Assembly (NCBI GenBank): GCA_937949545.1
Contig: CALEDR010000028.1
Location: 1-64,000, forward strand
Direction of reading: 5' to 3'
DNA from: an uncultured Phycisphaerae bacterium
GTDB lineage: Bacteria; Planctomycetota; Phycisphaerae; Sedimentisphaerales; Anaerohalosphaeraceae
Length of the DNA stretch: 64,000 bases
In this document: positions 1 to 64,000 of the stretch, piece after piece
Numbering within the stretch: the stretch's first letter is position 1
How the letters are laid out: each line of letters starts with the position of its first letter
The notes under the pieces: generated by a model
Seen by the model: only the letters and a program-made list of their open reading frames with translations
Databases searched by the model: none
Told to the model about the DNA's origin: nothing
Position numbers and translations under genes: made by a program

Positions 1-171
1 CCGCATACGGCGCACACGGTCGGCGACGTGCCGTTTATTGTGGTGGATGAGGAGTTCCGTCATCGGAAGATGGCTTCCGGCGGGCGGCTGGCGGATGTGG
101 TGCCGACGTTTCTGGAGGTGATGGGGCTGCCCAAACCGGAAGAGATGACCGGTCGGAGTCTGCTGCTCTAA
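1..171 (+). CDS. gpmI: 2,3-bisphosphoglycerate-independent phosphoglycerate mutase, C-terminal fragment
   Basis: Only the last 56 codons are inside the window; the gene enters from the left edge and ends at TAA 169-171. The peptide begins PHTAHT, has VPFIVVD, then GGRLADVVPTFLEVMGLP and closes with MTGRSLLL. This is the C-terminal signature of GpmI, in which the AHT histidine is a metal ligand, followed by the GRLADIAPT-like and MTG-S-L ending. The family interconverts 3- and 2-phosphoglycerate in glycolysis with Mn2+. mutL starts 37 nt downstream on the same strand, so they may be co-transcribed. The reading is short but the motif set is specific. Confidence 0.85.
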   Translation, partial: PHTAHTVGDVPFIVVDEEFRHRKMASGGRLADVVPTFLEVMGLPKPEEMTGRSLLL

Positions 172-208
172 GCCTGCTGGGGCGGTCGGCGGACGGGAGT
201 GATGCGGC

Positions 209-2002
209 GTGGGCAAGATTGCGGTTCTCGATGACAACCTGGTCAACATGATTGCGGCCGGCGAGGTTATCGAGCGGCCCGCCAGCGTCGTCAAGGAGCT
301 GATGGAAAACAGCATCGATGCAGGGGCTCGGCGGATTGTCGTCCAGGTCGAGCAGGGGGGGCGGGACCTGATCCGCGTCAGCGATGACGGCTGCGGGATT
401 GCTTTTGAGGATTTGCCGCTGGCCTTTGAACCGCATGCTACCAGCAAGATTCGCACGAGCGAGGACTTGCTGCGGATTGCGACGATGGGCTTTCGGGGGG
501 AGGCGCTGGCGAGCATTGCGGCGGTTTCCCGACTCGTGATGGTCAGCCGTCCTGCAGACAGCATTCAGGCCGGACGGATTGAAATTGACTGCGGACAAAA
601 AAGCCTTCCGGTGCCCGCTGCCGGGCCGGTGGGAACCGCTGTCGAGGTTCGGCAGCTTTTTTATAAGCTGCCGGCACGCCGTAAATTCCTGCGCTCGGCT
701 AATACGGAAATGACGCATGTCGTCGAGCAGTTTACCCGCATTGCCCTGGCTTATCCGGAACTCGAATTGGTGCTGGAGCACGGAGGGCGAACGGTGTATT
801 CTCTGCGGGCCGGACGGTCGCCGGCGGAGCGGATCGGGGTTTTGTTTCCGTCGGCAGTTGCGGAGGATTTGCTGGAGGTTCGGCGGCAGGAGAAGGCGAT
901 TGCAGTTCAGGCCTTGCTGGGCCGGCCTGACCGGGCGCGAACCAGCAGCAGTTATCAATATATTTTTCTCAATCGGCGCTATATTCGGGATAAGTTTATC
1001 CTGCATGCCTTCAAAGAGGCCTACCGGGGATTGATTGAACCGCAGAAGCACCCCGTCGTTTTTTTGTTTCTCCAGATGCCGCCGGAACTGTTCGATGTAA
1101 ATGTGCACCCGACAAAGACGGAGGTGCGGTTTGAAAATGCCAACTGGGTTTATTCGCAGGTGCTTTCGGCGCTGCGCGACAAGCTGCTTTCGACGGAGCT
1201 GCCGACCGCCGGAACCGTGCCGGCTTCCGCCGCCTCGTTTCACACAGACGACCCGCTGGAGGAACTGCTTCAGAAAGACCGCGAAGGCCGGATTCGGCAG
1301 GCGATGAACGACTTTTTTCAGTCGCATTCAGCGGGGACGGCCGTTCAGAAAAAGCTGCCTTTTTCACCGGTTCCCCCGGCTGATTGGAAGCCGACGGAAG
1401 TCGGAGAATCGAAAAATGAGTCTGTCCCGTTTGCTTGTCTTCAGATTCACAACAGTTATCTGGTGCTGCCGACAGCGGACGGCTTTGAGGTAATTGACCA
1501 GCATGCCCTTCACGAGCGAATCTTGTATGAACGATTGTGTGCGGCGGCAGAGGCCGGTCCGCTGGCTTCCCAGCGGCTTTTGGTTCCGGTGATTCTGGAT
1601 GTGTCCGATGCTCAACTGGATGCTTTAAGACGGGCCGCCTCCCTGGTAGGAAAACTGGGGATTGAATGGGACTTGTTCGGCCCCCGGAGCATCGCCGTCC
1701 ATTCGTTTCCGGTTTTGCTGGAAGGTCTGTCCGTCGAAGAGTATATTCAGGATATGCTCGATGCGTTTCTGGACAAAGGTTCGGACGTGGATGAAGAACA
1801 GCTGCTGGCGGAGGTGCTGGAACGTGCGGCCTGTCGGGCGGCAGTCAAGGCGGGACAGCCGCTGACGGCGGCGGAGATTGAGCAGCTGCTGGCGGATCGC
1901 AAACTGGCCGAGACCCCCGGACGATGTCCGCACGGCAGACCGACCTCGCTGGTCTTTACTCTGAAAGAACTTGAGAAACAGTTTAAGCGAACCGGTTTTT
2001 GA
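209..2002 (+). CDS. mutL: DNA mismatch repair protein MutL (endonuclease-type)
   Basis: 597 aa, GTG start. MutL couples MutS mismatch recognition to strand incision. The N-terminal GHKL ATPase shows all its motifs: NMIAAGEVIERPASVVKELMEN with the catalytic Glu, DDGCGI, HATSKI and GFRGEAL, then the transducer domain with NVHPTK near residue 300. The C-terminal dimerisation domain carries DQHA at 430-433 followed by E436 and E441, which fits the DQHA-x2-E-x4-E metal site of nicking MutL proteins, plus ACRAAVKAG and CPHGRP, the other metal-site motifs. E. coli MutL lacks this site. So the host probably uses MutH-independent, methyl-independent repair; that last point is inference. It lies between gpmI and a B12-type transporter, with no obvious functional tie. 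Confidence 0.97.
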   Translation: MGKIAVLDDNLVNMIAAGEVIERPASVVKELMENSIDAGARRIVVQVEQGGRDLIRVSDDGCGIAFEDLPLAFEPHATSKIRTSEDLLRIATMGFRGEALASIAAVSRLVMVSRPADSIQAGRIEIDCGQKSLPVPAAGPVGTAVEVRQLFYKLPARRKFLRSANTEMTHVVEQFTRIALAYPELELVLEHGGRTVYSLRAGRSPAERIGVLFPSAVAEDLLEVRRQEKAIAVQALLGRPDRARTSSSYQYIFLNRRYIRDKFILHAFKEAYRGLIEPQKHPVVFLFLQMPPELFDVNVHPTKTEVRFENANWVYSQVLSALRDKLLSTELPTAGTVPASAASFHTDDPLEELLQKDREGRIRQAMNDFFQSHSAGTAVQKKLPFSPVPPADWKPTEVGESKNESVPFACLQIHNSYLVLPTADGFEVIDQHALHERILYERLCAAAEAGPLASQRLLVPVILDVSDAQLDALRRAASLVGKLGIEWDLFGPRSIAVHSFPVLLEGLSVEEYIQDMLDAFLDKGSDVDEEQLLAEVLERAACRAAVKAGQPLTAAEIEQLLADRKLAETPGRCPHGRPTSLVFTLKELEKQFKRTGF

Positions 2003-2012
2003 GAGGCCTTCG

Positions 2013-2921
2013 GTGTCAAACTTCCGGAAAATGCTGGTGTGGTTTTGCCTACCGTTGTTCGGCCTTGTTTTAGCGGCAGCTCTGGTTTCCTTTCGGCGGA
2101 CAGCCTTGAAACCGCAGTCTTTGCAGCCGGAGGAGGATTCCCTTCGTATCGTCTCGCTGGCTCCGAATCTGACGGAGATTCTGTTTGCCATGGGGCTGGG
2201 CGAGCAGGTGGTTGGGGTCAGCTCTGACAGCAATTTCCCGCCGGAGGCCGCCCGCTGCAAAAAGGTCGGAACGTTCTGGAATCCGGATGTCGAGGCGGTT
2301 CTGGCGGCTCGTCCGACCCTTGCGATTACACTCGGATTTGAGCAGCAGGCAAATCTGGCTTCTTTGCTGGAGCGAAGCCGCTGTCGGACGCTGCGACTGG
2401 ATGTCGATACGATCCCTCAGTTATTGAAAGCCATTGAGGCAATCGGCTCGGCCGCCGGATGTCCCCAGGCGGCAGATGATTTGGTGCGTCAGATTGCCGA
2501 GGGGCTGGAAGCGTTTCGAGGAAAAGCGAGTAATTGTGCTCGGAGAGCGGTCTGGGTTATTCAGCGTCAGCCCCTGCGGGCGGCAGGAAAGAAAACCTAT
2601 TTTACAGAACTTTTGGAGATAGCCGGAGCCCGCAATGCCATCGAGTCGTCTCTTTATTCATTTCCGCCCATCAGTGATGAGCATTTTTTGGCCTGCGGGG
2701 CGGAGGTAATTTTCGAGACTGCCGATACCCCGGCGGATCTGGAGCGGCAGAAAGCAACGGCAAAGGCCTTTTACGGCCGCTTTCGCGGGGTTCCGGCCGT
2801 GGAGCAGGGACGGATTTATGTGCTGAACGGAGATTTGCTCTGTCGGCTGGGGCCGCGGCTTCCGCTGGCATTGGAAGAGATGGTCCGCTGTCTGTGCGGA
2901 CAGGCGGAGGGGGCCCTATGA
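2013..2921 (+). CDS. btuF: ABC transporter substrate-binding protein, BtuF/FecB type
   Basis: Periplasmic binding protein of the helical-backbone class (PF01497 type) for cobalamin or Fe-siderophores. The start is put at GTG 2013 because GAGAGG lies 6 nt upstream, just past the mutL stop; ATG 2031 is the alternative. A hydrophobic segment (LVWFCLPLFGLVLAAALVSF) near the N terminus acts as signal peptide or anchor; I see no clear lipobox. Then RIVSLAPNLTEILFAMGLGEQVVGVS, the typical first half of the fold, and GTFWNPDVEAVLAARPTLAI, the family hallmark. The stop overlaps the permease ATG by ATGA. The substrate is not settled by sequence; vitamin B12 is preferred because the LAPNLTE motif resembles BtuF and no siderophore genes are near. 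Confidence 0.85.
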   Translation: MSNFRKMLVWFCLPLFGLVLAAALVSFRRTALKPQSLQPEEDSLRIVSLAPNLTEILFAMGLGEQVVGVSSDSNFPPEAARCKKVGTFWNPDVEAVLAARPTLAITLGFEQQANLASLLERSRCRTLRLDVDTIPQLLKAIEAIGSAAGCPQAADDLVRQIAEGLEAFRGKASNCARRAVWVIQRQPLRAAGKKTYFTELLEIAGARNAIESSLYSFPPISDEHFLACGAEVIFETADTPADLERQKATAKAFYGRFRGVPAVEQGRIYVLNGDLLCRLGPRLPLALEEMVRCLCGQAEGAL

Positions 2922-3928
2922 TTACCGCTGGACAGCTGCTGAAAGAAACGGTTATCGGCCTTTGCGGGCTGGCGCTGGTGGTTTTCTTGTGTGCATTCGT
3001 CGGTTCAGAACCGATTTCTATGGAGGGAATCGTAAAAGGCCGTCAGCCGGATGCGCAGATTTTCTTTCAGGTTCGGATTCCCCGTCTTCTGCTGGCGGTT
3101 TTGGTGGGCTCATCCCTGGCAGCGGCCGGGGCGGTTTTTCAGGTTTTGCTCAGAAATCCGCTGGCGGAGCCGTATCTTCTGGGGATTTCCAGCGGGGCGG
3201 GGCTGGGGGTCATGACGGCGGTACTGGCGGGCTTTCATTGGAGCGGCTGGGGGCTGTCGGGGGCGTCTTTGCTTGCTTTTGTCGGAGCGGCCGGAACCAC
3301 TTTGCTGGTCTGGTGGCTCGGAGGATTTACCGGGCGAACGGCGGGTCCCGGGCTGATTTTGGCTGGCGTCATCGTGAATGTTTTCCTTTCCGCAGTGATG
3401 ATGCTGCTGGCCTCGATGATTCCAGGCGGTCAATTTCAGACGACTCTCTTTTGGCTGATGGGCAGTTTGAGTTCTTATACGGATTGGCCGGTTTGGCTGG
3501 GGAGTGTGGGGCTGGCAACAGCGGGGTTTGGAGTGCTTTTCCGATTGAGCCCGCAGCTGAATATTCTTTCGCTGGGCGCCGCGGAAGCCCGCAGTCTGGG
3601 CGTGGTTCCGGAGCGGCTTTTCCCGGCGGCTCTGGCGGCGGCAGCCCTGATAACTTCGACGGCTGTCAGTTTGAGCGGTTTGATTGGTTTTGTAGGACTG
3701 ATTGTCCCTCATTTCGTTCGGCTGCTCTTTGGGGCCGACCACCGGCGGCTTTTGCCGATGTGTGCATTTTTCGGAGCGGTATTTCTGGTAATTTCAGATA
3801 CAGTTACACGGATTCTTGTTCATCAGGTCCAATTGCCGACGGGGGTTGTTACAGCCTTGGCGGGTGGCCCCTTTTTCCTGTTTCTGCTTGTTCGACAGTC
3901 CAAAAAGATTTACGGGGAGAACTTTTGA
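2918..3928 (+). CDS. btuC: ABC transporter permease, BtuC/FecCD family
   Basis: 336 aa inner-membrane permease of a cobalamin/siderophore importer. The start is ATG 2918, overlapping the binding-protein stop; an upstream in-frame ATG would give extra residues inside the neighbour and is not needed. The protein has about ten hydrophobic helices, the FecCD hallmark RIPRLLLAVLVGSSLAAAGAVFQVLLRNPLAEPYLLG split over residues about 45-90, and GLIGFVGLIVPHFVRLLFGADHR near the C terminus, which is the cytoplasmic loop that docks to the ATPase. It overlaps the next gene by 4 nt, so all three subunits are translationally coupled. Confidence 0.93.
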   Translation: MITAGQLLKETVIGLCGLALVVFLCAFVGSEPISMEGIVKGRQPDAQIFFQVRIPRLLLAVLVGSSLAAAGAVFQVLLRNPLAEPYLLGISSGAGLGVMTAVLAGFHWSGWGLSGASLLAFVGAAGTTLLVWWLGGFTGRTAGPGLILAGVIVNVFLSAVMMLLASMIPGGQFQTTLFWLMGSLSSYTDWPVWLGSVGLATAGFGVLFRLSPQLNILSLGAAEARSLGVVPERLFPAALAAAALITSTAVSLSGLIGFVGLIVPHFVRLLFGADHRRLLPMCAFFGAVFLVISDTVTRILVHQVQLPTGVVTALAGGPFFLFLLVRQSKKIYGENF

Positions 3929-4710
3929 GTTTTATTCAGATCCAGAATCTGGCATTCTCCTATGGGGGAATTGACGTTTTCAGGAATCTATCTCTTACGA
4001 TAGAGCAAGGACGGTTCTGCGGACTGGCAGGTCCGAATGGGGTTGGGAAAAGCACACTGTTGAAACTGATTGGGGGACATTTAAGACCTTCTGCAGGGAC
4101 TATTCAAATAGATTCTTTGAAGGAAATATCGAAAAGGGCCGCTTATCTGCCTCAAGAGTCAGCACCAGTATTTGGGTATACCGCATCTGAAATCGTGATG
4201 ATGGCCCGCTATTTTCGCAAAAAAAGGCTGTTTTTTGAGGAAGAAGAAGATTTGAAAGCTGTACAAGAGGCGATGCGTCTGACTTCGACAGAGCAGCTGG
4301 CCGCACGGCCGATTACGCATTTGAGCGGTGGAGAGCGACAGCGGGTCTATTTAGCTCGTGCCATTGCGCAAGACACTTCGTTGCTGCTGCTGGATGAACC
4401 GGTCAGCCATCTGGACCTGAAACATCAGATTCGCATTTGCGAGGTCTTACATCGGCTTCAGACGGAACAAAACAAAACTGTAATCATGGCGACACATGAT
4501 TTGAATCTTGCTTCTTTATATTGTGATTGGATGATTCTTCTGGGACCAGAGAGTCGGCTGTTCAGCGGGCCTGTCTCGGATATTTTGACAAGGGACAATA
4601 TAAAGGATATATACGACATAGATTGTTCTGTATATACGACAGACCAAGGCCGCTTTTTCGTACCCCGAGCGGAAAAGGGGAGAAATCTGGAGGATGACAG
4701 ATTTGACTAA
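3925..4710 (+). CDS. btuD: ABC transporter ATP-binding protein, BtuD/FecE type
   Basis: 261 aa ATPase of the importer. The start is TTG 3925, preceded by GGGGAGA and overlapping the permease stop (TTGA). Longer open frame upstream is just the shifted frame of btuC. Motifs: Walker A GPNGVGKST near residue 36, Q-loop YLPQES, signature LSGGERQRV, Walker B LLLLDEP with D-loop SHLDLKH and switch His in ATHD. The last 60 residues are typical of FecE/BtuD. No B12 riboswitch is visible upstream of this operon, so control by cobalamin cannot be argued from sequence. It is followed by 141 nt without a gene before the next start. Confidence 0.93.
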   Translation: MSFIQIQNLAFSYGGIDVFRNLSLTIEQGRFCGLAGPNGVGKSTLLKLIGGHLRPSAGTIQIDSLKEISKRAAYLPQESAPVFGYTASEIVMMARYFRKKRLFFEEEEDLKAVQEAMRLTSTEQLAARPITHLSGGERQRVYLARAIAQDTSLLLLDEPVSHLDLKHQIRICEVLHRLQTEQNKTVIMATHDLNLASLYCDWMILLGPESRLFSGPVSDILTRDNIKDIYDIDCSVYTTDQGRFFVPRAEKGRNLEDDRFD

Positions 4711-4851
4711 ATATTGGAAAAATAAAGAGATAGTTCGCGTTCAGCAATAAGTTTGAATTGCCGATACATCAGGAAGTATTTGCTTTTCGAACGGGTATGG
4801 TTTGTGTAAGATATGCAGATTAGTTAGCAAAAGAAATGAGAGGCAGAAACC

Positions 4852-5619
4852 GTGGCGAAAAAGACATCTAAAACCAAGGTCGGAAAGAAAAAAGTATCCA
4901 AAAAGCCGACCACTTCCCAAAAAGCCAAAAAAAGCAGTCCTGGTAAAGGCAAAACCGGCGGGAATCTTGCAAACCGAAACAAGAAACCCGTTTTGGTGAA
5001 AACCAAACCGGCCACCAAGGGTTCCGAGAAAAACTCTTCTAAAATCCGGGGGTCTTTGACTCCGGAGGAAATTGAGTATTTCCGTCAGCTGCTTCTTGGG
5101 AAACTCAAGGAAATCACCGGAGATGTTCATTGGCTGGAAAATCAGGGGCTTCATCGATCCCGTCAGGATTCGGCGGGGGACTTGTCCAATATGCCGATTC
5201 ATATGGCGGACATAGGGACGGATACGTATGAGCAGGAATTTTCGCTGGGGCTGATGGACAGTGAACGTCGGCTCGTCCGGGAGATTCTGGATGCCTTAAA
5301 GCGGATTGAGCAGGGGACATACGGAATTTGTGAGGGGACCGGAAAACCTATCCCGAAAGGACGTTTAGAAGCCAGTCCTTGGGCTCGCTATTGTGTGGAA
5401 TATGCGTCATTACTGGAACAGGGCAAGGTCATAGAGCACCGCTATTCCGGTCCGATTCGTTTTGCTGACGGTTTGGAGGAAGAAGCGGATGAACAAGAGG
5501 AGGCCGATACGTCTGAAGAAGGAGCGGAAGAGGAGTCTGATTTGATGGCGGGGGGAGTCGAATCGGATGAGGAAATGGAAGCGGAGGATTTTGAAGAGGA
5601 GGACGAATCGTTTTTTTAA
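4852..5619 (+). CDS. DksA/TraR-like protein with H1-like basic tail and half zinc finger
   Basis: 255 aa, GTG start with GAGAGG upstream. Three parts are visible. Residues 1-66 are a Lys/Ser/Pro/Gly-rich basic tail like histone H1. Residues 67-200 are a DksA/TraR-type helical hairpin followed by the finger region YGICEGTGKPIPKGRLEASPWARYC. Residues 207-255 are a very acidic tail. Of the four zinc-finger cysteines only C160 and C181 remain; the partners are T163 and Y184. DksA proteins bind the RNA polymerase secondary channel and act with ppGpp; cysteine-poor DksA forms are known. The GKPIP..RLEA.P.A core is well kept, so a folded finger remnant is likely. It is followed by yacG 17 nt later. 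Function as a polymerase regulator is inferred; the two charged tails are unusual and could add nucleic-acid contacts. Confidence 0.8.
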   Translation: MAKKTSKTKVGKKKVSKKPTTSQKAKKSSPGKGKTGGNLANRNKKPVLVKTKPATKGSEKNSSKIRGSLTPEEIEYFRQLLLGKLKEITGDVHWLENQGLHRSRQDSAGDLSNMPIHMADIGTDTYEQEFSLGLMDSERRLVREILDALKRIEQGTYGICEGTGKPIPKGRLEASPWARYCVEYASLLEQGKVIEHRYSGPIRFADGLEEEADEQEEADTSEEGAEEESDLMAGGVESDEEMEAEDFEEEDESFF

Positions 5620-5636
5620 GCGGAGGGGTCGGGCGG

Positions 5637-5870
5637 GTGAGTTCTGAGGCAAAGGAGAGGATGAAAGGGAACAGCTGTCCAATCTGCGGCAAAGAGACAT
5701 TTTATCAGCAGGGAACGGAGAAGAATCCGTTTTTCCCATTCTGCAGTGAACGATGCCGCTGGGTTGACTTGTCTCATTGGCTGGACGGAGCTTATCGGAT
5801 TCCGGGGGAAGAAACCTTGCCGGCTCGGGAGAATGCGGACTCGGAAAAACCGGACGCAGAAGAACAATGA
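5637..5870 (+). CDS. yacG: DNA gyrase inhibitor YacG, zinc-binding
   Basis: 77 aa, GTG start with CGGAGGGG about 10 nt upstream. It has a Cys4 zinc site, CPIC at residues 14-17 and FCSERC with C36 and C40, followed by RWVDLSHWLDGAYRIPG. That block is diagnostic of YacG, a small protein that binds GyrB and blocks DNA binding by gyrase. The tail after residue 62 is polar and likely disordered. It sits 17 nt behind the DksA/TraR-like gene and ahead of a membrane protein, probably one transcript. Confidence 0.93.
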   Translation: MSSEAKERMKGNSCPICGKETFYQQGTEKNPFFPFCSERCRWVDLSHWLDGAYRIPGEETLPARENADSEKPDAEEQ

Positions 5871-5966
5871 AATCCTTGTTGGTCTGCGGAGAAAACCGTG
5901 ATAAGATGAGACCGGGTCAAGTTGTATGGAGCAGCCAGACCAATCGTCCGGGTGAGGAGAATCGTG

Positions 5967-7271
5967 ATGGTTCGTGAACATTCCATTCGGCAAATGTGGG
6001 ATGATTTGGCTCTGCCGGAGCTGACGCGGACTTTGCGTTTGGCCATCGGGCCAACCAAGATTCTTTTGTCGTTTGTATTTGTTGTGCTCCTGTGCGGGGG
6101 CGGTCTTTTGATGGATTTGCTGACCCGCTCGGTGGTTGTGCTTCCCGTTCAGGCGGGGGCTGCGGTTCCGGCGGATTCGATTTTCCGCAAAGCCGATGAG
6201 CTGGCGGTGTATCTGGAGAATCCGTCGCGGACGGAGGAGTATATTCGGCTCTACCGCGACTATACGGAAGGCCGTGGGGTGTTTCAAACCCTCTGGACTC
6301 ATTTTGCGGAGCGGTTCAATCATGCCACGACGCGGCTGCTGGATTTGAGCTCCTCCAATTTTTTTGCGAATCTGGCCAATGCGGGTCATAATCTGTGGCT
6401 GTGTCTTCGCTCGCTGGTGTGGGCGGTTACATATCATCCGTTTTACAGTGCGGTTTATTTTACGTATGTGGGACTGCTGATTTGCTTTTTCGGCGGGGCC
6501 GTCTGCCGGTGCGCGGCCCTCGAGTTTGCCCGTTTCGAAAAGCCCGGGATGGGCGAGGCCCTTCATTTTGCCCGGGAGCAGTGGAAGTCCCTGCTGACGG
6601 CTCCTTTGGTCCCGCTGGGAATGCTGACGGGGATGGGAGCGGTGATTTTTCTGGTTGGGCTGGCCGGCAATATTCCCTGGTTTGGGGAGCTGCTTCTGGG
6701 GCTGCTGATCGGCCTTTTGTATCTGATCGGACTGGCGATGTCGATTCTGCTGCTGGCGACGCTCACCGGCGGATGGTTTTTCTTTCCGGCGGTGGCTTAT
6801 GAGAAAACCACGGGGCTGGATGCCATCGGTCGGGCCTTCAGTTATGTCATCAACCAGCCGCTTTGGATGCTTTTTTATACCGTCGTGGAGCTGATTTTGG
6901 GCACGCTGTTTTATCTGGCCATCCGCCTTTTTGTGTTTTTGTTTTTGCGGCTGACCTATACGCTTGTGAGTTTGGGATTTACGAAGACGCAGATTGAAAA
7001 ACTGCACCGAATCTGGGCGGAACCGACGTTCTTTCATCTGCTCGATTCCCCGATGAAGGCAGCCAACTGGTCGGAAAAGATTGCCTGGGGAATGATTTAC
7101 GTCAGTCTGCTTTTTATTGTGGCGGCGGTGATGGCGCTGGTTGTCAGTTATTTCTTTTCCGCGATTACGGTTTTGTATGCCTTGATGCGGAAAAAAGTGG
7201 ACAAAATCGGAATCACTCAGGTGGAAGGTCCTGCGGAAACCTGCTCGGGAGAATCGAAGGATTCATTATGA
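5967..7271 (+). CDS. polytopic membrane protein of unknown function
   Basis: 434 aa from ATG 5967, chosen because GTGAGGAGA lies 6 nt upstream; an in-frame extension to 5922 has no such site. About seven hydrophobic segments are seen: near residues 30-52, 150-180, 210-235, 240-280, 290-325 and 385-420. Between the first and second lies a roughly 90-residue soluble loop. The block CRCAALEFARFEKPGMGEALHFAREQW looks like a conserved cytoplasmic loop, and GWFFFPAVAYEKTTGLDAIGRAFSYV resembles the DUF-type membrane proteins that handle a repeated YEKxxxLDAIxRA element. I do not recognise a characterised family. The stop overlaps the start of the FlaA1-like gene (ATGA), so a link to envelope sugar synthesis is possible. 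Confidence 0.75.
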   Translation: MVREHSIRQMWDDLALPELTRTLRLAIGPTKILLSFVFVVLLCGGGLLMDLLTRSVVVLPVQAGAAVPADSIFRKADELAVYLENPSRTEEYIRLYRDYTEGRGVFQTLWTHFAERFNHATTRLLDLSSSNFFANLANAGHNLWLCLRSLVWAVTYHPFYSAVYFTYVGLLICFFGGAVCRCAALEFARFEKPGMGEALHFAREQWKSLLTAPLVPLGMLTGMGAVIFLVGLAGNIPWFGELLLGLLIGLLYLIGLAMSILLLATLTGGWFFFPAVAYEKTTGLDAIGRAFSYVINQPLWMLFYTVVELILGTLFYLAIRLFVFLFLRLTYTLVSLGFTKTQIEKLHRIWAEPTFFHLLDSPMKAANWSEKIAWGMIYVSLLFIVAAVMALVVSYFFSAITVLYALMRKKVDKIGITQVEGPAETCSGESKDSL

Positions 7272-9466
7272 GTTCAGAGCCCCAAGTTTTGCATTCTGAG
7301 AAGGCGGAGTTTTCGGGGGGAGCTTCGAATTCATCCAACGGAGGTTGGAAAGCTTTTCTTTTGTTTTATCGCAAGCCGCTGATTGTCCTGGCCCATGTGA
7401 TTGTTTTTGTGGCTGCGCTGACGCTGGCGTTTTTGTTTGCCTTTAACATGCAGCTGCTTCGGCGGTGGGCGGTTTATCCGTTTCCGATTCTTCTGGCGGT
7501 GATTCTGCCGGTTAAACTGCTGGTGTTTGCCCGATTCGACCAGTACCGGGGGTGGTGGCGGTACGTGGGGATGTCGGATTTGCTTCAGATTTCCAAGGCT
7601 TCTTTGGTCTCCACAGTCATCCTGATGGCCCTGTGGTATTCATACGGGTGGTTTGGATATACCTTTGTGCCGGCTGCCTCGGTTCAGTCGGTTCAGGAGA
7701 AGTTGCACCAACTGGAGAAACAGCTGTCGGAAGCCCTGACCAGCGAGGAAACTCTTCATCTGCGGCAGCAATACTACAATTTGAAGGGGCTGGGGAATCT
7801 GCTGTCGGTCAGTCAGCTTTCCGTTCTGCGCAGGGAAGCGCAGAGACTGGCGGTCAACTGTCAGGAACGGCTGCGTCTGGAGCTGGAAATTGAACGCTGT
7901 GTGGAGTTCCAGAAGACCCTCGAAGGCGTGATTATGCTGGACCTGTTTACAACCATTATGCTGTTGTCAGGTCTTCGAATGCTGATTCGGCTTTATCATG
8001 AAGAGTTTTTTGCTGAAAGCCGAAAGGCACTGCGGCGGTTTTTAATTGTGGGGGCCGGGGATGCCGGCGAGGCCCTGCTGCGGGAATTGATGCGCCACAA
8101 GGACAGTCCCTATCAGGTGGTGGGCTTTGTGGATGATGACCCGGCCAAATATCGGATGAAAATCCACGGTGTGCCGGTACTCGGAAATGTCGAGCAGCTG
8201 CCGCAGGTTTGTCAGAAATACAGTGTGGATGAGATTGCGATAGCAATTCCCAGAGCCACCCCCAAGCAGATGCGCCGGATTGTTCAGATTTGTCAGGGAA
8301 CCAAACTGCGGTTCAGCACCGTGCCGTCCATTACAGATATTGCCTCCGGCAGGCTGCGGGTCTCTCAGATTCGCGATGTGGACATCAACGACCTGCTGGG
8401 GCGCGAGGAGGTGAAACTGGACATCGAGGGCATCCGGCGGTTTTTGACAGGCAAGACCATTCTCGTAACCGGGGCGGGGGGCTCGATTGGGTCCGAAATG
8501 TGTAGGCAGGTCTGCGGCTTTGCTCCGAAATGTCTGCTGCTGGTGGAGCAGGCGGAAAACCCTCTCTTTTATATTGAAGGGGAACTGCGGAAGGCCTATC
8601 CGAATGTGCCGCTGGAAACCCTGATTTGCGATATTACAGATCGGATTCGTGTGGACCAGATTTTTGACTGGTTTCGTCCGGAAGTCGTGATCCATGCCGC
8701 AGCCCACAAGCATGTTCCTCTGATGGAAATTAATCCCGGGGAGGCCATCAAGAACAATGTAATCGGGACCATGAATGTGGCGGATGCGGCGGACCGAATC
8801 GGTTCAGAACATTTTGTGATGATCAGTACCGATAAGGCCGTCAATCCCACGAGCATTATGGGCTCGTCCAAACGGATTGCCGAGATGTATATTCAGGACC
8901 TGAATAACACCAGCAAAACGCATTTTGTAACGGTGCGGTTCGGGAATGTGCTGGGCTCGAACGGTTCGGTGGTGCCGATTTTCAAAAAGCAGATCGCCGA
9001 AGGCGGACCGGTGACCGTGACGCATCCGGAGATGCGGCGGTATTTTATGACCATTCCGGAGGCCAGCCAGCTGGTGCTGCAGGCGGCGGCCATCGGAAAG
9101 GGGGGAGAAATTTTTGTTCTGGACATGGGCGAGCCGGTGAAAATTATGGATCTGGCTCGCGATTTGATTACCCTGAGCGGGTTTCGTCCGGGGGAGGATA
9201 TTGAGATTGTCTTTACAGGCCTGCGGCCCGGTGAGAAGCTGTTTGAGGAATTGTCGATTGCAGGCGAGGATATGATTCCGACGGTGCATCCGAAGATTGC
9301 TGTTTGGAAAAATATCTCCAGAGACCGGCAGTTTTTACGCACCCATATTCAGAAGCTGATTGAGGCGGCCTATACACAAGACCGCCGGCGCATTGTGGAA
9401 CTCATTAAGATTTTGATTCCCCAGTATATGGGGGAATCCGGAGGCGGCGCATCGGCATCTGTCTGA
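7268..9466 (+). CDS. UDP-sugar 4,6-dehydratase, FlaA1/CapD/WbpM type, with coiled-coil insert
   Basis: 732 aa membrane-bound nucleotide-sugar dehydratase for O-antigen or capsule sugars. Residues 35-135 hold three hydrophobic helices. Residues about 137-215 form a Glu/Gln/Leu-rich helical segment (SVQEKLHQLEKQL ... LRRE ... QERLRLELEIE), then a fourth helix near 218-240. A first Rossmann domain has LIVGAGDAGEALLREL near 257, and the SDR domain starts with TGAGGSIGSE near 397. The catalytic stretch STDKAVNPTSIMGSSKR near 520 has the Met...Lys form of the 4,6-dehydratases (normally Tyr...Lys in other SDRs). GLRPGEKLFEEL is near residue 655. The typical family is about 600-650 aa; the excess is the helical insert, which falls between membrane helices. 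Sugar specificity cannot be read. Confidence 0.88.
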   Translation: MSSEPQVLHSEKAEFSGGASNSSNGGWKAFLLFYRKPLIVLAHVIVFVAALTLAFLFAFNMQLLRRWAVYPFPILLAVILPVKLLVFARFDQYRGWWRYVGMSDLLQISKASLVSTVILMALWYSYGWFGYTFVPAASVQSVQEKLHQLEKQLSEALTSEETLHLRQQYYNLKGLGNLLSVSQLSVLRREAQRLAVNCQERLRLELEIERCVEFQKTLEGVIMLDLFTTIMLLSGLRMLIRLYHEEFFAESRKALRRFLIVGAGDAGEALLRELMRHKDSPYQVVGFVDDDPAKYRMKIHGVPVLGNVEQLPQVCQKYSVDEIAIAIPRATPKQMRRIVQICQGTKLRFSTVPSITDIASGRLRVSQIRDVDINDLLGREEVKLDIEGIRRFLTGKTILVTGAGGSIGSEMCRQVCGFAPKCLLLVEQAENPLFYIEGELRKAYPNVPLETLICDITDRIRVDQIFDWFRPEVVIHAAAHKHVPLMEINPGEAIKNNVIGTMNVADAADRIGSEHFVMISTDKAVNPTSIMGSSKRIAEMYIQDLNNTSKTHFVTVRFGNVLGSNGSVVPIFKKQIAEGGPVTVTHPEMRRYFMTIPEASQLVLQAAAIGKGGEIFVLDMGEPVKIMDLARDLITLSGFRPGEDIEIVFTGLRPGEKLFEELSIAGEDMIPTVHPKIAVWKNISRDRQFLRTHIQKLIEAAYTQDRRRIVELIKILIPQYMGESGGGASASV

Positions 9467-9469
9467 GGG

Positions 9470-9484
9470 GGCCGGTTGCCGGCC
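9470..9484. terminator. GC-rich hairpin between convergent genes
   Basis: GGCCGG-TTG-CCGGCC forms a 6-bp perfect stem 3 nt after the stop of the dehydratase gene and just before the 3' end of the opposing xer gene. There is no T-run on either side, so intrinsic termination is uncertain. Confidence 0.3.
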
Positions 9485-9491
9485 GGGTGAC

Positions 9492-10448
9492 TTACCGAAC
9501 CGCCGAGTGCACCACTTCTTCCCGCGGATGGGCATTCTGATACTGCTCTTTCATCCGGCTGGTCGTTACATGGGTGTAGATCTGGGTAGTGGACAGCGAC
9601 TGATGTCCCAGCAGTTCCTGAACGCTCCGGAGATCTGCTCCGTTGTTGAGCATGTGTGTGGCAAAGCTGTGCCGAAGCGTGTGGGGACTGATGGATGGAT
9701 CCAGGCCGGCCTGAATGAGGTATTTGTCCATTTTGCGGCGGACGCTGCGGGTGCTCAGCCGCTTGCCGTGCTTGTTGGCAAAGAGGACTTTTGTGTCAAA
9801 ACTCGGATCGGACTGAATCCGTTTGTTGCGGAATTCAATATAATGCTGGATGGACTGCAGGGCACTGGAGCCGATGGGGCAGATGCGTTCTTTCTTGCCT
9901 TTGCCCCGCACGTGAATGACCTCGCCCAAAAAGTCCACATCTTCGAGATTGAGAGCCACCAGTTCGCTGACCCGCATTCCGGTGCTGTAAAGCACTTCGA
10001 GCATGGCCCGGTCTCTGGCCCCCAGCCAGGTATCCGCCGGCGGGGTGTTCAGCAGTTTCTGCACCTGTTCGTATTCCAGGAATTTGGGCAGTTTCTTTTC
10101 CTGTTTGGGGGTTTTGATGGACGACACCGGGTTGTTGCTGAGCTGCCCGCGTTTGACCAGAAATTTATAGAAACTGCGCAGGGTTGCCAGTTTTCTGGCT
10201 GTGGTGGATTTGGTGTAATGGCGTTCATTCAGGAAGGCCATAAATTTGCGTACGGTCTGAACGTCTACAGACAGCAGAAGCTGGTCCGGCCCGGCGGAAG
10301 GAGCATCCGGGTTGGCTTTTTGCTCATCCTGAAGGAACTGAACGAATTGTTCCAGGTCGGCGCCGTAGCACTTGGCGGTGTAATCGGAAAAATGCTTTTC
10401 CAGTTTGAGATACGTGATGAAATCCTGAATGATTGCCGCGTCTTTCAT
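9492..10448 (-). CDS. xerC: tyrosine recombinase XerC/XerD
   Basis: 318 aa site-specific recombinase, most likely for chromosome dimer resolution. The N-terminal SAM-like core-binding domain covers residues 1-115, with KSTTARKLATLRSFYKFL. All catalytic residues are present: R159 in TGMRVSEL, K183 in RGKGKKER, H256 and R259 in HTLRHSFATHML, H282 in LGHQSLSTTQIY and nucleophile Y291. The tail YQNAHPRE matches the Xer C-terminal ending. A loop of about 15 residues (45-60) is longer than usual. XerC versus XerD cannot be decided. AAGGAAC lies upstream of the ATG. It follows the small 89-aa gene by 35 nt. Confidence 0.93.
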   Translation of the reverse strand: MKDAAIIQDFITYLKLEKHFSDYTAKCYGADLEQFVQFLQDEQKANPDAPSAGPDQLLLSVDVQTVRKFMAFLNERHYTKSTTARKLATLRSFYKFLVKRGQLSNNPVSSIKTPKQEKKLPKFLEYEQVQKLLNTPPADTWLGARDRAMLEVLYSTGMRVSELVALNLEDVDFLGEVIHVRGKGKKERICPIGSSALQSIQHYIEFRNKRIQSDPSFDTKVLFANKHGKRLSTRSVRRKMDKYLIQAGLDPSISPHTLRHSFATHMLNNGADLRSVQELLGHQSLSTTQIYTHVTTSRMKEQYQNAHPREEVVHSAVR

Positions 10449-10483
10449 AATCGTTCCTTCTTTCTATCTTTCCTTGCGAAAGG

Positions 10484-10753
10484 TTATTCAAGGTCTTCGC
10501 TGTCATCCAGAGGTTCGGAGGTCTGCATAGGAAGAGGAAGGTCTTTATACAGAAGCTGGTCGGCCTGACCGATTAAGGATTGAGTCAGGCGAAAACTGAG
10601 AACGGCGGCGTCAAACCAGTCAAAATCCGTCCGCGGGTCCGTTGCACACGCCACCAAAGCGTCCAGAAGAGGCCCCTCCTGTCCCGGTTCATAACGGAAA
10701 ATATATTTTTCTCCGCCTTTGTTGAGGACCAGTTGTTTTTTTTCTGTATTCAT
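10484..10753 (-). CDS. small conserved-type protein of unknown function
   Basis: 89 aa, not recognised. It opens with a strand-like KKQLVLNKGGEKYIFRYEPGQEGPLLDALVACATDPRTDFDWFDAAVLSFRL, split here by several acidic positions, and ends with a short acidic tail. It has no membrane segment and no cysteine cluster. The coding assignment rests on sensible composition, its own upstream inverted repeat, and a 35-nt gap to xerC in the same direction. It may be in one transcript with xerC. Confidence 0.65.
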   Translation of the reverse strand: MNTEKKQLVLNKGGEKYIFRYEPGQEGPLLDALVACATDPRTDFDWFDAAVLSFRLTQSLIGQADQLLYKDLPLPMQTSEPLDDSEDLE

Positions 10754-10763
10754 AAATGACGTT

Positions 10764-10796
10764 CCGATAAGTGAAAATCTCTACATCTTTTATCGG
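10764..10796. promoter_or_regulatory. inverted repeat upstream of the 89-aa gene
   Basis: CCGATAA and TTATCGG form a perfect 7-bp inverted repeat with a 19-nt spacer, 10 nt upstream of the ATG at 10753. It could be an operator or a 5'-UTR stem. No partner regulator is suggested by the neighbourhood. Confidence 0.35.
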
Positions 10797-10934
10797 TCGG
10801 AACGACGGTTTCTAAAGTATTTTTTTGTTTTTTCAGGCAAAAAGAAGGGCTCTTTCGAATTCGGCTGAAACAGGACCGATAATAAAAATGATTTGAAGAT
10901 AAAGAAAATCAGGAAACAGTGCGGGCAGGCAGAA

Positions 10935-10955
10935 CCTACTTTACACAAAAGTAGG
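10935..10955 (-). terminator. stem-loop across the radical SAM stop codon
   Basis: CCTACTTT-ACACA-AAAGTAGG is a perfect 8-bp stem that includes the TAG stop of the radical SAM gene. No T-run follows on the minus strand, so it may act as an RNA 3'-end stabiliser rather than an intrinsic terminator. Confidence 0.35.
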
Positions 10956-11877
10956 ATTTCCCATCGCGGTTTTCAATCCGGACCTGGTTGCTTTCCAGAA
11001 GACGCTGCAGATATTTGGCCGCAAGAGAAGGGGCAATCTGGAGACTGACGGTCAGCTCTTCAAGAGCACAGGGGCGACGCTTGAGGGTTTCGAGGATTGT
11101 CTGTTCGGAAAAGTGTTTTTGTTCGTCCGTTCGAGCTTTGGGAAAATCGGCAATCACCTCGGCTTTTGGATGAAGCTGGGGGGCTAACTGCTCCAGAATA
11201 GGCAGGGGGACGGCTCGGATGTGCGGATGAGCGGTCGGGCGGACGGCGGTGTTCAGTTGGACTTTGTCCGGATTAATTTTTTTGATAAGGCGATTCAGAT
11301 TGGTAATGGAATCGGGGTTGGTGTTGAGCCCTTCACAAAGGAAGACTTCCAGCCAGATCGGGCCTTTGTATTCACGGCGGAAAAGAATCAATCCTTCCAC
11401 AAAGCGTTCAAATGGAATGCTTTGATGGGGCTGGTTGATTTTTTTGAATGTTTCCGGGTCACCCGCATCGAGGGACGGAAGGACCACGTCGGCCAGAGAG
11501 CACTGTTTTCGGACCTCCGGGTCCCAGAACAGGGTGCCGTTGGTAATCAGAGCTGCCGGAATTTTCGTTAGATGATGAATTCCTTCAATAATTTCATCAA
11601 GACGGCTGTGAAGGGTCGGTTCACCGGAACCGCTGATCGTAATATAGTCCGCTGTAATTCCTTCCGTCAGCCACCGGCGGATTTCTTCAAGAATGTCTTC
11701 AGGGGGAACATAATTTTTTCGTTCGAGAGTCTGGATGGCGTCTGTCCCTAATTGGCAATATAGGCAATTTTGTGTGCAGGTTTTGAAAGGGACCGGGTCC
11801 ACGCCGAGACTTCGCCCGAGCCGCCGGGATGGGACCGGACCAAATAGATGGCGATATTTCGGAGCCGGATTTTTCAT
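10936..11877 (-). CDS. radical SAM protein (COG0731-like) with C-terminal winged helix
   Basis: 313 aa. The start is ATG 11877, overlapping the kdsA stop (ATGA); longer upstream frame lies inside kdsA. The N terminus reads HLFGPVPSRRLGRSLGVD, then the 4Fe-4S/SAM motif C34-x3-C38-x2-C41, and ISGSGEPTLH, the GGEP-type SAM-binding motif. This is the COG0731-like group, related to the wybutosine enzyme TYW1 but without its flavodoxin part. The last 70 residues look like a winged-helix domain (ETLKRRPCALEELTVSLQIAPSLAAKYLQRLLES, split). Reaction unknown. Translational coupling to kdsA is clear, a functional link is not. Confidence 0.82.
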   Translation of the reverse strand: MKNPAPKYRHLFGPVPSRRLGRSLGVDPVPFKTCTQNCLYCQLGTDAIQTLERKNYVPPEDILEEIRRWLTEGITADYITISGSGEPTLHSRLDEIIEGIHHLTKIPAALITNGTLFWDPEVRKQCSLADVVLPSLDAGDPETFKKINQPHQSIPFERFVEGLILFRREYKGPIWLEVFLCEGLNTNPDSITNLNRLIKKINPDKVQLNTAVRPTAHPHIRAVPLPILEQLAPQLHPKAEVIADFPKARTDEQKHFSEQTILETLKRRPCALEELTVSLQIAPSLAAKYLQRLLESNQVRIENRDGKSYFCVK

Positions 11878-12707
11878 ACGGTCTGGCGAACAATCTGATA
11901 GATTTGATAGCAGGTTTTTACGAGGGGTTCGACCTGTTCTAACGGCAGCATACAATCGGCATCGCAAAGGGCCTTTTGCGGGTTCGGGTGCACTTCCATA
12001 AAGAGACCATCGGCTCCGGCGGCCGCAGCGGCCCGGGCGAGAACAGGGGCTAAATCCCGCCGACCCGCACTGGCGGTTCCTAATCCGCCGGGTCTTTGTG
12101 TGCTGTGGGTGGCATCGAAAATGACCGGACAGCCGAGGTTCTGCATAGCCGGGATGGCGGTCATATCGTTGACCAGCCGGTTGTATCCGAAAAAGGTTCC
12201 CCGTTCCGTAAGGAAAATCTGTTGCCCGCCGGCGGCCCGGATTTTTTCAACGGCGTTCTTCATTTCTTCCGGACTGACGAACTGGCCTTTTTTAACATTA
12301 ATCGGCTTGCCGGTTTTGGCACAAGCCACAAGAAGGTCAGTTTGACGACACAGAAAGGCGGGAATCTGCAGACAGTCCACAACTTGAGCAGCAGGAACGA
12401 CCTGTGAGGGCTCATGTATATCAGTTAAAACAGGCAGACCCGTTTTTTTTCGGACTGTTTCGAGCACTTGAAGACCTTTTTCAAGGCCGGGGCCGCGAAA
12501 ACTTTCGATGCTTGTCCGGTTGGCTTTGTCAAAACTGGCTTTGAAGACAAAGGGGATTTGGGTTCGTTTTTGGATTTGGAGGAGCGCATCCGCCACGTCC
12601 AGGCACAATGACTCACTTTCAATCACACAAGGCCCGGCGATGACGAAGAACATTTTCCCGAGCTCGATGGAAGCCGATCCGATTTGATAGATGGTTCTGT
12701 TTTGCAT
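11874..12707 (-). CDS. kdsA: 3-deoxy-8-phosphooctulonate synthase (Kdo8P synthase)
   Basis: 277 aa. It condenses phosphoenolpyruvate and arabinose 5-phosphate to Kdo 8-phosphate, the committed step to Kdo in LPS. Seen: FVIAGPCVIESE with C27, FKASFDKANRTS, the KANRTS signature of KdsA, GLPVLTDIHEP, VKKGQF and DATHSTQRPGG. A Cys in the IAGPC position marks the metal-dependent class, as in Aquifex aeolicus; E. coli has Asn there. Its presence argues for a Gram-negative, LPS-bearing outer membrane. It follows the lipid-kinase-like gene by 5 nt and is coupled to the radical SAM gene. Confidence 0.96.
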   Translation of the reverse strand: MQNRTIYQIGSASIELGKMFFVIAGPCVIESESLCLDVADALLQIQKRTQIPFVFKASFDKANRTSIESFRGPGLEKGLQVLETVRKKTGLPVLTDIHEPSQVVPAAQVVDCLQIPAFLCRQTDLLVACAKTGKPINVKKGQFVSPEEMKNAVEKIRAAGGQQIFLTERGTFFGYNRLVNDMTAIPAMQNLGCPVIFDATHSTQRPGGLGTASAGRRDLAPVLARAAAAAGADGLFMEVHPNPQKALCDADCMLPLEQVEPLVKTCYQIYQIVRQTV

Positions 12708-12712
12708 AGAGA

Positions 12713-13669
12713 TTATCCAATCATTCTTCTCAGTCGAGTCCGAATACCGGCAGGTTTTGCACCGGGCGGAACAAGCACGTTGATGGCCTGCGGGATAAGC
12801 TTAATTTCAGCGGGGGGTTCCGGTCCGGGGTCGCCGTCAATTTGACAATAAATCGGTTCTTTGGCCAGAGATTCGACGGTAATTACGGTGCCCTGCTTAT
12901 AAAAAACATCTTTGCCGTGTGTATGCATTTTGAAGATAGTAGCGGCGGCGTGTTTGAGCAGGTGGGCCTGATGCCGGCATTTGTAGATGCATAAATCCAG
13001 TTTTCCGTCTCCGTACTGGGCATGCCTGCAGATTTGAAGACCGAGAGCATAGCGTGAGATATTGCCGACAAAGACCAATCCCTGTCCGGAAAAACATTCC
13101 TGGCCGTCAATGGTCACCCGCAGGGGAGGAAATGTATGAGCCCAAAAACATCTCCAAATCGGCCAAAAATAATCCAGATGGCTGATATGGCCTGTGCGCC
13201 AGCCGTGAATTCGATGTATCACATCTCCATCAAAACCAAAACCGCAAATGGAGGTGAAGCACTTGCCGTTGATGGTTCCTAGGTCAAGAGGGCGAAGCTG
13301 CCAGGCCTCGTACGTTTTGATAAGGGTTTGAGGCTGGAGGTCATATCCCAGTTCGTTGGCCAGCAGATTTTCGGTTCCGGATGGGATAATCAGCAGGGGT
13401 TTGTCGCTTCCTTCCAGACCGTGAATAACCTCCCGAATTGTGCCGTCTCCGCCTGCAGCGGCTACCAGGGAGCAATCATAATCCACAGCGGCCTGCTGAG
13501 CCAGTTCACAGGCGTGGGCCAGCGATTGGGTGAAGAAGGTTTTCATCCGGCATCCGGCTTGATGAAAGTAGTCCTGAAGACAGTTGACCAGATGTTTTCG
13601 GCTGCTGGCGCCGGATTTAGGGTTGATAATCAGAAAGATGTATCCGTTCAGTTTCGGCATGGTTTTCAT
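12713..13669 (-). CDS. diacylglycerol/sphingosine kinase-family lipid kinase
   Basis: 318 aa. The DAGK catalytic domain runs from residue 8: YIFLIINPKSGASSRKHL, then AAGGDGTIREVIHG (the GGDGT nucleotide motif) and PSGTENLLANELG where most relatives have GTxND. The second half is the beta-sandwich lipid domain with CGFGFDGDVI and CQIDGDP. Relatives phosphorylate diacylglycerol or other membrane lipids; YegS-like is the nearest description. Start at ATG 13669; ATG 13660 is also possible and neither has a strong ribosome site. It lies between the CYTH gene and kdsA, all minus strand with short gaps, so envelope lipid function is a fair guess. Confidence 0.88.
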   Translation of the reverse strand: MKTMPKLNGYIFLIINPKSGASSRKHLVNCLQDYFHQAGCRMKTFFTQSLAHACELAQQAAVDYDCSLVAAAGGDGTIREVIHGLEGSDKPLLIIPSGTENLLANELGYDLQPQTLIKTYEAWQLRPLDLGTINGKCFTSICGFGFDGDVIHRIHGWRTGHISHLDYFWPIWRCFWAHTFPPLRVTIDGQECFSGQGLVFVGNISRYALGLQICRHAQYGDGKLDLCIYKCRHQAHLLKHAAATIFKMHTHGKDVFYKQGTVITVESLAKEPIYCQIDGDPGPEPPAEIKLIPQAINVLVPPGAKPAGIRTRLRRMIG

Positions 13670-13681
13670 CGGAAGAACAGG

Positions 13682-14218
13682 TCAGATTTGTTTTTTCAGG
13701 AGAGCTCCGGCCAGGAGTTTGGCATATCCTTCCGAGAGGTGGTGTTCTCCCTGAAGGCCGAGGTGAGCCAGGGCCTCTTCGACTTCGACTTCCGTGGGGG
13801 CCTCCACTTCGACAAAACATCCCATCGGAGGAACACGGTCCAGGCAGATATGACAATGTTTCCATGTCCAGATTTTTCTGGTTTTTTTAACAATGATGCC
13901 GGAGGTGAAGCCCAGTCCAAAGAAGATTTTTTTGGCGGCTTCAAAATCGCTGATTTGAACTTCGGCTTCGGGGCGCGTTTTAAATCGCCGTTTTTCTTTG
14001 GGGCCTTTGAAGGTCAGGAAAAATTTTTCCCCTTCCGATCCGTGCTGTCTGCGCAGCCGCAGGCCGCAGCCCCGTTTAAGCGGGTGACCGTGCGTTCCTT
14101 TCAGATACAAATCCGTTTCTCGGACTTCTTTGAGAAAAACAGCATTCATTTTTCGCAGTCGCGCTTCGAGCGGAGCCAGCGACGGGACAGCGATTTTGGC
14201 TTCAATTTCAATTTTCAC
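13682..14218 (-). CDS. CYTH-domain phosphatase/cyclase-like protein
   Basis: 178 aa, GTG start. It opens with the CYTH signature ExExK (E4, E6, K8 in MKIEIEAKI), followed by DLYL, LRLRRQ, FLTFKGP and a late GCFVEVEAP. These charged strands line the triphosphate tunnel of CYTH enzymes. The class includes CyaB-type adenylate cyclases, thiamine triphosphatase and inorganic triphosphatases; the substrate here is not deducible, and the simple single-domain form resembles CyaB. It lies 21 nt after leuS and 12 nt before the lipid-kinase-like gene. Confidence 0.87.
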   Translation of the reverse strand: MKIEIEAKIAVPSLAPLEARLRKMNAVFLKEVRETDLYLKGTHGHPLKRGCGLRLRRQHGSEGEKFFLTFKGPKEKRRFKTRPEAEVQISDFEAAKKIFFGLGFTSGIIVKKTRKIWTWKHCHICLDRVPPMGCFVEVEAPTEVEVEEALAHLGLQGEHHLSEGYAKLLAGALLKKQI

Positions 14219-14239
14219 AATCCATGGAACCCCATCAAT

Positions 14240-16849
14240 TTACGGGATTATGTTTACCAGCCGGGATTTTACAATGATGACTTTTTTGGGTTTTTGTCCA
14301 TTCAGGACGGCCTGAATTTTCGGATGAGCCAGGGCCAGCCGTTCAATCTCCTGTTCATCCGCATCAGCGGAAATGCAGAAGCGGTCTTTGATTTTTCCGC
14401 ATACTTGGAGGGCCAGCTCGACCTGTTTTTCCTGCACCAGCTGGGGGTCAAATTGCGGCCAGGGTTCATAAGCCAGCGTGTTGGGATGGCCCAGCCGCTG
14501 CCAGAGTTCTTCGGCGATATGAGGGGCAAACGGCGATAAAATCAGGATGAACGGTTCGAGAATTTGTCTGGGACGGACGGTTTGGCGTCCGAAGTGATTG
14601 ACAAAAATCATCATCTGGCTGATGGCGGTGTTGAAGGCGAAGTTTTCGATGTCTAAGGTCACTTTTTTGATAGTCTGGTGGAGCAGACGCAGGGTTTGTT
14701 CATCGGGCTGTGCATCCTGAACAGCCGAATTCAGATTGCCGGTTTCGGGGTCCACCACGAGCCGCCAGACTTTATGAAGGAAGCGGTGAACGCCTTCAAC
14801 TCCCTGCATGCTCCAGGGCTTAACGGCTTCCAAAGGCCCCATGAACATCTCATAGAGCCGCATGGAATCAGCGCCGTATTGGGCAATCACGGAATCGGGG
14901 TTGATGACGTTTCCGCGGGATTTGCTCATTTTCTGGTTGTCTTCCCCCAGAATCATTCCCTGATTGATGAGTTTCTGGAAGGGTTCCGGTGTCGAGACAT
15001 ATCCGAGGTCGTAGAGCAGTTTATGCCAGAATCGGGAATAAAGCAGGTGAAGAACGGCATGCTCGGCCCCGCCGATGTACAAGTCAACCGGCATCCAGTA
15101 TTTTTCGACAGCGGGGTCAAAGGGGGCTTTGTCGTTTGCGGGGTCGAGGTATCGCAGGTAATACCAGCAGCTTCCGGCCCATTGGGGCATTGTGTTGGTT
15201 TCGCGTTTGGCTTTTGTTCCGTCCGGGAGGGTGACATTGACCCAGTCTACGGCCTTGGCCAGGGGCGGCTCTCCCGTGCCGGTGGGCTTAAAGTCGTCCA
15301 GTTTGGGCAAGCCCAGCGGCAGGTCGGCTTCAGAAAGGGCGATGGTGCGTCCGTCCTCGGTGTGGAGGATGGGGAAGGGCTCGCCCCAGTAGCGCTGCCG
15401 GCTGAAGAGCCAGTCTCGCAATTTGTAATTGACGGCCTTTTTGCCGAGTCCTTTTTCTTCGAGCCAGGCGGTGATTTTTTCCTTAAAAACCGGTGTGGGC
15501 AGGCCGTCGAACGGACCGGAATTGAAAGCCGTTCCGTCTCCGGTGAAACAGACTTGTCCGGCCTGGACCTGCTGAGCCAATTCCGGGTCTTCGGGTTTGA
15601 CGACGGGGATGATGGGCAGACCGAATTTTTGGGCGAATTCAAAGTCGCGTTCGTCATGGGCTGGCACGGCCATAATGGCACCGGTGCCGTAACTGATAAG
15701 GACGTAGTCGCTGATCCAGATTGGAATCTGTTTGCCGTTGACGGGATTAACGGCAAAGGCCCCTGTAAATTGACCGGTTTTTTCCTTGGACAATTCCGTA
15801 CGGTCGAGGTCGCTTTTTCGGGCGGCCTGTTCTTTGTAATCCTGAATAGCCTGTTTGTATTCCGGGGTTGTGATTTGGTCCACAAGCGGATGTTCCGGGG
15901 CCAGAACCATATAAGTGGCCCCAAAGAGCGTGTCGGGGCGTGTGGTGAAGATGCGAATTGTGGTGTTATGGCCGACGACGGCGAAACTGACTTCCGCACC
16001 GACGCTGCGTCCAATCCAGTCTTGCTGAAGTTTTTTGATGGATTCCGGCCAGTCCAGCTGGTTGAGGCCTTCGAGGAGTCGTTCGGCATAGCGGGTGATG
16101 CGAAGCATCCATTGCCGCATCGGCTTACGGATGACCGGATAGCCGCCTCGCTCGCTGACGCCGCCGACAACCTCTTCATTGGCCAGCACCGTTCCGAGGG
16201 CCGGACACCAGTTGACCGGGGCTTCGGCCTCGTAGGCAAGCCGATGGTCGTCAATGTATTTCTGGACGGCCTTTCGGCCCTGAGCGGCGATTTCTTCCGG
16301 AATCGGCAGCTCTTCAATCGGCCGGGCCTTCTGGAGTTTTTCATCGAACCAGCTGTTGTAAAATTTCAGGAAAATCCATTGGGTCCATTTGTAATAGCGG
16401 ATATCGGTGGTATCAACCTGACGGTCCCAGTCATAGCTGAAGCCGAGGGCCTGAATCTGGCGGCGCATGTTTTCGATATTCCGCTGGGTGGTAACAGCCG
16501 GATGGGTTCCGGTCTGGACGGCGTATTGTTCGGCGGGCAGTCCGAAGGCGTCCCAGCCGATCGGATGGAGGACATTGTATCCCTTCATTCGCTTGTATCG
16601 TGCGACAATATCGCTGGCAGTGTATCCTTCTGGATGGCCGACGTGGAGACCCTGTGCGGACGGATAGGGAAACATATCGAGAACGTAGTACTTGGGGCGT
16701 TCGGAAAGCGGAGTTTTTGGGTCGGGCTTAGGAGGCTTCTGGCCTTTTTGAAGGGGGCGGCCGTCCGGGGCCTTAAAGGTTTTATTGCGAAGCCAATATT
16801 CCTGCCATTTTTTTTCGATTGCGACAAAATCGTACCGGCCGTTTTCCAT
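14240..16849 (-). CDS. leuS: leucyl-tRNA synthetase
   Basis: 869 aa from ATG 16849 ([16 protein letters not shown]), which matches the usual beginning of LeuS; an in-frame ATG at 16894 adds 15 residues and cannot be excluded because neither start has a good Shine-Dalgarno. It charges tRNA-Leu. Seen: HVGH (HIGH motif) in [14 protein letters not shown], the CP1 editing domain with [15 protein letters not shown] and [19 protein letters not shown] carrying the editing Asp, MKSKS-type loop as [16 protein letters not shown], and the anticodon-binding C-terminal domain. Class I synthetase of the bacterial type. The promoter is between this gene and the DUF434 gene. Confidence 0.97.
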
Positions 16850-16917
16850 AAGAATTCTCAATACTTGCCAAAACCTATATTCTTTATCAGCCATGAATGA
16901 TTTGATTGAAAACGTAC

Positions 16918-16945
16918 ATTATATCCAAATTTTATCCGCAAGCAA
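16918..16945 (-). promoter_or_regulatory. sigma-70-type promoter for leuS
   Basis: On the minus strand, TTGCTT (16940-16945), 16-nt spacer, TATAAT (16918-16923). Predicted transcription start is near 16911, 17 nt before ATG 16894 and about 60 nt before ATG 16849. Confidence 0.6.
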
Positions 16946-16955
16946 CTGCGAGCAT

Positions 16956-17693
16956 TTATTTCTCGTCATTAGTCTTGCGCAAGTCGATAAGGAATAAGGA
17001 TGCGGCAGGCAGATAACTGAGGGCTTCACGGGTCAGATTGAACCAACCGGGGCACTCGTCTAAAACGGCACTGTCGCTTGTAGCAACCGGAGATGGGGTT
17101 TGTCGGAGAAGCTGGTCCGGGTTTTGATGGATTTCGACCTTCCAGGAGAGGTTTTTGTTTTTGAAGAAGTCTTCAAGAAGGATTTTCAGTCGGCCGGAAT
17201 TGGAAACAGGTCGGTCCAGGAGCCAGAGGACTTCTTTTGGATTGAACTTTTTGAGAGTTTCGGCAGCCAGTTCGACCGCCGGAAGGGTTTCCGAAACTTT
17301 CCTCCAGGTACCATGAAGACCGGAGAGGTCTCGGATGCATCCATCCTGACCGATGAGAAGCACTCCGCCGCTGAGGGCTGCCTCCAGGGTGATAAGGATA
17401 TTGTATCCATCCAGCAGAAGTGTGCGGTCGGCAAGGTTTGAAAGAGGGATTTCCTTCTGTTTTCGCAGGATTCGCTGGGTATCGGTACAGGCGGAGCGCA
17501 TCACGGCCAGCCGCTGCCGGCTGTCGAGAGAAAAATGGTCACCCACCAGTTTCAAAGCGCTTGTCTGTGCATATCCGCGGGTCAGAAGCCAGGAGTAATG
17601 ACTGACCGCCTGTCGAAGGAGAGGGATTTGGTCGGAGGCAAAAAGCCGCTTGTCTTCCGGATGAGGGCCGCGATGAGTTCGTTTATCAGGCAT
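16956..17693 (-). CDS. DUF434/DUF5616 protein (COG2454-like)
   Basis: 245 aa. The N-terminal 70 residues RTHRGPHPEDKRLF ... LLRQAVSHYSWLLTRGYAQTSALKLVGDHFSLDSRQRLAVMRSAC (broken here) match the DUF434 pattern. From residue about 88 the second domain has LLLDGYNILITLEAALSGG, DGCIRDLSGLHGTWRK and WLLDRPVSNSGRLK, a PIN-like nuclease arrangement with conserved acidic residues. No experimental function is known to me. It is immediately upstream of leuS and its promoter, same strand, so transcription might continue into leuS. Family assignment is from pattern memory. Confidence 0.8.
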   Translation of the reverse strand: MPDKRTHRGPHPEDKRLFASDQIPLLRQAVSHYSWLLTRGYAQTSALKLVGDHFSLDSRQRLAVMRSACTDTQRILRKQKEIPLSNLADRTLLLDGYNILITLEAALSGGVLLIGQDGCIRDLSGLHGTWRKVSETLPAVELAAETLKKFNPKEVLWLLDRPVSNSGRLKILLEDFFKNKNLSWKVEIHQNPDQLLRQTPSPVATSDSAVLDECPGWFNLTREALSYLPAASLFLIDLRKTNDEK

Positions 17694-17740
17694 TCTTTCA
17701 GGATACCGACTGGAGAAGGGCAGTTCAAGGGAGGAAAAAG

Positions 17741-17769
17741 TTGACAGAGAAGGTTGTTTTTTCTACGAT
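17741..17769 (+). promoter_or_regulatory. sigma-70-type promoter for the RNase Z-like gene
   Basis: TTGACA (17741-17746), 17-nt spacer, TACGAT (17764-17769). Predicted start near 17776; an AGGA ribosome site at 17781-17784 precedes ATG 17792. Confidence 0.65.
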
Positions 17770-17791
17770 TTGTTTTTTTTAGGAATTTAAT

Positions 17792-18709
17792 ATGCCCAGT
17801 CATAATCTGGCCCACATACAAATAGGTAATCTGGATGTTTTGGGGTATTCGGTTGCCGGCGAGGAAACTGTGGTTGCGCTTCCGCAGCTGGATGTTTGTT
17901 TTGACATCGGCAAGGCCCCTGACCAGGTGATTCCGATTAATCATGTGCTCCTGACGCATGGTCATATGGACCATGCGGCGGGGATTGCCTATTATCTTTC
18001 GCATCGTCAGTTTTGCGGTCTTTCGCCGGGGACGGTTTTGGCCCCGCCGAATACGCTCGATCCGATTCGACAAATATTGAATGCCTGGAGCAAGCTGGAC
18101 GGAAGCCGGATTAAAAGCAATCTTGTTCCTGTCGGCCCGGGGGAGGAATATTCGGTAAAGCCGAATCTGTTTGTGAGAGTTTTTCCCACCAAGCACACGG
18201 TTGGTGCGGTTGGGTTTTCTGTTCTTGAGCGGCGCAAAAAACTTCGTTCAGAATATCAGGGGTTAACGGGTCCGCAATTAGTGGAATTAAAGCGGCAGGG
18301 AATTGAGATTGACAGGCCGCTGGAGATTCCGCTGGTCAGTTATCTGGGGGATACACAGTATGTGGATTTTTCCCAGCTGGACTATATTTCCAACAGCCGG
18401 CTGTTAATTGCGGAATGCACCTTTTATGAGGAAGAGCATGCCGGCCGAGCGGAGGCGGGGCGGCATATGCATATTGAGGAATTGGGGCCGCTTCTGGAAA
18501 AGATGAACAATGAGTTTGTACTGCTGACGCATTTGACCCAGCGGACAAGCTTGTCGGATGCCCGGCGAATGCTGAAGCAGAAGCTGCCGTCTTCGGTATT
18601 CCGCAAGGTTTTTTTGCTGATGGATTATCTGTCGACCAGGCGAGTTCGAAAGAAGACGAAGAAATCCAATTCCTCAGAGGAGGGGACTCAGGACGAAGCG
18701 GCCTGCTGA
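17792..18709 (+). CDS. metallo-beta-lactamase-fold RNase Z-like protein
   Basis: 305 aa. The MBL zinc motif is HGHMDHAAG near residue 55, with a further His in TKHTVG near 134, Asp in YLGDTQ near 187, and HMHIEE plus LLTHLTQRT near 225-250. This is the layout of the tRNase Z/ElaC group, which trims tRNA 3' ends, although an ordered exosite arm is not obvious. The product may instead be a phosphodiesterase of the same fold. The C-terminal 25 residues are Lys/Ser/Glu-rich and probably disordered. Its last 22 nt overlap the 3' end of the convergent debranching-enzyme gene. Confidence 0.82.
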   Translation: MPSHNLAHIQIGNLDVLGYSVAGEETVVALPQLDVCFDIGKAPDQVIPINHVLLTHGHMDHAAGIAYYLSHRQFCGLSPGTVLAPPNTLDPIRQILNAWSKLDGSRIKSNLVPVGPGEEYSVKPNLFVRVFPTKHTVGAVGFSVLERRKKLRSEYQGLTGPQLVELKRQGIEIDRPLEIPLVSYLGDTQYVDFSQLDYISNSRLLIAECTFYEEEHAGRAEAGRHMHIEELGPLLEKMNNEFVLLTHLTQRTSLSDARRMLKQKLPSSVFRKVFLLMDYLSTRRVRKKTKKSNSSEEGTQDEAAC

Positions 18710-20700
18710 AGGAGCAGCCAGATGCGCAGAACTTCAGCGACGCTCCAGGCTTGGGCGGGGCAGCCCCGGGGATAGTGCGGCGGGTCGCCGTCGAAGATTT
18801 CTGAGATGCTGCCCAGACAGGCGCGATTGGCAAAATGATGAATTAAGGGAGAAAGCATCGCGGCGGCCTGTTTTCGGGCCTGGGGAGTCTTGTTGTGGAC
18901 TTTCAGAAAAGCTTCCAGAAAGGCGCCCATCAGCCAGGGCCAAACGGTTCCCTGATGATAAGCGGCATCGCGGCGGAACATATCTCCTTCGTAGCGTCCG
19001 ATATACCGGGGGTCGCGCGGGCTGAGAGTCCGAAGGCCGTAGGGGGTCAGCAATTCCTGCTGGACAATTTGAACAACACGTTTTTGGCGGTTGGGTGACA
19101 GGGGACTGTGGGGGAGGGAGACGGCGAAAATCTGGTTGGGGCGGATGGACGGGTCGGGCGTGCCGTCTGGAAGGATGCAGTCGTTCAGGCAGCCGGTGTG
19201 TTCATTCCAGAAAAGCCGGCTGAAACTCTGTTTGACCAGTTCAGCGCGAGCTGAGAAAAACTCAGATTTGGAGCGGTTTTGGTCTTTGAAGTAGTCGGCC
19301 GTTCGGCAGAGGATGTCATACCAGAGGGCGTTGATTTCCACGGCCTTGCCGTATCGAGGCGTAAAGACCACATCGCCGCATTTGGCATCCATCCAGGTCA
19401 GCTGCGTTTGCGGGTCGCCGCCGGTGATGAGACCGTCGGCGTCAGCGTGGATGCCGAAACGGGTTCCTTCCTGGTATCCGCTGAGGATTTGCAGAACGGC
19501 GGGCAGAAGATTTTTTTCGAAAAAGGATTGGTTCTGGGTCTGTTGAAGCCATTGGTAGGCGGCTTCGACAAACCAAAGCGAGGCGTCGATGCTGTTGTAA
19601 TGGGCCGGTCCGCCGTAGTCATCAAACCGGTTGGGAATCATCCCTTCGCTGGCGGCCTCGGCAAAGGTCTGCAGGACGCCGACGGCTGTATCGGTTCGGC
19701 CCGTACTCAGGCAAAGACCCGGCAGGGCGATAAAGGCATCACGTCCCCAGTCGAGAAACCAGGGATAGCCGGCCAGGATGGTCGGGCTTGTGCGTCCCTG
19801 AATGGTTCGTTCGACCACGAATTGCGCCGCAGAGATAAACAGGGCCTTCTGGATGGGGTCTCGCGCAAAGGCGCTGCGGCAGAGGTCTTTTTGGCGGCTG
19901 GAGAGGGCTTCGAGCATTTGCTCAAAGTCCGGCGGCACGAAGGCAGAACCGGCGGGCTTCAGGGCGGCCCAAAGGATAACTGAACAGGGTTGTTCAATGC
20001 GGCAGGAGTACCAGCCGGGTGTCCAGAGGTCTTCGAAACAGTCCTGTCCCCGCTGTGCTTCGATGCGATAGTAAAAGCGGTACCACCAGTGGGGTTCCGG
20101 CCGGAAAGTCATTGAAGAGGCGACGATATGTAGCTGAAGGTCGTCTTCGGAGGGACCGGAAATTCGGACGGCGTGAGGGCCTTCGGCTTCAGCGGTTATC
20201 GGTTGAGAGGCGTTTTGGAGGCCGTGAAAATCCCGCATGGCCGCCAGCGGCAGCAGAGAAAAGGTAAACGGGCGGACCAGATGGCTGAAGGCGTACTCAA
20301 CAGCGACAATGTCTTCGGTGGGATGCAGATAGACGGATTTGGTGCATCGGGCCAGACCGAGTTCGTATTCGAAATGGACACCAACATCCCGTGAGAATGC
20401 GGTTAGGTATTCGTGGCCCCTCGGGTGGAAGGTTCGGTCGAATTCAAAACAGCTGAATTCCAGCGAATCTTCTTCGAGGGAGATTTTTTCAAGGCAGGCG
20501 GCCAGGCCGAGAAACCGGGCGGCGGGAGGATGCGGGGTTCCGATGAGCAGGCCGTGATAGCGTCGGGTATTGCAGCCGGCCAGGGTGGAAAAGGAAAAAC
20601 CGCCCCGACTGTTGGTCAGGAGCCATTCCCGGCTGAGCATCTCCTCCAGCAGCAGGTCGCTGAGGTTTACGGCCAGGATGGCTTCTTTTTGCAGTTCCAT
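18688..20700 (-). CDS. glycogen debranching enzyme (amylo-alpha-1,6-glucosidase type)
   Basis: 670 aa, without signal peptide. The N-terminal domain has LLTNSRGGFSFSTLAGCNTRRYHGLLIG, the bacterial/archaeal GDE N-domain hallmark. The catalytic (alpha/alpha)6 barrel begins around residue 290 with ILAGYPWFLDWGRDAFIALPGLCLSTGR and continues with NSIDASLWFVEAAYQW, GDPQTQLTWMDAK, EINALWYDIL and YHQGTVWPWLMGAF. It removes alpha-1,6 branch stubs from glycogen. It is the last of three minus-strand glucan genes (GT4, GH57, GDE), so a cytosolic glycogen cycle is likely. Start ATG 20700 has only a weak ribosome site. Confidence 0.93.
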   Translation of the reverse strand: MELQKEAILAVNLSDLLLEEMLSREWLLTNSRGGFSFSTLAGCNTRRYHGLLIGTPHPPAARFLGLAACLEKISLEEDSLEFSCFEFDRTFHPRGHEYLTAFSRDVGVHFEYELGLARCTKSVYLHPTEDIVAVEYAFSHLVRPFTFSLLPLAAMRDFHGLQNASQPITAEAEGPHAVRISGPSEDDLQLHIVASSMTFRPEPHWWYRFYYRIEAQRGQDCFEDLWTPGWYSCRIEQPCSVILWAALKPAGSAFVPPDFEQMLEALSSRQKDLCRSAFARDPIQKALFISAAQFVVERTIQGRTSPTILAGYPWFLDWGRDAFIALPGLCLSTGRTDTAVGVLQTFAEAASEGMIPNRFDDYGGPAHYNSIDASLWFVEAAYQWLQQTQNQSFFEKNLLPAVLQILSGYQEGTRFGIHADADGLITGGDPQTQLTWMDAKCGDVVFTPRYGKAVEINALWYDILCRTADYFKDQNRSKSEFFSARAELVKQSFSRLFWNEHTGCLNDCILPDGTPDPSIRPNQIFAVSLPHSPLSPNRQKRVVQIVQQELLTPYGLRTLSPRDPRYIGRYEGDMFRRDAAYHQGTVWPWLMGAFLEAFLKVHNKTPQARKQAAAMLSPLIHHFANRACLGSISEIFDGDPPHYPRGCPAQAWSVAEVLRIWLLLQQAASS

Positions 20701-20727
20701 TGCATTTCTTCAGGCCGAACGGTCGTT

Positions 20728-21942
20728 TCAGGAGGCCTGTTCGGTGACGGTTTGCTGGGTCAGGACCTGTTTGCAGCGTTCCCGCAGATGATTGAGCACG
20801 TTCATATAATTGATATAGGAATCATAGGGCGACTCGTAGGGATTGAAGTATTTGTGGACGTCGCCGTCGGAGAAATACTTGGTGCACATATAATAGAAAT
20901 GGTCGGAGGTCAGCAGTTTTCTCCAGTCTTCAAGTATCAGGGGATCCTGGGTCTGCTTGACGAGTTTCTCCATTTTATAGACTTCATGGAGGGCGTTGGA
21001 CTGCATGGCGTTGCCCAGCCAGGCGGACAAGTCCCGCTCCATATCGGCCCAGCTGATGACGTGAGGGACATCCACGACGTCCATGACCGGATAAGAGCGA
21101 ACTACTTCACTGGGCGTCATAAAATTGTTATCGGGGTGGCGGAGGATGTATTCGGGCAGATGGTACATAAAGTCGAAGATGCCGGTATCCTCCCACTGGT
21201 GTTCACCGAAGGTTTCATAATCCATAAAGAGATTGACGGTATGGCCGCAGCCGTTAATCTGGTCAATCCAGCGGGCGAACTTGGGGGCATCCAGCGGCCA
21301 TTCCTCCCAGCCGCGGTTGCTGAAGCGGAAGGCGATATCATCGGACAAGGAGTAGTTTTTCAACAGCAGCTTCAGATGTCTGCAGTTGGGGGGACGATAG
21401 ACGAAGTTGGCGTTGCGGTGACCGAGAATGCGGTCGGCCCCCTCCGTGATGACGGCGTCAAACTGATTTAAGGATTCAATGGTTTCCGCCAGCTGGTTGT
21501 TGTAAATCAATTCCGTATTGCGGAAGATGCGGGGCGTTTGACCCCAGAGTTTCTGCATCAGTTCAATATGCTTTTGAATCTGTTCGAAAAATTCATTGCG
21601 GGAATATAAGAAGCTGAGACTGTGGTAATAGGTTTCTGCCAAAAACTCGACGCATCCGGTTTCAGCGAGTGCATCGAAGGTGCTGATAACCTCGGGACAA
21701 TATTTCTGGAATTGTTCAATCACGACACCAGTGAGACTGAAGGAGACCTTGAAGCGGCCTTCATACCGGCGAATCATCTTGAGCAGAAGCCGGTTGGAAG
21801 GCAGGTAGCATTTGTTGGCGACCTTCCGGCAGATGGAGGCATTCTTGAATTCGTCGAAATAGTTTCCGGATTTGTCGAAGACGGTATAGTGCCGAAGCCG
21901 AAACGGCTGATGCACCTGGAAATAAAAGCAAACCGACGGCAT
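20728..21942 (-). CDS. glycoside hydrolase family 57 alpha-amylase-like
   Basis: 404 aa. GH57 motifs are present: VCFYFQVHQPFRL (region 1, HQP), FSLTGVVIEQF (region 2), IFRNTELIYNN with the nucleophile Glu (region 3), and NLFMDYETFGEHQW with the acid/base Asp (region 4). No signal peptide, so it acts in the cytosol. GH57 includes alpha-amylases, 4-alpha-glucanotransferases and branching enzymes; this size and motif set fit the alpha-amylase group, with 4-alpha-glucanotransferase possible. A ribosome site AAGGTGAGGG precedes ATG. It lies between the GT4 and debranching genes. Confidence 0.92.
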   Translation of the reverse strand: MPSVCFYFQVHQPFRLRHYTVFDKSGNYFDEFKNASICRKVANKCYLPSNRLLLKMIRRYEGRFKVSFSLTGVVIEQFQKYCPEVISTFDALAETGCVEFLAETYYHSLSFLYSRNEFFEQIQKHIELMQKLWGQTPRIFRNTELIYNNQLAETIESLNQFDAVITEGADRILGHRNANFVYRPPNCRHLKLLLKNYSLSDDIAFRFSNRGWEEWPLDAPKFARWIDQINGCGHTVNLFMDYETFGEHQWEDTGIFDFMYHLPEYILRHPDNNFMTPSEVVRSYPVMDVVDVPHVISWADMERDLSAWLGNAMQSNALHEVYKMEKLVKQTQDPLILEDWRKLLTSDHFYYMCTKYFSDGDVHKYFNPYESPYDSYINYMNVLNHLRERCKQVLTQQTVTEQAS

Positions 21943-21968
21943 ACGAAACCCTCACCTTGCAAGCAGTT

Positions 21969-23309
21969 TTAGACCGCGACTTGTGTGACTTCCTGGTAAA
22001 CCTTCAGACATTTCTTGGCCGCTCCGGACCATTTGAGTTTGCGTACTTCGAAGTTTCCGTGTTCCCGCAGGGTCATCTGGAGCGGCGGATATTTCAGGAC
22101 GGCGATAATTTTGTTGGCCATTTCCTGAATATCCCAGAAGTCCACTTTGAGGACATGTGTGAGGACTTCGGCAACGCCGCTTTGTTTGCTAATGATGACG
22201 GGCACATCGTGGTTGAGGGCTTCCAGCGGAGCGATCCCGAAGGGCTCGGAGACAGAAGGCATGACGTACAAATCGGCCATCTGGTAAACTCGGTTGACAT
22301 CTTCGCCCCGGAGAAAGCCGGTGAAGAGGACTTTGTGTCCAATTCCCATCTGGGCTGCCATTTCGATGATGCGATGCATCATATCGCCGCTTCCGGCCAT
22401 GACGAACTTGACGTTTTCCATCTCTTCGAGGACCTTGCGGGCGGCCATGAGAAAGTATTCAGGGCCTTTCTGCATGGTGATTCGGCCGAGGAAGAGGACG
22501 ATTTTTTCGTCGCTGCGGATGCCGACCTGCTGTGCGGAAATCCGATTGCTGTCTTCCGGTTCGACACCGTTGTAGATGACCTCAATTTTATCTCCGAGGG
22601 CTCCGTAGCGGGTCATCAGGATGTTGCGAGTCAGATAACTGACGGCGATGACCTTTGCAGCGGCATGAACGCCGCGGCGTTCAATGTCGTAAATCATCTG
22701 ATTGACGTGTTCGCCGCTACGGTCAAATTCTGTAGAGTGGACGTGGACGACGAGAGGTTTTCCACTGACAGCCGCGACGGCAATACCGGCCGGATAGGTC
22801 ATCCAGTCGTGTGCGTGAATGACGTCAAAATCCTGCTGGAGGGCCAGTCGGACGGCGGCGGCGGCGTAGCGGTGCACTTCGGTGTACATATCTCCGCTGT
22901 ATTGGCCAGGACCGACAGAAATTCCTTCAATTTCCTGTTCGAGCCATTGATCGAGCATCTGCTGTGACTGGGCCGAAAGAAGCTGCTTTTGACGGATGAT
23001 TTCCTCCAGCCGCTTTTGATACTGCTGGGGGGTTGTATAGGGCTGAAGAGGAGAGCTGACGGTATGGAACTGAACGTTCTTGAGTTCCTGCGTGGTTTCA
23101 GCGGATTGAGTGACTGTCCGCAAGGCCCGGCAATGCTGAGGCGTGAGCATCTGGACATGAGTAGGCGTTTTCGTTTCGATCGGTTTCGGGAGGACGAAGG
23201 TGATTTTGACTCCCAAATCGCTTAACGCTTTGGTCAGTCCATGGCACGCGGTACCCAAGCCCCCGCTGATGTAAGGCGGAAACTCCCAACCAAGCATGAA
23301 CACTTTCAT
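21969..23309 (-). CDS. GT4 glycosyltransferase, glycogen synthase-like
   Basis: 446 aa. The N-terminal Rossmann domain starts MLGWEFPPYISGGLGTACHGLTKALSDLG, the layout of glycogen/starch synthases with the GG loop for the sugar nucleotide. It also has VIHAHDWMTYPAGI and VVHVHSTEFDR. The C-terminal domain has FLGRITMQKGPEYFL and the E-x7-E nucleotide motif SVSEPFGIAPLEAL. A long helical insert of about 70 residues (about 90-150) separates parts of the N-domain. The neighbours GH57 and GDE make alpha-1,4-glucan synthesis the most likely role; the donor (UDP- or ADP-glucose) is not readable. Confidence 0.88.
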   Translation of the reverse strand: MKVFMLGWEFPPYISGGLGTACHGLTKALSDLGVKITFVLPKPIETKTPTHVQMLTPQHCRALRTVTQSAETTQELKNVQFHTVSSPLQPYTTPQQYQKRLEEIIRQKQLLSAQSQQMLDQWLEQEIEGISVGPGQYSGDMYTEVHRYAAAAVRLALQQDFDVIHAHDWMTYPAGIAVAAVSGKPLVVHVHSTEFDRSGEHVNQMIYDIERRGVHAAAKVIAVSYLTRNILMTRYGALGDKIEVIYNGVEPEDSNRISAQQVGIRSDEKIVLFLGRITMQKGPEYFLMAARKVLEEMENVKFVMAGSGDMMHRIIEMAAQMGIGHKVLFTGFLRGEDVNRVYQMADLYVMPSVSEPFGIAPLEALNHDVPVIISKQSGVAEVLTHVLKVDFWDIQEMANKIIAVLKYPPLQMTLREHGNFEVRKLKWSGAAKKCLKVYQEVTQVAV

Positions 23310-23603
23310 ATCAGACCCCGTTTACTCACACAATTTTTCAAAAAGATTCAAGATGTATTCTCATCCTACCACCTTCTGACAATAAATCAATTATAAAATA
23401 AATCTGCAAAAGACCTAATGAAATTTACTGAAAATGGGGGAAAAAAGTTCAGGATATCGGGAAACAGACGGATTGGCGAAAATTTATCTATCTTGACAGA
23501 AGGGGGTTCCAGACAAAAAAAAGCCACTTCTTTGGAGGAAGCGGCTTTTGATTCTTTGCCTGCCGACTGCCTGCGGCATGGAGAACCTAAGCAGTCAGGA
23601 CTC
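23310..23603. other. intergenic stretch between GT4 and histone genes
   Basis: 294 nt with no gene I can support. It is AT-rich near 23340-23460 and probably holds the GT4 promoter on the minus strand; TTGTCA with a weak -10 can be found but is not convincing. The terminator of the histone gene lies at 23514-23549. A long plus-strand frame here runs antisense into the histone gene and looks non-coding. Confidence 0.5.
23514..23549 (-). terminator. intrinsic terminator downstream of the histone gene
   Basis: Read on the minus strand: AAGCCGCTTC, 7-nt loop, GAAGTGGCTT (one A.C mismatch in a 10-bp stem), then a run of T over 23514-23520. It lies about 55 nt beyond the histone stop. Confidence 0.75.
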
Positions 23604-23828
23604 TTACAGGTCCTGCGGCTTGACAGTGCTGCGCCGGTTTGCCTGGGTGCGGCAAACGGCCGCATCGAGCAACTGATAAATTTTGTCGTTCAAGGCTGCG
23701 ATTGAATCACTGGCAGTCATCATGCTCTTGGATTTGATGTAGGCCTTGACTTTGCTGGCGACGACCAGCATTTCCGACTTGCCGCCTTTCGGGGCAGCTT
23801 TCTTTGCAGCGGCTTTCTTCTTTGCCAT
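23604..23828 (-). CDS. bacterial histone-fold protein with Lys/Ala-rich N-terminal tail
   Basis: 74 aa with a strong GGAGGTG ribosome site. Residues 1-18 (MAKKKAAAKKAAPKGGKS) form a basic tail. Residues 20-35 (MLVVASKVKAYIKSKS) correspond to alpha-1, SD at 40-41 starts alpha-2, which runs to about R66, and RSTVKPQDL at 66-74 corresponds to loop 2 plus the Asp before alpha-3. Archaeal histones read RKTIKAEDI there. The chain stops right after, so alpha-3 is missing or one turn, and alpha-2 is about five residues shorter than in HMfB. Bacterial histones of this short kind are known from Bdellovibrio (Bd0055) and Leptospira, and those bind or bend DNA as dimers. A nucleoid role is inferred. An HU-like protein is excluded by the fold pattern. 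Confidence 0.82.
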   Translation of the reverse strand: MAKKKAAAKKAAPKGGKSEMLVVASKVKAYIKSKSMMTASDSIAALNDKIYQLLDAAVCRTQANRRSTVKPQDL

Positions 23829-23867
23829 ACGGCACCTCCGTGTAAAAGGTTACTTGGTTCCTATAAA

Positions 23868-23887
23868 AGCAGCACGCACGTGCCGCT
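23868..23887 (-). promoter_or_regulatory. hairpin in the histone 5' UTR
   Basis: AGCGGCACG-TG-CGTGCTGCT on the minus strand pairs with one G.U wobble, roughly 40 nt upstream of the ATG. It could modulate translation or mRNA stability; no ligand is suggested. Confidence 0.4.
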
Positions 23888-23904
23888 GAACGACGTTTTG
23901 GCGT

Positions 23905-23933
23905 ATTGTGGCTGTATTTGACCGACTTTGCAA
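23905..23933 (-). promoter_or_regulatory. candidate promoter of the histone gene
   Basis: On the minus strand TTGCAA (23928-23933), 17-nt spacer, CACAAT (23905-23910). The -10 box matches consensus at four of six positions. It would give a 5' UTR of about 70 nt. Confidence 0.4.
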
Positions 23934-23940
23934 TAAAAAA

Positions 23941-23958
23941 TTTGCGAAAAAACGCAAA
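23941..23958 (-). terminator. terminator-like hairpin upstream of the histone promoter
   Basis: TTTGCG-6 nt-CGCAAA stem followed on the minus strand by a run of six T. It lies just upstream of the histone promoter. No minus-strand gene ends here, so it may close an unseen small RNA or simply be AT-rich symmetry. Confidence 0.35.
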
Positions 23959-24147
23959 ATTTTGCATCGAGAGGCCCTATAGACGCAAAAATCCCTATGA
24001 ACGCTTTGCTCCGTTTGCCCCTTCCGCCCCGTCTGAAGGAGAGGTTTTTTTCTCCGGGAAAGCGCTTAATTGGGTGTGCGGCTTGGTCGATGAAAGGGTC
24101 GATGCAGTCAGACAAAAACCCAGAACTGCCCGTGTTTGGAGCGGAAT

Positions 24148-24462
24148 ATGTCGGAGTCGAAAAAGCCGAATAAACCGATTCAGAAGACGTCGCTCGGGGA
24201 ATTGGTGACGGTGGCCTTTGCGGAAGATATGGATTTGGCCCGTCACTATAAGAAGATGCTGGAGGAGAACGGGATTCCCGCCGTAGTCCGGCAGCCCGAA
24301 AGCGAGGGGAGTGCGTCGCCTGGGATAGCGGTCCTGGTGCCTGAAGAGGTGCTCGATGAAGCCCATTCTCTGATTGCGTCGCAGGCGCCGTTTGAGCATT
24401 TCTTTGATGTTTTCTTTCACGGCAGCGGCTGCTGGCTGGAAGATGACAGACAGGATGAGTAA
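24148..24462 (+). CDS. DUF2007-like small protein
   Basis: 104 aa from ATG 24148, which has GGAG 8 nt upstream; a TTG at 24136 is less likely. The core reads VTVAFAEDMDLARHYKKMLEENGIPAVVR, then IAVLVPEEVLDEAHSLIA. That strand-helix-strand pattern, with movement of a short peptide between AEDMxxARxxKxxLExxGIPAxVR and VPEExxxxAxxLI, is the DUF2007 (putative signal transducing) pattern. Function unknown in the family. The tail is His/Cys-poor and acidic. It is followed by another small gene on the same strand. Confidence 0.7.
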   Translation: MSESKKPNKPIQKTSLGELVTVAFAEDMDLARHYKKMLEENGIPAVVRQPESEGSASPGIAVLVPEEVLDEAHSLIASQAPFEHFFDVFFHGSGCWLEDDRQDE

Positions 24463-24507
24463 ACGGCAAAGAAACGGTAACCCACAGTTTTTTACAGGTG
24501 TGATGAA

Positions 24508-24861
24508 ATGACGGAAAAGATAAACGAGAATAATCCGCAGGAAGAAACGGTTCAGGAGCGTCGGACTTTTGTGGATCGCCGCAAGAATGTTGTGGACCGC
24601 CGGAGCGGGTGGGACCGTCGGCGCGGTCCGGGACATCGTCGGACGGAAGAACGCCGGATGGCCGAAGAAGGCCAGATGACGGATGAGCAGTTCGAGTTTC
24701 TGATGGCCATTGACCAGTATAAACGGGCCAACCAGCGTCCGTTCCCGACCTGGACGGAGGTGCTGGAAGTCATTAAGGCCCTCGGCTATCGGAAAGTGGC
24801 CGAGCCGCAGTCGCTGGAGTCATTCTGCAAGGCCGATAAGGCCGTCCCCTCCGGAGTTTAG
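24508..24861 (+). CDS. small Arg/Asp-rich protein of unknown function
   Basis: 117 aa, not recognised. Residues 17-52 are strikingly charged, repeating RR-x-x-x-DRR ([24 protein letters not shown]), so the segment may bind RNA or acidic surfaces. Residues 55-105 are a more ordinary helical domain, with [36 protein letters not shown], which resembles a small DNA-binding-like or planctomycete-type domain with conserved [19 protein letters not shown]. The stop overlaps the trpA stop on the other strand. Composition and length support a real gene. Confidence 0.68.
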
Positions 24862-25679
24862 GCGTCGGCTTTTGCCGTCGGGTTTTTAGGGGGCAGGGCG
24901 GCTCGAACCTCCGAAAGAAACCGAGTAATATTCTCCCGTAGTTCGTCCGGGTTATCGGGGGTTTCTTCGATAAACTTTACAATTCGGCTGCCGATAATCA
25001 CTCCGTCCGCGCGGGCCCGGGCGACCTCGCAGGCATGCTGAGGGGTGCTGATGCCGAACCCGACACAGACGGGCTTGTCGGTCAGCCGTTTCAGCCGGGC
25101 TACCAGGGGACGGACGGCCTGGGAAAGAGCGTCTCGCTCACCGGTTGTTCCCAACAGAGAGACCGTGTAGATAAATCCTGTGGTTTTTTCGGCGATGCGG
25201 CGGAGCCGGTCGTCGGGGGTGTTGGGGGTGGCCATAAAGACCGTTTCGAGCCCTGCGTTTTTTGCCGGCAGGGTGATTTCATCGGCATCATCGATGGACA
25301 AATCCGCCACGAGAACGCTGGTACCGCCGGCTTTTTGAAAATCCTGCAAAAAGCGCTCGGTTCCGTACTGAACGAGAAGGTTGTAATAGACCAGCAGGCC
25401 GATGGGGATGGGTTTATAGGCGGTAATTTCCCTGATAAACTGGAGGGCTTTGGCGGGTGTGATGCCGGCCTTCAGGGCCCGCAGGTCGGCTTTTTGGATG
25501 GTAGGTCCGTCGGCTACGGGGTCGGAAAAGGGGATGCCCAGTTCGAGTATGTCGGCGCCGGCATCGATTGCGGCTTTGACCAGAGCCAGAGAAGTCTCGT
25601 ACGAAGGGTCGCCGATGACAAAGAAAGGAATCAGGGCCGCACGGTTCAGTTTGGAAAAGCAACTCTGATAGGGATTCAT
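24858..25679 (-). CDS. trpA: tryptophan synthase alpha subunit
   Basis: 273 aa TIM barrel that cleaves indole-3-glycerol phosphate to indole. Catalytic Glu is in [15 protein letters not shown] and catalytic Asp in [12 protein letters not shown]; the phosphate-binding end has [11 protein letters not shown] and [10 protein letters not shown]. The start at 25679 overlaps the trpB stop by ATGA, in line with the alpha/beta complex. It is the last gene of the operon and its stop overlaps that of the convergent small gene. Confidence 0.97.
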
Positions 25680-26863
25680 AAGGACCTCGCAGTCAAGGGT
25701 CTGTGGTGTTCGACGATATCGATGTCTTTATCGCCCCGTCCGGATAGGTTGGCGACGGCGATGGTGTTGTGCGGCAAGAGTCCTTTTTGCTGCCGGAGCC
25801 AGGCAAGTGCGTGGGTGCTTTCGAGGGCCGGCAGGATGCCTTCCATTCGGGAGAAGAGGAAAAAGGTATCCAGAACCTCCTCATCGCAGACGCTCACGTA
25901 GCGGGCGCGGCCTGTTTCTTTCAGATAGGCATGTTCAGGACCGACGCCCGGGTAGTCCAGACCTGCGGAGATGCATTCGGTGTCGCGAATCTGTCCGTTT
26001 TCGTCCTGCAGCAGGTAGGTACGGGCCCCGTGAAGGACGCCGACCGTGCCGGTACAAAGGGTTGCACAGTGCTGAGTAGTATGAAGGCCTTTTCCGCCGC
26101 CTTCGACCCCGACCAGCTGGACTTTGGGGTCGCTGAGAAAGGCCGAGAAAATGCCGATGGCGTTGGAGCCGCCGCCGACACAGGCCGTAACGATGTCGGG
26201 GAGACGGCCGGCTTTTTCGAGGCATTGCCGGCGAGCCTCTTGTCCGATAGGTTCCTGGAAGTGCCGGACAATAGTCGGGTAGGGATGGGGCCCTCCGGCT
26301 GTACCAAAGAGATAGAATGTATCTTCGACATGGGCTGTCCAGTATCGAAGGGCTTCGTTGATGGCGTCTTTGAGGGTTCCAGTGCCGCCTTCGACGGGGA
26401 TGACTTCCGCACCGAGGAGTTTCATCTTGTGGACGTTGACGTTCTGGCGGGCGACGTCGGTTGCGCCCATAAAGATTTTGGTTTCCATTCCAAAGAGGGC
26501 TCCGACGATGGCGGTTGCCAGGCCGTGCTGGCCGGCGCCGGTTTCGGCGATGAGTTTGGTTTTGCCCATATAGCGGGCTAGAAGTCCCTGCCCTAAGGTG
26601 TTGTTGATTTTGTGGGCGCCGCCGTGCAGGAGGTCTTCCCGCTTCAGATAGACAGTAAACCCGACGGCTTCGCTGAATCGGCGGGCGTGATAAAGCGGAG
26701 TCGGCCGCCCCGCATAGTCGGTGTACAGGGTGTTTAAGTCTTTCAGGAAGGTCGGGTCTTGCCGGAACTGTTCGAAAGCGGCCTCAATTTCCTCAAGGGC
26801 CGGGATGAGCACTTCCGGTACATAGTATCCGCCGAAGGGGCCGAATCGTCCTTTGGATTTCAT
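25676..26863 (-). CDS. trpB: tryptophan synthase beta subunit
   Basis: 395 aa PLP enzyme that joins indole and serine. The PLP lysine lies in [15 protein letters not shown], the phosphate loop is GGGSNAIG, and there is [16 protein letters not shown] and [16 protein letters not shown] (the COMM-domain region). All of this is the TrpB1 form that pairs with TrpA, not the solitary TrpB2 form. It overlaps trpF by four nucleotides (ATGA). Confidence 0.98.
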
Positions 26864-27498
26864 ACGCGGACCTTTCCGCCGTGGATACGGCTGATGGAGT
26901 CAAAAAGCTGTTTGAGTTTTGCAGGGTCTTTTCTGCCGGGGGCGCTTTCGACACCGCTGTTGACGTCGATGCCGTAGGTTCCGACTTCAAGGGCCTGACG
27001 GATATTGTGGGGGCCGATTCCGCCGGACAGGAAGATACGCCGGGGCGGATAGTCGATGAGGGACCAGTCAAAGGTCTGCCCGGTTCCGCCGTACAGCCCG
27101 TCGGTGTAGGTGTCCAGGAGGACCGCATCGGTCGGATATGTCAGGGCCTTGTCGATATCGGAGCGGTCTTTGACCCGGACGGCCTTGATCAGCTTGATGT
27201 TGAGCCAGTGGAGAGACTGGCAGAAGTCGGGGGTTTCGTCTCCGTGAAGCTGGACCCAGTTAAACCAGCCCTGCTGGGCGGTTTCCTGGACCTGTTGAAG
27301 GGTCGGATTGACAAAAACAGCTACGGTATCCACAAAGGTTGGGATTTTGGCGATGATGTCCCTGGCGTTTTGGGGGTCAATGTATCGGGGGCTTTTGGGG
27401 TAGAAAATGAATCCGAGCAGGTCCGCCCCGAGTTCGGCGGCGGTCAAGGCATCATCCAAGTTTGTGATTCCGCAGATTTTGATTTTTGTAAAGATCAT
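26860..27498 (-). CDS. trpF: phosphoribosylanthranilate isomerase
   Basis: 212 aa. It isomerises phosphoribosylanthranilate to CdRP. Motifs: KICGIT at the N terminus with the catalytic Cys, [43 protein letters not shown] with catalytic Asp, and [11 protein letters not shown] plus [16 protein letters not shown]. It is a monofunctional TrpF, not fused to TrpC. It starts 5 nt after trpD, exactly where trpC stands in many operons. Confidence 0.97.
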
Positions 27499-27503
27499 TT
27501 TCG

Positions 27504-28523
27504 TCAGTGATTGCTCAGTTCAATGAGTTTTTCGAGGCATTCGGCGGCCTTTCCGCTGTGGATGGCCTGGTCGGCGCGTTCAATGCCTTCGACGAAATCT
27601 TTGGCCAGGCCGGCTACTATTATAGCGGCGGCGGCATTCAGGACCACAATATCTTTTCGGGGACCGGGGGCTTTTTCGTAAAGGATTTCACGGATGATAT
27701 GGGCGTTGGTGTCGGCGTCGCCGCCGGTCAGGACGTCAAATTCGGCTTTGGGGATGCCGAAGCGTTCGGCGTCGAGGATTTCTTCGGTGATGGAGCCGTC
27801 CGGCAGCAGGTGAAGAATCCGGGTGGGGCCCATTGTGCTGATTTCATCCAGGCCGTTGCTGTGGACCACCATCGCCCGCTTCAGGCCGAGGGCTTTAAGG
27901 GTCTCGGCGATGCGGGGCATCAGGGACACATCGGCGACCCCCATGACCTGCGCCTGGGCGCGGGCGGGGTTGGCCAGGGGGCCGAGGATATTGAAGGCGG
28001 TGCGGAAATCCAGCGACTTTCGGACGGGCTGGACGTGTTTCATAGCAGGGTGATATTTTGGAGCGAACATAAAACCAATGTGGGCCTGGCGAATGCACTC
28101 GGCGACCGTCTCGGGACCGGCTTCGATATTGACACCCAGTGCGCTTAACACATCAGCGGAGCCGCAGATGCTGGTGATGCCTCGGTTGCCGTGCTTGGCG
28201 ACATAGACTCCGGCCCCTGCGGCTACGAAGGCGGCAGCGGTGGAGATGTTGAAGGTTTTCAGGGCGGCCCCGCCGGTTCCGCAGGTATCCACGAGGTTGT
28301 CAATGCCGACCCGGACAGGTACAGCGTGTTCGCGAAGAGAGGTCGCCAGCCCCGCCAGTTCGCTGACGGAGGCCTTTTTGACCCGCATGGCCGCCAAAAA
28401 GGCGGCGATTTGGACTTCAGCCACGTCGCCCTTGAAGATGGTGTCCAGCAGCTGCTTGGCCTGTTCGAAGGTCAGATCGTGCCCTTCGAGGATGATTTCG
28501 AGATACTCGGTGATTTTGGTCAT
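27504..28523 (-). CDS. trpD: anthranilate phosphoribosyltransferase
   Basis: 339 aa. Transfers phosphoribose from PRPP to anthranilate. Motifs: VDTCGTGGAALKTFNIST (PRPP-binding), AKHGNRGITSICGSADVL, HPAMKHVQPVRKSLDFRTAFNILGPLANPA and VVHSNGLDEIST. A good ribosome site AAAAGGAG precedes ATG 28523. The protein is monofunctional; trpG is a separate gene 13 nt upstream. Confidence 0.97.
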   Translation of the reverse strand: MTKITEYLEIILEGHDLTFEQAKQLLDTIFKGDVAEVQIAAFLAAMRVKKASVSELAGLATSLREHAVPVRVGIDNLVDTCGTGGAALKTFNISTAAAFVAAGAGVYVAKHGNRGITSICGSADVLSALGVNIEAGPETVAECIRQAHIGFMFAPKYHPAMKHVQPVRKSLDFRTAFNILGPLANPARAQAQVMGVADVSLMPRIAETLKALGLKRAMVVHSNGLDEISTMGPTRILHLLPDGSITEEILDAERFGIPKAEFDVLTGGDADTNAHIIREILYEKAPGPRKDIVVLNAAAAIIVAGLAKDFVEGIERADQAIHSGKAAECLEKLIELSNH

Positions 28524-28536
28524 ATCGGCTCTCCTT

Positions 28537-29139
28537 TTATGTGTGTTTCTTTTTCTGGTTGAGGGCGATTTTAAGGATGTTTTCGATTACTTTTCCGCCG
28601 GCGGGGGTCAGGATGCTTTCCGGATGAAACTGGACCCCGTAGATCGGCAGGGATTTATGCTGGATACCCATAACAACGCCTTCGAAGGAGGCGGTTTCCT
28701 CCAGGCAGTCGGGCAGAGTGACGGCACACAGACTGTGGTAGCGGCCGGCGTGGAGGGGATTTTCGAGGTTTTCAAAGACCCCTTTGCCGTTGTGGGTGAT
28801 TCGAGAGGCCTTGCCGTGCATGACGCAGGGGGCATGGCTGATGGTGCCGCCGAAATACTGCACGATGGCCTGATGGCCCAGACAGACGCCGAAGACAGGC
28901 AGCTTGTTGTGGAAATAGTCGACGGCTTCGAGGGTGACGCCTGCGGAGGACGGATTTCCCGGTCCGGGCGAAATGACCAGCAGGTCCGGTTGAAACTGTT
29001 CGGCGGCGCGGACCAGCTGGGACAAGGGAGTATCGGCCCGATAAACCAGCGTAGGGCATTTGCGTTTGGCGAACTCATCGACGAGGTTGTAGGTGAACGA
29101 GTCAAAGTTGTCGATAAAGAGGACACGTACGGGTTCCAT
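28537..29139 (-). CDS. trpG: anthranilate synthase component II (glutamine amidotransferase)
   Basis: 200 aa class I amidotransferase supplying ammonia to TrpE. The nucleophile Cys is in PVFGVCLGHQAI and the His/Glu pair in VQFHPESI; DNFDSFTYNLV at the N terminus is typical. PabA-type function in folate synthesis is possible too, as in many bacteria with a single copy. AAGGAGATGCA precedes the ATG, 9 nt after the trpE stop. Confidence 0.97.
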   Translation of the reverse strand: MEPVRVLFIDNFDSFTYNLVDEFAKRKCPTLVYRADTPLSQLVRAAEQFQPDLLVISPGPGNPSSAGVTLEAVDYFHNKLPVFGVCLGHQAIVQYFGGTISHAPCVMHGKASRITHNGKGVFENLENPLHAGRYHSLCAVTLPDCLEETASFEGVVMGIQHKSLPIYGVQFHPESILTPAGGKVIENILKIALNQKKKHT

Positions 29140-29148
29140 TGCATCTCC

Positions 29149-30780
29149 TTACGGCTGAAGTTGTTTGGCGGCCTGGGCACAGGCCAGTCGAACGGCTTTC
29201 AGGCAGGATTTGGCCTTGTTTTCGGTTTCTTCGAATTCGACGGCCGGAATGCTGTCATAGACAATGCCGGCTCCGGCGCGGATGTAGGCGGTATGGTCCC
29301 GAATCTGGAGACTTCGAATGGTAATGCAGCTGTCGAACTGGCCGTCCACAGTCAGATACATCACGGCACCGCCGTAATAGCCGCGTTTGTTTTTTTCCAG
29401 CCGGCGGATGATTTTCATCGCCTCGATTTTCGGAGCGCCGGTGAGGGTGCCCATATTCATCGTGGCCAGGTACGCGCTGAGAGCATCCAAATCCGGACGC
29501 AGTTTTCCTTTGACATTGCTGACCAGATGCATCACGGATTCGTAGCGTTCGACTGTGAGCAGTTCATTGACCAGACGGCTGCCGGGCCGTGAGACGCGGG
29601 CAATGTCGTTGCGGGCCAGGTCCACCAGCATCATGTGTTCGGCCAGTTCTTTGTGGTCCAGCTGAAGCTCCGCCTCGTAGCGCATATCGGTTTCGGGGTC
29701 GATGACGCCGTCCACCCAGCCGCGGGGTTTGGTGCCGGCAATGGGGCGGATTTCCACGATGCGGTCTTTTTTTCCGCTGACGCGAAGATTCAGTTCGGGG
29801 CTGGCCCCAATCAGGCAGGTGGTGTCGGTATTCAGATAGAACATATACGGAGAAGGGTTGAGCAGGCGGAGCCGGCGATAGACGTCCAGCGGCTCGGCGG
29901 GGCACGGTTCCGTAATAGTCCGGCTTAAAACGACCTGAAAGATGTCGCCGTTGCGAATATGCTCTTTGGCGGTGCGGACCATCTGTTCGTATTCCGACTG
30001 GGGGGTGTCGGTTGCAGGAGAAGGCAGCGGACCATCGTAGAAGGAAGGTTCGGGGCGATCTGCCCGCATTTGTTTCAGATAGGAATCAAAACGGGCCATG
30101 GCTTCTTCGTAGATGGCCTGACGATTGCCGTTGGTGATGACAGCATTGACAATCAGGTATCCTTTGCTTTGATGGTGGTCCATCAGAAAGATATTGTCCG
30201 CGAAGTACAGCTCATAATCCGGATTGTTCAGCAGGTCGTTCTGATTGGGAGGGAGGGTTTCAAACTGGTCGATAAAATCATAACTAATTGCTCCGAGCAG
30301 CCCGCAGGTGACGCGGAAGGGGGGGCTGGCCAGTTCAAAAGCAAAGGCCACGGCTCGAATAACATCCATTTGACTGACATTTTTGAGGCGGGTATGTTCA
30401 TCGGTTTTTCCCGACGGCCGCTGAATGGTGCCGGTTACGGCCTCCGGTGCAAACTGAATTGTTCGGCAAAAGGCAAATCGCTCCGGGTGTTCGGCGAGGT
30501 ATTGAATCATTCGTTTCCCGGTCAGGCTGAGGGCACGGATTTCGAAGCGGTCCTCTCGGCCGGTCAGATAGAGGGCCGGGTCGGCGGTCCCGAACGTCAG
30601 TTCATTGCCTTTGGCCTCTGAGAGGTAATCGCGGGATTCGAGCAGACAACAGTGACGGGCCCGGCCGTAGTCGCTCAGACGGGCGAAAAACTCGACCGGG
30701 CAGGACAGTTCAATTTCTCGGACCATCGGAATGATTTGTCCGGGTTTGGCCTGTTCGATTCTGGTTTTATAATCTGTCAT
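29149..30780 (-). CDS. trpE: anthranilate synthase component I
   Basis: 543 aa, chorismate to anthranilate. The N-terminal region has CCLLESRDY, the LLES element that binds the feedback inhibitor tryptophan, so allosteric control is probably kept. The catalytic domain has GDIFQVVLSRTI, NPSPYMFYLNTDTTCLIGASPE, RPIAGTKPRG, DLARNDIARVS, TGAPKIEAM and RAGAGIVYDS. The ribosome site (AAGGAA) is about 12 nt before the ATG at 30780. Expression is under a leader attenuator located 35 nt or more upstream. Confidence 0.97.
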   Translation of the reverse strand: MTDYKTRIEQAKPGQIIPMVREIELSCPVEFFARLSDYGRARHCCLLESRDYLSEAKGNELTFGTADPALYLTGREDRFEIRALSLTGKRMIQYLAEHPERFAFCRTIQFAPEAVTGTIQRPSGKTDEHTRLKNVSQMDVIRAVAFAFELASPPFRVTCGLLGAISYDFIDQFETLPPNQNDLLNNPDYELYFADNIFLMDHHQSKGYLIVNAVITNGNRQAIYEEAMARFDSYLKQMRADRPEPSFYDGPLPSPATDTPQSEYEQMVRTAKEHIRNGDIFQVVLSRTITEPCPAEPLDVYRRLRLLNPSPYMFYLNTDTTCLIGASPELNLRVSGKKDRIVEIRPIAGTKPRGWVDGVIDPETDMRYEAELQLDHKELAEHMMLVDLARNDIARVSRPGSRLVNELLTVERYESVMHLVSNVKGKLRPDLDALSAYLATMNMGTLTGAPKIEAMKIIRRLEKNKRGYYGGAVMYLTVDGQFDSCITIRSLQIRDHTAYIRAGAGIVYDSIPAVEFEETENKAKSCLKAVRLACAQAAKQLQP

Positions 30781-30814
30781 TTGTACAAATTCCTTATTTT
30801 TCAGGTTTCGGGAA

Positions 30815-30844
30815 TAAAAAACGACCCGGTTTGAGGCCGGGTCG
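30815..30844 (-). terminator. trp attenuator terminator (3:4 stem)
   Basis: On the minus strand CGACCCGG-CCTCAAA-CCGGGTCG forms an 8-bp stem followed by T6 (30816-30821). An upstream segment at 30881-30892 can pair with the 5' arm (30835-30844) through GGTCG:CGACC and GGCC:GGCC, giving an antiterminator. A 12-nt direct repeat, TTCCCGAAACCT on the minus strand, flanks the hairpin at 30803-30814 and 30850-30861. Confidence 0.85.
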
Positions 30845-30891
30845 AAGAGAGGTTTCGGGAAACGGAAACAGAATTCCTGCCGACCGCTGGC

Positions 30892-30945
30892 CTATGCCTG
30901 CGGCCGCCGCCAATACTCCTTTTGTGTCACAACGATACTATTCAT
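30892..30945 (-). CDS. trpL: trp operon leader peptide
   Basis: A 17-codon frame MNSIVVTQKEYWRRPQA ends in TAG inside the leader. The single Trp codon (30910-30912), preceded by Tyr, stands directly before segment 1 of the attenuator (30900-30905). Segment 1 (GGCCGC) pairs with 30882-30887 (GCGGTC). A ribosome stalled at Trp would cover segment 1 and free segment 2 for the antiterminator; a ribosome reaching TAG would cover segment 2 and allow the terminator. The ATG is 7 nt after a -10 box, so the transcript likely begins at or beside it, as in the leaderless trpL of Sinorhizobium meliloti. Only one Trp codon is present, fewer than most trpL peptides; translation has not been shown. Confidence 0.72.
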   Translation of the reverse strand: MNSIVVTQKEYWRRPQA

Positions 30946-30952
30946 AGAAACG

Positions 30953-30981
30953 AGTATATCGGTTTTTGACATCCGGTTCAA
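30953..30981 (-). promoter_or_regulatory. trp operon promoter
   Basis: On the minus strand TTGAAC (30976-30981), 17-nt spacer, TATACT (30953-30958). The ATG of the leader peptide starts 8 nt below the -10 box. It is preceded by an A/T-rich tract at 30983-31020. Confidence 0.8.
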
Positions 30982-31053
30982 GAAAAAAAACAAAAAATTT
31001 AAAAGAAAAACAAAAACTGAAACGGATGCGGGACATCCGTTTTTAAAGAAGGG

Positions 31054-31830
31054 TTACAAAAGAGGAATATCTCCGACTCCGCTGAGGATGTAATCGGGTC
31101 GATAGGGGAATTTAGAAATATCCTTTTCCTGAGTGATGCCGCTGAGAACCAGGACTGTATCGATTTCGGATTCAATGCCGGCGATGATGTCGGTGTCCAT
31201 TCGGTCGCCGATGATGACGGTTTCCTCCCGTCTGCAGGCAAGCCGTTTGAGTGAATGCCGCATAATCAGTGGATTGGGTTTTCCGATGAAATAGGCCTGC
31301 CGGCCGGAGGCAATTTCTATCGGAGCGATGAGAGCGCGGCAGGCCGGTGCAATGCCGGTTTCCACGGGACCGCTGATGTCAGGGTTTGTGCCGATGAGTT
31401 TGGCGCCGCCGAGGACGAGATTGACGGCCTTTTCTATCTGGGCGTAGTTGTAAGTGGCAGTTTCCCCGATGACGACATAATCCGGATTCTCTTCCGTCAG
31501 GCGAAAGCCCTGTTCCAGAAGAGGCTGCCGCAGACCGTTGTCGCCGATGACATAGGCGCTGCCGCCGGGTTTTTGAGAGGCCAGAAAAGAAGCTGTGGCA
31601 ATGCCGCTGGTCATGAAGTGCTCCGGGGTGACCTCGATACCCATCCCCGCCAGTTTTCGGCTTAATTCCTCCGGGGTTCGAGAGGAAGAGTTCGTCAGGA
31701 AGAGGTATTGTTTGCCCTCCTGTTTGAGCCAACGAACGAATTCTTTGGCGCCTGCCAAAAGACGGCTTCCGTGATACAACACTCCGTCCATGTCGCAGAT
31801 AAAGGCCCGTTTTTGCCGCAGCGGATGCAT
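31054..31830 (-). CDS. HAD-family phosphatase, NagD-like
   Basis: 258 aa. HAD motif I is ICDMDGVLYHG, motif II FLTNSSSRTPEEL, motif III GKPNPLIMRHSL and motif IV VIIGDRMDTDIIAGIE, with a C2-type cap between motifs II and III. This layout is the NagD/AraL/4-nitrophenylphosphatase group, which hydrolyses sugar or nucleotide monophosphates and phosphoglycolate; the substrate here is unknown. The ATG follows directly on the carB stop (31831-31833), so the two are probably translated from one mRNA. Confidence 0.9.
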   Translation of the reverse strand: MHPLRQKRAFICDMDGVLYHGSRLLAGAKEFVRWLKQEGKQYLFLTNSSSRTPEELSRKLAGMGIEVTPEHFMTSGIATASFLASQKPGGSAYVIGDNGLRQPLLEQGFRLTEENPDYVVIGETATYNYAQIEKAVNLVLGGAKLIGTNPDISGPVETGIAPACRALIAPIEIASGRQAYFIGKPNPLIMRHSLKRLACRREETVIIGDRMDTDIIAGIESEIDTVLVLSGITQEKDISKFPYRPDYILSGVGDIPLL

Positions 31831-34800
31831 TTATTGAATTCCCGCATGGTAGGATTGAAGAGAACGGACTGTTGATTCACGTGCCTTTCTGGCGGCGATG
31901 CCTTTGACGCTGGCGGCCGCCGCCGCAACGGTGGTGATGTACGGGATTTTGTACTGAATGGCGGCCTTGCGGATGTAGGAGTCATCCGCAGCACTTCGTT
32001 TGCCGATGGGGGTATTAATGACCAGCTGAATTCCTTTATTCTTGATGACATCCAGGATATTCGGACGGCCTTCGTACAGTTTGAAAATCCGTTCGACTTT
32101 GATGCCCTTTTTCCGAAGGTAGTTACAGGTTCCTTCGGTGGCAATGAGCCGAAAGCCGATGTCGGCAAACTCTTTGGCGACCGGCACAACGGCTTCTTTG
32201 TCGGAATCGTTGACGGTAATCAAAACCGTTCCTTCCAGGGGCAGGGGCTGCTGCGTGGCCTCCTGTGCTTTAAAGAAGGCCATTCCGAAGGAATCGGCCA
32301 TGCCGAGCACTTCGCCGGTGGAGCGCATTTCCGGGCCGAGAATCGGGTCCACTTCGGGGAACATGTTGAACGGAAAGACGGATTCTTTGACGCCGAAATG
32401 AGGAATTCTGCGGTGTTTGAGATTCATATCCCTGAGTTTTCTGCCCATCATAATCTGGGTGGCGATTCGGGCCATCGACAGACCGCAGAGCTTGGAGACC
32501 AGCGGTACGGTTCGGGAGGCTCGGGGGTTGGCCTCCAGCACATAGACCACATCGTCAGCGATGGCATACTGCATATTCATCAGGCCGACGACGCGGAGTT
32601 CGGCGGCGATTTTGCGGGTGTATTCGCAGATGGTGTCAATGTGTTTTTGGGGAATTGAGACCGGCGGAATCACGCAGGCGGAGTCGCCGGAATGAATGCC
32701 CGCCTGTTCGATGTGTTCCATCACGGCGGGGATAAAGACGTCTGTTCCGTCGGCAATAGCGTCCGCTTCGGCCTCGACGGCGTTGACGAGGAATTTGTCG
32801 ATTAAAATCGGGCGTTCCGGCGCAACATCCACGGCGGCGGCCATGTATTCACGGAGCATCGTTTCATCGTGAATGACTTCCATCCCGCGTCCGCCGAGGA
32901 CATAGGACGGCCGGAGCATCAGGGGATAGCCGATTTCCTCTGCCACGCGGAGGGCTTCTTCGATGCTTGAGGCCATTCCGGCTTTCGGCATCGGAATTCC
33001 GAGTTTTTCCATTCTGGCACGGAAACGGTCGCGGTCTTCGGCCAGGTCGATGCTGTCCGTGGAGGTGCCGAGGATGCGGGCGCCCGCTTCTTCGAGCTGG
33101 CGGGCGATGTTCAGCGGGGTTTGTCCGCCGAACTGGACGATGACGCCCAGCGGTTTTTCTTTTTCATAGATGCTCAGGACATCCTCCACGGTCAGCGGCT
33201 CAAAATACAGTTTGTTGGAGGTGTCATAGTCGGTGGAGACGGTTTCCGGGTTGCAGTTGACCATGATGGTTTCGAACCCTTCGTCCCGGAGGGCAAAGGC
33301 GGCGTGTACGCAGCAGTAGTCGAATTCGATGCCCTGGCCGATGCGGTTGGGACCGCCCCCCAGTACCATAACTTTCTTGGGGTTGGACGAAGAGATGACC
33401 TGGTTTGGAGCATTGTATGTAGAGTAATAATAGGCGGCATTTTCCACACCGCTGACAGGAATAGGTTCCCATCCTTCGACGACGCCCAATCGGGTCCGAT
33501 GTTCCCGAATCTGGTCTTCTTTGACGCCGAGCAGTTTGGCCAGATAGCGGTCGGCAAAGCCGTCTTTCTTGGCTTGACGAAGCAAGTCATCGGGAAGCAG
33601 TTTCCCTTTGTATTTCAAGATTTTTTCTTCCAGCTCAACCAACTCGGCCATCTGCTGAATGAACCATTCTTTGATGGCGGTTTTTTCGACGAGGGCTTTG
33701 ACGGAGGCGCCTTTGCGAAGGGCTTCGTACATCAGGAACTGCCGTTCGCTGGTGGGATGATTGAGCCGGAGCATCAGCTCCTCTAGGGAGAGGGAATTAA
33801 AGTTTTTGGCAAAGCCCAGCCCGTATCGGCCGCTTTCGAGCGAGCGGATGGCTTTCTGGAAGGCCTCTTTGTAGGTCTTTCCGATGCTCATGACTTCGCC
33901 GACGGCTCGCATCTGAGTGCCAAGTTTGTCTTCGATTCCCTTGAATTTTTCAAAGGCCCAGCGGGCGAATTTGACCACGACATAGTCGCCGGATGGGGTG
34001 TATTTTTCGAGTGTTCCGTCTCTCCAGTAGGGGATTTCGTCGAGGGTCAGGCCGCCGGCGAGCATCGCGGAGACCAGGGCAATGGGAAAGCCGGTTGCTT
34101 TGGAGGCCAGAGCCGAAGACCGGGAGGTACGCGGGTTGATTTCGATAATGACGACCCGCCCGGTTTTGGGGTCGTGCGCAAACTGGATATTGGTTCCGCC
34201 GATGACCCCGATGGCATCCACGATGTCGTAGGAGTATTTCTGAAGCTTCTGCTGAAGGGCTTTATTGATCGTGAGCATCGGAGCGGTGCAGAAAGAATCG
34301 CCCGTATGTACGCCCATTGGGTCCACGTTTTCAATAAAGCAGACGGTGATTTTCTGTCCCTTGCTGTCCCGGACGATTTCCAGCTCGAGTTCTTCCCAGC
34401 CCTGCACGGATTCTTCGACGAGGATTTGGTGAACCAGACTGGCATCCAGTCCTCGGGCGGCGATGGTGCGGAGTTCATCGATGTTGTAAACCAAACCGCC
34501 GCCGGTGCCGCCCATGGTATAGGCGGGACGGATAACCAGCGGAAAGCCCAGTTCTTTGGCGATGTCTTCGGCTTCCTGCACGGAATAAGCCGGCTTGCTT
34601 CGGGGCATATCGATTCCGAGGTGTTTCATCGTGTTTTTGAATTCAATTCGGTCTTCACCTCGTTTGATGGCATCGACCTGGACGCCGATGACTTTGACAT
34701 CGTATCTATCGAGAACACCGCTTCGGGCCAGTTCGGAAGCCAGATTCAGACCGGTTTGCCCGCCTAAGTTCGGCAGAAGGGCATCGGGGCGTTCTTTTTG

Positions 34801-35034
34801 GATAATTTTTGTCATGGTTTCCAGGTTTAGAGGTTCGATATAGGTAACATCCGCCATCCCGGGGTCGGTCATAATGGTGGCGGGATTGGAATTAACCAGA
34901 ACGATTTGAAAGCCGAGTTTGCGCAGGGCTTTGCAGGCTTGAGTTCCGGAATAGTCAAACTCGCAAGCCTGTCCAATGATGATAGGACCTGACCCGATAA
35001 TCATTACCTTTTTGATGTCATTCCGCTTCGGCAT
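31831..35034 (-). CDS. carB: carbamoyl-phosphate synthase large subunit
   Basis: 1067 aa from ATG 35034 (MPKRNDIKK), the canonical CarB beginning; GGAG lies 9 nt upstream. An ATG at 35049 adds five residues but contains that GGAG. Two ATP-grasp halves are seen: [21 protein letters not shown] at the start and [22 protein letters not shown] near residue 555, with [10 protein letters not shown] and [13 protein letters not shown]. The C-terminal regulatory MGS domain has [25 protein letters not shown] and ends with [22 protein letters not shown]. It makes carbamoyl phosphate for pyrimidines and arginine; carA is not in the window. Confidence 0.98.
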   Translation of the reverse strand: [1067 protein letters not shown]

Positions 35035-35332
35035 CTTTTTTTTCTCCATGCAGAAAAGGGTGAGACGTTCTGATTTGAGCGGATAAAGTATCCGAAAACG
35101 TCAGAATATACAAGATAAAAAAAGATGATATTCAATATAAGCCATCGTCATAATGGGTTTGCATTTCCAGGAGATTTCGGTGAGTTTTGCTGTTTATGTA
35201 ACTAACTAAAAAATAGAATGTTAAGTTAAGTTTCGAGCCGAAAGTGCTGATATGGTTAATACGTTGGCACGGAGGACAAAGAAACGGGTAAGAAGAAACA
35301 GAGTTTTGGAGATTTCTGCAGGAGTTTTAGAA

Positions 35333-37747
35333 ATGAGGCAGGGTTATTTTGGGAATTTGTTTATCTCTGTGTGTTTCGCGATACTCCTTGCGTTTTTTCC
35401 GTTTTATGATGCCTGCGCAGAAGAAACGGTATTCGGCGATTTTGAGAACGGATTCGACGGCTGGACCGGCGCCTGGACCGGAACAGAAGATTTAAGCACC
35501 AGTCCTAACGGAGCAACACTCGGCAGCCGCAGTCTGGCGGTTCTCGTTGGGCCGAGCGAGTTCTGGAAACTCGAACGAATCGGGGTATTGAATTTAGCCG
35601 GGGCGGCTCGCATTACGATGGATATTACATTTATTGCGGCGGAATGGCCCGCTGAGACCTGGTGCAATATCAACAAGATTGCCCTGATGGACAGGACAGT
35701 CTGGAACTGGCAGGAGATAGACCGCGACCAGATGGTTGTAACCTCCATCAGCGGAGCAGCCCCGCCGGCAAGAGATGGGGGTGGAAATGTGGCCTGGTGG
35801 GGTCCCTGGATGGGGGATGCAACCTGGCAAGTCAGCTGGCGGCTTGGGAATATCGTGAAAACCAATGATGTGTATGAATTTCGTTTGGCGCTTCAATGCA
35901 ACATTAACAAGGGACAGGGGGGCTATTTTTATATTGATAACGTCAGGGTTGTAACGGAAGATGCACCGGTGCCGCTGCCGCGGCTGTATGCCGATGGGAA
36001 CAAAATCAAACAGGTCGGAGGTGGTGAGGTCACGCTGCGCGGCGTGTCTTTAATTGACCTTGGTTTTTTACAAAGCTGGCAGGGCGGCGCCGTTCAGATG
36101 ATCAACCGACTGACGGATCAGGAGGATATGAGCTGCGGCAGCGTCGGATGGAAAACCAACGTGATTCGAATCCCGATTTTTCCGCCGCATCTGGTTCAAG
36201 GCTGGCCCTATTCTTTCGATCCGGAGAATGAAGAATTGTATACGCTGCTTCGCAGCGTGGTGGATTTCTGCATCCAGCGGGGGGCGTATGTCATTTTGGA
36301 CTGGCATGACATCAACAACACGTTTGACACCCTCCCGCAGGCCGTTGAATTCTGGGAATATATGGCGCCGCGGTTTGCGGATGATACCAATGTGATGTTT
36401 GAGCTGTTTAATGAGCCCATCAACAATATCGGCACGGATGACGAGAACTGGCAGAGTGTCAAGGCGGATATGGAGGTTTTGATTGAGGTTATCCGAACGT
36501 ATGCCCCGGAAACGCTGTTGTTCGTCGGGACGCCGCGATGGTGTCAGATTGTCGGACCGGTGGCGGACAATCCGCTGACGGATGACAATGTGGTCTATAC
36601 GGTGCATCTTTATCCGTATCATTGGCGCACAGCCCATTCTTACTATACCTCGGAGATAAGCCGGGCGGCATCGACTGTTCCGGTGATTCTGGGAGAGTGG
36701 GGCTTTATTGAAGGCGACCCTGGTATTCTTGACGGAACGATTGATAATTACGGGGAGCCCCTCCGGCAGTTTGTAGAGGAGCACGGCCTGGGTCATATTG
36801 CCTGGGTAGCCAGTCATGACTGGCAGCCGCCGATGTTTGATGCAAGTTGGAATCTGCTTGACGGACAAGGGTATATGGGCTGTTTTGCCAAAAATTGGCT
36901 TTACAGCAGCTGGCAGTCGGAGCAGGATTTGGAGATTGCCCTGACTATCAGCCGCTGTCAGGTCACGGCCGGGACGACAGCCGGGCAGGATACGATAGAG
37001 ATGTCAGGCACGTTTGAGAGGGTTCCCTCCGATCTGCTAGGGATTCCTCACGTGGAGGTGGTAATCAGTTCTCTGAAGGACAATGCGGTGATTTACAGCG
37101 AAAACTGCAATTACATCTGGGATGCAACCGGCAATCGGTTTATTTGGTCGGAGCGGTACCGCAGGGGAGAGCCGGGGAGGATTACTCTGCTGATGCTGAA
37201 TTTTGCACAGCGGAGATTTTTGCTCCGGGCACAGAATGTGAATTTAACCGGATTGGGCTGTCCGCTTGAATTGTCTATGACGGTCGGTCCGTATGTGCTC
37301 CGGGGCCAGGCGGATGAATCGATTGTCAATGGGGCGGCGAGAATTCCCATTTGGCTGATGCGAGGCTATGCGAATGAGCTGCGGATCGGTCGGGCAGCGG
37401 TTCAGACAGGCCGAAAACCTGATACGGATTCTTTGAGGATTTGGGGAGAGATCGCTGTTCAGGAACTCGGTCGGAACTTACGGGCCGAATCAGTAGTCCT
37501 TCAATGGGGGGAACAGACGTTTACCCTTCCGGCAGGTTCGCTTCGGGCTGACCGGAGGGGGATGGTCTATTCCTGTTCGAACGTCCGCACCTCAGAAGGA
37601 GCCAGGGTATGGCTGAGAATAGACCTTCAAAGGTGTCTGTATTCCGCAAGAATCTCAGGGACCACCCTGACGGCAAGAAACGGCGAGGTATCCTTTGGGC
37701 TGCGTTGGACCGATTTCGAGGAAAGTGCCTCTATTACACTGCCGTGA
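35333..37747 (+). CDS. secreted GH5 glycoside hydrolase with C-terminal repeat modules
   Basis: 804 aa from ATG 35333, which has GCAGGAG 9 nt upstream and begins a signal peptide (FGNLFISVCFAILLAFFPFYDACA). An earlier in-frame ATG at 35252 lacks these. Residues 30-205 look like a carbohydrate-binding jelly roll (FGDFENGFDGWTGAW). Residues about 215-520 are a GH5 catalytic domain with GVSLIDLG, VILDWHDINNT, FELFNEP carrying acid/base E361, HLYPYHW and VILGEWGF with nucleophile E455. After residue 540 two beta-rich stretches look alike (ISRCQVTAGTTAGQDTIEMSGTF and IGRAAVQTGRKPDTDSLRIWGE), an uncharacterised tandem module. Substrate: beta-1,4-glucan or mannan, not decided. Confidence 0.87.
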   Translation: MRQGYFGNLFISVCFAILLAFFPFYDACAEETVFGDFENGFDGWTGAWTGTEDLSTSPNGATLGSRSLAVLVGPSEFWKLERIGVLNLAGAARITMDITFIAAEWPAETWCNINKIALMDRTVWNWQEIDRDQMVVTSISGAAPPARDGGGNVAWWGPWMGDATWQVSWRLGNIVKTNDVYEFRLALQCNINKGQGGYFYIDNVRVVTEDAPVPLPRLYADGNKIKQVGGGEVTLRGVSLIDLGFLQSWQGGAVQMINRLTDQEDMSCGSVGWKTNVIRIPIFPPHLVQGWPYSFDPENEELYTLLRSVVDFCIQRGAYVILDWHDINNTFDTLPQAVEFWEYMAPRFADDTNVMFELFNEPINNIGTDDENWQSVKADMEVLIEVIRTYAPETLLFVGTPRWCQIVGPVADNPLTDDNVVYTVHLYPYHWRTAHSYYTSEISRAASTVPVILGEWGFIEGDPGILDGTIDNYGEPLRQFVEEHGLGHIAWVASHDWQPPMFDASWNLLDGQGYMGCFAKNWLYSSWQSEQDLEIALTISRCQVTAGTTAGQDTIEMSGTFERVPSDLLGIPHVEVVISSLKDNAVIYSENCNYIWDATGNRFIWSERYRRGEPGRITLLMLNFAQRRFLLRAQNVNLTGLGCPLELSMTVGPYVLRGQADESIVNGAARIPIWLMRGYANELRIGRAAVQTGRKPDTDSLRIWGEIAVQELGRNLRAESVVLQWGEQTFTLPAGSLRADRRGMVYSCSNVRTSEGARVWLRIDLQRCLYSARISGTTLTARNGEVSFGLRWTDFEESASITLP

Positions 37748-37757
37748 TGCAGAGGAG

Positions 37758-39095
37758 TCAGCGGGTTAGGCGGATAGAGACAACCTGGCCTTGAATGGGC
37801 GGCTCAGGGAAATCAGCGGCCGAACAATCCACCATAAAATACCGGTCGCAGCGGCCAGCTGGGGGATTTGTCTGTTCAAGAATTACCCGAACGGTCTGGC
37901 CGATGAATTGACGGCGGAACTGTTCCTGAAGAAGGGTGTCCAATTCCTGAAGTCTTTCCGCCCGCCGGCGGATGACGGCTGCGGGTACAGGCGGTTTCAT
38001 TCTGGCTGCGGCGGTGTCTTTTCGAGGGCTGAACGGAAAGACATGCATTTTTGCAAATCCGACCTGACGGCAAATCTCAACAGTTTTTTCAAAATCCTCT
38101 TCGCTTTCTCCGGGGAAGCCGACAATGATATCCGTCGTGATGGCCGGTCGGTCCAACCATTCCTGAAGTTTTCGGCAGATGTTCAGATATTCCTCTGACG
38201 TGTATTGTCGAGCCATCCGTTTCAGGATGCGGTCAGAGCCGGATTGAAGGGGAAGATGAAGATGCGGAACCAGATTCGGATATTGTTGATAGACTTCAAT
38301 GAGTTCATCTGTTACGTCCGCCGGCTCCAGCGAGCTGAGACGAAGGCGTTCAAGATTCGGAAGTCTTAAAATTTTCTTTAAAAGAGGAGGAAGAGGGTTA
38401 GGCTGACTCAGGTCCCAATTTTTCCGGCGGGCTGTATTGCGGCCCCATGCCCCCAAAAAAATGCCGGTCAGGACAATTTCTTTATGTCCGGCGGCAAGAA
38501 GTGCTTTTGCTTCATTGAGAATGGCATCAGCTGGTTTGCTCCAGAGTTTTTTGCGTATTTTGGGAACGATACAATAGGTGCAGCAAACGTCGCAGCCGTC
38601 CTGGATTTTCAAAAAGGCACGGGTTTGGCCGGAAAAACTGTTCAGGGGGCCGAAAGGGTCGATGGAAGGAAATTGTTGTGTGTCCGGGTCGTTTTTGTGC
38701 TTGATTTTATAGGAAAAGGGTGCTTTACTGGTTCCGTTGGGCTCTCTGTCTTCAGACGGGCCCAATAAAGAGCGCAGGATATCCAGAAGCTGATGTTTAT
38801 CGGCGGCCCAGACGGCGGTTTTCGGCAGGTCGGCGGTTTCCTCGACTGGGGCGGCGGACAGGCAGCCGGTGAGAATCAGAAAGGCGGAGGGGTTCTGCTT
38901 GTGGAGTTTGCGGACGGCCTGACGGCTTTTGGAAGCGGCGGTTTGGGTGACGCAGCAAGTGTTGATGACAACCAGGTCTGCCGGAGAACCGGGGGAGGCA
39001 GGACAGAAGCCGTGAGAACGCAGCCATTGTTCAATCTGGCAGCTTTCGTATTGATTGACTTTGCAGCCGAGCGTATGAATGATAAAGTGTTTCAT
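37758..39095 (-). CDS. mtaB: MtaB-like tRNA threonylcarbamoyladenosine methylthiotransferase
   Basis: 445 aa from ATG 39095 (MKHFIIHTLGCKVNQYES). A longer in-frame start would overlap the divergent pilM-like gene and has no support. The UPF0004 domain has C11, NTCCVT with its Cys and TGCL; the radical SAM motif is C-x3-C-x2-C in DGCDVCCTYCIVP; a TRAM-like tail follows. The GCKVNQYES opening separates MtaB from MiaB (GCQMNxxDS). It adds methylthio to t6A37 of ANN-decoding tRNAs. The gap to the divergent start is 91 nt. Confidence 0.88.
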   Translation of the reverse strand: MKHFIIHTLGCKVNQYESCQIEQWLRSHGFCPASPGSPADLVVINTCCVTQTAASKSRQAVRKLHKQNPSAFLILTGCLSAAPVEETADLPKTAVWAADKHQLLDILRSLLGPSEDREPNGTSKAPFSYKIKHKNDPDTQQFPSIDPFGPLNSFSGQTRAFLKIQDGCDVCCTYCIVPKIRKKLWSKPADAILNEAKALLAAGHKEIVLTGIFLGAWGRNTARRKNWDLSQPNPLPPLLKKILRLPNLERLRLSSLEPADVTDELIEVYQQYPNLVPHLHLPLQSGSDRILKRMARQYTSEEYLNICRKLQEWLDRPAITTDIIVGFPGESEEDFEKTVEICRQVGFAKMHVFPFSPRKDTAAARMKPPVPAAVIRRRAERLQELDTLLQEQFRRQFIGQTVRVILEQTNPPAGRCDRYFMVDCSAADFPEPPIQGQVVSIRLTR

Positions 39096-39186
39096 AGACG
39101 GCTTACTATAGAATCGTCGGCAGGCCGGATGCAAGTTTTTTTGCAGACGGCTTCGTCGGATGGAGCATAAGGAAGAAAGGAACATC

Positions 39187-41583
39187 ATGGCCAAAGCGTC
39201 GCATGCGGTCTGGGGGATTGATATCGGAACCTGTTCGTTGAAGGCCTTGCGGCTCCGGCGAGGTGCAGAAGGACTGGAGATAGCGGGTTTTGCCTGTCTG
39301 GAACATTCGAAAATTCTTTCCACAGCGGATATCACACCGGAAGAACGCCGGGAAACCATTCAACAAACCCTGCGGGAATTCCTGAAAGAAAACGACGTGG
39401 GGCGAGAGGAAGTTGCGATTGCCATAGCCGGACAAAACAGTTTTGCTCGGCTGGTCAAGATGCCGCCGGTGGACCCCAAGCGGATTCCCAAAATCGTTCC
39501 GCTCGAAGCCGTTCAGCAGATTCCGTTTGATATTAATGAGGTCGAATGGGATTGGCAGCTGCTGAAAAATCCGGACAGCCCCGATACAGAAGTCGGGATT
39601 TTTGCCATCAAAAATGAAGTCATCGCAGAGATGCTGGATTTTTTCAGCCGGGAAAATCTGCGCGTCAGCTGTGTGCAAATCAGTCCGATTGCTCTGTATA
39701 ATTATGCGCTGTATGACCTGAAGGATATCAGTGCATCGGCCGGCAAAGCTGCCATTATTCTCGATATGGGGGCCGAGAACACCACACTGGTGATTGCCAC
39801 CCGCGATTCAGTCTGGCAGCGCAGCATTCGAATCGGGGGCAACACGTTTACCGAAGCGATTGCGGATGCTTTTAAGCTGAAGTTTGCCAAGGCCGAAAAA
39901 CTCAAGCGGACAGCCCCGATGAGCAAGTATATGCGGCAGATTTTCACGGCGATGAAGCCGGTTTATACGGATTTGGCCGGTGAAATTCAGCGGAGTCTGG
40001 GGTTTTATGCATCCAGCGGAGCCGGGCGGGATAAAGGCTTTTCCCGGGTGCTGGCGCTGGGGGGCGGTTTTAAGCTTCAGGGGCTGACCAAATATCTTCA
40101 GCAGAGTTTGGGAATTCCGGTGATTAAGCCCGATTCCTTTGAACGGCTGACACTTTCTCCGGAAGTATCAGCGGCCAAGTTTCATGAAAATCTGTCTGAA
40201 TTCGGTGTGGTATATGGACTGGGGGTTCAGCTCCTGGGTGAATCGAAGATTGAAACCAATCTTCTGCCTCGCCGGATTGCCCGTGCGATGGCCTGGACCC
40301 GCAAAGCGAGGGTCTTTACGGCTGCAGCCGGGGTTTTTCTGGCGGTCAGTCTGGTTTGTCTGCTTTGGACCTTCCGTCTGCTTCAGCAGTACACCCGCGA
40401 GAGCAGTGCCCTTCGGACGGTTCAAGCCGTTATGCAGCAGGCCCAAAGCATCAATTCAGCCGTTTCGGAATTTGAAAGCCAAAGACCGATGTTTGAACAG
40501 CAGGTTCAGAAGGAGCTGGAATTGTTCAAATATCGGCAGATTATTCCTCTTCTGAATGAGACCCTTTTGAAATGTTTTCCGAATAAAGACAACACGCCCG
40601 AAATTGCCGCTTTATACGATGCATTTGTGAACGGAGATATCCGGGCCGTCCGCTCGATACCGCGTGCAGAAAGAAAAATTATGTTTGTTACGCGTCTGGA
40701 GATTCAGTTTGCACCGGATTTGGCCTCGGCGGCTTTTCCGCAGGGGAGCCGACGCGGAATGAGCGGTTATGGTCCAGGCGGCGGGTTCGGCGGGGAGATG
40801 GGCGGATTTATGGGCGGCCCTGTGATGCGGCCCGGAGGGATGTCGGGAGAGATGTTCGGGGGGCCGGGAATGGCTGGCGGAGAAATGGGATTAGTCGGCG
40901 GGATGTCAGCGCCGCAGGCGGGTTTTGTTGTGTTGATTGAGGGCTACAGTCCTTATAGAAATATCGCCCTGCTTCTGGACCCGCCCGGCGTCGGCTCGGA
41001 CCCGAAACGATGGGGTGTGGTGACCCGGTTTGAGAATCTCAAAACCCTGTTTCCGGATACGCCGTTTGAACTGTTCGGCAAAGGTGATATTCGGCATTTT
41101 CGGGATGAATCTGGAGCCGTGGACCCCTCGGATATGCAGATGCCGGCTGGAATCGGGATTCTCCGGGAGGCGGAGCGGGTTCCGTCGGCCCAGCCGGCCG
41201 GTGCCGCACCGGGCATGGCAGCCGCGCCGACTCCGGTTATGCCCGGGATGACCGGGCCGGTTCCGACCCGCGTCACCAGAGAAATCGTTCTCATTGACCC
41301 GATGACGGAGGAGGAAATCAGCAAAACGCTGGATTATATTACAGCGGAGGACATTAAGAATAATCCGGCCTATACAGACCGGGATTTGGGACGCGTCAAA
41401 CAGAGTCCCTTTGGAGAACCTCAATATATTGTGCGGGATTCCTGGTTTCGGATTCAGGCCAAATTTGTGTGGAAAGACGCGCCGGCTGTGCCGGAATTGA
41501 GTCCAGGCGGCGGAGGCGGCGGATTTTTCCCAACGGCTGTTCCCACAGCCCCCGGCGGCGGAGGCGGCGGCGGGGATTTTTAG
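39187..41583 (+). CDS. pilM: PilM-like actin-fold ATPase fused to membrane-anchored PilN-like part
   Basis: 798 aa from ATG 39187 with AAAGGAA upstream. Residues 1-360 are PilM-like: DIGTCSLKALRL, FARLVKMPPVDPKRIPKIVPLEAVQQIPFDINEVEWDW (broken), ILDMGAENTTLV and LALGGGFKLQGL, the actin-type phosphate and adenosine loops. Residues 376-398 are one membrane helix, then a helical segment and, from 518 to about 580, a Gly/Met-rich stretch. A further folded part and Pro/Ala-rich and Gly-rich ends follow. In type IV pili and T2SS, PilM is a cytoplasmic ATPase that holds PilN; here a PilN-like anchor appears to be on the same chain. Two single-helix proteins follow at once, matching PilN/O/P placement. 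Confidence 0.82.
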   Translation: MAKASHAVWGIDIGTCSLKALRLRRGAEGLEIAGFACLEHSKILSTADITPEERRETIQQTLREFLKENDVGREEVAIAIAGQNSFARLVKMPPVDPKRIPKIVPLEAVQQIPFDINEVEWDWQLLKNPDSPDTEVGIFAIKNEVIAEMLDFFSRENLRVSCVQISPIALYNYALYDLKDISASAGKAAIILDMGAENTTLVIATRDSVWQRSIRIGGNTFTEAIADAFKLKFAKAEKLKRTAPMSKYMRQIFTAMKPVYTDLAGEIQRSLGFYASSGAGRDKGFSRVLALGGGFKLQGLTKYLQQSLGIPVIKPDSFERLTLSPEVSAAKFHENLSEFGVVYGLGVQLLGESKIETNLLPRRIARAMAWTRKARVFTAAAGVFLAVSLVCLLWTFRLLQQYTRESSALRTVQAVMQQAQSINSAVSEFESQRPMFEQQVQKELELFKYRQIIPLLNETLLKCFPNKDNTPEIAALYDAFVNGDIRAVRSIPRAERKIMFVTRLEIQFAPDLASAAFPQGSRRGMSGYGPGGGFGGEMGGFMGGPVMRPGGMSGEMFGGPGMAGGEMGLVGGMSAPQAGFVVLIEGYSPYRNIALLLDPPGVGSDPKRWGVVTRFENLKTLFPDTPFELFGKGDIRHFRDESGAVDPSDMQMPAGIGILREAERVPSAQPAGAAPGMAAAPTPVMPGMTGPVPTRVTREIVLIDPMTEEEISKTLDYITAEDIKNNPAYTDRDLGRVKQSPFGEPQYIVRDSWFRIQAKFVWKDAPAVPELSPGGGGGGFFPTAVPTAPGGGGGGGDF

Positions 41584-41625
41584 GCAAAGCATAATGAAGC
41601 AATCATCCAGCTGTGAGAGTAAATC

Positions 41626-42975
41626 ATGAATATGGTAATCGATCTCATCAAGGGGTATTTGAAAAAATATTCGGCTCTTCTGCTGCCGGCGGGGCTGCTG
41701 CTGGTCGGGCTGGTTCTGTTTGTTCTGACGATTTTAATCGGGCGAACGGTCGGCGCCAAAAAGCAGGACTGGGAGCGAATGGCTCAGACCCTCGACAGTC
41801 TGGCTCAAACGACTCCTCCGAAAGAGCAGGCCGAACAGGTTCAGAGAGTTCTTCAGCAGTATAAGGCGGATGCAGAAGCCGTTCAGAGGATGTCGGTGCA
41901 GTCCTCCCAGCGTGAGCTGATTAAATACGGGATTTTTCCGAAATCCGAGGACACATCGTCTCAGGTCTATCTGGATTTCGGGCGGCGGTATCGAGCGGCC
42001 GTTGAACAGATGATTACCGACCGTCTGAAAGCGCTGGATGCTCCCTCGGAAAGCGAAATCCGTGCTGCCGGCGGCGGGACGGTCGGGGCGGTTCGAGGCG
42101 GAGAGTTTTTGGGAGGAGGAATGACCGGATTCGGTCAGCCGGGTACGGCGGATAATCCGATGGTGAATGCGGTCTGCAATGCCCGGGCGGAGCGAATCGC
42201 GATGTATGCGCATCCGCGGGTTTTTGCCTGGTATGATTTTTGGGAATCGTACCAGTTTGTGGGGGCTGAACAGGCCCTGCGTGACTGCTGGTTTGCTCAA
42301 ACGGCTTATTGGATTTATGAAGATGTAGTGGCGGCGATCGAGGCGATGAACACGGGGTCGCAGCGGGTGGCGGATTCACCCGTCAAACGTCTGCTGGGAG
42401 TGAGTTTTCAGCGTCCGGTGTCGGATGTCTCTGCGGGAGGATTTTCGGGAGGGATTGGAGGGATGCCGGGGGTTGTGTCTCCGCGTTTGGGAGGGGTGGG
42501 GGGCTTCGGCGGCAGCATGACATCTGACCAGCCGGCTTATGTCCTGCCCGGTATGCCCAGCCCGCTGATTTCGCGTCCCTGGACGGCTCGAATCGGCAAC
42601 GAGGATATTGATGTGGTTCACTTTGCGGTATCGGTGATTGTGGACAGCCGCTATACGCAGGCGTTTTTGAAAGAACTTTGTTCCAGCAGGCCCCACACTT
42701 ATCGGGAGGGCTTTAAGGAAAACGGCGAAATTCGTCAGGCCCGCCACAACCAGATTACGATCTTGGCCAGTACTTTTTCCGCGGTGGATAAGCAGAGCCC
42801 CTCGCATTTTTATTACCGGTACGGGACCGATGCGGTGATGCGGGTAGATTTGGTTTGTGAATATCTGTTTGTTCGGAAAGCTTACGATGAAATCAAACCG
42901 GAACCGGTCAAGGTTCTGCTGGGACAATCTGCTGCAGGTGCCTCTGCTATGCCGTTTGGGCCGGCGGGGTATTGA
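41626..42975 (+). CDS. PilO-like single-pass membrane protein with Gly-rich inserts
   Basis: 449 aa. A membrane helix covers residues 16-38 (ALLLPAGLLLVGLVLFVLTILI), followed by a coiled-coil-prone segment to about 95, then periplasmic regions. Gly/Phe/Met-rich stretches occur near 145-170 and 262-305. The C-terminal part (DVVHFAVSVIVDSRYTQAFLKELCS ... VDLVCEYLF, split) has the ferredoxin-like strand pattern of PilO. Position behind the PilM-like gene, not strong sequence identity, makes PilO the best guess. It may hold or align the platform in a pilus or secretion machine. Confidence 0.7.
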   Translation: MNMVIDLIKGYLKKYSALLLPAGLLLVGLVLFVLTILIGRTVGAKKQDWERMAQTLDSLAQTTPPKEQAEQVQRVLQQYKADAEAVQRMSVQSSQRELIKYGIFPKSEDTSSQVYLDFGRRYRAAVEQMITDRLKALDAPSESEIRAAGGGTVGAVRGGEFLGGGMTGFGQPGTADNPMVNAVCNARAERIAMYAHPRVFAWYDFWESYQFVGAEQALRDCWFAQTAYWIYEDVVAAIEAMNTGSQRVADSPVKRLLGVSFQRPVSDVSAGGFSGGIGGMPGVVSPRLGGVGGFGGSMTSDQPAYVLPGMPSPLISRPWTARIGNEDIDVVHFAVSVIVDSRYTQAFLKELCSSRPHTYREGFKENGEIRQARHNQITILASTFSAVDKQSPSHFYYRYGTDAVMRVDLVCEYLFVRKAYDEIKPEPVKVLLGQSAAGASAMPFGPAGY

Positions 42976-43035
42976 TGACAGGCCGGATGCGGGATGAGCT
43001 GTTCGAACGGAAAATGATGAGCACAGGGTATTTTC

Positions 43036-45135
43036 ATGAGCAAAAAACGAGAAAATCTTCTTGAGCAGCATTTGGATAAAATCATTCTGGCCGGAATCGG
43101 TCTGCTGAGTCTGGGACTGCTGTGGCTGTTTGTTTTTCGGAATCCGTTTGGTCCGGTGATTGACGGCCGTAAAGAATCTCCCGGTTCGGCCCAGAATAAG
43201 CTGGTTCAGAAAGCGGAACGTCTTCGCGAACGAATTGAGGAGGCTTCTTCGGAGACGGTTTCGCTGCCGCTGCCGGATTTTATTCCCTCCTATGAACGGC
43301 TTCTTGCCTCCTCTGTTCCGACTCTGAATCTGCAGGTTTACCCAATGCTGCCCGGCATTGGACGTCAGCCGATCGAAACAGACCGGGAATACGCTGTGCC
43401 GGAGATTCCGCCGCTGCAGGATGTTCAGATGGCTTATATTCGTTCGGCCGTCTACGTTCCGACGGAAGAGGTTACGCCGGAGCTGCCGTATGACAATGCT
43501 CCCGCCCAGATAGGAGATGTGGATTTTGTGACGGTTTCGGCTCGGCTGGATGTACGGCGGATTGTGCAGCAGTTTCAATCCGCATTTATGGGTTTGGGGG
43601 TCCGTCCGGCCCACAAAGACCCTGTTTTGGCGGTTCCGGTGGCTGCCCGTGTAGAACTCCAGCGGAGAGAGCAGCTGCCGGACGGCTCGTGGGGGCCCTG
43701 GGAGCGTGTGCCGACTCCCCAGACGATTGCCTATAAAAAACTGTTTGACCAGCTGCCGGACCGAACCGAAGACCTCAGCGGCGGGGGTGTTTCTGTTCAG
43801 ATAGAACAATTTAAAGAACGGATTCGTCAGGCGTCTCTCCTGCAGCAACGGGCCTATGATTTTGCTACGTCGCGGTATCAGTACTGGATGCCGCCGCCGT
43901 ATCTGGAAGAAGCCCAGAAGCTGCTTCAGCAGCAGCGGGATGAAGCGCGTCGATTGGCGCAGCAGCAGGCGGCCGGTGCCGCGGGAGCGGGTCCGGGCCG
44001 GATGGCTCCGGGAGGGATGGAAGGCGGATTGCCGGGTCCCGGAGGAGCGCGGCAGCCCGGACGCCAGCCGGGACGCCAACCGCAGCCGGGACGGGAACAG
44101 CCGCAGCCCGGGCGAACCCAGCCGGGCGTACCCGGGGCGATGCCTCCGGATATGGGGGCTCCGGCCGGTCCGGGCGGTGCGACTCGTCCAGGCACGCGCC
44201 AGCGAACGTTCGAAGACATATGGCGGGATTATCAGAAGGAATTGCTGACGGATGACTGGTGGAAACGGACCGAGCCTTTGCTGGTTTGGGCTCACGATGA
44301 CACCGTTCAGCCGGGGAAAACCTATCAATACCGAATTCGTGTCGGCCTGTTTAATCCGATTGCCGGCAGGGACTGGTTTAAGCCGGACCAGCAGGCGTTC
44401 AAGAATCAGGTTGTTTTATGGACGCCGTTTGCGGAAACTGTCGCCAAAAAGAATGAGCCGCTGATTGCTTCGATTCCCAAAACGCTCCATATCTTCCCGA
44501 TGGATGTTTCCAAGACGAACCCGATTGCAGTGAATGTGCGCGTTTCAAAATATTATATGGGCCGCTGGAGAAGTCATGAGTTTGAAGTACTCCCGGGACA
44601 GCTTATCGGTTCGGAGGTTGAGGTCAAAAAGACCACCGCCTCTGCGGAAACCGGTGCAGGTTTCGGGATGGAAGGTGCGGTGGGGGCGGTGCCTCCTCCG
44701 ATGGACGCTGCATTTCCGATGCCTATGGAAGGGGTGGGGGTAGGGACAGCGGCTTCCAGTCCGGAAAAGATTGATTTTACAACGCCGTATTTTTATTTGG
44801 ACCAGATTGCGGAGGTAGATTGGTCCGGCGCAATGACGTCTCTGCGCCGGCGGGAGTTTGTGAGCATGCTTTATGCGCAGGAGGATGGGATGCTTGCAAA
44901 ACTGCCCATCCGCCAGGCGAATTGGACAGCGGAGCTGCGGAAAAACTACCGCGATGTTCAGGAGGCGGAGCGGGAGGCCGAGAGTGACGTATTTGTCGGA
45001 CGAACACCTCAGCCGGGGATGTCGCCGACTCCCGGCGGTTTTACTCCAGGAGGATTTGCACCCGGCGGCTTTGCTCCGGGCGGTTTTCCGCCTCCTATGT
45101 CGCCGCCCGGCGGCGGTTTTCGAGGGGAGGGCTAA
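43036..45135 (+). CDS. single-pass membrane protein of the pilus-like platform, Pro/Gly/Gln-rich
   Basis: 699 aa, family not recognised. One helix at 17-36 (IILAGIGLLSLGLLWLFVF) after a charged start, so the bulk is periplasmic. The region 260-313 is Gln/Glu-rich and helical. Residues 313-390 are a proline-, glycine- and glutamine-rich linker with repeats such as GRQPGRQPQPGRE. The 400-640 part has beta-rich folded sequence (PLLVWAHDDTVQPGKTYQYRIRVGLFNP, split). The end repeats PGGF four times and is Pro-rich. Being third in the cluster, it could be the PilP or GspC-like link to the outer membrane. That is inference only. Confidence 0.65.
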   Translation: MSKKRENLLEQHLDKIILAGIGLLSLGLLWLFVFRNPFGPVIDGRKESPGSAQNKLVQKAERLRERIEEASSETVSLPLPDFIPSYERLLASSVPTLNLQVYPMLPGIGRQPIETDREYAVPEIPPLQDVQMAYIRSAVYVPTEEVTPELPYDNAPAQIGDVDFVTVSARLDVRRIVQQFQSAFMGLGVRPAHKDPVLAVPVAARVELQRREQLPDGSWGPWERVPTPQTIAYKKLFDQLPDRTEDLSGGGVSVQIEQFKERIRQASLLQQRAYDFATSRYQYWMPPPYLEEAQKLLQQQRDEARRLAQQQAAGAAGAGPGRMAPGGMEGGLPGPGGARQPGRQPGRQPQPGREQPQPGRTQPGVPGAMPPDMGAPAGPGGATRPGTRQRTFEDIWRDYQKELLTDDWWKRTEPLLVWAHDDTVQPGKTYQYRIRVGLFNPIAGRDWFKPDQQAFKNQVVLWTPFAETVAKKNEPLIASIPKTLHIFPMDVSKTNPIAVNVRVSKYYMGRWRSHEFEVLPGQLIGSEVEVKKTTASAETGAGFGMEGAVGAVPPPMDAAFPMPMEGVGVGTAASSPEKIDFTTPYFYLDQIAEVDWSGAMTSLRRREFVSMLYAQEDGMLAKLPIRQANWTAELRKNYRDVQEAEREAESDVFVGRTPQPGMSPTPGGFTPGGFAPGGFAPGGFPPPMSPPGGGFRGEG

Positions 45136-45246
45136 TGTTTCCTTGTAATTCATTTGTATATAATAGCTCCGTTTAGTCTTTTATATTTTATCTCATTTTC
45201 TGTTTTTTTATTGCTTTAAAGAGTTATTTTGCTAAACTTGTATTAG

Positions 45247-45260
45247 TTGTAATAGTACAA
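45247..45260. promoter_or_regulatory. candidate GntR operator
   Basis: TTGTA-ATAG-TACAA is an inverted repeat 16 nt upstream of the GntR start, and TTGTATTAG and TTGTAATAG lie side by side at 45238-45255. The final TACAAT (45256-45261) could be a -10 box, so binding there would block the gene's own promoter. Confidence 0.5.
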
Positions 45261-45276
45261 TAGGAAAGGAAACATT

Positions 45277-45672
45277 TTGCAGATTACAATTGTTTCCAAT
45301 TCTGAACGGCCGGTTTATCAGCAGATAATCGACCAAATCAAGCAGGAGATTGCTTCCGGACGTCTCCTTCCGGGTGAACAGCTGCCGACGATTCGCCAAC
45401 TGGCCGTGCAGCTTGTTATCAATCCGAACACGATTGCCAAGGCCTATAAATATTTGGAGCAGGAAGGGCTCATCAATACCAGACCCGGCGGGGGGTCTTT
45501 TGTGTCCGAAATCTCCTCTCGACTGAGCGACTCGGCCAAGAAGGAAATTGTCTGCCATTTTCTGAAACAAGCGGCGGTCGAGGCCGTCCTTCTAAAGGTG
45601 GCTCCAGAACGATTGAAGGAGTGGTTTGATGAAACCTTAAAAAGCTACAATATCGATACACAAAGGAGATGA
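45277..45672 (+). CDS. GntR-family regulator, YtrA type
   Basis: 131 aa, TTG start with AGGAAAGGA upstream. A winged helix (residues 10-75) with PVYQQIIDQIKQEIASGRLLPGEQLPTIRQLA, then NPNTIAKAYKYLEQEGLINTRPGGGSFV is followed by a short C-terminal helix of only about 50 residues. That short form is the YtrA subfamily, which usually represses a neighbouring ABC transporter. The ABC ATPase starts 3 nt after its stop, so autoregulated control of the transporter is likely. The effector is unknown. Confidence 0.92.
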   Translation: MQITIVSNSERPVYQQIIDQIKQEIASGRLLPGEQLPTIRQLAVQLVINPNTIAKAYKYLEQEGLINTRPGGGSFVSEISSRLSDSAKKEIVCHFLKQAAVEAVLLKVAPERLKEWFDETLKSYNIDTQRR

Positions 45673-45674
45673 CA

Positions 45675-46577
45675 ATGGACACGTATATTGTGCAGACGGA
45701 GGGGTTGGTGAAGTATTATGACGGCCGGGCTGTTCTGAAAGGAGTGACTTTGAAAATTCCTCAAGGATGTATTTACGGTCTTTTGGGGCGAAACGGTGCC
45801 GGCAAAACCACGCTGATACGAATTTTGCTCGGTTTGGAAAGCCCGACCCGCGGAAGGGCCTTTCTTTTCGGGCAGGATTCGCAGATGCTTTCCAGAAAAA
45901 CAAAATCACGAATCGGTTATACGGCGGAAGGACATCCTTTAATCGGGACGTACACGGCGGGCCGGCTGGTTCAGTTGTGCAGGGGGGGGGCCGGACGCTG
46001 GAATCAGAATCTTTTTGAGGAGTTGGTGGGTCTATTTAATCTGCCGATGAATCGCAAGGTCAAAGACCTTTCTGCCGGAATGAGGGCTCAGCTGAATCTG
46101 ACTTTGGCGATGGCGGCTGAGCCGGAGCTGCTGATTCTGGACGACCCGACGCTTGGGCTGGATACGGTTGTCCGAAGGCAGTTTCTTGAATTGGCGATTG
46201 ATGTCATTCAGCGTCAGGGGCGGACAATTCTGTTCAGTTCGCATATTCTCAGCGATGTGGAACGCATTGCGGATCGAATCGGGATATTGGTGAATGGACG
46301 GCTGGCGGCGGACTGTACCCTCGAGGGGCTGAAAAGCGGAATACGAAAATTTCGTCTGATTTTTCCCAACCAGGTGCCAGAGCGGCTTTATCTGACTGAA
46401 TTAATCCGCCAGCACAAAGAGGGCCGAGAGCTGGTCTTCACGGCCGCCAACTGGAATCCGATGAAAATGAAAATGGTTCAGTCGCTGCATCCGCAGGAGA
46501 TTGTGGAAATCCCGATGAATCTGGAAGAAATCTTTCTGGAATGCACGAGAACGGAGCCGGTCTATCAGACGGTTTAA
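45675..46577 (+). CDS. ABC transporter ATP-binding protein
   Basis: 300 aa. ATG 45675 is chosen because AAAGGAG ends 6 nt before it; the ATG at 45669 lies directly on that site. Motifs: Walker A LGRNGAGKTTL near residue 37, signature LSAGMRAQL (relaxed from LSGGQ), Walker B LLILDDPTLGLD and switch His in SSHILSDVE. The last 80 residues are a regulatory extension typical of export-type or CcmA/YtrB-like ATPases. It works with the following membrane protein. Substrate not deducible. Confidence 0.92.
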   Translation: MDTYIVQTEGLVKYYDGRAVLKGVTLKIPQGCIYGLLGRNGAGKTTLIRILLGLESPTRGRAFLFGQDSQMLSRKTKSRIGYTAEGHPLIGTYTAGRLVQLCRGGAGRWNQNLFEELVGLFNLPMNRKVKDLSAGMRAQLNLTLAMAAEPELLILDDPTLGLDTVVRRQFLELAIDVIQRQGRTILFSSHILSDVERIADRIGILVNGRLAADCTLEGLKSGIRKFRLIFPNQVPERLYLTELIRQHKEGRELVFTAANWNPMKMKMVQSLHPQEIVEIPMNLEEIFLECTRTEPVYQTV

Positions 46578-46596
46578 CAGAAAGGAAGGGGCGATT

Positions 46597-47223
46597 ATGT
46601 GGACGCTGATACGAAGAGAAATCGAAGATATGTGGGTGTTTTACCTGGTGTTTCTGCTGTTATGGGGCGGTGCGGTTCTTTTGCTTGCCTCCGCGGCTTT
46701 TCGGGGGACGGAAGAGGCACTTCGTCTCAAAGAGGGGGTTGTGTACCCGTACCCGTTTCTGTGTGTGGGATTAGCGGTTCTGGGCGTTTCGCAGATGTAT
46801 TTTGATCGGATGCGCCGCCTGTCAGCTTTTCTGCTGAGCCGAGGGGCTGTCCGTCGGCAGGTTTTTGCGGCTCGGGTTGCGGCCGGTCTTATTCCGAACC
46901 TCTTTTTTACAGCAGGCCTGGGCACTGTTTCGATGATTCTGTTCAGGGACTTTGCGTTTTTTAATGAGGCCTTTCGGGATGACCTGATTTCCAATTTGAT
47001 TTCCGGTTTTTTGGCGGGGACGGCCTGTTATGGGATCGGGCTGGCGGCGGGCTGGACGTCCAGCCGAGTCTTTCCGACACTCGGAACGCTGGGGCTGGTT
47101 ATTATTCTGCTCAGTTTGCTGGTCATCAAGGGCTTTGATATTCAGGTGCAGATTCTCTTTTTGACGGCGACGGTTTCCTCCGTGCTTCTGGGCTGGGAAA
47201 TCTATCGAACTTCTTCTCTGTAA
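46597..47223 (+). CDS. ABC transporter permease-like membrane protein
   Basis: 208 aa with about six hydrophobic segments. The first is WVFYLVFLLLWGGAVLLLASAAF; between helices 2 and 3 lies the cytoplasmic loop FDRMRRLSAFLLSRGAVRRQVFAARV, which resembles the coupling loop of ABC-2 permeases. AAGGAAGGGG lies upstream of ATG. It is half the size of usual ABC-2 permeases and would probably dimerise. It belongs to the GntR-ABC operon. Confidence 0.75.
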   Translation: MWTLIRREIEDMWVFYLVFLLLWGGAVLLLASAAFRGTEEALRLKEGVVYPYPFLCVGLAVLGVSQMYFDRMRRLSAFLLSRGAVRRQVFAARVAAGLIPNLFFTAGLGTVSMILFRDFAFFNEAFRDDLISNLISGFLAGTACYGIGLAAGWTSSRVFPTLGTLGLVIILLSLLVIKGFDIQVQILFLTATVSSVLLGWEIYRTSSL

Positions 47224-47234
47224 GGAGAGGGTTT

Positions 47235-48902
47235 ATGGCATGTACTGGAAATGGTTTGAAGATTTTTACGGCGGGCTTTCTGGTTCTTCTCTTATGGGCC
47301 ATCCTTCTCTTCTGGGCGGATTGGTTTTGCCTAAAGGGCATTGCTTCTGCAAACTTTCGCCGTATTGAGGCCGTTTGGGTTATGTTGGAAGGTATGGATA
47401 GAAAAAATGATCCGAATTTTTTTCCTTGCTCTCTTTTGGTTTCTTTGGGGAGCGACCTTCCTGCGAATGTATTGGGAGAGCCGGCATGGACTCCTTTGGC
47501 GGATGCCCGGCGTTCTGTGATTGAGAGAATTTCAACCGGATGGGGTGTTTTCCAGTATGATGCAGAAAGCGGTTTGTTCGAATGTAAATACTATGAGGGG
47601 ACTCTCCGGCGGCAGAAGGGGGCGTCGTATTATGTAGGGCCCGGAGGCATACATTCTGAAAAGAAAGAATCACTCGGACGATTTCGTGATCCATTCGTCT
47701 ATGAAGACGAACAGTGGGGAAAGTATTTTATCTATGACAGACAGCTGCGGCAGTTTTTTCGTTTGAATCTGTGCGGAATGGAGCCGCAGTTTTCGGCTGG
47801 TCCCGTTCTGGGAGATTCCATAGAACTGAGTCAGTTCGGTTCATTGCAAAAGGGAGAGGAAATTGTTGTTATCGCCAAGGAAGCAGCCCGTCGGTGGAGG
47901 CCGCCGAAAGCGGGGCAGACCGGCGATTATGCGGGACAATGGTGGTGGGAAACGGTTCCTTCTGATTTTCGTCTGAATACGGCGGGGCCCTGGCTGCTTG
48001 TGCTGGATGCAGACGGACAAATCCTGCGTCTGAATAAAGAAAGTCTCTCCATAGAAGGTCCTGCCGGACGTTTGCCTGCTCCGCTCGGTCTGTTCGGCTC
48101 TCGGACAGAGGGCCGACCGGAAAAATTATCTGCATATCGGGTGTATCCTGTGTGCCGCGAGAAAAACGGCCAGCTGGTCTATTGGGGCTGCTGTGCCGCC
48201 TCCGCGGCTCCGGAAGGGGTCGGTTTGGCTATCGAGTGTTTTGATGCCCAGGGGCAGATGACAGGTTATGATATGTTTCGTTCCCCTGCAGCAAATTCTG
48301 TTTCAGGATATTATCAAGAGGTACTGTTGAGCAAACTTTTCGAACGGGGGGACGGAGCGCTGTCGATAACCGCCCGCTTTTTTGCCGATTCGCTGCAGCC
48401 GGCGGTTTTCCATGGTTTGTCATTTCTGTGTGCGGAGGCAATCGAGCCGCGGGCCGGTATGAGGGCGTTGTTTCTCCGTCCTCACAGTTTTATCGGGATT
48501 CTTCGAAGGTGTCGGCAGATGGGTCTTCCTGCGCGGCTTTTTTCGGCCTTTTTGATGTTGCTGCCCTCGCTTTTGGCGGGTCTTGGGGTCGGACATCACC
48601 TCCGCAAGAAGTCCCTTTCGCTCGGCGGCTCGTCCCGGGCTGCGCGTGGGTGGTTTGCAGCGGGGATTTTGTTCGGGATTCCTGCGTGGATTACATTCAA
48701 TCTGGTGCGGCCCAGAGGAAAAATGGTCACTTGTCTGAATTGCGGTTCATTGCGGCGGCCGGACCAGATAACCTGTCATGTCTGCCGTGCCGGTTGGGAT
48801 TTCAAGGGACTGGAATCGCCGGATTGGTGTCTGCTGGAGCCATTGGAGGAGTCGGAATCACCGGTTGGTCCTGCGGTGTCAGAACGGCAAACGGATTTAT
48901 AA
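47235..48902 (+). CDS. membrane protein with C-terminal zinc ribbon, unknown function
   Basis: 555 aa with AAGGAGAGG upstream. One helix lies at residues 9-32, then about 400 residues of soluble sequence, probably outside the membrane, without a recognised motif except several WD/beta-type strands (PWLLVLDADGQILRLNKESLSIEG). Two more helices follow near 435-460 and 480-500. The C-terminal cytosolic part has a rubredoxin-like zinc ribbon, CLNCGSLRRPDQITCHVC. It begins 11 nt after the permease and so is the last gene of the GntR-ABC operon. Its stop overlaps the convergent SixA-like gene by 6 nt. Confidence 0.7.
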   Translation: MACTGNGLKIFTAGFLVLLLWAILLFWADWFCLKGIASANFRRIEAVWVMLEGMDRKNDPNFFPCSLLVSLGSDLPANVLGEPAWTPLADARRSVIERISTGWGVFQYDAESGLFECKYYEGTLRRQKGASYYVGPGGIHSEKKESLGRFRDPFVYEDEQWGKYFIYDRQLRQFFRLNLCGMEPQFSAGPVLGDSIELSQFGSLQKGEEIVVIAKEAARRWRPPKAGQTGDYAGQWWWETVPSDFRLNTAGPWLLVLDADGQILRLNKESLSIEGPAGRLPAPLGLFGSRTEGRPEKLSAYRVYPVCREKNGQLVYWGCCAASAAPEGVGLAIECFDAQGQMTGYDMFRSPAANSVSGYYQEVLLSKLFERGDGALSITARFFADSLQPAVFHGLSFLCAEAIEPRAGMRALFLRPHSFIGILRRCRQMGLPARLFSAFLMLLPSLLAGLGVGHHLRKKSLSLGGSSRAARGWFAAGILFGIPAWITFNLVRPRGKMVTCLNCGSLRRPDQITCHVCRAGWDFKGLESPDWCLLEPLEESESPVGPAVSERQTDL

Positions 48903-49358
48903 AATGTCCGGTTTGATGAGCCAGTTTACCTGCCAGAGGCCGTCGTCATTTCGCTGCAGGCAGACCACACCGGCTTTTTCAAAAAGAACCGGCTCCGCGT
49001 CTGCGCTGCCGCAAAGCAGCAGACCGGCCAGTCGCGACAAAAACGGCAGGTGTCCGACAATCATCAGGTCTGTTTGGGTTTTTTCAATCTCCTCGGCAAT
49101 CGGCTCCGGGTCATCCTCTGGAGAAAGCCCTTCGTGTTTGTGCAGGGTGCACGGCCCCTTTACAGCAGCGTGAAAGAGTTTGGCCGTCTGAAGGGCCCGC
49201 GTTTTTCCGCTGTGCCAGACGGCTCCGACGGAAATTCCCAGCCGCTTAACAAACTCTGCGGTCTGCTGTGCCTGCCAGAATCCTTCCTCCGTGAGAGGCC
49301 GGTCAGCATACTGCTCTTTCGGGAAGGCCTGAGCATGCTGAATCAAATACAGATTCAT
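48897..49358 (-). CDS. sixA: SixA-like histidine phosphatase
   Basis: 153 aa from ATG 49358 with AGGA upstream. Histidine phosphatase superfamily: LYLIQHAQA at the N terminus holds the catalytic His, DRPLTEEGFWQAQQTAEFV follows, WHSGKTRALQTAKLF gives the second Arg and VGHLPFLSRLAGLLL the second catalytic His. The usual RHG triad reads QHA here, as seen in several SixA relatives, which removes the first Arg. SixA dephosphorylates phosphohistidine on Hpt-type proteins; the target here is unknown. Confidence 0.87.
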   Translation of the reverse strand: MNLYLIQHAQAFPKEQYADRPLTEEGFWQAQQTAEFVKRLGISVGAVWHSGKTRALQTAKLFHAAVKGPCTLHKHEGLSPEDDPEPIAEEIEKTQTDLMIVGHLPFLSRLAGLLLCGSADAEPVLFEKAGVVCLQRNDDGLWQVNWLIKPDIL

Positions 49359-49385
49359 TGCCTGTCCTCGTGCTTTGCTGTTCAT

Positions 49386-50024
49386 TTATACGGAGCATTG
49401 ACGGATCATTTCGTCGCAGTGACGGCGCCATCCTTCCGGCCCGTGTTCAGCGAAATAGTGAAACGATTCATCGCTGGCCAGTTTTCCCAGCAGGGCTTTC
49501 CTCTGGTCGCTGTCAGGGATTGTTTCAATAATGTGAGTGCGGACTTTGGCCAGTTCGTCCACAAAACGACCGTGTGCGTCCGTGAAGATTTCTTCTAATT
49601 TCTGCCGGAGATGACCGGCATAGGCCGGACAATGCCCTTCGGTGCCGATGGCAATCTGCAGGTCGCCGCGTTTCACCACAGCCGGCACAAAGAAGTCGCA
49701 CAGTTCCGGCTGGTCCACCACATTGCAGAGGATTTCGAGCTCCTGGCAGTCTTCATAGATGCGGCGGTTCAGGTCGGGATTGTTGGTGGCGGCAATCACC
49801 AGGGCGGCGGAGACGAGGAAATCTTTCCGGTAGCGGCTGAGAATGATTTCTGCATGGAGCTGAATCAGCACCTCCTCGATTTCAGGCAGGATGTGTTCGG
49901 CAACCACGGTAACACGAGCTCCCGCCTCTGCGAGCCCCTGTACTTTTCGAAGGGCTACAGGGCCGCCGCCGATGACCACAGCCCGCCGGCCGGCCATTTC
50001 CAGAAAAATTGGGTATTTGGCCAT
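49386..50024 (-). CDS. precorrin-2 dehydrogenase / sirohydrochlorin ferrochelatase, Met8/CysG-N type
   Basis: 212 aa from ATG 50024; extra codons upstream have no support and a promoter sits directly before this ATG. The NAD-binding start AVVIGGGPVALRKVQGLAEAGARVTVV and the NVVDQPELCDFFVPAVVKRGDLQIAIGTEG core match Met8/CysG N-domain; the NVVD Asp is the shared catalytic residue. HCPAYAGHLRQKL stands where CysG has TSPVLARLLRE, so one serine of that loop is replaced. It oxidises precorrin-2 to sirohydrochlorin and may insert Fe to give siroheme, the precursor for the Ahb enzymes coded at 58240-62362. Located 4.5 kb away from that operon. Confidence 0.87.
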   Translation of the reverse strand: MAKYPIFLEMAGRRAVVIGGGPVALRKVQGLAEAGARVTVVAEHILPEIEEVLIQLHAEIILSRYRKDFLVSAALVIAATNNPDLNRRIYEDCQELEILCNVVDQPELCDFFVPAVVKRGDLQIAIGTEGHCPAYAGHLRQKLEEIFTDAHGRFVDELAKVRTHIIETIPDSDQRKALLGKLASDESFHYFAEHGPEGWRRHCDEMIRQCSV

Positions 50025-50030
50025 AGCTTT

Positions 50031-50060
50031 ATTATATCTTTTCCGGACACCCAACCGCAA
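50031..50060 (-). promoter_or_regulatory. promoter for the Met8-type gene, leaderless layout
   Basis: On the minus strand TTGCGG (50055-50060), 18-nt spacer, TATAAT (50031-50036). Only 6 nt (AAAGCT) separate the -10 box from ATG 50024, so the transcript would start at or within a few bases of the ATG. No Shine-Dalgarno can fit. Confidence 0.65.
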
Positions 50061-50113
50061 TCTTTTTTCCAAAAGAAAAAAGGATGCAGGTTCGGATTTC
50101 CGGGGGAGAAATT

Positions 50114-50144
50114 TTGTCGAAAATCCGCCTTGTATCTCTATAAT
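50114..50144 (+). promoter_or_regulatory. candidate promoter for the fumarase beta gene
   Basis: TTGTCG (50114-50119), 19-nt spacer, TATAAT (50139-50144). ATG 50153 is 8 nt past the -10 box, suggesting little or no 5' UTR. The spacer is longer than ideal. Confidence 0.5.
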
Positions 50145-50152
50145 AGGCATTG

Positions 50153-50704
50153 ATGAGTACTTTATCAGAAACAAGAATCCAGACCCCTCTAAAAGACGAG
50201 CAAATCAGCCGGCTTCGGGCCGGAGACTGGGTGTGTCTGAACGGGGTTGTTTATGCGGCCCGCGACCAGGCGCATCGGCGTCTGTGCGCCATTTTGGAGG
50301 CCGGACAGCCGCTTCCGTTTGACCTGAATGGGGCGGTGATTTACTATGTGGGGCCGACCCCGGCAGCGCCGGGGCGTGTAATCGGCTCAGCTGGTCCGAC
50401 TACCTCGGCCCGAATGGATGCCTTTGCGCCGGCCCTCTTTCAGGCCGGTCTGAAGGGGACGATTGGGAAGGGATACCGTTCAAAAGAGGTTCAGCAGGCC
50501 CTTCGGCGGTATCGGGCGATCCATTTTTCGGCAATGGGCGGCTTTGGGGCGCTCCTGTCCAAACATATTGCCGCCAGTCGAGTTGTTGCCTATGAGGAGT
50601 TGGGGCCGGAGGCGATTCGGGAGCTGGTGCTGGAGGATTTTCCGGCGGTTGTAGCATATGATTGTTTTGGAAACAGTGTTTATCCGCGAGGTTGTGAAGA
50701 ATGA
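50153..50704 (+). CDS. class I fumarate hydratase beta subunit (FumB/TtdB-like C-terminal domain)
   Basis: 183 aa. It is the swivelling beta domain of iron-sulphur fumarases and L-tartrate dehydratases: LRAGDWVCLNGVVYAARDQAHRRL, NGAVIYYVGPTPAAPG, GPTTSARMD, GTIGKGYRS and IHFSAMGGFGALLSKHI, with the GPTTSxRMD substrate motif. In two-subunit enzymes an alpha subunit carries the [4Fe-4S] cluster; no alpha gene lies on either side. Fumarate is the most likely substrate. Its stop overlaps the next ATG by 4 nt. Confidence 0.9.
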   Translation: MSTLSETRIQTPLKDEQISRLRAGDWVCLNGVVYAARDQAHRRLCAILEAGQPLPFDLNGAVIYYVGPTPAAPGRVIGSAGPTTSARMDAFAPALFQAGLKGTIGKGYRSKEVQQALRRYRAIHFSAMGGFGALLSKHIAASRVVAYEELGPEAIRELVLEDFPAVVAYDCFGNSVYPRGCEE

Positions 50705-51768
50705 AAGCAGCGGTCATTGGGATGCTTCAGTCCGGCAAGAGTACATTGGTGTCTGCCGTCAGCGGCAAACCGCCGGTTCCGCCGGGAGCCCCGGAGATTC
50801 ACGAGGTGATGGTGCCGGTGCCGGATGAGCGGCTGGACTGGCTGACGGAATTATACAAACCCGCCAAGACGGTGCATGCGACGATTGATTGTCTGGACCT
50901 GCCGGGGCTGAATTTTACGGATGAGCATGGACGATCCGCCGCACGCAAACTGTTTGGGCAGCTTCGAACCGTGGATTTATTTGTTGCCGTTCTTCGTGCG
51001 TTTGAGAACGATTCCGTACCGGCGTATCGGAACCGAATTGACCCGCGCAAGGATTTGGAGGAGCTGAAGACCGAAATGCTGCTGGCTGATTTGGAGCTGG
51101 TGACCAATCGGATTGAGCGTCTGGAAAAGCAGATGCACAAGCCCACCAAGACCCAGGCCCGGGACAAGGAGGAACTGGCCCTACATCGCAAACTCCAGCA
51201 GGTGCTTGAATCGGAAAAACCGCTTCGTCAGGCAGCCTTGAATGCTCAAGAGATTGAGTTGATTAGGCCGCTCGGGTTCCTGACCCTTCGTCCGATGATG
51301 ATTGTGGTTAACGTCGGCGAAAAGCAGGTCGGACAAACGATGGATTTGGGAGCGGCGGCGGAGGGGGCAGAGGTGATTTGCCTGTCGGCGGAGATTGAAA
51401 GCGAACTGGCGCAGCTGGATGCGGAAAGCCGGGCGGAGTTTATGAAGGATTTGGGGATCTCTAAGCCCGCCTCAGCTCAGTTTGTGCAGAGCTGTTATCG
51501 AACCTTAGGGCTGATTAGTTTTCTGACTGTCGGCAAAGATGAAGTGCGTGCCTGGCCGATTCGGGCGGGGACGATTGCTCACGAAGCGGCCGGCAAGGTT
51601 CACAGCGATATTCAGCGGGGCTTTATCCGGGCGGAGACGATGTCGTATGAAGATTTGCATCGGCTCGGGGATGAAAAAGCCGTCAAAGCCGCCGGACGGA
51701 TGCGGCTGGAAGGAAAGACCTACGTTGTTCAGGACGGTGACATTATCTGCTTTCGGTTTAATGTTTGA
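50701..51768 (+). CDS. YchF/Obg-like GTPase with TGS domain
   Basis: 355 aa. P-loop GMLQSGKSTLVSAV (YchF normally GLPNVGKST), switch region DLPGLNF where YchF has DIAGL, a coiled-coil insert about residues 115-180 and NVGEKQ, the N-x-x-E that gives YchF its ATP preference. The C-terminal TGS domain ends LEGKTYVVQDGDIICFRFN. The changed P-loop and switch motifs suggest a paralogue, not the housekeeping YchF. Coupled to the fumarase beta gene by a 4-nt overlap, without an obvious reason. Confidence 0.83.
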   Translation: MKAAVIGMLQSGKSTLVSAVSGKPPVPPGAPEIHEVMVPVPDERLDWLTELYKPAKTVHATIDCLDLPGLNFTDEHGRSAARKLFGQLRTVDLFVAVLRAFENDSVPAYRNRIDPRKDLEELKTEMLLADLELVTNRIERLEKQMHKPTKTQARDKEELALHRKLQQVLESEKPLRQAALNAQEIELIRPLGFLTLRPMMIVVNVGEKQVGQTMDLGAAAEGAEVICLSAEIESELAQLDAESRAEFMKDLGISKPASAQFVQSCYRTLGLISFLTVGKDEVRAWPIRAGTIAHEAAGKVHSDIQRGFIRAETMSYEDLHRLGDEKAVKAAGRMRLEGKTYVVQDGDIICFRFNV

Positions 51769-52536
51769 TTAAAACTCGAAAAGCAGACCGGCTAGGAGGG
51801 AGAGGGTATAGTCTTTTTCTACAATGGGGCTGTCGGTAATTTCGCTGTCCAGCCATTCGAGATTCGCCAGGCCGAAAAGGGACCATTTTTCGGAGAGTTT
51901 ATAGTTCAACTGCAATCCTGTCAGCCAGCCGAGAGAGCCGCCGACACTATAGGCATCTCGGCCGGGTGCTGATTCGGAGGCCCGCACTCCATAGTAGTAG
52001 TCATTTAACTGTTTGTTTCTCCAGTTTAGACCGATGGAAGGGGTGAGATTAAGCGATTGAATATCCAGTATGTCTCGAAAGGTCTTTCTCAAAGTCAGTC
52101 GGCTTTCCCAGCCGCTGTGTTTGTCTAAAATGTCGTGGCTGAAATCCAGTGCCAGCACGGCAAAACTTAAATCGTGAAGGTACCGCAATCCAAGTTCGAC
52201 AGTAGGGTCGCGGTCTGACATTCCGTCTAAATATCGGCTGTCATTGTTGTTATATCCTTCCGTTCGGATACGTGCCAGCCCTTGAAGGGCCCAATGGTCT
52301 TCTTCGCCGAAAAGTGAATACGTTGCCACGGGGCCGAACAATGTTAATTTGGGGCCCTGATAAATGATAAGCGGGAGAGCGTAGCATTCTGATTCGACGC
52401 CTTTGTAGGGTTTTTGCAGGGTTAGAAACCCGCCGCCTGCCCACAGTTTGCCGACGGATTCAGATTCGCTGCTGTTTTGTTCTGCAGCGGAGACGCCTGA
52501 GAGCAAAAGAATGATAAGAAACAGATTTTTCTGCAT
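51769..52536 (-). CDS. MipA/OmpV-type outer-membrane protein
   Basis: 255 aa from ATG 52536 with GAGGAG upstream. Signal peptide MQKNLFLIILLLSGVSAAEQ, probably cut after SAA. The mature part is a beta-barrel: alternating strands such as LWAGGGFLTLQKPYKGVES, LIIYQGPKLTLFGP, LQGLARIRTEGY, VELGLRYLH and a closing YTLSLLAGLLFEF with terminal Phe, the outer-membrane signal. This matches the MipA/OmpV scaffold family. Cargo unknown. The stop begins right after the YchF-like stop on the other strand. Confidence 0.82.
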   Translation of the reverse strand: MQKNLFLIILLLSGVSAAEQNSSESESVGKLWAGGGFLTLQKPYKGVESECYALPLIIYQGPKLTLFGPVATYSLFGEEDHWALQGLARIRTEGYNNNDSRYLDGMSDRDPTVELGLRYLHDLSFAVLALDFSHDILDKHSGWESRLTLRKTFRDILDIQSLNLTPSIGLNWRNKQLNDYYYGVRASESAPGRDAYSVGGSLGWLTGLQLNYKLSEKWSLFGLANLEWLDSEITDSPIVEKDYTLSLLAGLLFEF

Positions 52537-52664
52537 GGTTTTCTCCTCGAATGTTTCGCTTACGTTTATTCTAAAGAGAAGCGGATGAACTACAAGAAAT
52601 TTTCTTATGGGGTTGAACAGCGGGATAATCGAGGCGTAAAAGGAAAAAGGAAAGGAGACCGGAG

Positions 52665-53282
52665 ATGAGCAGAGTTCTCTACATTCAGGCATCGCCGAGG
52701 AAGGAGCGGTCAAAATCCATCCAGGTTGCGGATGCATTTGTTGAATCTTACCTAAAGTTTCATCCATCGGATTCTGTGGAAAAAATGAATCTTTTTGAGG
52801 CGGATTTGCCGTCATTTGACGGATTGACGGTCCAGGCCAAATATACAATTCTTCACGGCCAGACGCACACGGCACAGGAGCGTCAGGTTTGGGATAAAGT
52901 GGAGAAGGTTATCGAACATTTTAAGAATGCCGACAAATATGTTTTGGCTGTTCCGATGTGGAATTTCGGGATTCCCTGGCGGCTGAAGCAGTATATCGAT
53001 ATTCTCGTGCAGCCGGGGTATACCTTCCGGTTTGGGCAGAATGGCTATGAAGGACTGGTTCGGGCAAAGCCGGCCATGGTCATTTATGCCCGCGGAGGCA
53101 GTTATCCGCCGGACAGTCCCTTTGATTTGCAGACAAAATACGTTGAACTGTTTCTTAGGTTTATCGGTTTTGAACAGATTGGTTCAATTCTTGTGGAGCC
53201 GACGCTGGCAGACCCGGCTGAATCGGAAAAAGCGGTTCAGCGTGCCCTCGAGCAGGCTCGAAAAGCGGCGAAAACCTTTTAG
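52665..53282 (+). CDS. azoR: FMN-dependent NADH-azoreductase
   Basis: 205 aa with AAAGGAGA upstream. Flavodoxin-like quinone/azo reductase: YIQASPRKERSKSIQVADAFVE binds FMN phosphate, AVPMWNFGIPWRLKQYIDILVQPGYTF is the AzoR family core and VIYARGGSYPP the second flavin loop. It reduces azo compounds and quinones with NADH, probably in quinone stress defence. It stands alone between divergent and following genes. Confidence 0.93.
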   Translation: MSRVLYIQASPRKERSKSIQVADAFVESYLKFHPSDSVEKMNLFEADLPSFDGLTVQAKYTILHGQTHTAQERQVWDKVEKVIEHFKNADKYVLAVPMWNFGIPWRLKQYIDILVQPGYTFRFGQNGYEGLVRAKPAMVIYARGGSYPPDSPFDLQTKYVELFLRFIGFEQIGSILVEPTLADPAESEKAVQRALEQARKAAKTF

Positions 53283-53397
53283 GTCTGTCTGATAAAAAAG
53301 ACTTGCTCTCCGGAGAAATAGGGTTTATCCTTTCATAAGAAGCCGAACTTTGTTGGGTTCGGTGCTAAAAAGGAACCGTGATTTCGGAGGGCTTGTT

Positions 53398-54438
53398 ATG
53401 AAATCATCCTTTTTCTGTTCATGTCTGTCTTTTTTTCTGTTGACGGCGGGAATCTCGGCGGTTTTGTCTTTTCCTGCGGCGGCCCAGTCGGCCGGAATGG
53501 GAGGACCCGCCAGGGGGCTTTGGGGGGATTGGGAGCTGAAAATCAAGTTTGAAGACCGCGAAATGGATGCTCTTGTCTCCTTCGGCCGGGATGAAAACGG
53601 CAATCTGACCGGGGATTGGGTCAGTTTCTGGGGAGCAGCGGAGCTGAAGGATATCCAGTTTCAGGACGGCAAGCTTCGTTTTGAACAGATTGCTCGGTTT
53701 CGCGGAGAGGAATATCGGTCGAAATTTTCCGGCACTGTCGAAGAGGATAAGCTGTCCGGAACCCTTTCGGGCGAGCGGGGAGATTCAGAAGTCACAGGCC
53801 GTCGGCTCCCGCGCATTCCCAGAGCGGTCGGAACGTGGAATCTCAAATACAAGATCGGTGAGCAGGATGTTGAAGCCAAACTGATTATTCAGATGGATAA
53901 AGAGGGCAATCTGGCCGGTCAGTGGCAGTCGGCTCCGGTTGAGAGCGAAGTCTCGGATGTGAAGTATGAACGTGGGACCCTGATGCTGAAGCGAAAAATC
54001 AAAATGGGCGACCGCCAGATGGATACGACTTTTGAAGGAACCATCGACCGCCAGAGCGGCCTGCTCAAGGGGACGCTGAAATCGGAAATGGGGGATATTG
54101 CTGTGGAAGGAAGCCGCTTTGGGGAAGCCCTGATCGGCAGCTGGGACCTGGAGATTGTTACGGAACAGGGACCCTACAAGCAGCGGCTGCGTGTGAATCC
54201 GGACCTGAGCGGTCTGTACGGAACCCTTCCGATTGAAAAGATTGAGTTTGACGGAACAAAAGTTTCCTTTAAGGCCAAACGGGAATTCGGAGAGCGGACG
54301 TTTGAAATCAGCCTGGAGGGCAAACTGGCGGATTCAAAACTGACCGGCCAAATCACGACGATGCGCGGCCCCCAGACCTTTGAAGGGCGAAAGATTGTTC
54401 GGGCTATGGTTCGTCCGGGCGGTGCTGTTCCGAATTGA
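53398..54438 (+). CDS. secreted protein with three tandem beta-rich repeats
   Basis: 346 aa from ATG 53398 with GGAGGG upstream. Signal peptide KSSFFCSCLSFFLLTAGISAVLSFPAAAQS. Three repeats of about 104 residues begin at 40 (GDWELKIKFEDREM), 144 (GTWNLKYKIGEQDV) and 247 (GSWDLEIVTEQGPY); each has strand pairs, a GNLTGxW/GNLAGQW/SGLYG turn and a later RFRGEEYRSKFSGT / KMGDRQMDTTFEGT / EFGERTFEISLEGK line. It looks lipocalin-like or a small barrel, but I do not know the family. A strong terminator follows. No partner is suggested by the neighbours. Confidence 0.78.
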   Translation: MKSSFFCSCLSFFLLTAGISAVLSFPAAAQSAGMGGPARGLWGDWELKIKFEDREMDALVSFGRDENGNLTGDWVSFWGAAELKDIQFQDGKLRFEQIARFRGEEYRSKFSGTVEEDKLSGTLSGERGDSEVTGRRLPRIPRAVGTWNLKYKIGEQDVEAKLIIQMDKEGNLAGQWQSAPVESEVSDVKYERGTLMLKRKIKMGDRQMDTTFEGTIDRQSGLLKGTLKSEMGDIAVEGSRFGEALIGSWDLEIVTEQGPYKQRLRVNPDLSGLYGTLPIEKIEFDGTKVSFKAKREFGERTFEISLEGKLADSKLTGQITTMRGPQTFEGRKIVRAMVRPGGAVPN

Positions 54439-54452
54439 TTTCTGCCAAACAA

Positions 54453-54487
54453 AAAGGTCTGCTGACCGGTGTCGGCAGACCTTTTTT
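54453..54487 (+). terminator. intrinsic terminator after the repeat protein
   Basis: AAGGTCTGC, 12-nt loop, GCAGACCTT followed by TTTT. Nine-bp stem, located 15 nt past the stop and just before the hemA promoter. Confidence 0.92.
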
Positions 54488-54495
54488 ATGCGCCG

Positions 54496-54524
54496 TTGAT
54501 TTCTCTGATTGCCTCTGTTAAACT
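54496..54524 (+). promoter_or_regulatory. hemA operon promoter, leaderless layout
   Basis: TTGATT (54496-54501), 17-nt spacer, TAAACT (54519-54524). Six nt (GCCGCT) lie between the -10 box and ATG 54531, leaving no room for a ribosome site. Confidence 0.65.
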
Positions 54525-54530
54525 GCCGCT

Positions 54531-55814
54531 ATGAAGCTTGTTTGCTGCGGTGTCAGTTTTCGGGATGCTCCCTACGAAGCGAGGGAAAAGCTGGCTTTTT
54601 CTGAAGAGTGCCGGAGGGATCTGCTGCGGGCCCTAAAGGGGCATTCATCCGTTCAGGAAGCCGTGGTTTTGTGTACCTGCAATCGGACGGAGATTTATCT
54701 GACGGTGGAGAAGACCGCTGACAGTGCCGGTCTGCTGGAAGAAGTGATACGGGGCATGGACCCTTCGGCCGCTGAGACCTGGCGATGTTATGCCAAAGAA
54801 TATGTCGGTGCAAAAGCCGTAGAACATCTTTTCGCCGTGGCCGCCGGTCTTGATTCTCAAATGCTCGGCGAGCATCAGATTATCAGTCAGCTGAAAGCGG
54901 CATATGCGCTGGCCAATGAAGAACAGACTACCCACTACCTTTTTCATCGTCTGATGCACCGGGCCTTTCGCGCGTCCAAAGAGGTGCGGAGCCGGACGAT
55001 TCTCCAGTCCGGGACTATTTCGCTCGGGGCGGCGGCGGTCGAGCTGGCCTGGAAAGAAATGTCCCTTCCGGGAGCTAAGGTGCTCCTGCTGGGGGCCGGC
55101 GAGAATGCGGAACTGGTGGGCCGTCTTTTGGTGAAGGTCGGAATCGGGCAATTGTGGATTGTCAGCCGGCGGCTGGAATCCGCCCGTCAGCTGGCCGCAG
55201 CACTTCGTTTTGGTCAGCCGGCGGAGTTGTCTTCGTTAGGGGAATTGCTCAAACAGGCGGATTTGGCTGTCTGCACGACGGCTTCTCCGACCCCGCTGAT
55301 TACAGCCGCTGACTACTCCTATCTGCTCGCTCAGCGGAGCCGGCCGATTGTTATTCTCGATTTGGCGATGCCCAGAGATGTGGAACCGGCGCTGGGAGAG
55401 ATTCCGCAGGTCCGACTGTTTAATCTGGACGATTTAAATCGACAGACGGAAGCAAGCCGTTCGATTCAGGTTGAACAGATTCAGCAGGCCGAGCGGATTG
55501 CAGCCGAACATGCTCAGCAGTTTATGGCCTGGCTGGATTCGCTTCAGACAGCGGAACTCATCAGCGATTTATCCTCCCGTTACAGGCAGCTGGCTCAGAA
55601 GGAGGCCCGGCGCTACCAGCGGTATTTCAGCAAATCGGAGCACGCACAGCTTCAGCGATTTGCCGAATCGCTGGCCTGCAAGATTCTGCACGGCCCGATT
55701 TCGTACCTCAAAAACGCCGGCAGCGAAGAACCCTCTGCGGATTTGTTGGGCGTGCTGGATGTGGTGCGGAAGATGCTTCTGGAAGACCCCCCGAAAAAGA
55801 GAAAAAAGGAATGA
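54531..55814 (+). CDS. hemA: glutamyl-tRNA reductase
   Basis: 427 aa. Reduces Glu-tRNA-Glu to glutamate 1-semialdehyde, the first step of the C5 pathway. Catalytic C50 lies in LCTCNRTE; AVEHLFAVAAGLDSQMLGEHQIISQ and LLGAGENAELVGRLLVKVG (NADPH) follow, then LDLAMPRDVEPALGE and the helical dimerisation domain. Its 4-nt overlap with hemC and the six further genes behind make it the head of the heme operon. hemL, the next enzyme of this pathway, is not in the window. Confidence 0.97.
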   Translation: MKLVCCGVSFRDAPYEAREKLAFSEECRRDLLRALKGHSSVQEAVVLCTCNRTEIYLTVEKTADSAGLLEEVIRGMDPSAAETWRCYAKEYVGAKAVEHLFAVAAGLDSQMLGEHQIISQLKAAYALANEEQTTHYLFHRLMHRAFRASKEVRSRTILQSGTISLGAAAVELAWKEMSLPGAKVLLLGAGENAELVGRLLVKVGIGQLWIVSRRLESARQLAAALRFGQPAELSSLGELLKQADLAVCTTASPTPLITAADYSYLLAQRSRPIVILDLAMPRDVEPALGEIPQVRLFNLDDLNRQTEASRSIQVEQIQQAERIAAEHAQQFMAWLDSLQTAELISDLSSRYRQLAQKEARRYQRYFSKSEHAQLQRFAESLACKILHGPISYLKNAGSEEPSADLLGVLDVVRKMLLEDPPKKRKKE

Positions 55815-56731
55815 GACCGCTCCGTGCAGCCACACGCGGTTCGAAACTGGCCCTGATTCAGACCCAGCGGGTAATTGACGCCCTGCAAAAAGTCCGGCCG
55901 GGTCTGTCGGTGGAGATGCAGATTCTCCGCACACACGGCGACCAGCAGCCGGATGCCCCGCTATGGAAACTGGAGGGCAGCGGTTTTTTTACCGCCCGGC
56001 TCCAACGGGCGCTGCTGGAAGGGGAGGCGGATTTTGCCGTTCACAGTTTTAAGGATTTGCCGACGCAGACGGCGGAAGGACTGTGTATTGCGGCGGTGCT
56101 GGAGCGGGATTTTCCGGAGGATGTTCTGCTTGCCCGCAAATCCATACAGAAACTTGAAGAACTGCCGCCGGCGGCCTGTGTGGGTACCTCGAGCATTCGC
56201 CGACAAGCCCAGATTCTTCGATTGCGGCCCGATGTACGGGTTGAGCCGCTTCGGGGCAATGTCGAAACGCGTTTTCGAAAGCTGCAGGAGGGGCGCTATG
56301 ATGCCGTCATACTGGCTCGAGCCGGACTGGAGCGGCTGGGGATAACCGGCTGGAACGGGCTGATATTGGATCCTTTGGCTTTCCTGCCGGCGCCGGCCCA
56401 GGGTGTCATTGCGGTAGAGATTCTTCGAACAAACGAGCATTTGTTCGAATTGTTTCAAAAAATTCATCATTTTCCGACAGCGGCGGCGGCCCGGGCGGAA
56501 CGCCGGATTCTGGCTCGACTTCATCCCGGATGTCATGCGCCGGTCGGGGCCTATGCGACAATCGAAAACGAGCAGATGACGCTGACGGCGTTCGCCTCGG
56601 GCCCGCGGGGACATCCTTTCCTAAAAGAGCAGATTTGCGGGACAGTTGAGAATGCGGTAGAATGGGCAGATTGTCTAGCCGAGCGGCTGATTGAGCAGGG
56701 GGCTTTGGAGATTCTGAAAACGAATGCCTAA
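55811..56731 (+). CDS. hemC: hydroxymethylbilane synthase (porphobilinogen deaminase)
   Basis: 306 aa. ATRGSKLALIQTQRV at the N terminus, HSFKDLPT with active-site Lys and Asp, GTSSIRRQAQ, LRGNVETRF and DAVILARAGLERL are standard; C241 in HPGCHAPVGAYA holds the dipyrromethane cofactor. It makes hydroxymethylbilane from four porphobilinogens. It overlaps hemA by 4 nt and cobA-hemD by 8 nt. Confidence 0.97.
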   Translation: MRPLRAATRGSKLALIQTQRVIDALQKVRPGLSVEMQILRTHGDQQPDAPLWKLEGSGFFTARLQRALLEGEADFAVHSFKDLPTQTAEGLCIAAVLERDFPEDVLLARKSIQKLEELPPAACVGTSSIRRQAQILRLRPDVRVEPLRGNVETRFRKLQEGRYDAVILARAGLERLGITGWNGLILDPLAFLPAPAQGVIAVEILRTNEHLFELFQKIHHFPTAAAARAERRILARLHPGCHAPVGAYATIENEQMTLTAFASGPRGHPFLKEQICGTVENAVEWADCLAERLIEQGALEILKTNA

Positions 56732-58247
56732 ATCCAAAATCTATTTTGTTGGGGCGGGGCCGGGTGACCCGGTACTGATTACCCTGCGCGGGGCGCAGCT
56801 TCTCCGTCAGGCTGACTGCGTAATTTACGATGGTCTGGTCAATGAGACCCTGCTGGAGGACTGCCGGCCGGATTGCGAATGCCTCTGTGTCCGCAAGCGA
56901 ACAGGGAAAAAACCGTTTACGCAGGAGCAAATCAATCGGCTGCTGGTCGAGAAAGCCGCTCAATACAGAACCGTCGTGCGGCTCAAAGGAGGAGACCCCG
57001 GTTTTTTCGGAAGGACGGCGGAGGAAATCCAGACTTGTATTCAGGCGGGGATTGATTTTGAGGTGATTCCCGGCGTGACGGCGGCTTCTGCGGCGGCAGC
57101 CTATTCGGGAATGTTTCTGACCGACCGACAGTTCAGTTCCCAGGTTCTTTTTGTAACCGGTCAGGAAGCCCCGGACAAAAATGAATCTTCGATTGACTGG
57201 GATTTCCTGGCCGGATTTCGCGGCACAATTGCCTTTTATATGGCGATGGGCAATCTGGAACAGATTTCCGCGGCCCTTCTGGCAAACGGCAAACCGGCGG
57301 ATACCCCGGCGGCGGTGATTCAGGACGCCAGTCTGCCGCATCAGCGTCTGGTGCAGGCGTCCTTGAAAAAGATTGCTGCTGTCTGCCGGCAGGAGGGAAT
57401 GGAAGCCCCGGCGATTGTTCTGATTGGTCCGACGGCAATTTATCGAAAGGAAACGGACTGGTTTCGCCGTCGCCCGCTGGCGGGCAGGACTGTCTTGATT
57501 GCCCGCGATGAGGATGGGAATCGTTCATTGAGCCGTCGGCTGAATGAATTGGGAGCCGAAGTGCTGAGTTTGCCTGTGATTGCTGTGCGGAATCTTGCCC
57601 AAACTGGGGCGGCGGATACAGCCCTGAATCGGCTGGCGGAGTTTGACTGGATTGTTTTTACCAGCCGGCGCGGCGTGGAGTTTTCTTTGCAAAGATTGGA
57701 TGAATTGGGGAAGGATGCACGGGCTTTTGGTCGGGCCCGGATTGCCTGCATCGGCCCGGAGACAGCACGGGCACTGGGCGAATACGGTTTGCGAGCCGAT
57801 TTTGTTCCGAGGACGTTTACCGGTCAGGCGCTGGCGGAGGAATTGTGTGCGAAGGAGCTGCCGGCCGGAAAGAAATTTCTGCTGCTGCGTTCGGCGATTG
57901 CTCCGGATGACCTTCCGAAGTCCCTCCGGCGGCAGGGAGCAGTTGTGGAGGAAATATCGATTTATACAGTAGAACCGGCGGAAGTGCCGGTTTGCCGGAT
58001 TGAGCCGATTCTGGAGCGGTTCAGCCGGCGGGAAATACACTGGATTCTGTTTGCGAGCAGTTCGGCCGTGTCTGCTTTTTTGAAGTTTGTGCCGAGGGAA
58101 ACTGTGCTCAAAAGCGGTGCGAAAATCGCCTCCATCGGTCCGAGCACGACCCGTCGTCTGCTGGAGGAAAATCTTCCGGCAGCCCTTGAAGCTCCTGTGC
58201 ATACCCTGGAGGGGCTGACAGAGACCCTGATTCGATATCATGATTAA
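56724..58247 (+). CDS. cobA-hemD: uroporphyrinogen-III C-methyltransferase / uroporphyrinogen-III synthase fusion
   Basis: 507 aa, two enzymes in one chain. Residues 1-245 are the SUMT methylase: YFVGAGPGDPVLITLRGAQLL, DGLVN, VVRLKGGDPGFFGR, GVTAASAAAAY and FYMAMGN. From about 250 HemD: GRTVLIARDEDGNRSLSRRLNELGAEVLSLPVI, VFTSRRGVEF, CIGPETARALGEYG and FASSSAV. It closes the ring to uroporphyrinogen III and methylates it to precorrin-2, so flux to siroheme is built in. Such fusions are common in Clostridia, Planctomycetes and others. Confidence 0.95.
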   Translation: MPKSKIYFVGAGPGDPVLITLRGAQLLRQADCVIYDGLVNETLLEDCRPDCECLCVRKRTGKKPFTQEQINRLLVEKAAQYRTVVRLKGGDPGFFGRTAEEIQTCIQAGIDFEVIPGVTAASAAAAYSGMFLTDRQFSSQVLFVTGQEAPDKNESSIDWDFLAGFRGTIAFYMAMGNLEQISAALLANGKPADTPAAVIQDASLPHQRLVQASLKKIAAVCRQEGMEAPAIVLIGPTAIYRKETDWFRRRPLAGRTVLIARDEDGNRSLSRRLNELGAEVLSLPVIAVRNLAQTGAADTALNRLAEFDWIVFTSRRGVEFSLQRLDELGKDARAFGRARIACIGPETARALGEYGLRADFVPRTFTGQALAEELCAKELPAGKKFLLLRSAIAPDDLPKSLRRQGAVVEEISIYTVEPAEVPVCRIEPILERFSRREIHWILFASSSAVSAFLKFVPRETVLKSGAKIASIGPSTTRRLLEENLPAALEAPVHTLEGLTETLIRYHD

Positions 58248-59388
58248 TATCAGCAAATTGTATTGCGGCAAGTCCGGCCGCTCGGATGAGCTGCGTTATC
58301 CGCCGCATCGGAATCACAAACCGATTGTGGTGTTTAACTGTACTTGGCGGTGCAATCTGACCTGCCGTCACTGCTACAGCCATGTTCGGGATTTTGGAGG
58401 GGAGTCAGAACTGACCACAGAACAGGCCCGATGCCTAATTGACCAGATTGCCGGCTTCGGTTGTCCGGTTTTGCTGTTCAGCGGCGGAGAACCGCTGCTT
58501 CGTGAGGATCTATTTGAGCTGCTCGAATATGCCGGCGGCAAAGGACTTCGCACCGTTTTATCCACGAACGGCACACTGATTCAGGATTCAACCGCTGAGT
58601 GTCTGACGGCTCTGGGAGTCAGTTATGTCGGGATTTCGCTGGATGGTCCGGCGGAGTTTCACGATGATTTTCGGCAGGTCGAGGGGGCTTTTGCCGCGGC
58701 CGTAAAGGGGATTTGCTCCTGCCGTCGGGCAGGAATTCCTGCGGGCGTTCGGTTTACAATGACGGCGGACAATATCAGGCAGATTCCTTTGCTGTTTCAG
58801 ATTGCGGCGGATCTGGATGTGCGGCGCATCTGCTTTTACCATTTGATTCGGACCGGCCGCGCCGAAGACCTGGCTGAAGCCGTGCCTTCCGCGGCCTTGG
58901 TGCGGGAGGCGATGGATTCGATTCTTTCCTGTACGGAGCAAATGACCTCTGCCGGACAGGCGGATGAAGTGCTCACGGTCGGCAACCATGCGGATGGGCC
59001 GTATCTGCTGATGCGGCTGCGGCGGCTGTCTTTGGAACGGGCGGCTGATGCGGAGACGCTGCTCCGCCGGGCGGCCGGCAACCGTGTCGGACAGAATATT
59101 GCCGCCGTGGACTGGGCCGGGCGGGTGTATCCCGACCAGTTTTGGCGGAGTTATTCCCTCGGGAATGTCCTGGAAAGGCCGTTTGACCAAATCTGGGAGA
59201 ATCCGGCCGAACCGGTTTTGAGGTATTTGCGAAACAAAAACAAGTATTGTGACCCTCGGTGTCGGCGCTGTCGATGGTTTGAATTATGCGGCGGCAATTT
59301 TCGTTCATTGGACGGAAGCGCCAATGTCCAGTTGTGGCGGAATGAGCCGCCGTGCTATTTGACGGAAGAAGAAATTGCGGTGGAGTAA
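58240..59388 (+). CDS. ahbC: 12,18-didecarboxysiroheme deacetylase, radical SAM
   Basis: 382 aa. MINISKLYCG at the start is typical of AhbC/NirJ. The SAM cluster is C38-x3-C42-x2-C45 in RCNLTCRHC; FSGGEPLLREDLFEL and SLDGPAEFHDDFRQVEGAF follow. A C-terminal Cys set (CDPRCRRCRWFELCGGN) is the second 4Fe-4S SPASM-type site. AhbC removes two acetate chains from didecarboxysiroheme to form Fe-coproporphyrin III; NirJ does a related step for heme d1. Choice of AhbC follows from ahbD and ahbAB in the same operon and the absence of nirS-type genes. Confidence 0.9.
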   Translation: MINISKLYCGKSGRSDELRYPPHRNHKPIVVFNCTWRCNLTCRHCYSHVRDFGGESELTTEQARCLIDQIAGFGCPVLLFSGGEPLLREDLFELLEYAGGKGLRTVLSTNGTLIQDSTAECLTALGVSYVGISLDGPAEFHDDFRQVEGAFAAAVKGICSCRRAGIPAGVRFTMTADNIRQIPLLFQIAADLDVRRICFYHLIRTGRAEDLAEAVPSAALVREAMDSILSCTEQMTSAGQADEVLTVGNHADGPYLLMRLRRLSLERAADAETLLRRAAGNRVGQNIAAVDWAGRVYPDQFWRSYSLGNVLERPFDQIWENPAEPVLRYLRNKNKYCDPRCRRCRWFELCGGNFRSLDGSANVQLWRNEPPCYLTEEEIAVE

Positions 59389-59392
59389 GATT

Positions 59393-60370
59393 ATGGGATT
59401 TCCTCAAGTGCGATTGCGGCGTCTGCGGGCTAGTCCGGCTATGCGTCGTCTGACTGCCGGAACTAGGCTGAGCGTGAGTGATTTGGTTTCTCCGCTTTTT
59501 GTGTGTCCGGGCGAAAATATTAAAAAGCCCATTCCTTCGATGGACGGCTGTTTTCACTTTTCGCCGGATGTTCTTGTTCAGGAAGCCAGGGAAATCTATG
59601 AACTGGGCATTCCAGCCGTCCTTTTGTTCGGTCTGCCTTTGCGAAAAGATGCGCAGGGGTCAGAGGCCTGGTCGGAGGATTCGGCGGTCTGCCGGGCGGT
59701 TCGTGCTGTGAAAAAAGCCGTACCGGATTTGCTGGTCATCACGGATGTTTGTCTGTGTGCCTATACGGAACACGGCCACTGCGGCCTCATCCGCGATGGG
59801 AAAATTGACAACGACCAGACCCTTCAGTGCCTGGCTCGGACGGCTCTGGTTCATGCCCGTGCCGGAGCGGATGTAGTGGCTCCGTCGGATATGATGGACG
59901 GACGAATCGGGATGATTCGCCAGACGCTCGACGAGGCGGGGTTTTCGGAGACGGCTGTTTTGAGCTATGCCGCCAAATATGCATCGGCTTTTTACGGGCC
60001 GTTTCGGGAGGCCGCCGACAGTGCCCCGGCCTTCGGCAATCGCAAAACGTACCAGATGGACCCGGCGGCTTCTGTTCGGCAGGCGATGCGGGAGATAGCC
60101 CTCGATATTGAGGAAGGGGCGGATATGGTGATGGTCAAGCCGGCGCTGGCCTATCTGGATGTGATTGCGGCCGCTCGGCAGCGGTTTGAAGTGCCGCTGG
60201 CGGCTTACAACGTCTCCGGGGAGTATATGATGGTCAACCAGGCCGCAAAGGCGGGACTGATGGACCGACGGGAAGCCATGTTAGAAACCCTATTGGCTGT
60301 GAAACGGGCCGGTGCGGATTTTGTAATAACATATTTTGCCAAGGAAGCGGCGGCGCTGCTGAATGGATAA
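59393..60370 (+). CDS. hemB: delta-aminolevulinic acid dehydratase (porphobilinogen synthase)
   Basis: 325 aa from ATG 59393 with GGAG 7 nt upstream; an earlier in-frame GTG overlaps ahbC. RLRRLRASPAMRRLT, DVCLCAYTEHGHCG with the zinc Cys triad, APSDMMDGRI, SYAAKYASAFYGPFR and MVKPALAYLD with the two active-site Lys. It joins two ALA into porphobilinogen. The Cys-rich site indicates the Zn-dependent form. Its location between ahbC and ahbD is unusual in pathway order but useful as evidence for one operon. Confidence 0.97.
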   Translation: MGFPQVRLRRLRASPAMRRLTAGTRLSVSDLVSPLFVCPGENIKKPIPSMDGCFHFSPDVLVQEAREIYELGIPAVLLFGLPLRKDAQGSEAWSEDSAVCRAVRAVKKAVPDLLVITDVCLCAYTEHGHCGLIRDGKIDNDQTLQCLARTALVHARAGADVVAPSDMMDGRIGMIRQTLDEAGFSETAVLSYAAKYASAFYGPFREAADSAPAFGNRKTYQMDPAASVRQAMREIALDIEEGADMVMVKPALAYLDVIAAARQRFEVPLAAYNVSGEYMMVNQAAKAGLMDRREAMLETLLAVKRAGADFVITYFAKEAAALLNG

Positions 60371-61394
60371 ACTGTTAAGAAAACCCCGGGTTGCGGCCTT
60401 TGAGATTACGCGGCGATGCCCGCTGCACTGCCGGCACTGCCGCGCGGCTGCCGACGGACATAAGGAGGATGCTTTGACTACAGAGCAATGCATCTCCATC
60501 CTTCGGTCGCTGGCCTCCTTCGGGCATTGTGTGGCGATTCTGACCGGAGGGGAGCCGATGGCCCGTGCGGATTTCTTTGAGATTCTTCAGGCAGGCCGGC
60601 AGATGGGCTTGCGGATGGCGGCGGCGACCTGCGGCTGGTATCTGGATGAGGCGGCCGCTGAGCGGCTCAAAAAGGCGGATGTGCTGTCGATTTCTTTTTC
60701 GCTGGATGGTGCCGATGCGCAGACGCATGATGCCTTTCGGGACAGCCCGGGGGCTTTCCAGACGACAATGAAGGCCGTTCAGACCGCCCGCAAAGCGGGG
60801 CTGGATTTTCAGATTAACACGACGATTACCAAGCAGAATCTGGAGCAGATTGACCGGATTGCCCGGCTTGCGGAGGAAGCAGGGGCCTTCTGCTGGAATC
60901 CGTTTATCCTCGTGCCGGTTGGGCGGGGAGAGTCCATTCGAGACCTGCTTCTGGAGCCGGAGGAGTACGAATCTCTTCTGGAGCATCTGGGTCGGATGAA
61001 AGGCCGGCTGTCGATTGAACTTCGGCTTACCTGCGGGCCGCAGTTTGCCCGTGTGTGCCGAAAGCAGAAACTGCCGAAGGCCGACAGAGTGCCCGGCTGT
61101 CTGGCGGGGGAAGATTTTGTCTTTATTAGTTGGCGGGGAGATGTACAGCCCTGCGGGTTTCTGGAGGTTTCCGCGGGCAATCTGCTCCAAAGGGATTTTG
61201 CGTCGATTTGGGGCCGGTCGGAATTGTTCAGCCGTCTGCGGAATCTTCGCGGCTACAAAGGGGCCTGCGGGAGCTGTGCCTATTTGACGGTTTGCCGGGG
61301 ATGTCGAGCCCGGGCTCTGGCGGTTTACGGCGATTACCTCCAGCAGGACCCGGTCTGCCGACTGGCCCGCAATCTCGAGGAACGGAAGCCATGA
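60363..61394 (+). CDS. ahbD: heme synthase, Fe-coproporphyrin III decarboxylase, radical SAM
   Basis: 343 aa. SAM cluster C19-x3-C23-x2-C26 (RRCPLHCRHC) with the AAFEITRRCPL opening typical of AhbD. ILTGGEPMARADFFEIL and SFSLDGADAQTHDAFR follow. A second Fe-S site lies at the C terminus in CGSCAYLTVCRGCRARA and a late Cys. It oxidatively decarboxylates two propionates of Fe-coproporphyrin III to vinyls, giving heme b without oxygen. It overlaps hemB by 8 nt and ahbAB by 4 nt. Other SPASM enzymes share this layout; context makes AhbD the best call. Confidence 0.9.
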   Translation: MDKLLRKPRVAAFEITRRCPLHCRHCRAAADGHKEDALTTEQCISILRSLASFGHCVAILTGGEPMARADFFEILQAGRQMGLRMAAATCGWYLDEAAAERLKKADVLSISFSLDGADAQTHDAFRDSPGAFQTTMKAVQTARKAGLDFQINTTITKQNLEQIDRIARLAEEAGAFCWNPFILVPVGRGESIRDLLLEPEEYESLLEHLGRMKGRLSIELRLTCGPQFARVCRKQKLPKADRVPGCLAGEDFVFISWRGDVQPCGFLEVSAGNLLQRDFASIWGRSELFSRLRNLRGYKGACGSCAYLTVCRGCRARALAVYGDYLQQDPVCRLARNLEERKP

Positions 61395-62362
61395 GCAGTG
61401 ACTCGCTGACCGCTTTTCAAAAAGACTTGCTGGCCGTCCTCGAAGGGGGCATTGAGGTCATCACAGAACCGTATCATTCGATTGGTCAGCGATTGGGATG
61501 TTCTGTGCAGCAGATTCTGGAGGACATTGACCAGCTCAAAGAGCGGGGAATTATCCGCCGGTTTCAAGGGCAGCTCGATTATCGTTTGTTGGGCAGAACG
61601 GCTTGTCTGGTGACGGCCTCAGTGCCGCCTGAGCGAATGGAACAAGTCAACGCTGCCGTCCGGGATCTGCCGGGGGTGTCTCATCAGTATCTGCGGGACC
61701 ATTTGTTTAATCTCTGGTTTACGCTGCAGGCGGAGTCGAAAGAACAGATTCAGCAAATACTGGACGCCTTGTCCAGTCGGTGCGGTCTTGTTTTTTCTGC
61801 GCTGCCGGCTATCCGGACATTCAAACTTCAGGTGCGGTTTCTGGCGGCCCCGCCGGCTGATGAAAGAGCGGATAGTGCTTTGAAACCATCAGAACCGGTG
61901 AATCTGAACGAGCGGCAAAAACGGGTTCTGATGTTTCTGCAGGAGGACTTTCCGGTTGTTCCGCGTCCGTTCGCCCAGTGCTCTGGTATGGCGGAAATGG
62001 ATTGTCTGGGCGAGGTTCAGGGGCTGATGCACAAGGGGGTTTTAAAAAGAGTCGCCGCCGTGCTGAATCATTATCGGCTCGGTTTTGCTGTCAATGCGAT
62101 GATTTGTGCGCAGGTTCCGGAAGACCGAATTGAAGCCGCTGGTGCCGCACTGGCTTTGTTCCGTCAAGTGAGCCACTGTTATCAGCGGCGGACCTTTCCA
62201 GGCTGGCCGTATAATCTGTTTGCGATGGTACACTGCCGCAGTGAGGAGGAGCTGAACGGCTGGGTGGAGCAGGCACAAAGGGCGGCGGGGCTGGGCGATT
62301 GGGTGATATTAAGGACTGTTCGTGAAATAAAAAAAGAACCCGTCCGGCTTGATTTTGCCTGA
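61391..62362 (+). CDS. ahbAB: siroheme decarboxylase, AhbA-AhbB fusion
   Basis: 323 aa from ATG 61391, which overlaps the ahbD stop. Two Lrp/AsnC-type halves are seen. Half one, residues 1-155: FQKDLLAVLEGGIEVITEPYHSIGQRLGCSVQQILEDIDQL (broken), RRFQGQLDYRLLG and SHQYLRDHLFNLWFTL. A Pro/Ala-rich linker runs about 156-172. Half two, 173-323: RQKRVLMFLQEDFPVVPRPFA, VLKRVAAVLNHYRLGF and SHCYQRRTFPGWPYNLFAMVH. The RDHLFNLWFT and PGWPYNLFAMVH lines are the AhbA/AhbB hallmarks. These proteins decarboxylate siroheme to 12,18-didecarboxysiroheme as an A-B heterodimer; here both lie on one chain. The stop lies inside a terminator stem. Confidence 0.92.
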   Translation: MSSDSLTAFQKDLLAVLEGGIEVITEPYHSIGQRLGCSVQQILEDIDQLKERGIIRRFQGQLDYRLLGRTACLVTASVPPERMEQVNAAVRDLPGVSHQYLRDHLFNLWFTLQAESKEQIQQILDALSSRCGLVFSALPAIRTFKLQVRFLAAPPADERADSALKPSEPVNLNERQKRVLMFLQEDFPVVPRPFAQCSGMAEMDCLGEVQGLMHKGVLKRVAAVLNHYRLGFAVNAMICAQVPEDRIEAAGAALALFRQVSHCYQRRTFPGWPYNLFAMVHCRSEEELNGWVEQAQRAAGLGDWVILRTVREIKKEPVRLDFA

Positions 62363-62377
62363 CGGGTTCCTGTTTTT
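62329..62377. terminator. bidirectional intrinsic terminator between heme operon and esterase gene
   Basis: GAACCCGTC-C-GGC, loop, GCC-T-GACGGGTTC gives a 9+3-bp stem with one mismatch at 62336-62369. A run of T follows on the plus strand (62372-62376) and a longer one on the minus strand (62329-62335). It contains the TGA of ahbAB. Confidence 0.9.
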
Positions 62378-62391
62378 GTTCGAGATGGGAA

Positions 62392-64000
62392 TTACCAGTT
62401 GTCTGTTCGGAAGGAAGAGGCGGGCAGTCCTTCTTTATTGAACAGATTCGGCTGGGCGGAATTGGTAAATCCATAGCGAACAGCAACGGGCTTCGGCACA
62501 TCCGGGCTGGAAACCACCACGGTATCTCCTTCAATGACAGCCGCAGCCGGCACGAATTTGCGGTCTTCACCGGCAATGGTGAAATGAGTCAGCGGGCCGC
62601 CCTTAGCCGTAAGCCCTGATCCGACATGGTCAAAGAACAGACGGATTTTATTGCCTTCAATTTTCATTTCCCGATAAAGCGGTCCTGAATAGACCAGATT
62701 TTCGCGGCCGTATGTCTTGGCCAGTGCCCACAAAGCCAGCCGTTTGGCGACATCCAGTTTGTTGGTGGGATGGATATCCTTCGGATTGCCGATGTCCATC
62801 GTCACGGCCATGCCGCTGTTGTTTAAGAGAGATAAAATGTGAAACTGGGCTTCACGCAGAAGGGCGCTCATCGGGTCATCCGGGTTGCCGTAGTCATAAG
62901 GGGCAATTTGTACATAATAGAATGGGAAGCCGCCTCGGCCCCATTTCTTTCGCCAGTCCTGCACCATGGCGGGCAGGAGACGCTTGTACTGTTCAGCCCG
63001 GCCGCAGTTGGATTCTCCCTGATACCACAGGGCTCCTCGGACTCCATAAGGAATCAGGGGGGCAATCATCGCATTATACAGCACTGTCGGCAGGTTCTGG
63101 TCCAGCGGCCGCAGGTCCATATAGCCGGGCAGGTCATTGTAGGAGATGCTGAGCTTGTATTTCCATTCTCCAGCCAGCGAAACGGCTTTGTTCGGCTCAT
63201 CCTTCGGGTAAATCCGCACCTGCTCAGGCCGGCCGTACAGTCCGCCGCCGCCCATATGGTCCCAGATACGAATGGCCAGCAGATTTTTGCCCACCCGCGC
63301 TGTGCCCGGTCGAATGACATAATGGCGATGGATGTTGTAAAAATCGGTCTGGCCGATTTTTACGCCGTTCAGCCAGGTAATGTCCGCATCATCAATCGGC
63401 CCCAGTTCCAGCACCAGTTCCTTTTGGCCCCAGTCGGCCGGCAGGGTGAAAGTGTACCGATTCCAGACGATTCCATCCAGTTTATCCAGACCGTCCTGAT
63501 TCCACAGGCCCGGTACAGGCATCGTTTTCCAGCTGCTGTCGTCATACGATTCCGAATACCATTGTCCGGGCAGACCGGGTTCCTTTTGGATGATTTGTTC
63601 GTTCCAGTCCTGCTGGAGTTGGCGAATCTGGGCACCGGTAAGCACGGGACGCTTGATTTGGTCCAGTTCTTTGAGTTGCGGCTCGAATTCCGGGAAGGCC
63701 TGAATGACATCCCGGCTTGTCCAAGCTTCGGCGGGGGTTCCGCCCCAATAGGTTCCGATCATTCCGACGGGTACTTGGAGTTCATCGCAGAGGATGCGGG
63801 AAAACAAATACCCGATGGCGGAAAAGGGAGCAGCCGTCTCCGGCGAACAGACCTTCCACTGTCCGCTGCAGTCGGGCAGTGGGGCGGGAGCGGTGGCTTT
63901 GTCTACCTGGAAGAGCCGGATTTGAGGATATTTGGCAGCAGCGGATAGTTCGGATTCGGCGTTGTCGATTCTCGACGTGGGCCATTCCATATTGGATTGA
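62392..64000 (-). CDS. sialate O-acetylesterase family protein, N-terminally truncated by the window edge
   Basis: The minus-strand frame stays open through 64000, so about 536 codons are visible and the start lies outside. The first residues are QSNMEWP, i.e. the GQSNM nucleophile Ser block (Ser codon at 63994-63996). FSAIGYLFSRILCDELQVPVGMIGTYWGGTPAEAWTS follows, then a beta-rich insert of about 150 residues (WYSESYDDSSWK ... IRIWDHMGGGGLYG), GALWYQGESNCGRAEQY, and DIHPTNKLDVAKRLALWAL with the catalytic Asp-His. Family members deacetylate sialic acids or plant xylan/pectin acetyl groups. A secretion signal, if any, is outside the window. The stop is 15 nt from the shared terminator. Confidence 0.93.
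   Translation of the reverse strand, partial: QSNMEWPTSRIDNAESELSAAAKYPQIRLFQVDKATAPAPLPDCSGQWKVCSPETAAPFSAIGYLFSRILCDELQVPVGMIGTYWGGTPAEAWTSRDVIQAFPEFEPQLKELDQIKRPVLTGAQIRQLQQDWNEQIIQKEPGLPGQWYSESYDDSSWKTMPVPGLWNQDGLDKLDGIVWNRYTFTLPADWGQKELVLELGPIDDADITWLNGVKIGQTDFYNIHRHYVIRPGTARVGKNLLAIRIWDHMGGGGLYGRPEQVRIYPKDEPNKAVSLAGEWKYKLSISYNDLPGYMDLRPLDQNLPTVLYNAMIAPLIPYGVRGALWYQGESNCGRAEQYKRLLPAMVQDWRKKWGRGGFPFYYVQIAPYDYGNPDDPMSALLREAQFHILSLLNNSGMAVTMDIGNPKDIHPTNKLDVAKRLALWALAKTYGRENLVYSGPLYREMKIEGNKIRLFFDHVGSGLTAKGGPLTHFTIAGEDRKFVPAAAVIEGDTVVVSSPDVPKPVAVRYGFTNSAQPNLFNKEGLPASSFRTDNW

Follow-up and report, generated by a model that had tools for sequence, protein, structure and literature searches.

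A probable leaderless trp attenuator, overlaid by a predicted TrpR-type operator, in an order of planctomycetes

Ribosome-mediated attenuation of trp operons is best known in Proteobacteria and Actinobacteria. The trpL leader of Escherichia coli has a 5′ untranslated region (UTR) and a ribosome-binding site and is not leaderless. In Sinorhizobium meliloti, the trpL transcript begins at the ATG itself, carries three consecutive Trp codons and can adopt two mutually exclusive structures (PMC7298713). The E. coli trp operon is controlled both by attenuation and by TrpR, the gene for which is autoregulated (PMC5343134, PMC7755916). Within the Proteobacteria, the Gammaproteobacteria were the only class in which TrpR was found (PMC5343134). 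In Streptomyces, the transcripts of leuL, metL and thrL are leaderless and carry amino-acid-coding leader ORFs (PMC8079986). In Chlamydia trachomatis, trpR sits with trpB in the trpRBA operon (PMC7755916). Our search of open-licence papers returned no planctomycete trp attenuator, TrpR or combination of the two; an earlier mention in a review is possible.

The locus described here lies on the minus strand of the window, by which we mean the whole 64,000-nucleotide stretch of DNA analyzed. Family searches identified trpE (30780-29149), trpG (29139-28537), trpD (28523-27504), trpF (27498-26860) and trpB (26863-25676), and trpA (25679-24858) was assigned by its position and translated sequence, without a family search. 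The product of trpE is an enteric-type TrpE (NF010079/PRK13564; 501.9 bits against a cut-off of 471) whose best solved-structure matches, 1i1q and 1i7q, are anthranilate synthase component I. The operon (24858-30780) is missing trpC, and an IGPS gene is found on another contig of the same genome, G000 (locus L195, G000:C33:13068-13850). Sampled TrpE loci from other planctomycetes share, for the most part, only about 37-47% identity with the enteric-type protein (PRK13564) of the window. It is possible, judging from sequence, that trpE or the whole operon entered the window's order by horizontal transfer. The region at 30981-30815, which comprises a promoter, a leader ORF and alternative hairpins and stands 35 nt ahead of trpE, is with high confidence the control region of this trpEGDFBA operon, a confidence that applies jointly to the whole explanation by attenuator and repressor given below.

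The promoter consists of a −35 box, TTGAAC (30981-30976), and a −10 box, TATACT (30958-30953), recovered by promoter search after a 17-nt spacer. Seven nucleotides separate the −10 box from the A of the leader ATG (30945-30943), which opens an apparently leaderless ORF, trpL, encoding MNSIVVTQKEYWRRPQA and ending at a TAG (30894-30892). This ORF, at 30945-30892, has 17 codons, with Tyr (30915-30913) and the sole Trp (30912-30910) at codons 11 and 12; promoter, nearby ATG and frame are all as the preliminary description of this DNA gave them. That description overlooked a palindrome, GTTTCTATGAATAGTATC (30934-30951), that covers the start codon and differs by two mismatches from the form typical of the window's family, GTTTCTATNNATAGAAAC, within which the leader ATG also sits. 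Downstream of the Trp codon, RNA folding and alignment delimit segment 1 (30906-30896), the 5′ arm of the 1:2 hairpin, and segment 2 (30891-30881), which can pair with either segment 1 or segment 3. Segment 3 (30847-30834), defined by pairing analysis, is the antiterminator partner of segment 2 and includes the 5′ arm of the terminator. The 1:2 hairpin had been proposed as 30900-30905 with 30882-30887; it exists and is longer, joining 30906-30900 to 30887-30881 and, in addition, 30898-30896 to 30891-30889, and its loop holds the stop codon. The 2:3 antiterminator pairs about 30893-30875 with 30847-30834 over some 14 bp. The intrinsic terminator 3:4, CGACCCGG-cctcaaa-CCGGGTCG-T6 (30844-30816), identified by terminator search and by its conservation, has 8 bp (30844-30837 with 30829-30822) followed by T6 at 30821-30816. 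Folding of the window RNA by itself produced the 1:2 hairpin and the terminator with a z of −1.75, modestly beyond chance, and the window alone held 2 promoter-like sites against 0.8 in shuffled sequences, a modest excess. Because signals in the window alone are only modestly above chance, it is the conservation of this architecture in relatives that identifies the locus as real.

We therefore rest the case on the upstream regions of close TrpE relatives, taken from 80 loci with sufficient upstream DNA, the window included, in records that are nearly all of Planctomycetota or Phycisphaerae; the comparisons draw on genome sequences only, many of them metagenome-assembled and related to one another. 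Promoter, leader ORF and terminator stand in the same order ahead of trpE in 78 of the 80, which bears out the earlier proposal that this planctomycete has a trp attenuator whose leader ORF is leaderless. The leader could not be recognized at the other two trpE loci, L021 and L087. The upstream region of L021 contains repeated GC-rich elements. Trp is conserved in the leader peptides, most of which end in ...WWWP(V/A/E)G or similar; three Trp codons are present in 45 leaders and two in 27, whereas very few leaders, that of the window included, have a single one. The frame is also intact: when the ATG was picked from the promoter alone and the first downstream TGG pair was then checked, the two were in frame, with no stop between them, in 72 of 75 cases (binomial P about 1e-30, relatedness being ignored). 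The in-frame distances from ATG to TGG pair took seven different values. Two leaders with an in-frame insertion, MAQNHFNYRFGCPLRDALGQWWPVR at L044 and MAQNHVNYRCSCPLRDALRQWWLVGK at L053, still have their Trp codons adjoining segment 1.

The three pairings are likewise kept, with the compensatory changes expected of co-varying stems. Helices were scored on a MAFFT alignment built without reference to structure, with the partner strand slid by 1-3 columns as a control. The 1:2 helix was paired in 83% of cells with 23 double-changed cells, the 2:3 helix in 82% with 37, and the 3:4 helix in 92% with 108, whereas pairing in the slid controls fell to 25-49%. RNAalifold, unaided, recovered the terminator stem, in which 9 of 10 pairs showed a compensatory change. 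The locus thus has the parts of a trpL-type attenuator, a leader ORF with Trp codons before segment 1 and mutually exclusive 1:2, 2:3 and 3:4 pairings. Scans against Rfam 15 at gathering and relaxed thresholds gave no trp leader (Trp_leader), T-box or other family, only sub-gathering matches; a match in Rfam denotes membership of a sequence family, not of a mechanism. A covariance-model search of 392 genomes of the phylum found the window's family, few of the known members elsewhere and some weak matches outside the family, and it was left out of the distribution counts because it missed known members, probably through having scored few candidates. Might the terminator instead be constitutive or belong to the upstream gene, or the attenuator be run by an RNA-binding protein or a T-box and not by the ribosome? 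Nothing in this analysis favored such an arrangement, which we consider extremely improbable: a terminator-like hairpin (31042-31020, minus strand, from the terminator search) belongs to the upstream gene and sets it apart from the trp unit, Rfam offered no T-box or other element, and in-frame Trp codons are kept at the edge of segment 1 across the window's order. On these comparisons, it is nearly certain that the locus is a ribosome-mediated trp attenuator.

The single Trp codon of the window, remarked upon in the preliminary description, is present but appears to be derived: codon 13 is TGG in L003 and L008, both closely related to the window, and leaders with two or three Trp codons predominate among the relatives. 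The loci L003 and L008, with TrpE 97-98% identical to that of the window, have TGG TGG CGG in place of its TGG CGG CGG; the leader at L009 likewise has a single Trp codon. The suggestion that the CGG Arg codons after Trp add sensitivity found no support, and we rejected them as sensors: CGG is not rare, making up 74 of 277 Arg codons in neighboring genes, and its place in the leader is explained by a change of TGG to CGG. A recent loss, and not Arg sensing, is therefore the best reading of the lone Trp codon. Greater numbers of regulatory codons confer greater sensitivity (PMC1183508), and control in the window may be weaker.

The promoter bears on where the leader transcript begins. TTGACA or a close variant is found at −35 in almost all relatives, and of the 77 with a called promoter, 75 have a spacer of 17 nt. 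Scored against TTGACA-17-TATAAT or TTTAAT, 75 of 76 promoters tested reached at least 9 of 12 positions and 57 reached 11 of 12 (the chance of 11 or more in shuffled sequence being 0.0004). In 73 of 77, between 6 and 11 nt separate the −10 box from the ATG. On the sequence checks that the preliminary description had set for itself, namely the frame in relatives, co-variation of the stems, conservation of Trp and this promoter spacing, its main reading held. A sigma-70 start site is expected about 7 nt past the −10 box, and the transcript is therefore expected to start at the ATG or a few bases before it. A Shine-Dalgarno sequence was found ahead of none of 78 leader ATGs, compared with 33 of 78 trpE starts. 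Both sequence marks of a leaderless trpL, start-site spacing at the ATG and an absent Shine-Dalgarno, are present, and they point strongly to a leader mRNA that is leaderless or nearly so, with an exact 5′ end predicted from the spacing. An attenuator with a conventional 5′ UTR, its transcript beginning at a more distant upstream site and its leader having an ordinary ribosome-binding site, does have a counterpart in G306, G328 and G400, distant relatives in the order with another TrpE type, where W-rich leaders lie tens of bases past the same palindrome. For the window's group we regard it as very unlikely, given near-consensus promoters, the short gap to the ATG and leader starts that uniformly lack a Shine-Dalgarno.

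We also examined the palindrome at the start codon, which we predict to be a TrpR-type operator. With at most two mismatches allowed, it occurs near the leader start or promoter at 20 sites in the upstream set against 0.1 in shuffled sequences, and it is close to unique within each genome of the window's family. Both mismatches in the window fall in the 3′ half, and the strength of the site there is therefore uncertain. In a co-occurrence table assembled by hand, the palindrome before trpE and a TrpR-family gene (PF01371) were both present in 17 genomes and both absent from 30; the gene without the palindrome occurred in none where trpE was readable, and the palindrome without the gene in one, G436 (91% complete). 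The corresponding Fisher P values, 4e-12 overall and 0.011 within the family, are inflated and overstate independence because the compared genomes are related. The palindrome also precedes trpR itself in six genomes (G000, G003, G004, G005, G400 and G424). In G000 (L181, L213; G000:C1, about 155500-157300) this box, ATTTCTTTATAGAGAAAC, is found between the promoter-like hexamers TTTACA and TATAAA and just ahead of the trpR ATG, which is about 10 nt past TATAAA; the next gene is TrpB-like, identified from reading the sequence, without a family search. The G000 protein scored 61.7 bits against PF01371, above the cut-off, and 61.9 bits against the TrpR equivalog TIGR01321, below the cut-off of 67.25, and is therefore called TrpR-type and not TrpR. 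Against YerC/YecD it scored only 25.9 bits, which places it closer to TrpR. The known Trp contacts of E. coli TrpR, Thr44, Arg54, Arg84 and Gly85, align with LTP, the Arg of SLR, and ITRGS in the G000 protein, and Ser88 is replaced by Ile.

The palindrome could instead be a chance occurrence, a coding feature imposed by the conserved M-x-R-N start of the leader, or the site of another regulator, and its imperfection in the window and its genus fits such a view. We judge this unlikely, because the palindrome tracks the TrpR-family gene and precedes trpR as well, lies on the −35 box and not the ATG at two of the 20 sites (L079 and L080), where it codes for nothing of the leader, and is upstream of trpE in genomes with another TrpE type (L208-L212, from G132, G328, G306, G400 and G420). 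In several of these last, it precedes leaders rich in W (MITCAYNSFYWCWLPEK, MRNINKQNLNENWWLWRW...) as well as terminator-like hairpins, but the 5′ UTRs are longer. As a predicted TrpR-type operator, the palindrome is well supported in the window's family and more weakly so in the window itself, and in the family a TrpR-type repressor and leaderless attenuation are likely to act together.

We thus consider it highly probable that the operon is governed by a ribosome-operated leaderless attenuator, overlaid in the family by probable TrpR-type repression. The promoter, the frame, the Trp codons, the three alternative helices and the TrpR gene with its box are provided by the sequence comparison, and from them we infer where exactly the transcript begins, that the ribosome stalls, that transcription terminates and that TrpR binds. 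Transcription would start on the leader ATG itself or only a few bases away, and the leader peptide would be made from a leaderless or near-leaderless mRNA. With charged tRNA-Trp in ample supply, the ribosome would move past the Trp codon as far as the stop codon, in the loop of the 1:2 hairpin, and mask segment 2, so that 3:4 pairs and transcription terminates ahead of trpE. When charged tRNA-Trp is scarce, the ribosome would stall at the Trp codon, at the 5′ edge of segment 1, leaving segment 2 free to pair with segment 3 and RNA polymerase free to enter trpE. At high Trp, a TrpR-type repressor would probably bind the start-site palindrome in the window's family and block initiation.

Leader-peptide control in this order may extend beyond trp. 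Leu-rich leader ORFs precede leuA in 24 of 30 genomes of the window's order (L261-L290), ending for example in ...LLGLLLLRP in G000 (L263, G000:C23) and ...LLALLLRR elsewhere, and many begin 6-10 nt past a −10-like box. No clear intrinsic terminator was found at the 30 leuA loci. From their sequences, these ORFs are probably a second, also leaderless, case of leader-peptide control. A His-type leader was found before hisG in none of 30 cases, and a rough scan with estimated start codons found no convincing leader at 29 trpE loci sampled across the phylum. The idea that the attenuator arrived only with the enteric-type TrpE was ruled out by W-rich leaders that accompany the other TrpE type (families f2 and f3). 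We lean slightly toward a broader view in which operator, transcription start and leaderless start codon form one stretch, codons 2-4 being an operator half-site, so that the repressor (on DNA) and the first ribosome (on RNA) share the same sequence, and in which, given the leuA leaders, leaderless attenuation is perhaps the order's rule.

The locus would bring attenuation and TrpR-type control together across many genomes of one planctomycete order, with the predicted operator atop an apparently leaderless start codon. It would supply a missing Rfam family and, for planctomycetes, the motif of a TrpR-type operator. Genomes that have TrpR and genomes that lack it offer a natural set for comparing the shares of repression and attenuation, and leaderless translation in planctomycetes becomes directly testable at a defined locus.

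Among described systems, the likeness to S. meliloti trpL and trpE(G) lies in the leaderless attenuator mechanism (PMC7298713), and the leaders themselves are related in sequence only by their runs of W. However, S. meliloti trpLE(G) is free of repression at initiation (PMC7298713), whereas the planctomycete start is overlapped by a predicted TrpR-type box. Streptomyces belongs to a different phylum, and the part of the source available does not describe TrpR control for its leaders (PMC8079986). The E. coli trp operon shares double control by TrpR and attenuation, as well as the enteric-type TrpE; the planctomycete box GTTTCTATNNATAGAAAC differs from the operator of E. coli and is placed over the leader start codon. 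C. trachomatis, a member of the same superphylum as the planctomycetes, resembles G000, with its trpR and TrpB-like gene, in having TrpR and in keeping trpR beside trpB. It has no validated TrpL attenuation, a role filled there by YtgR (PMC7755916). The combination of leaderless attenuator and start-codon operator looks like a known type of mechanism, wired differently from that of E. coli.
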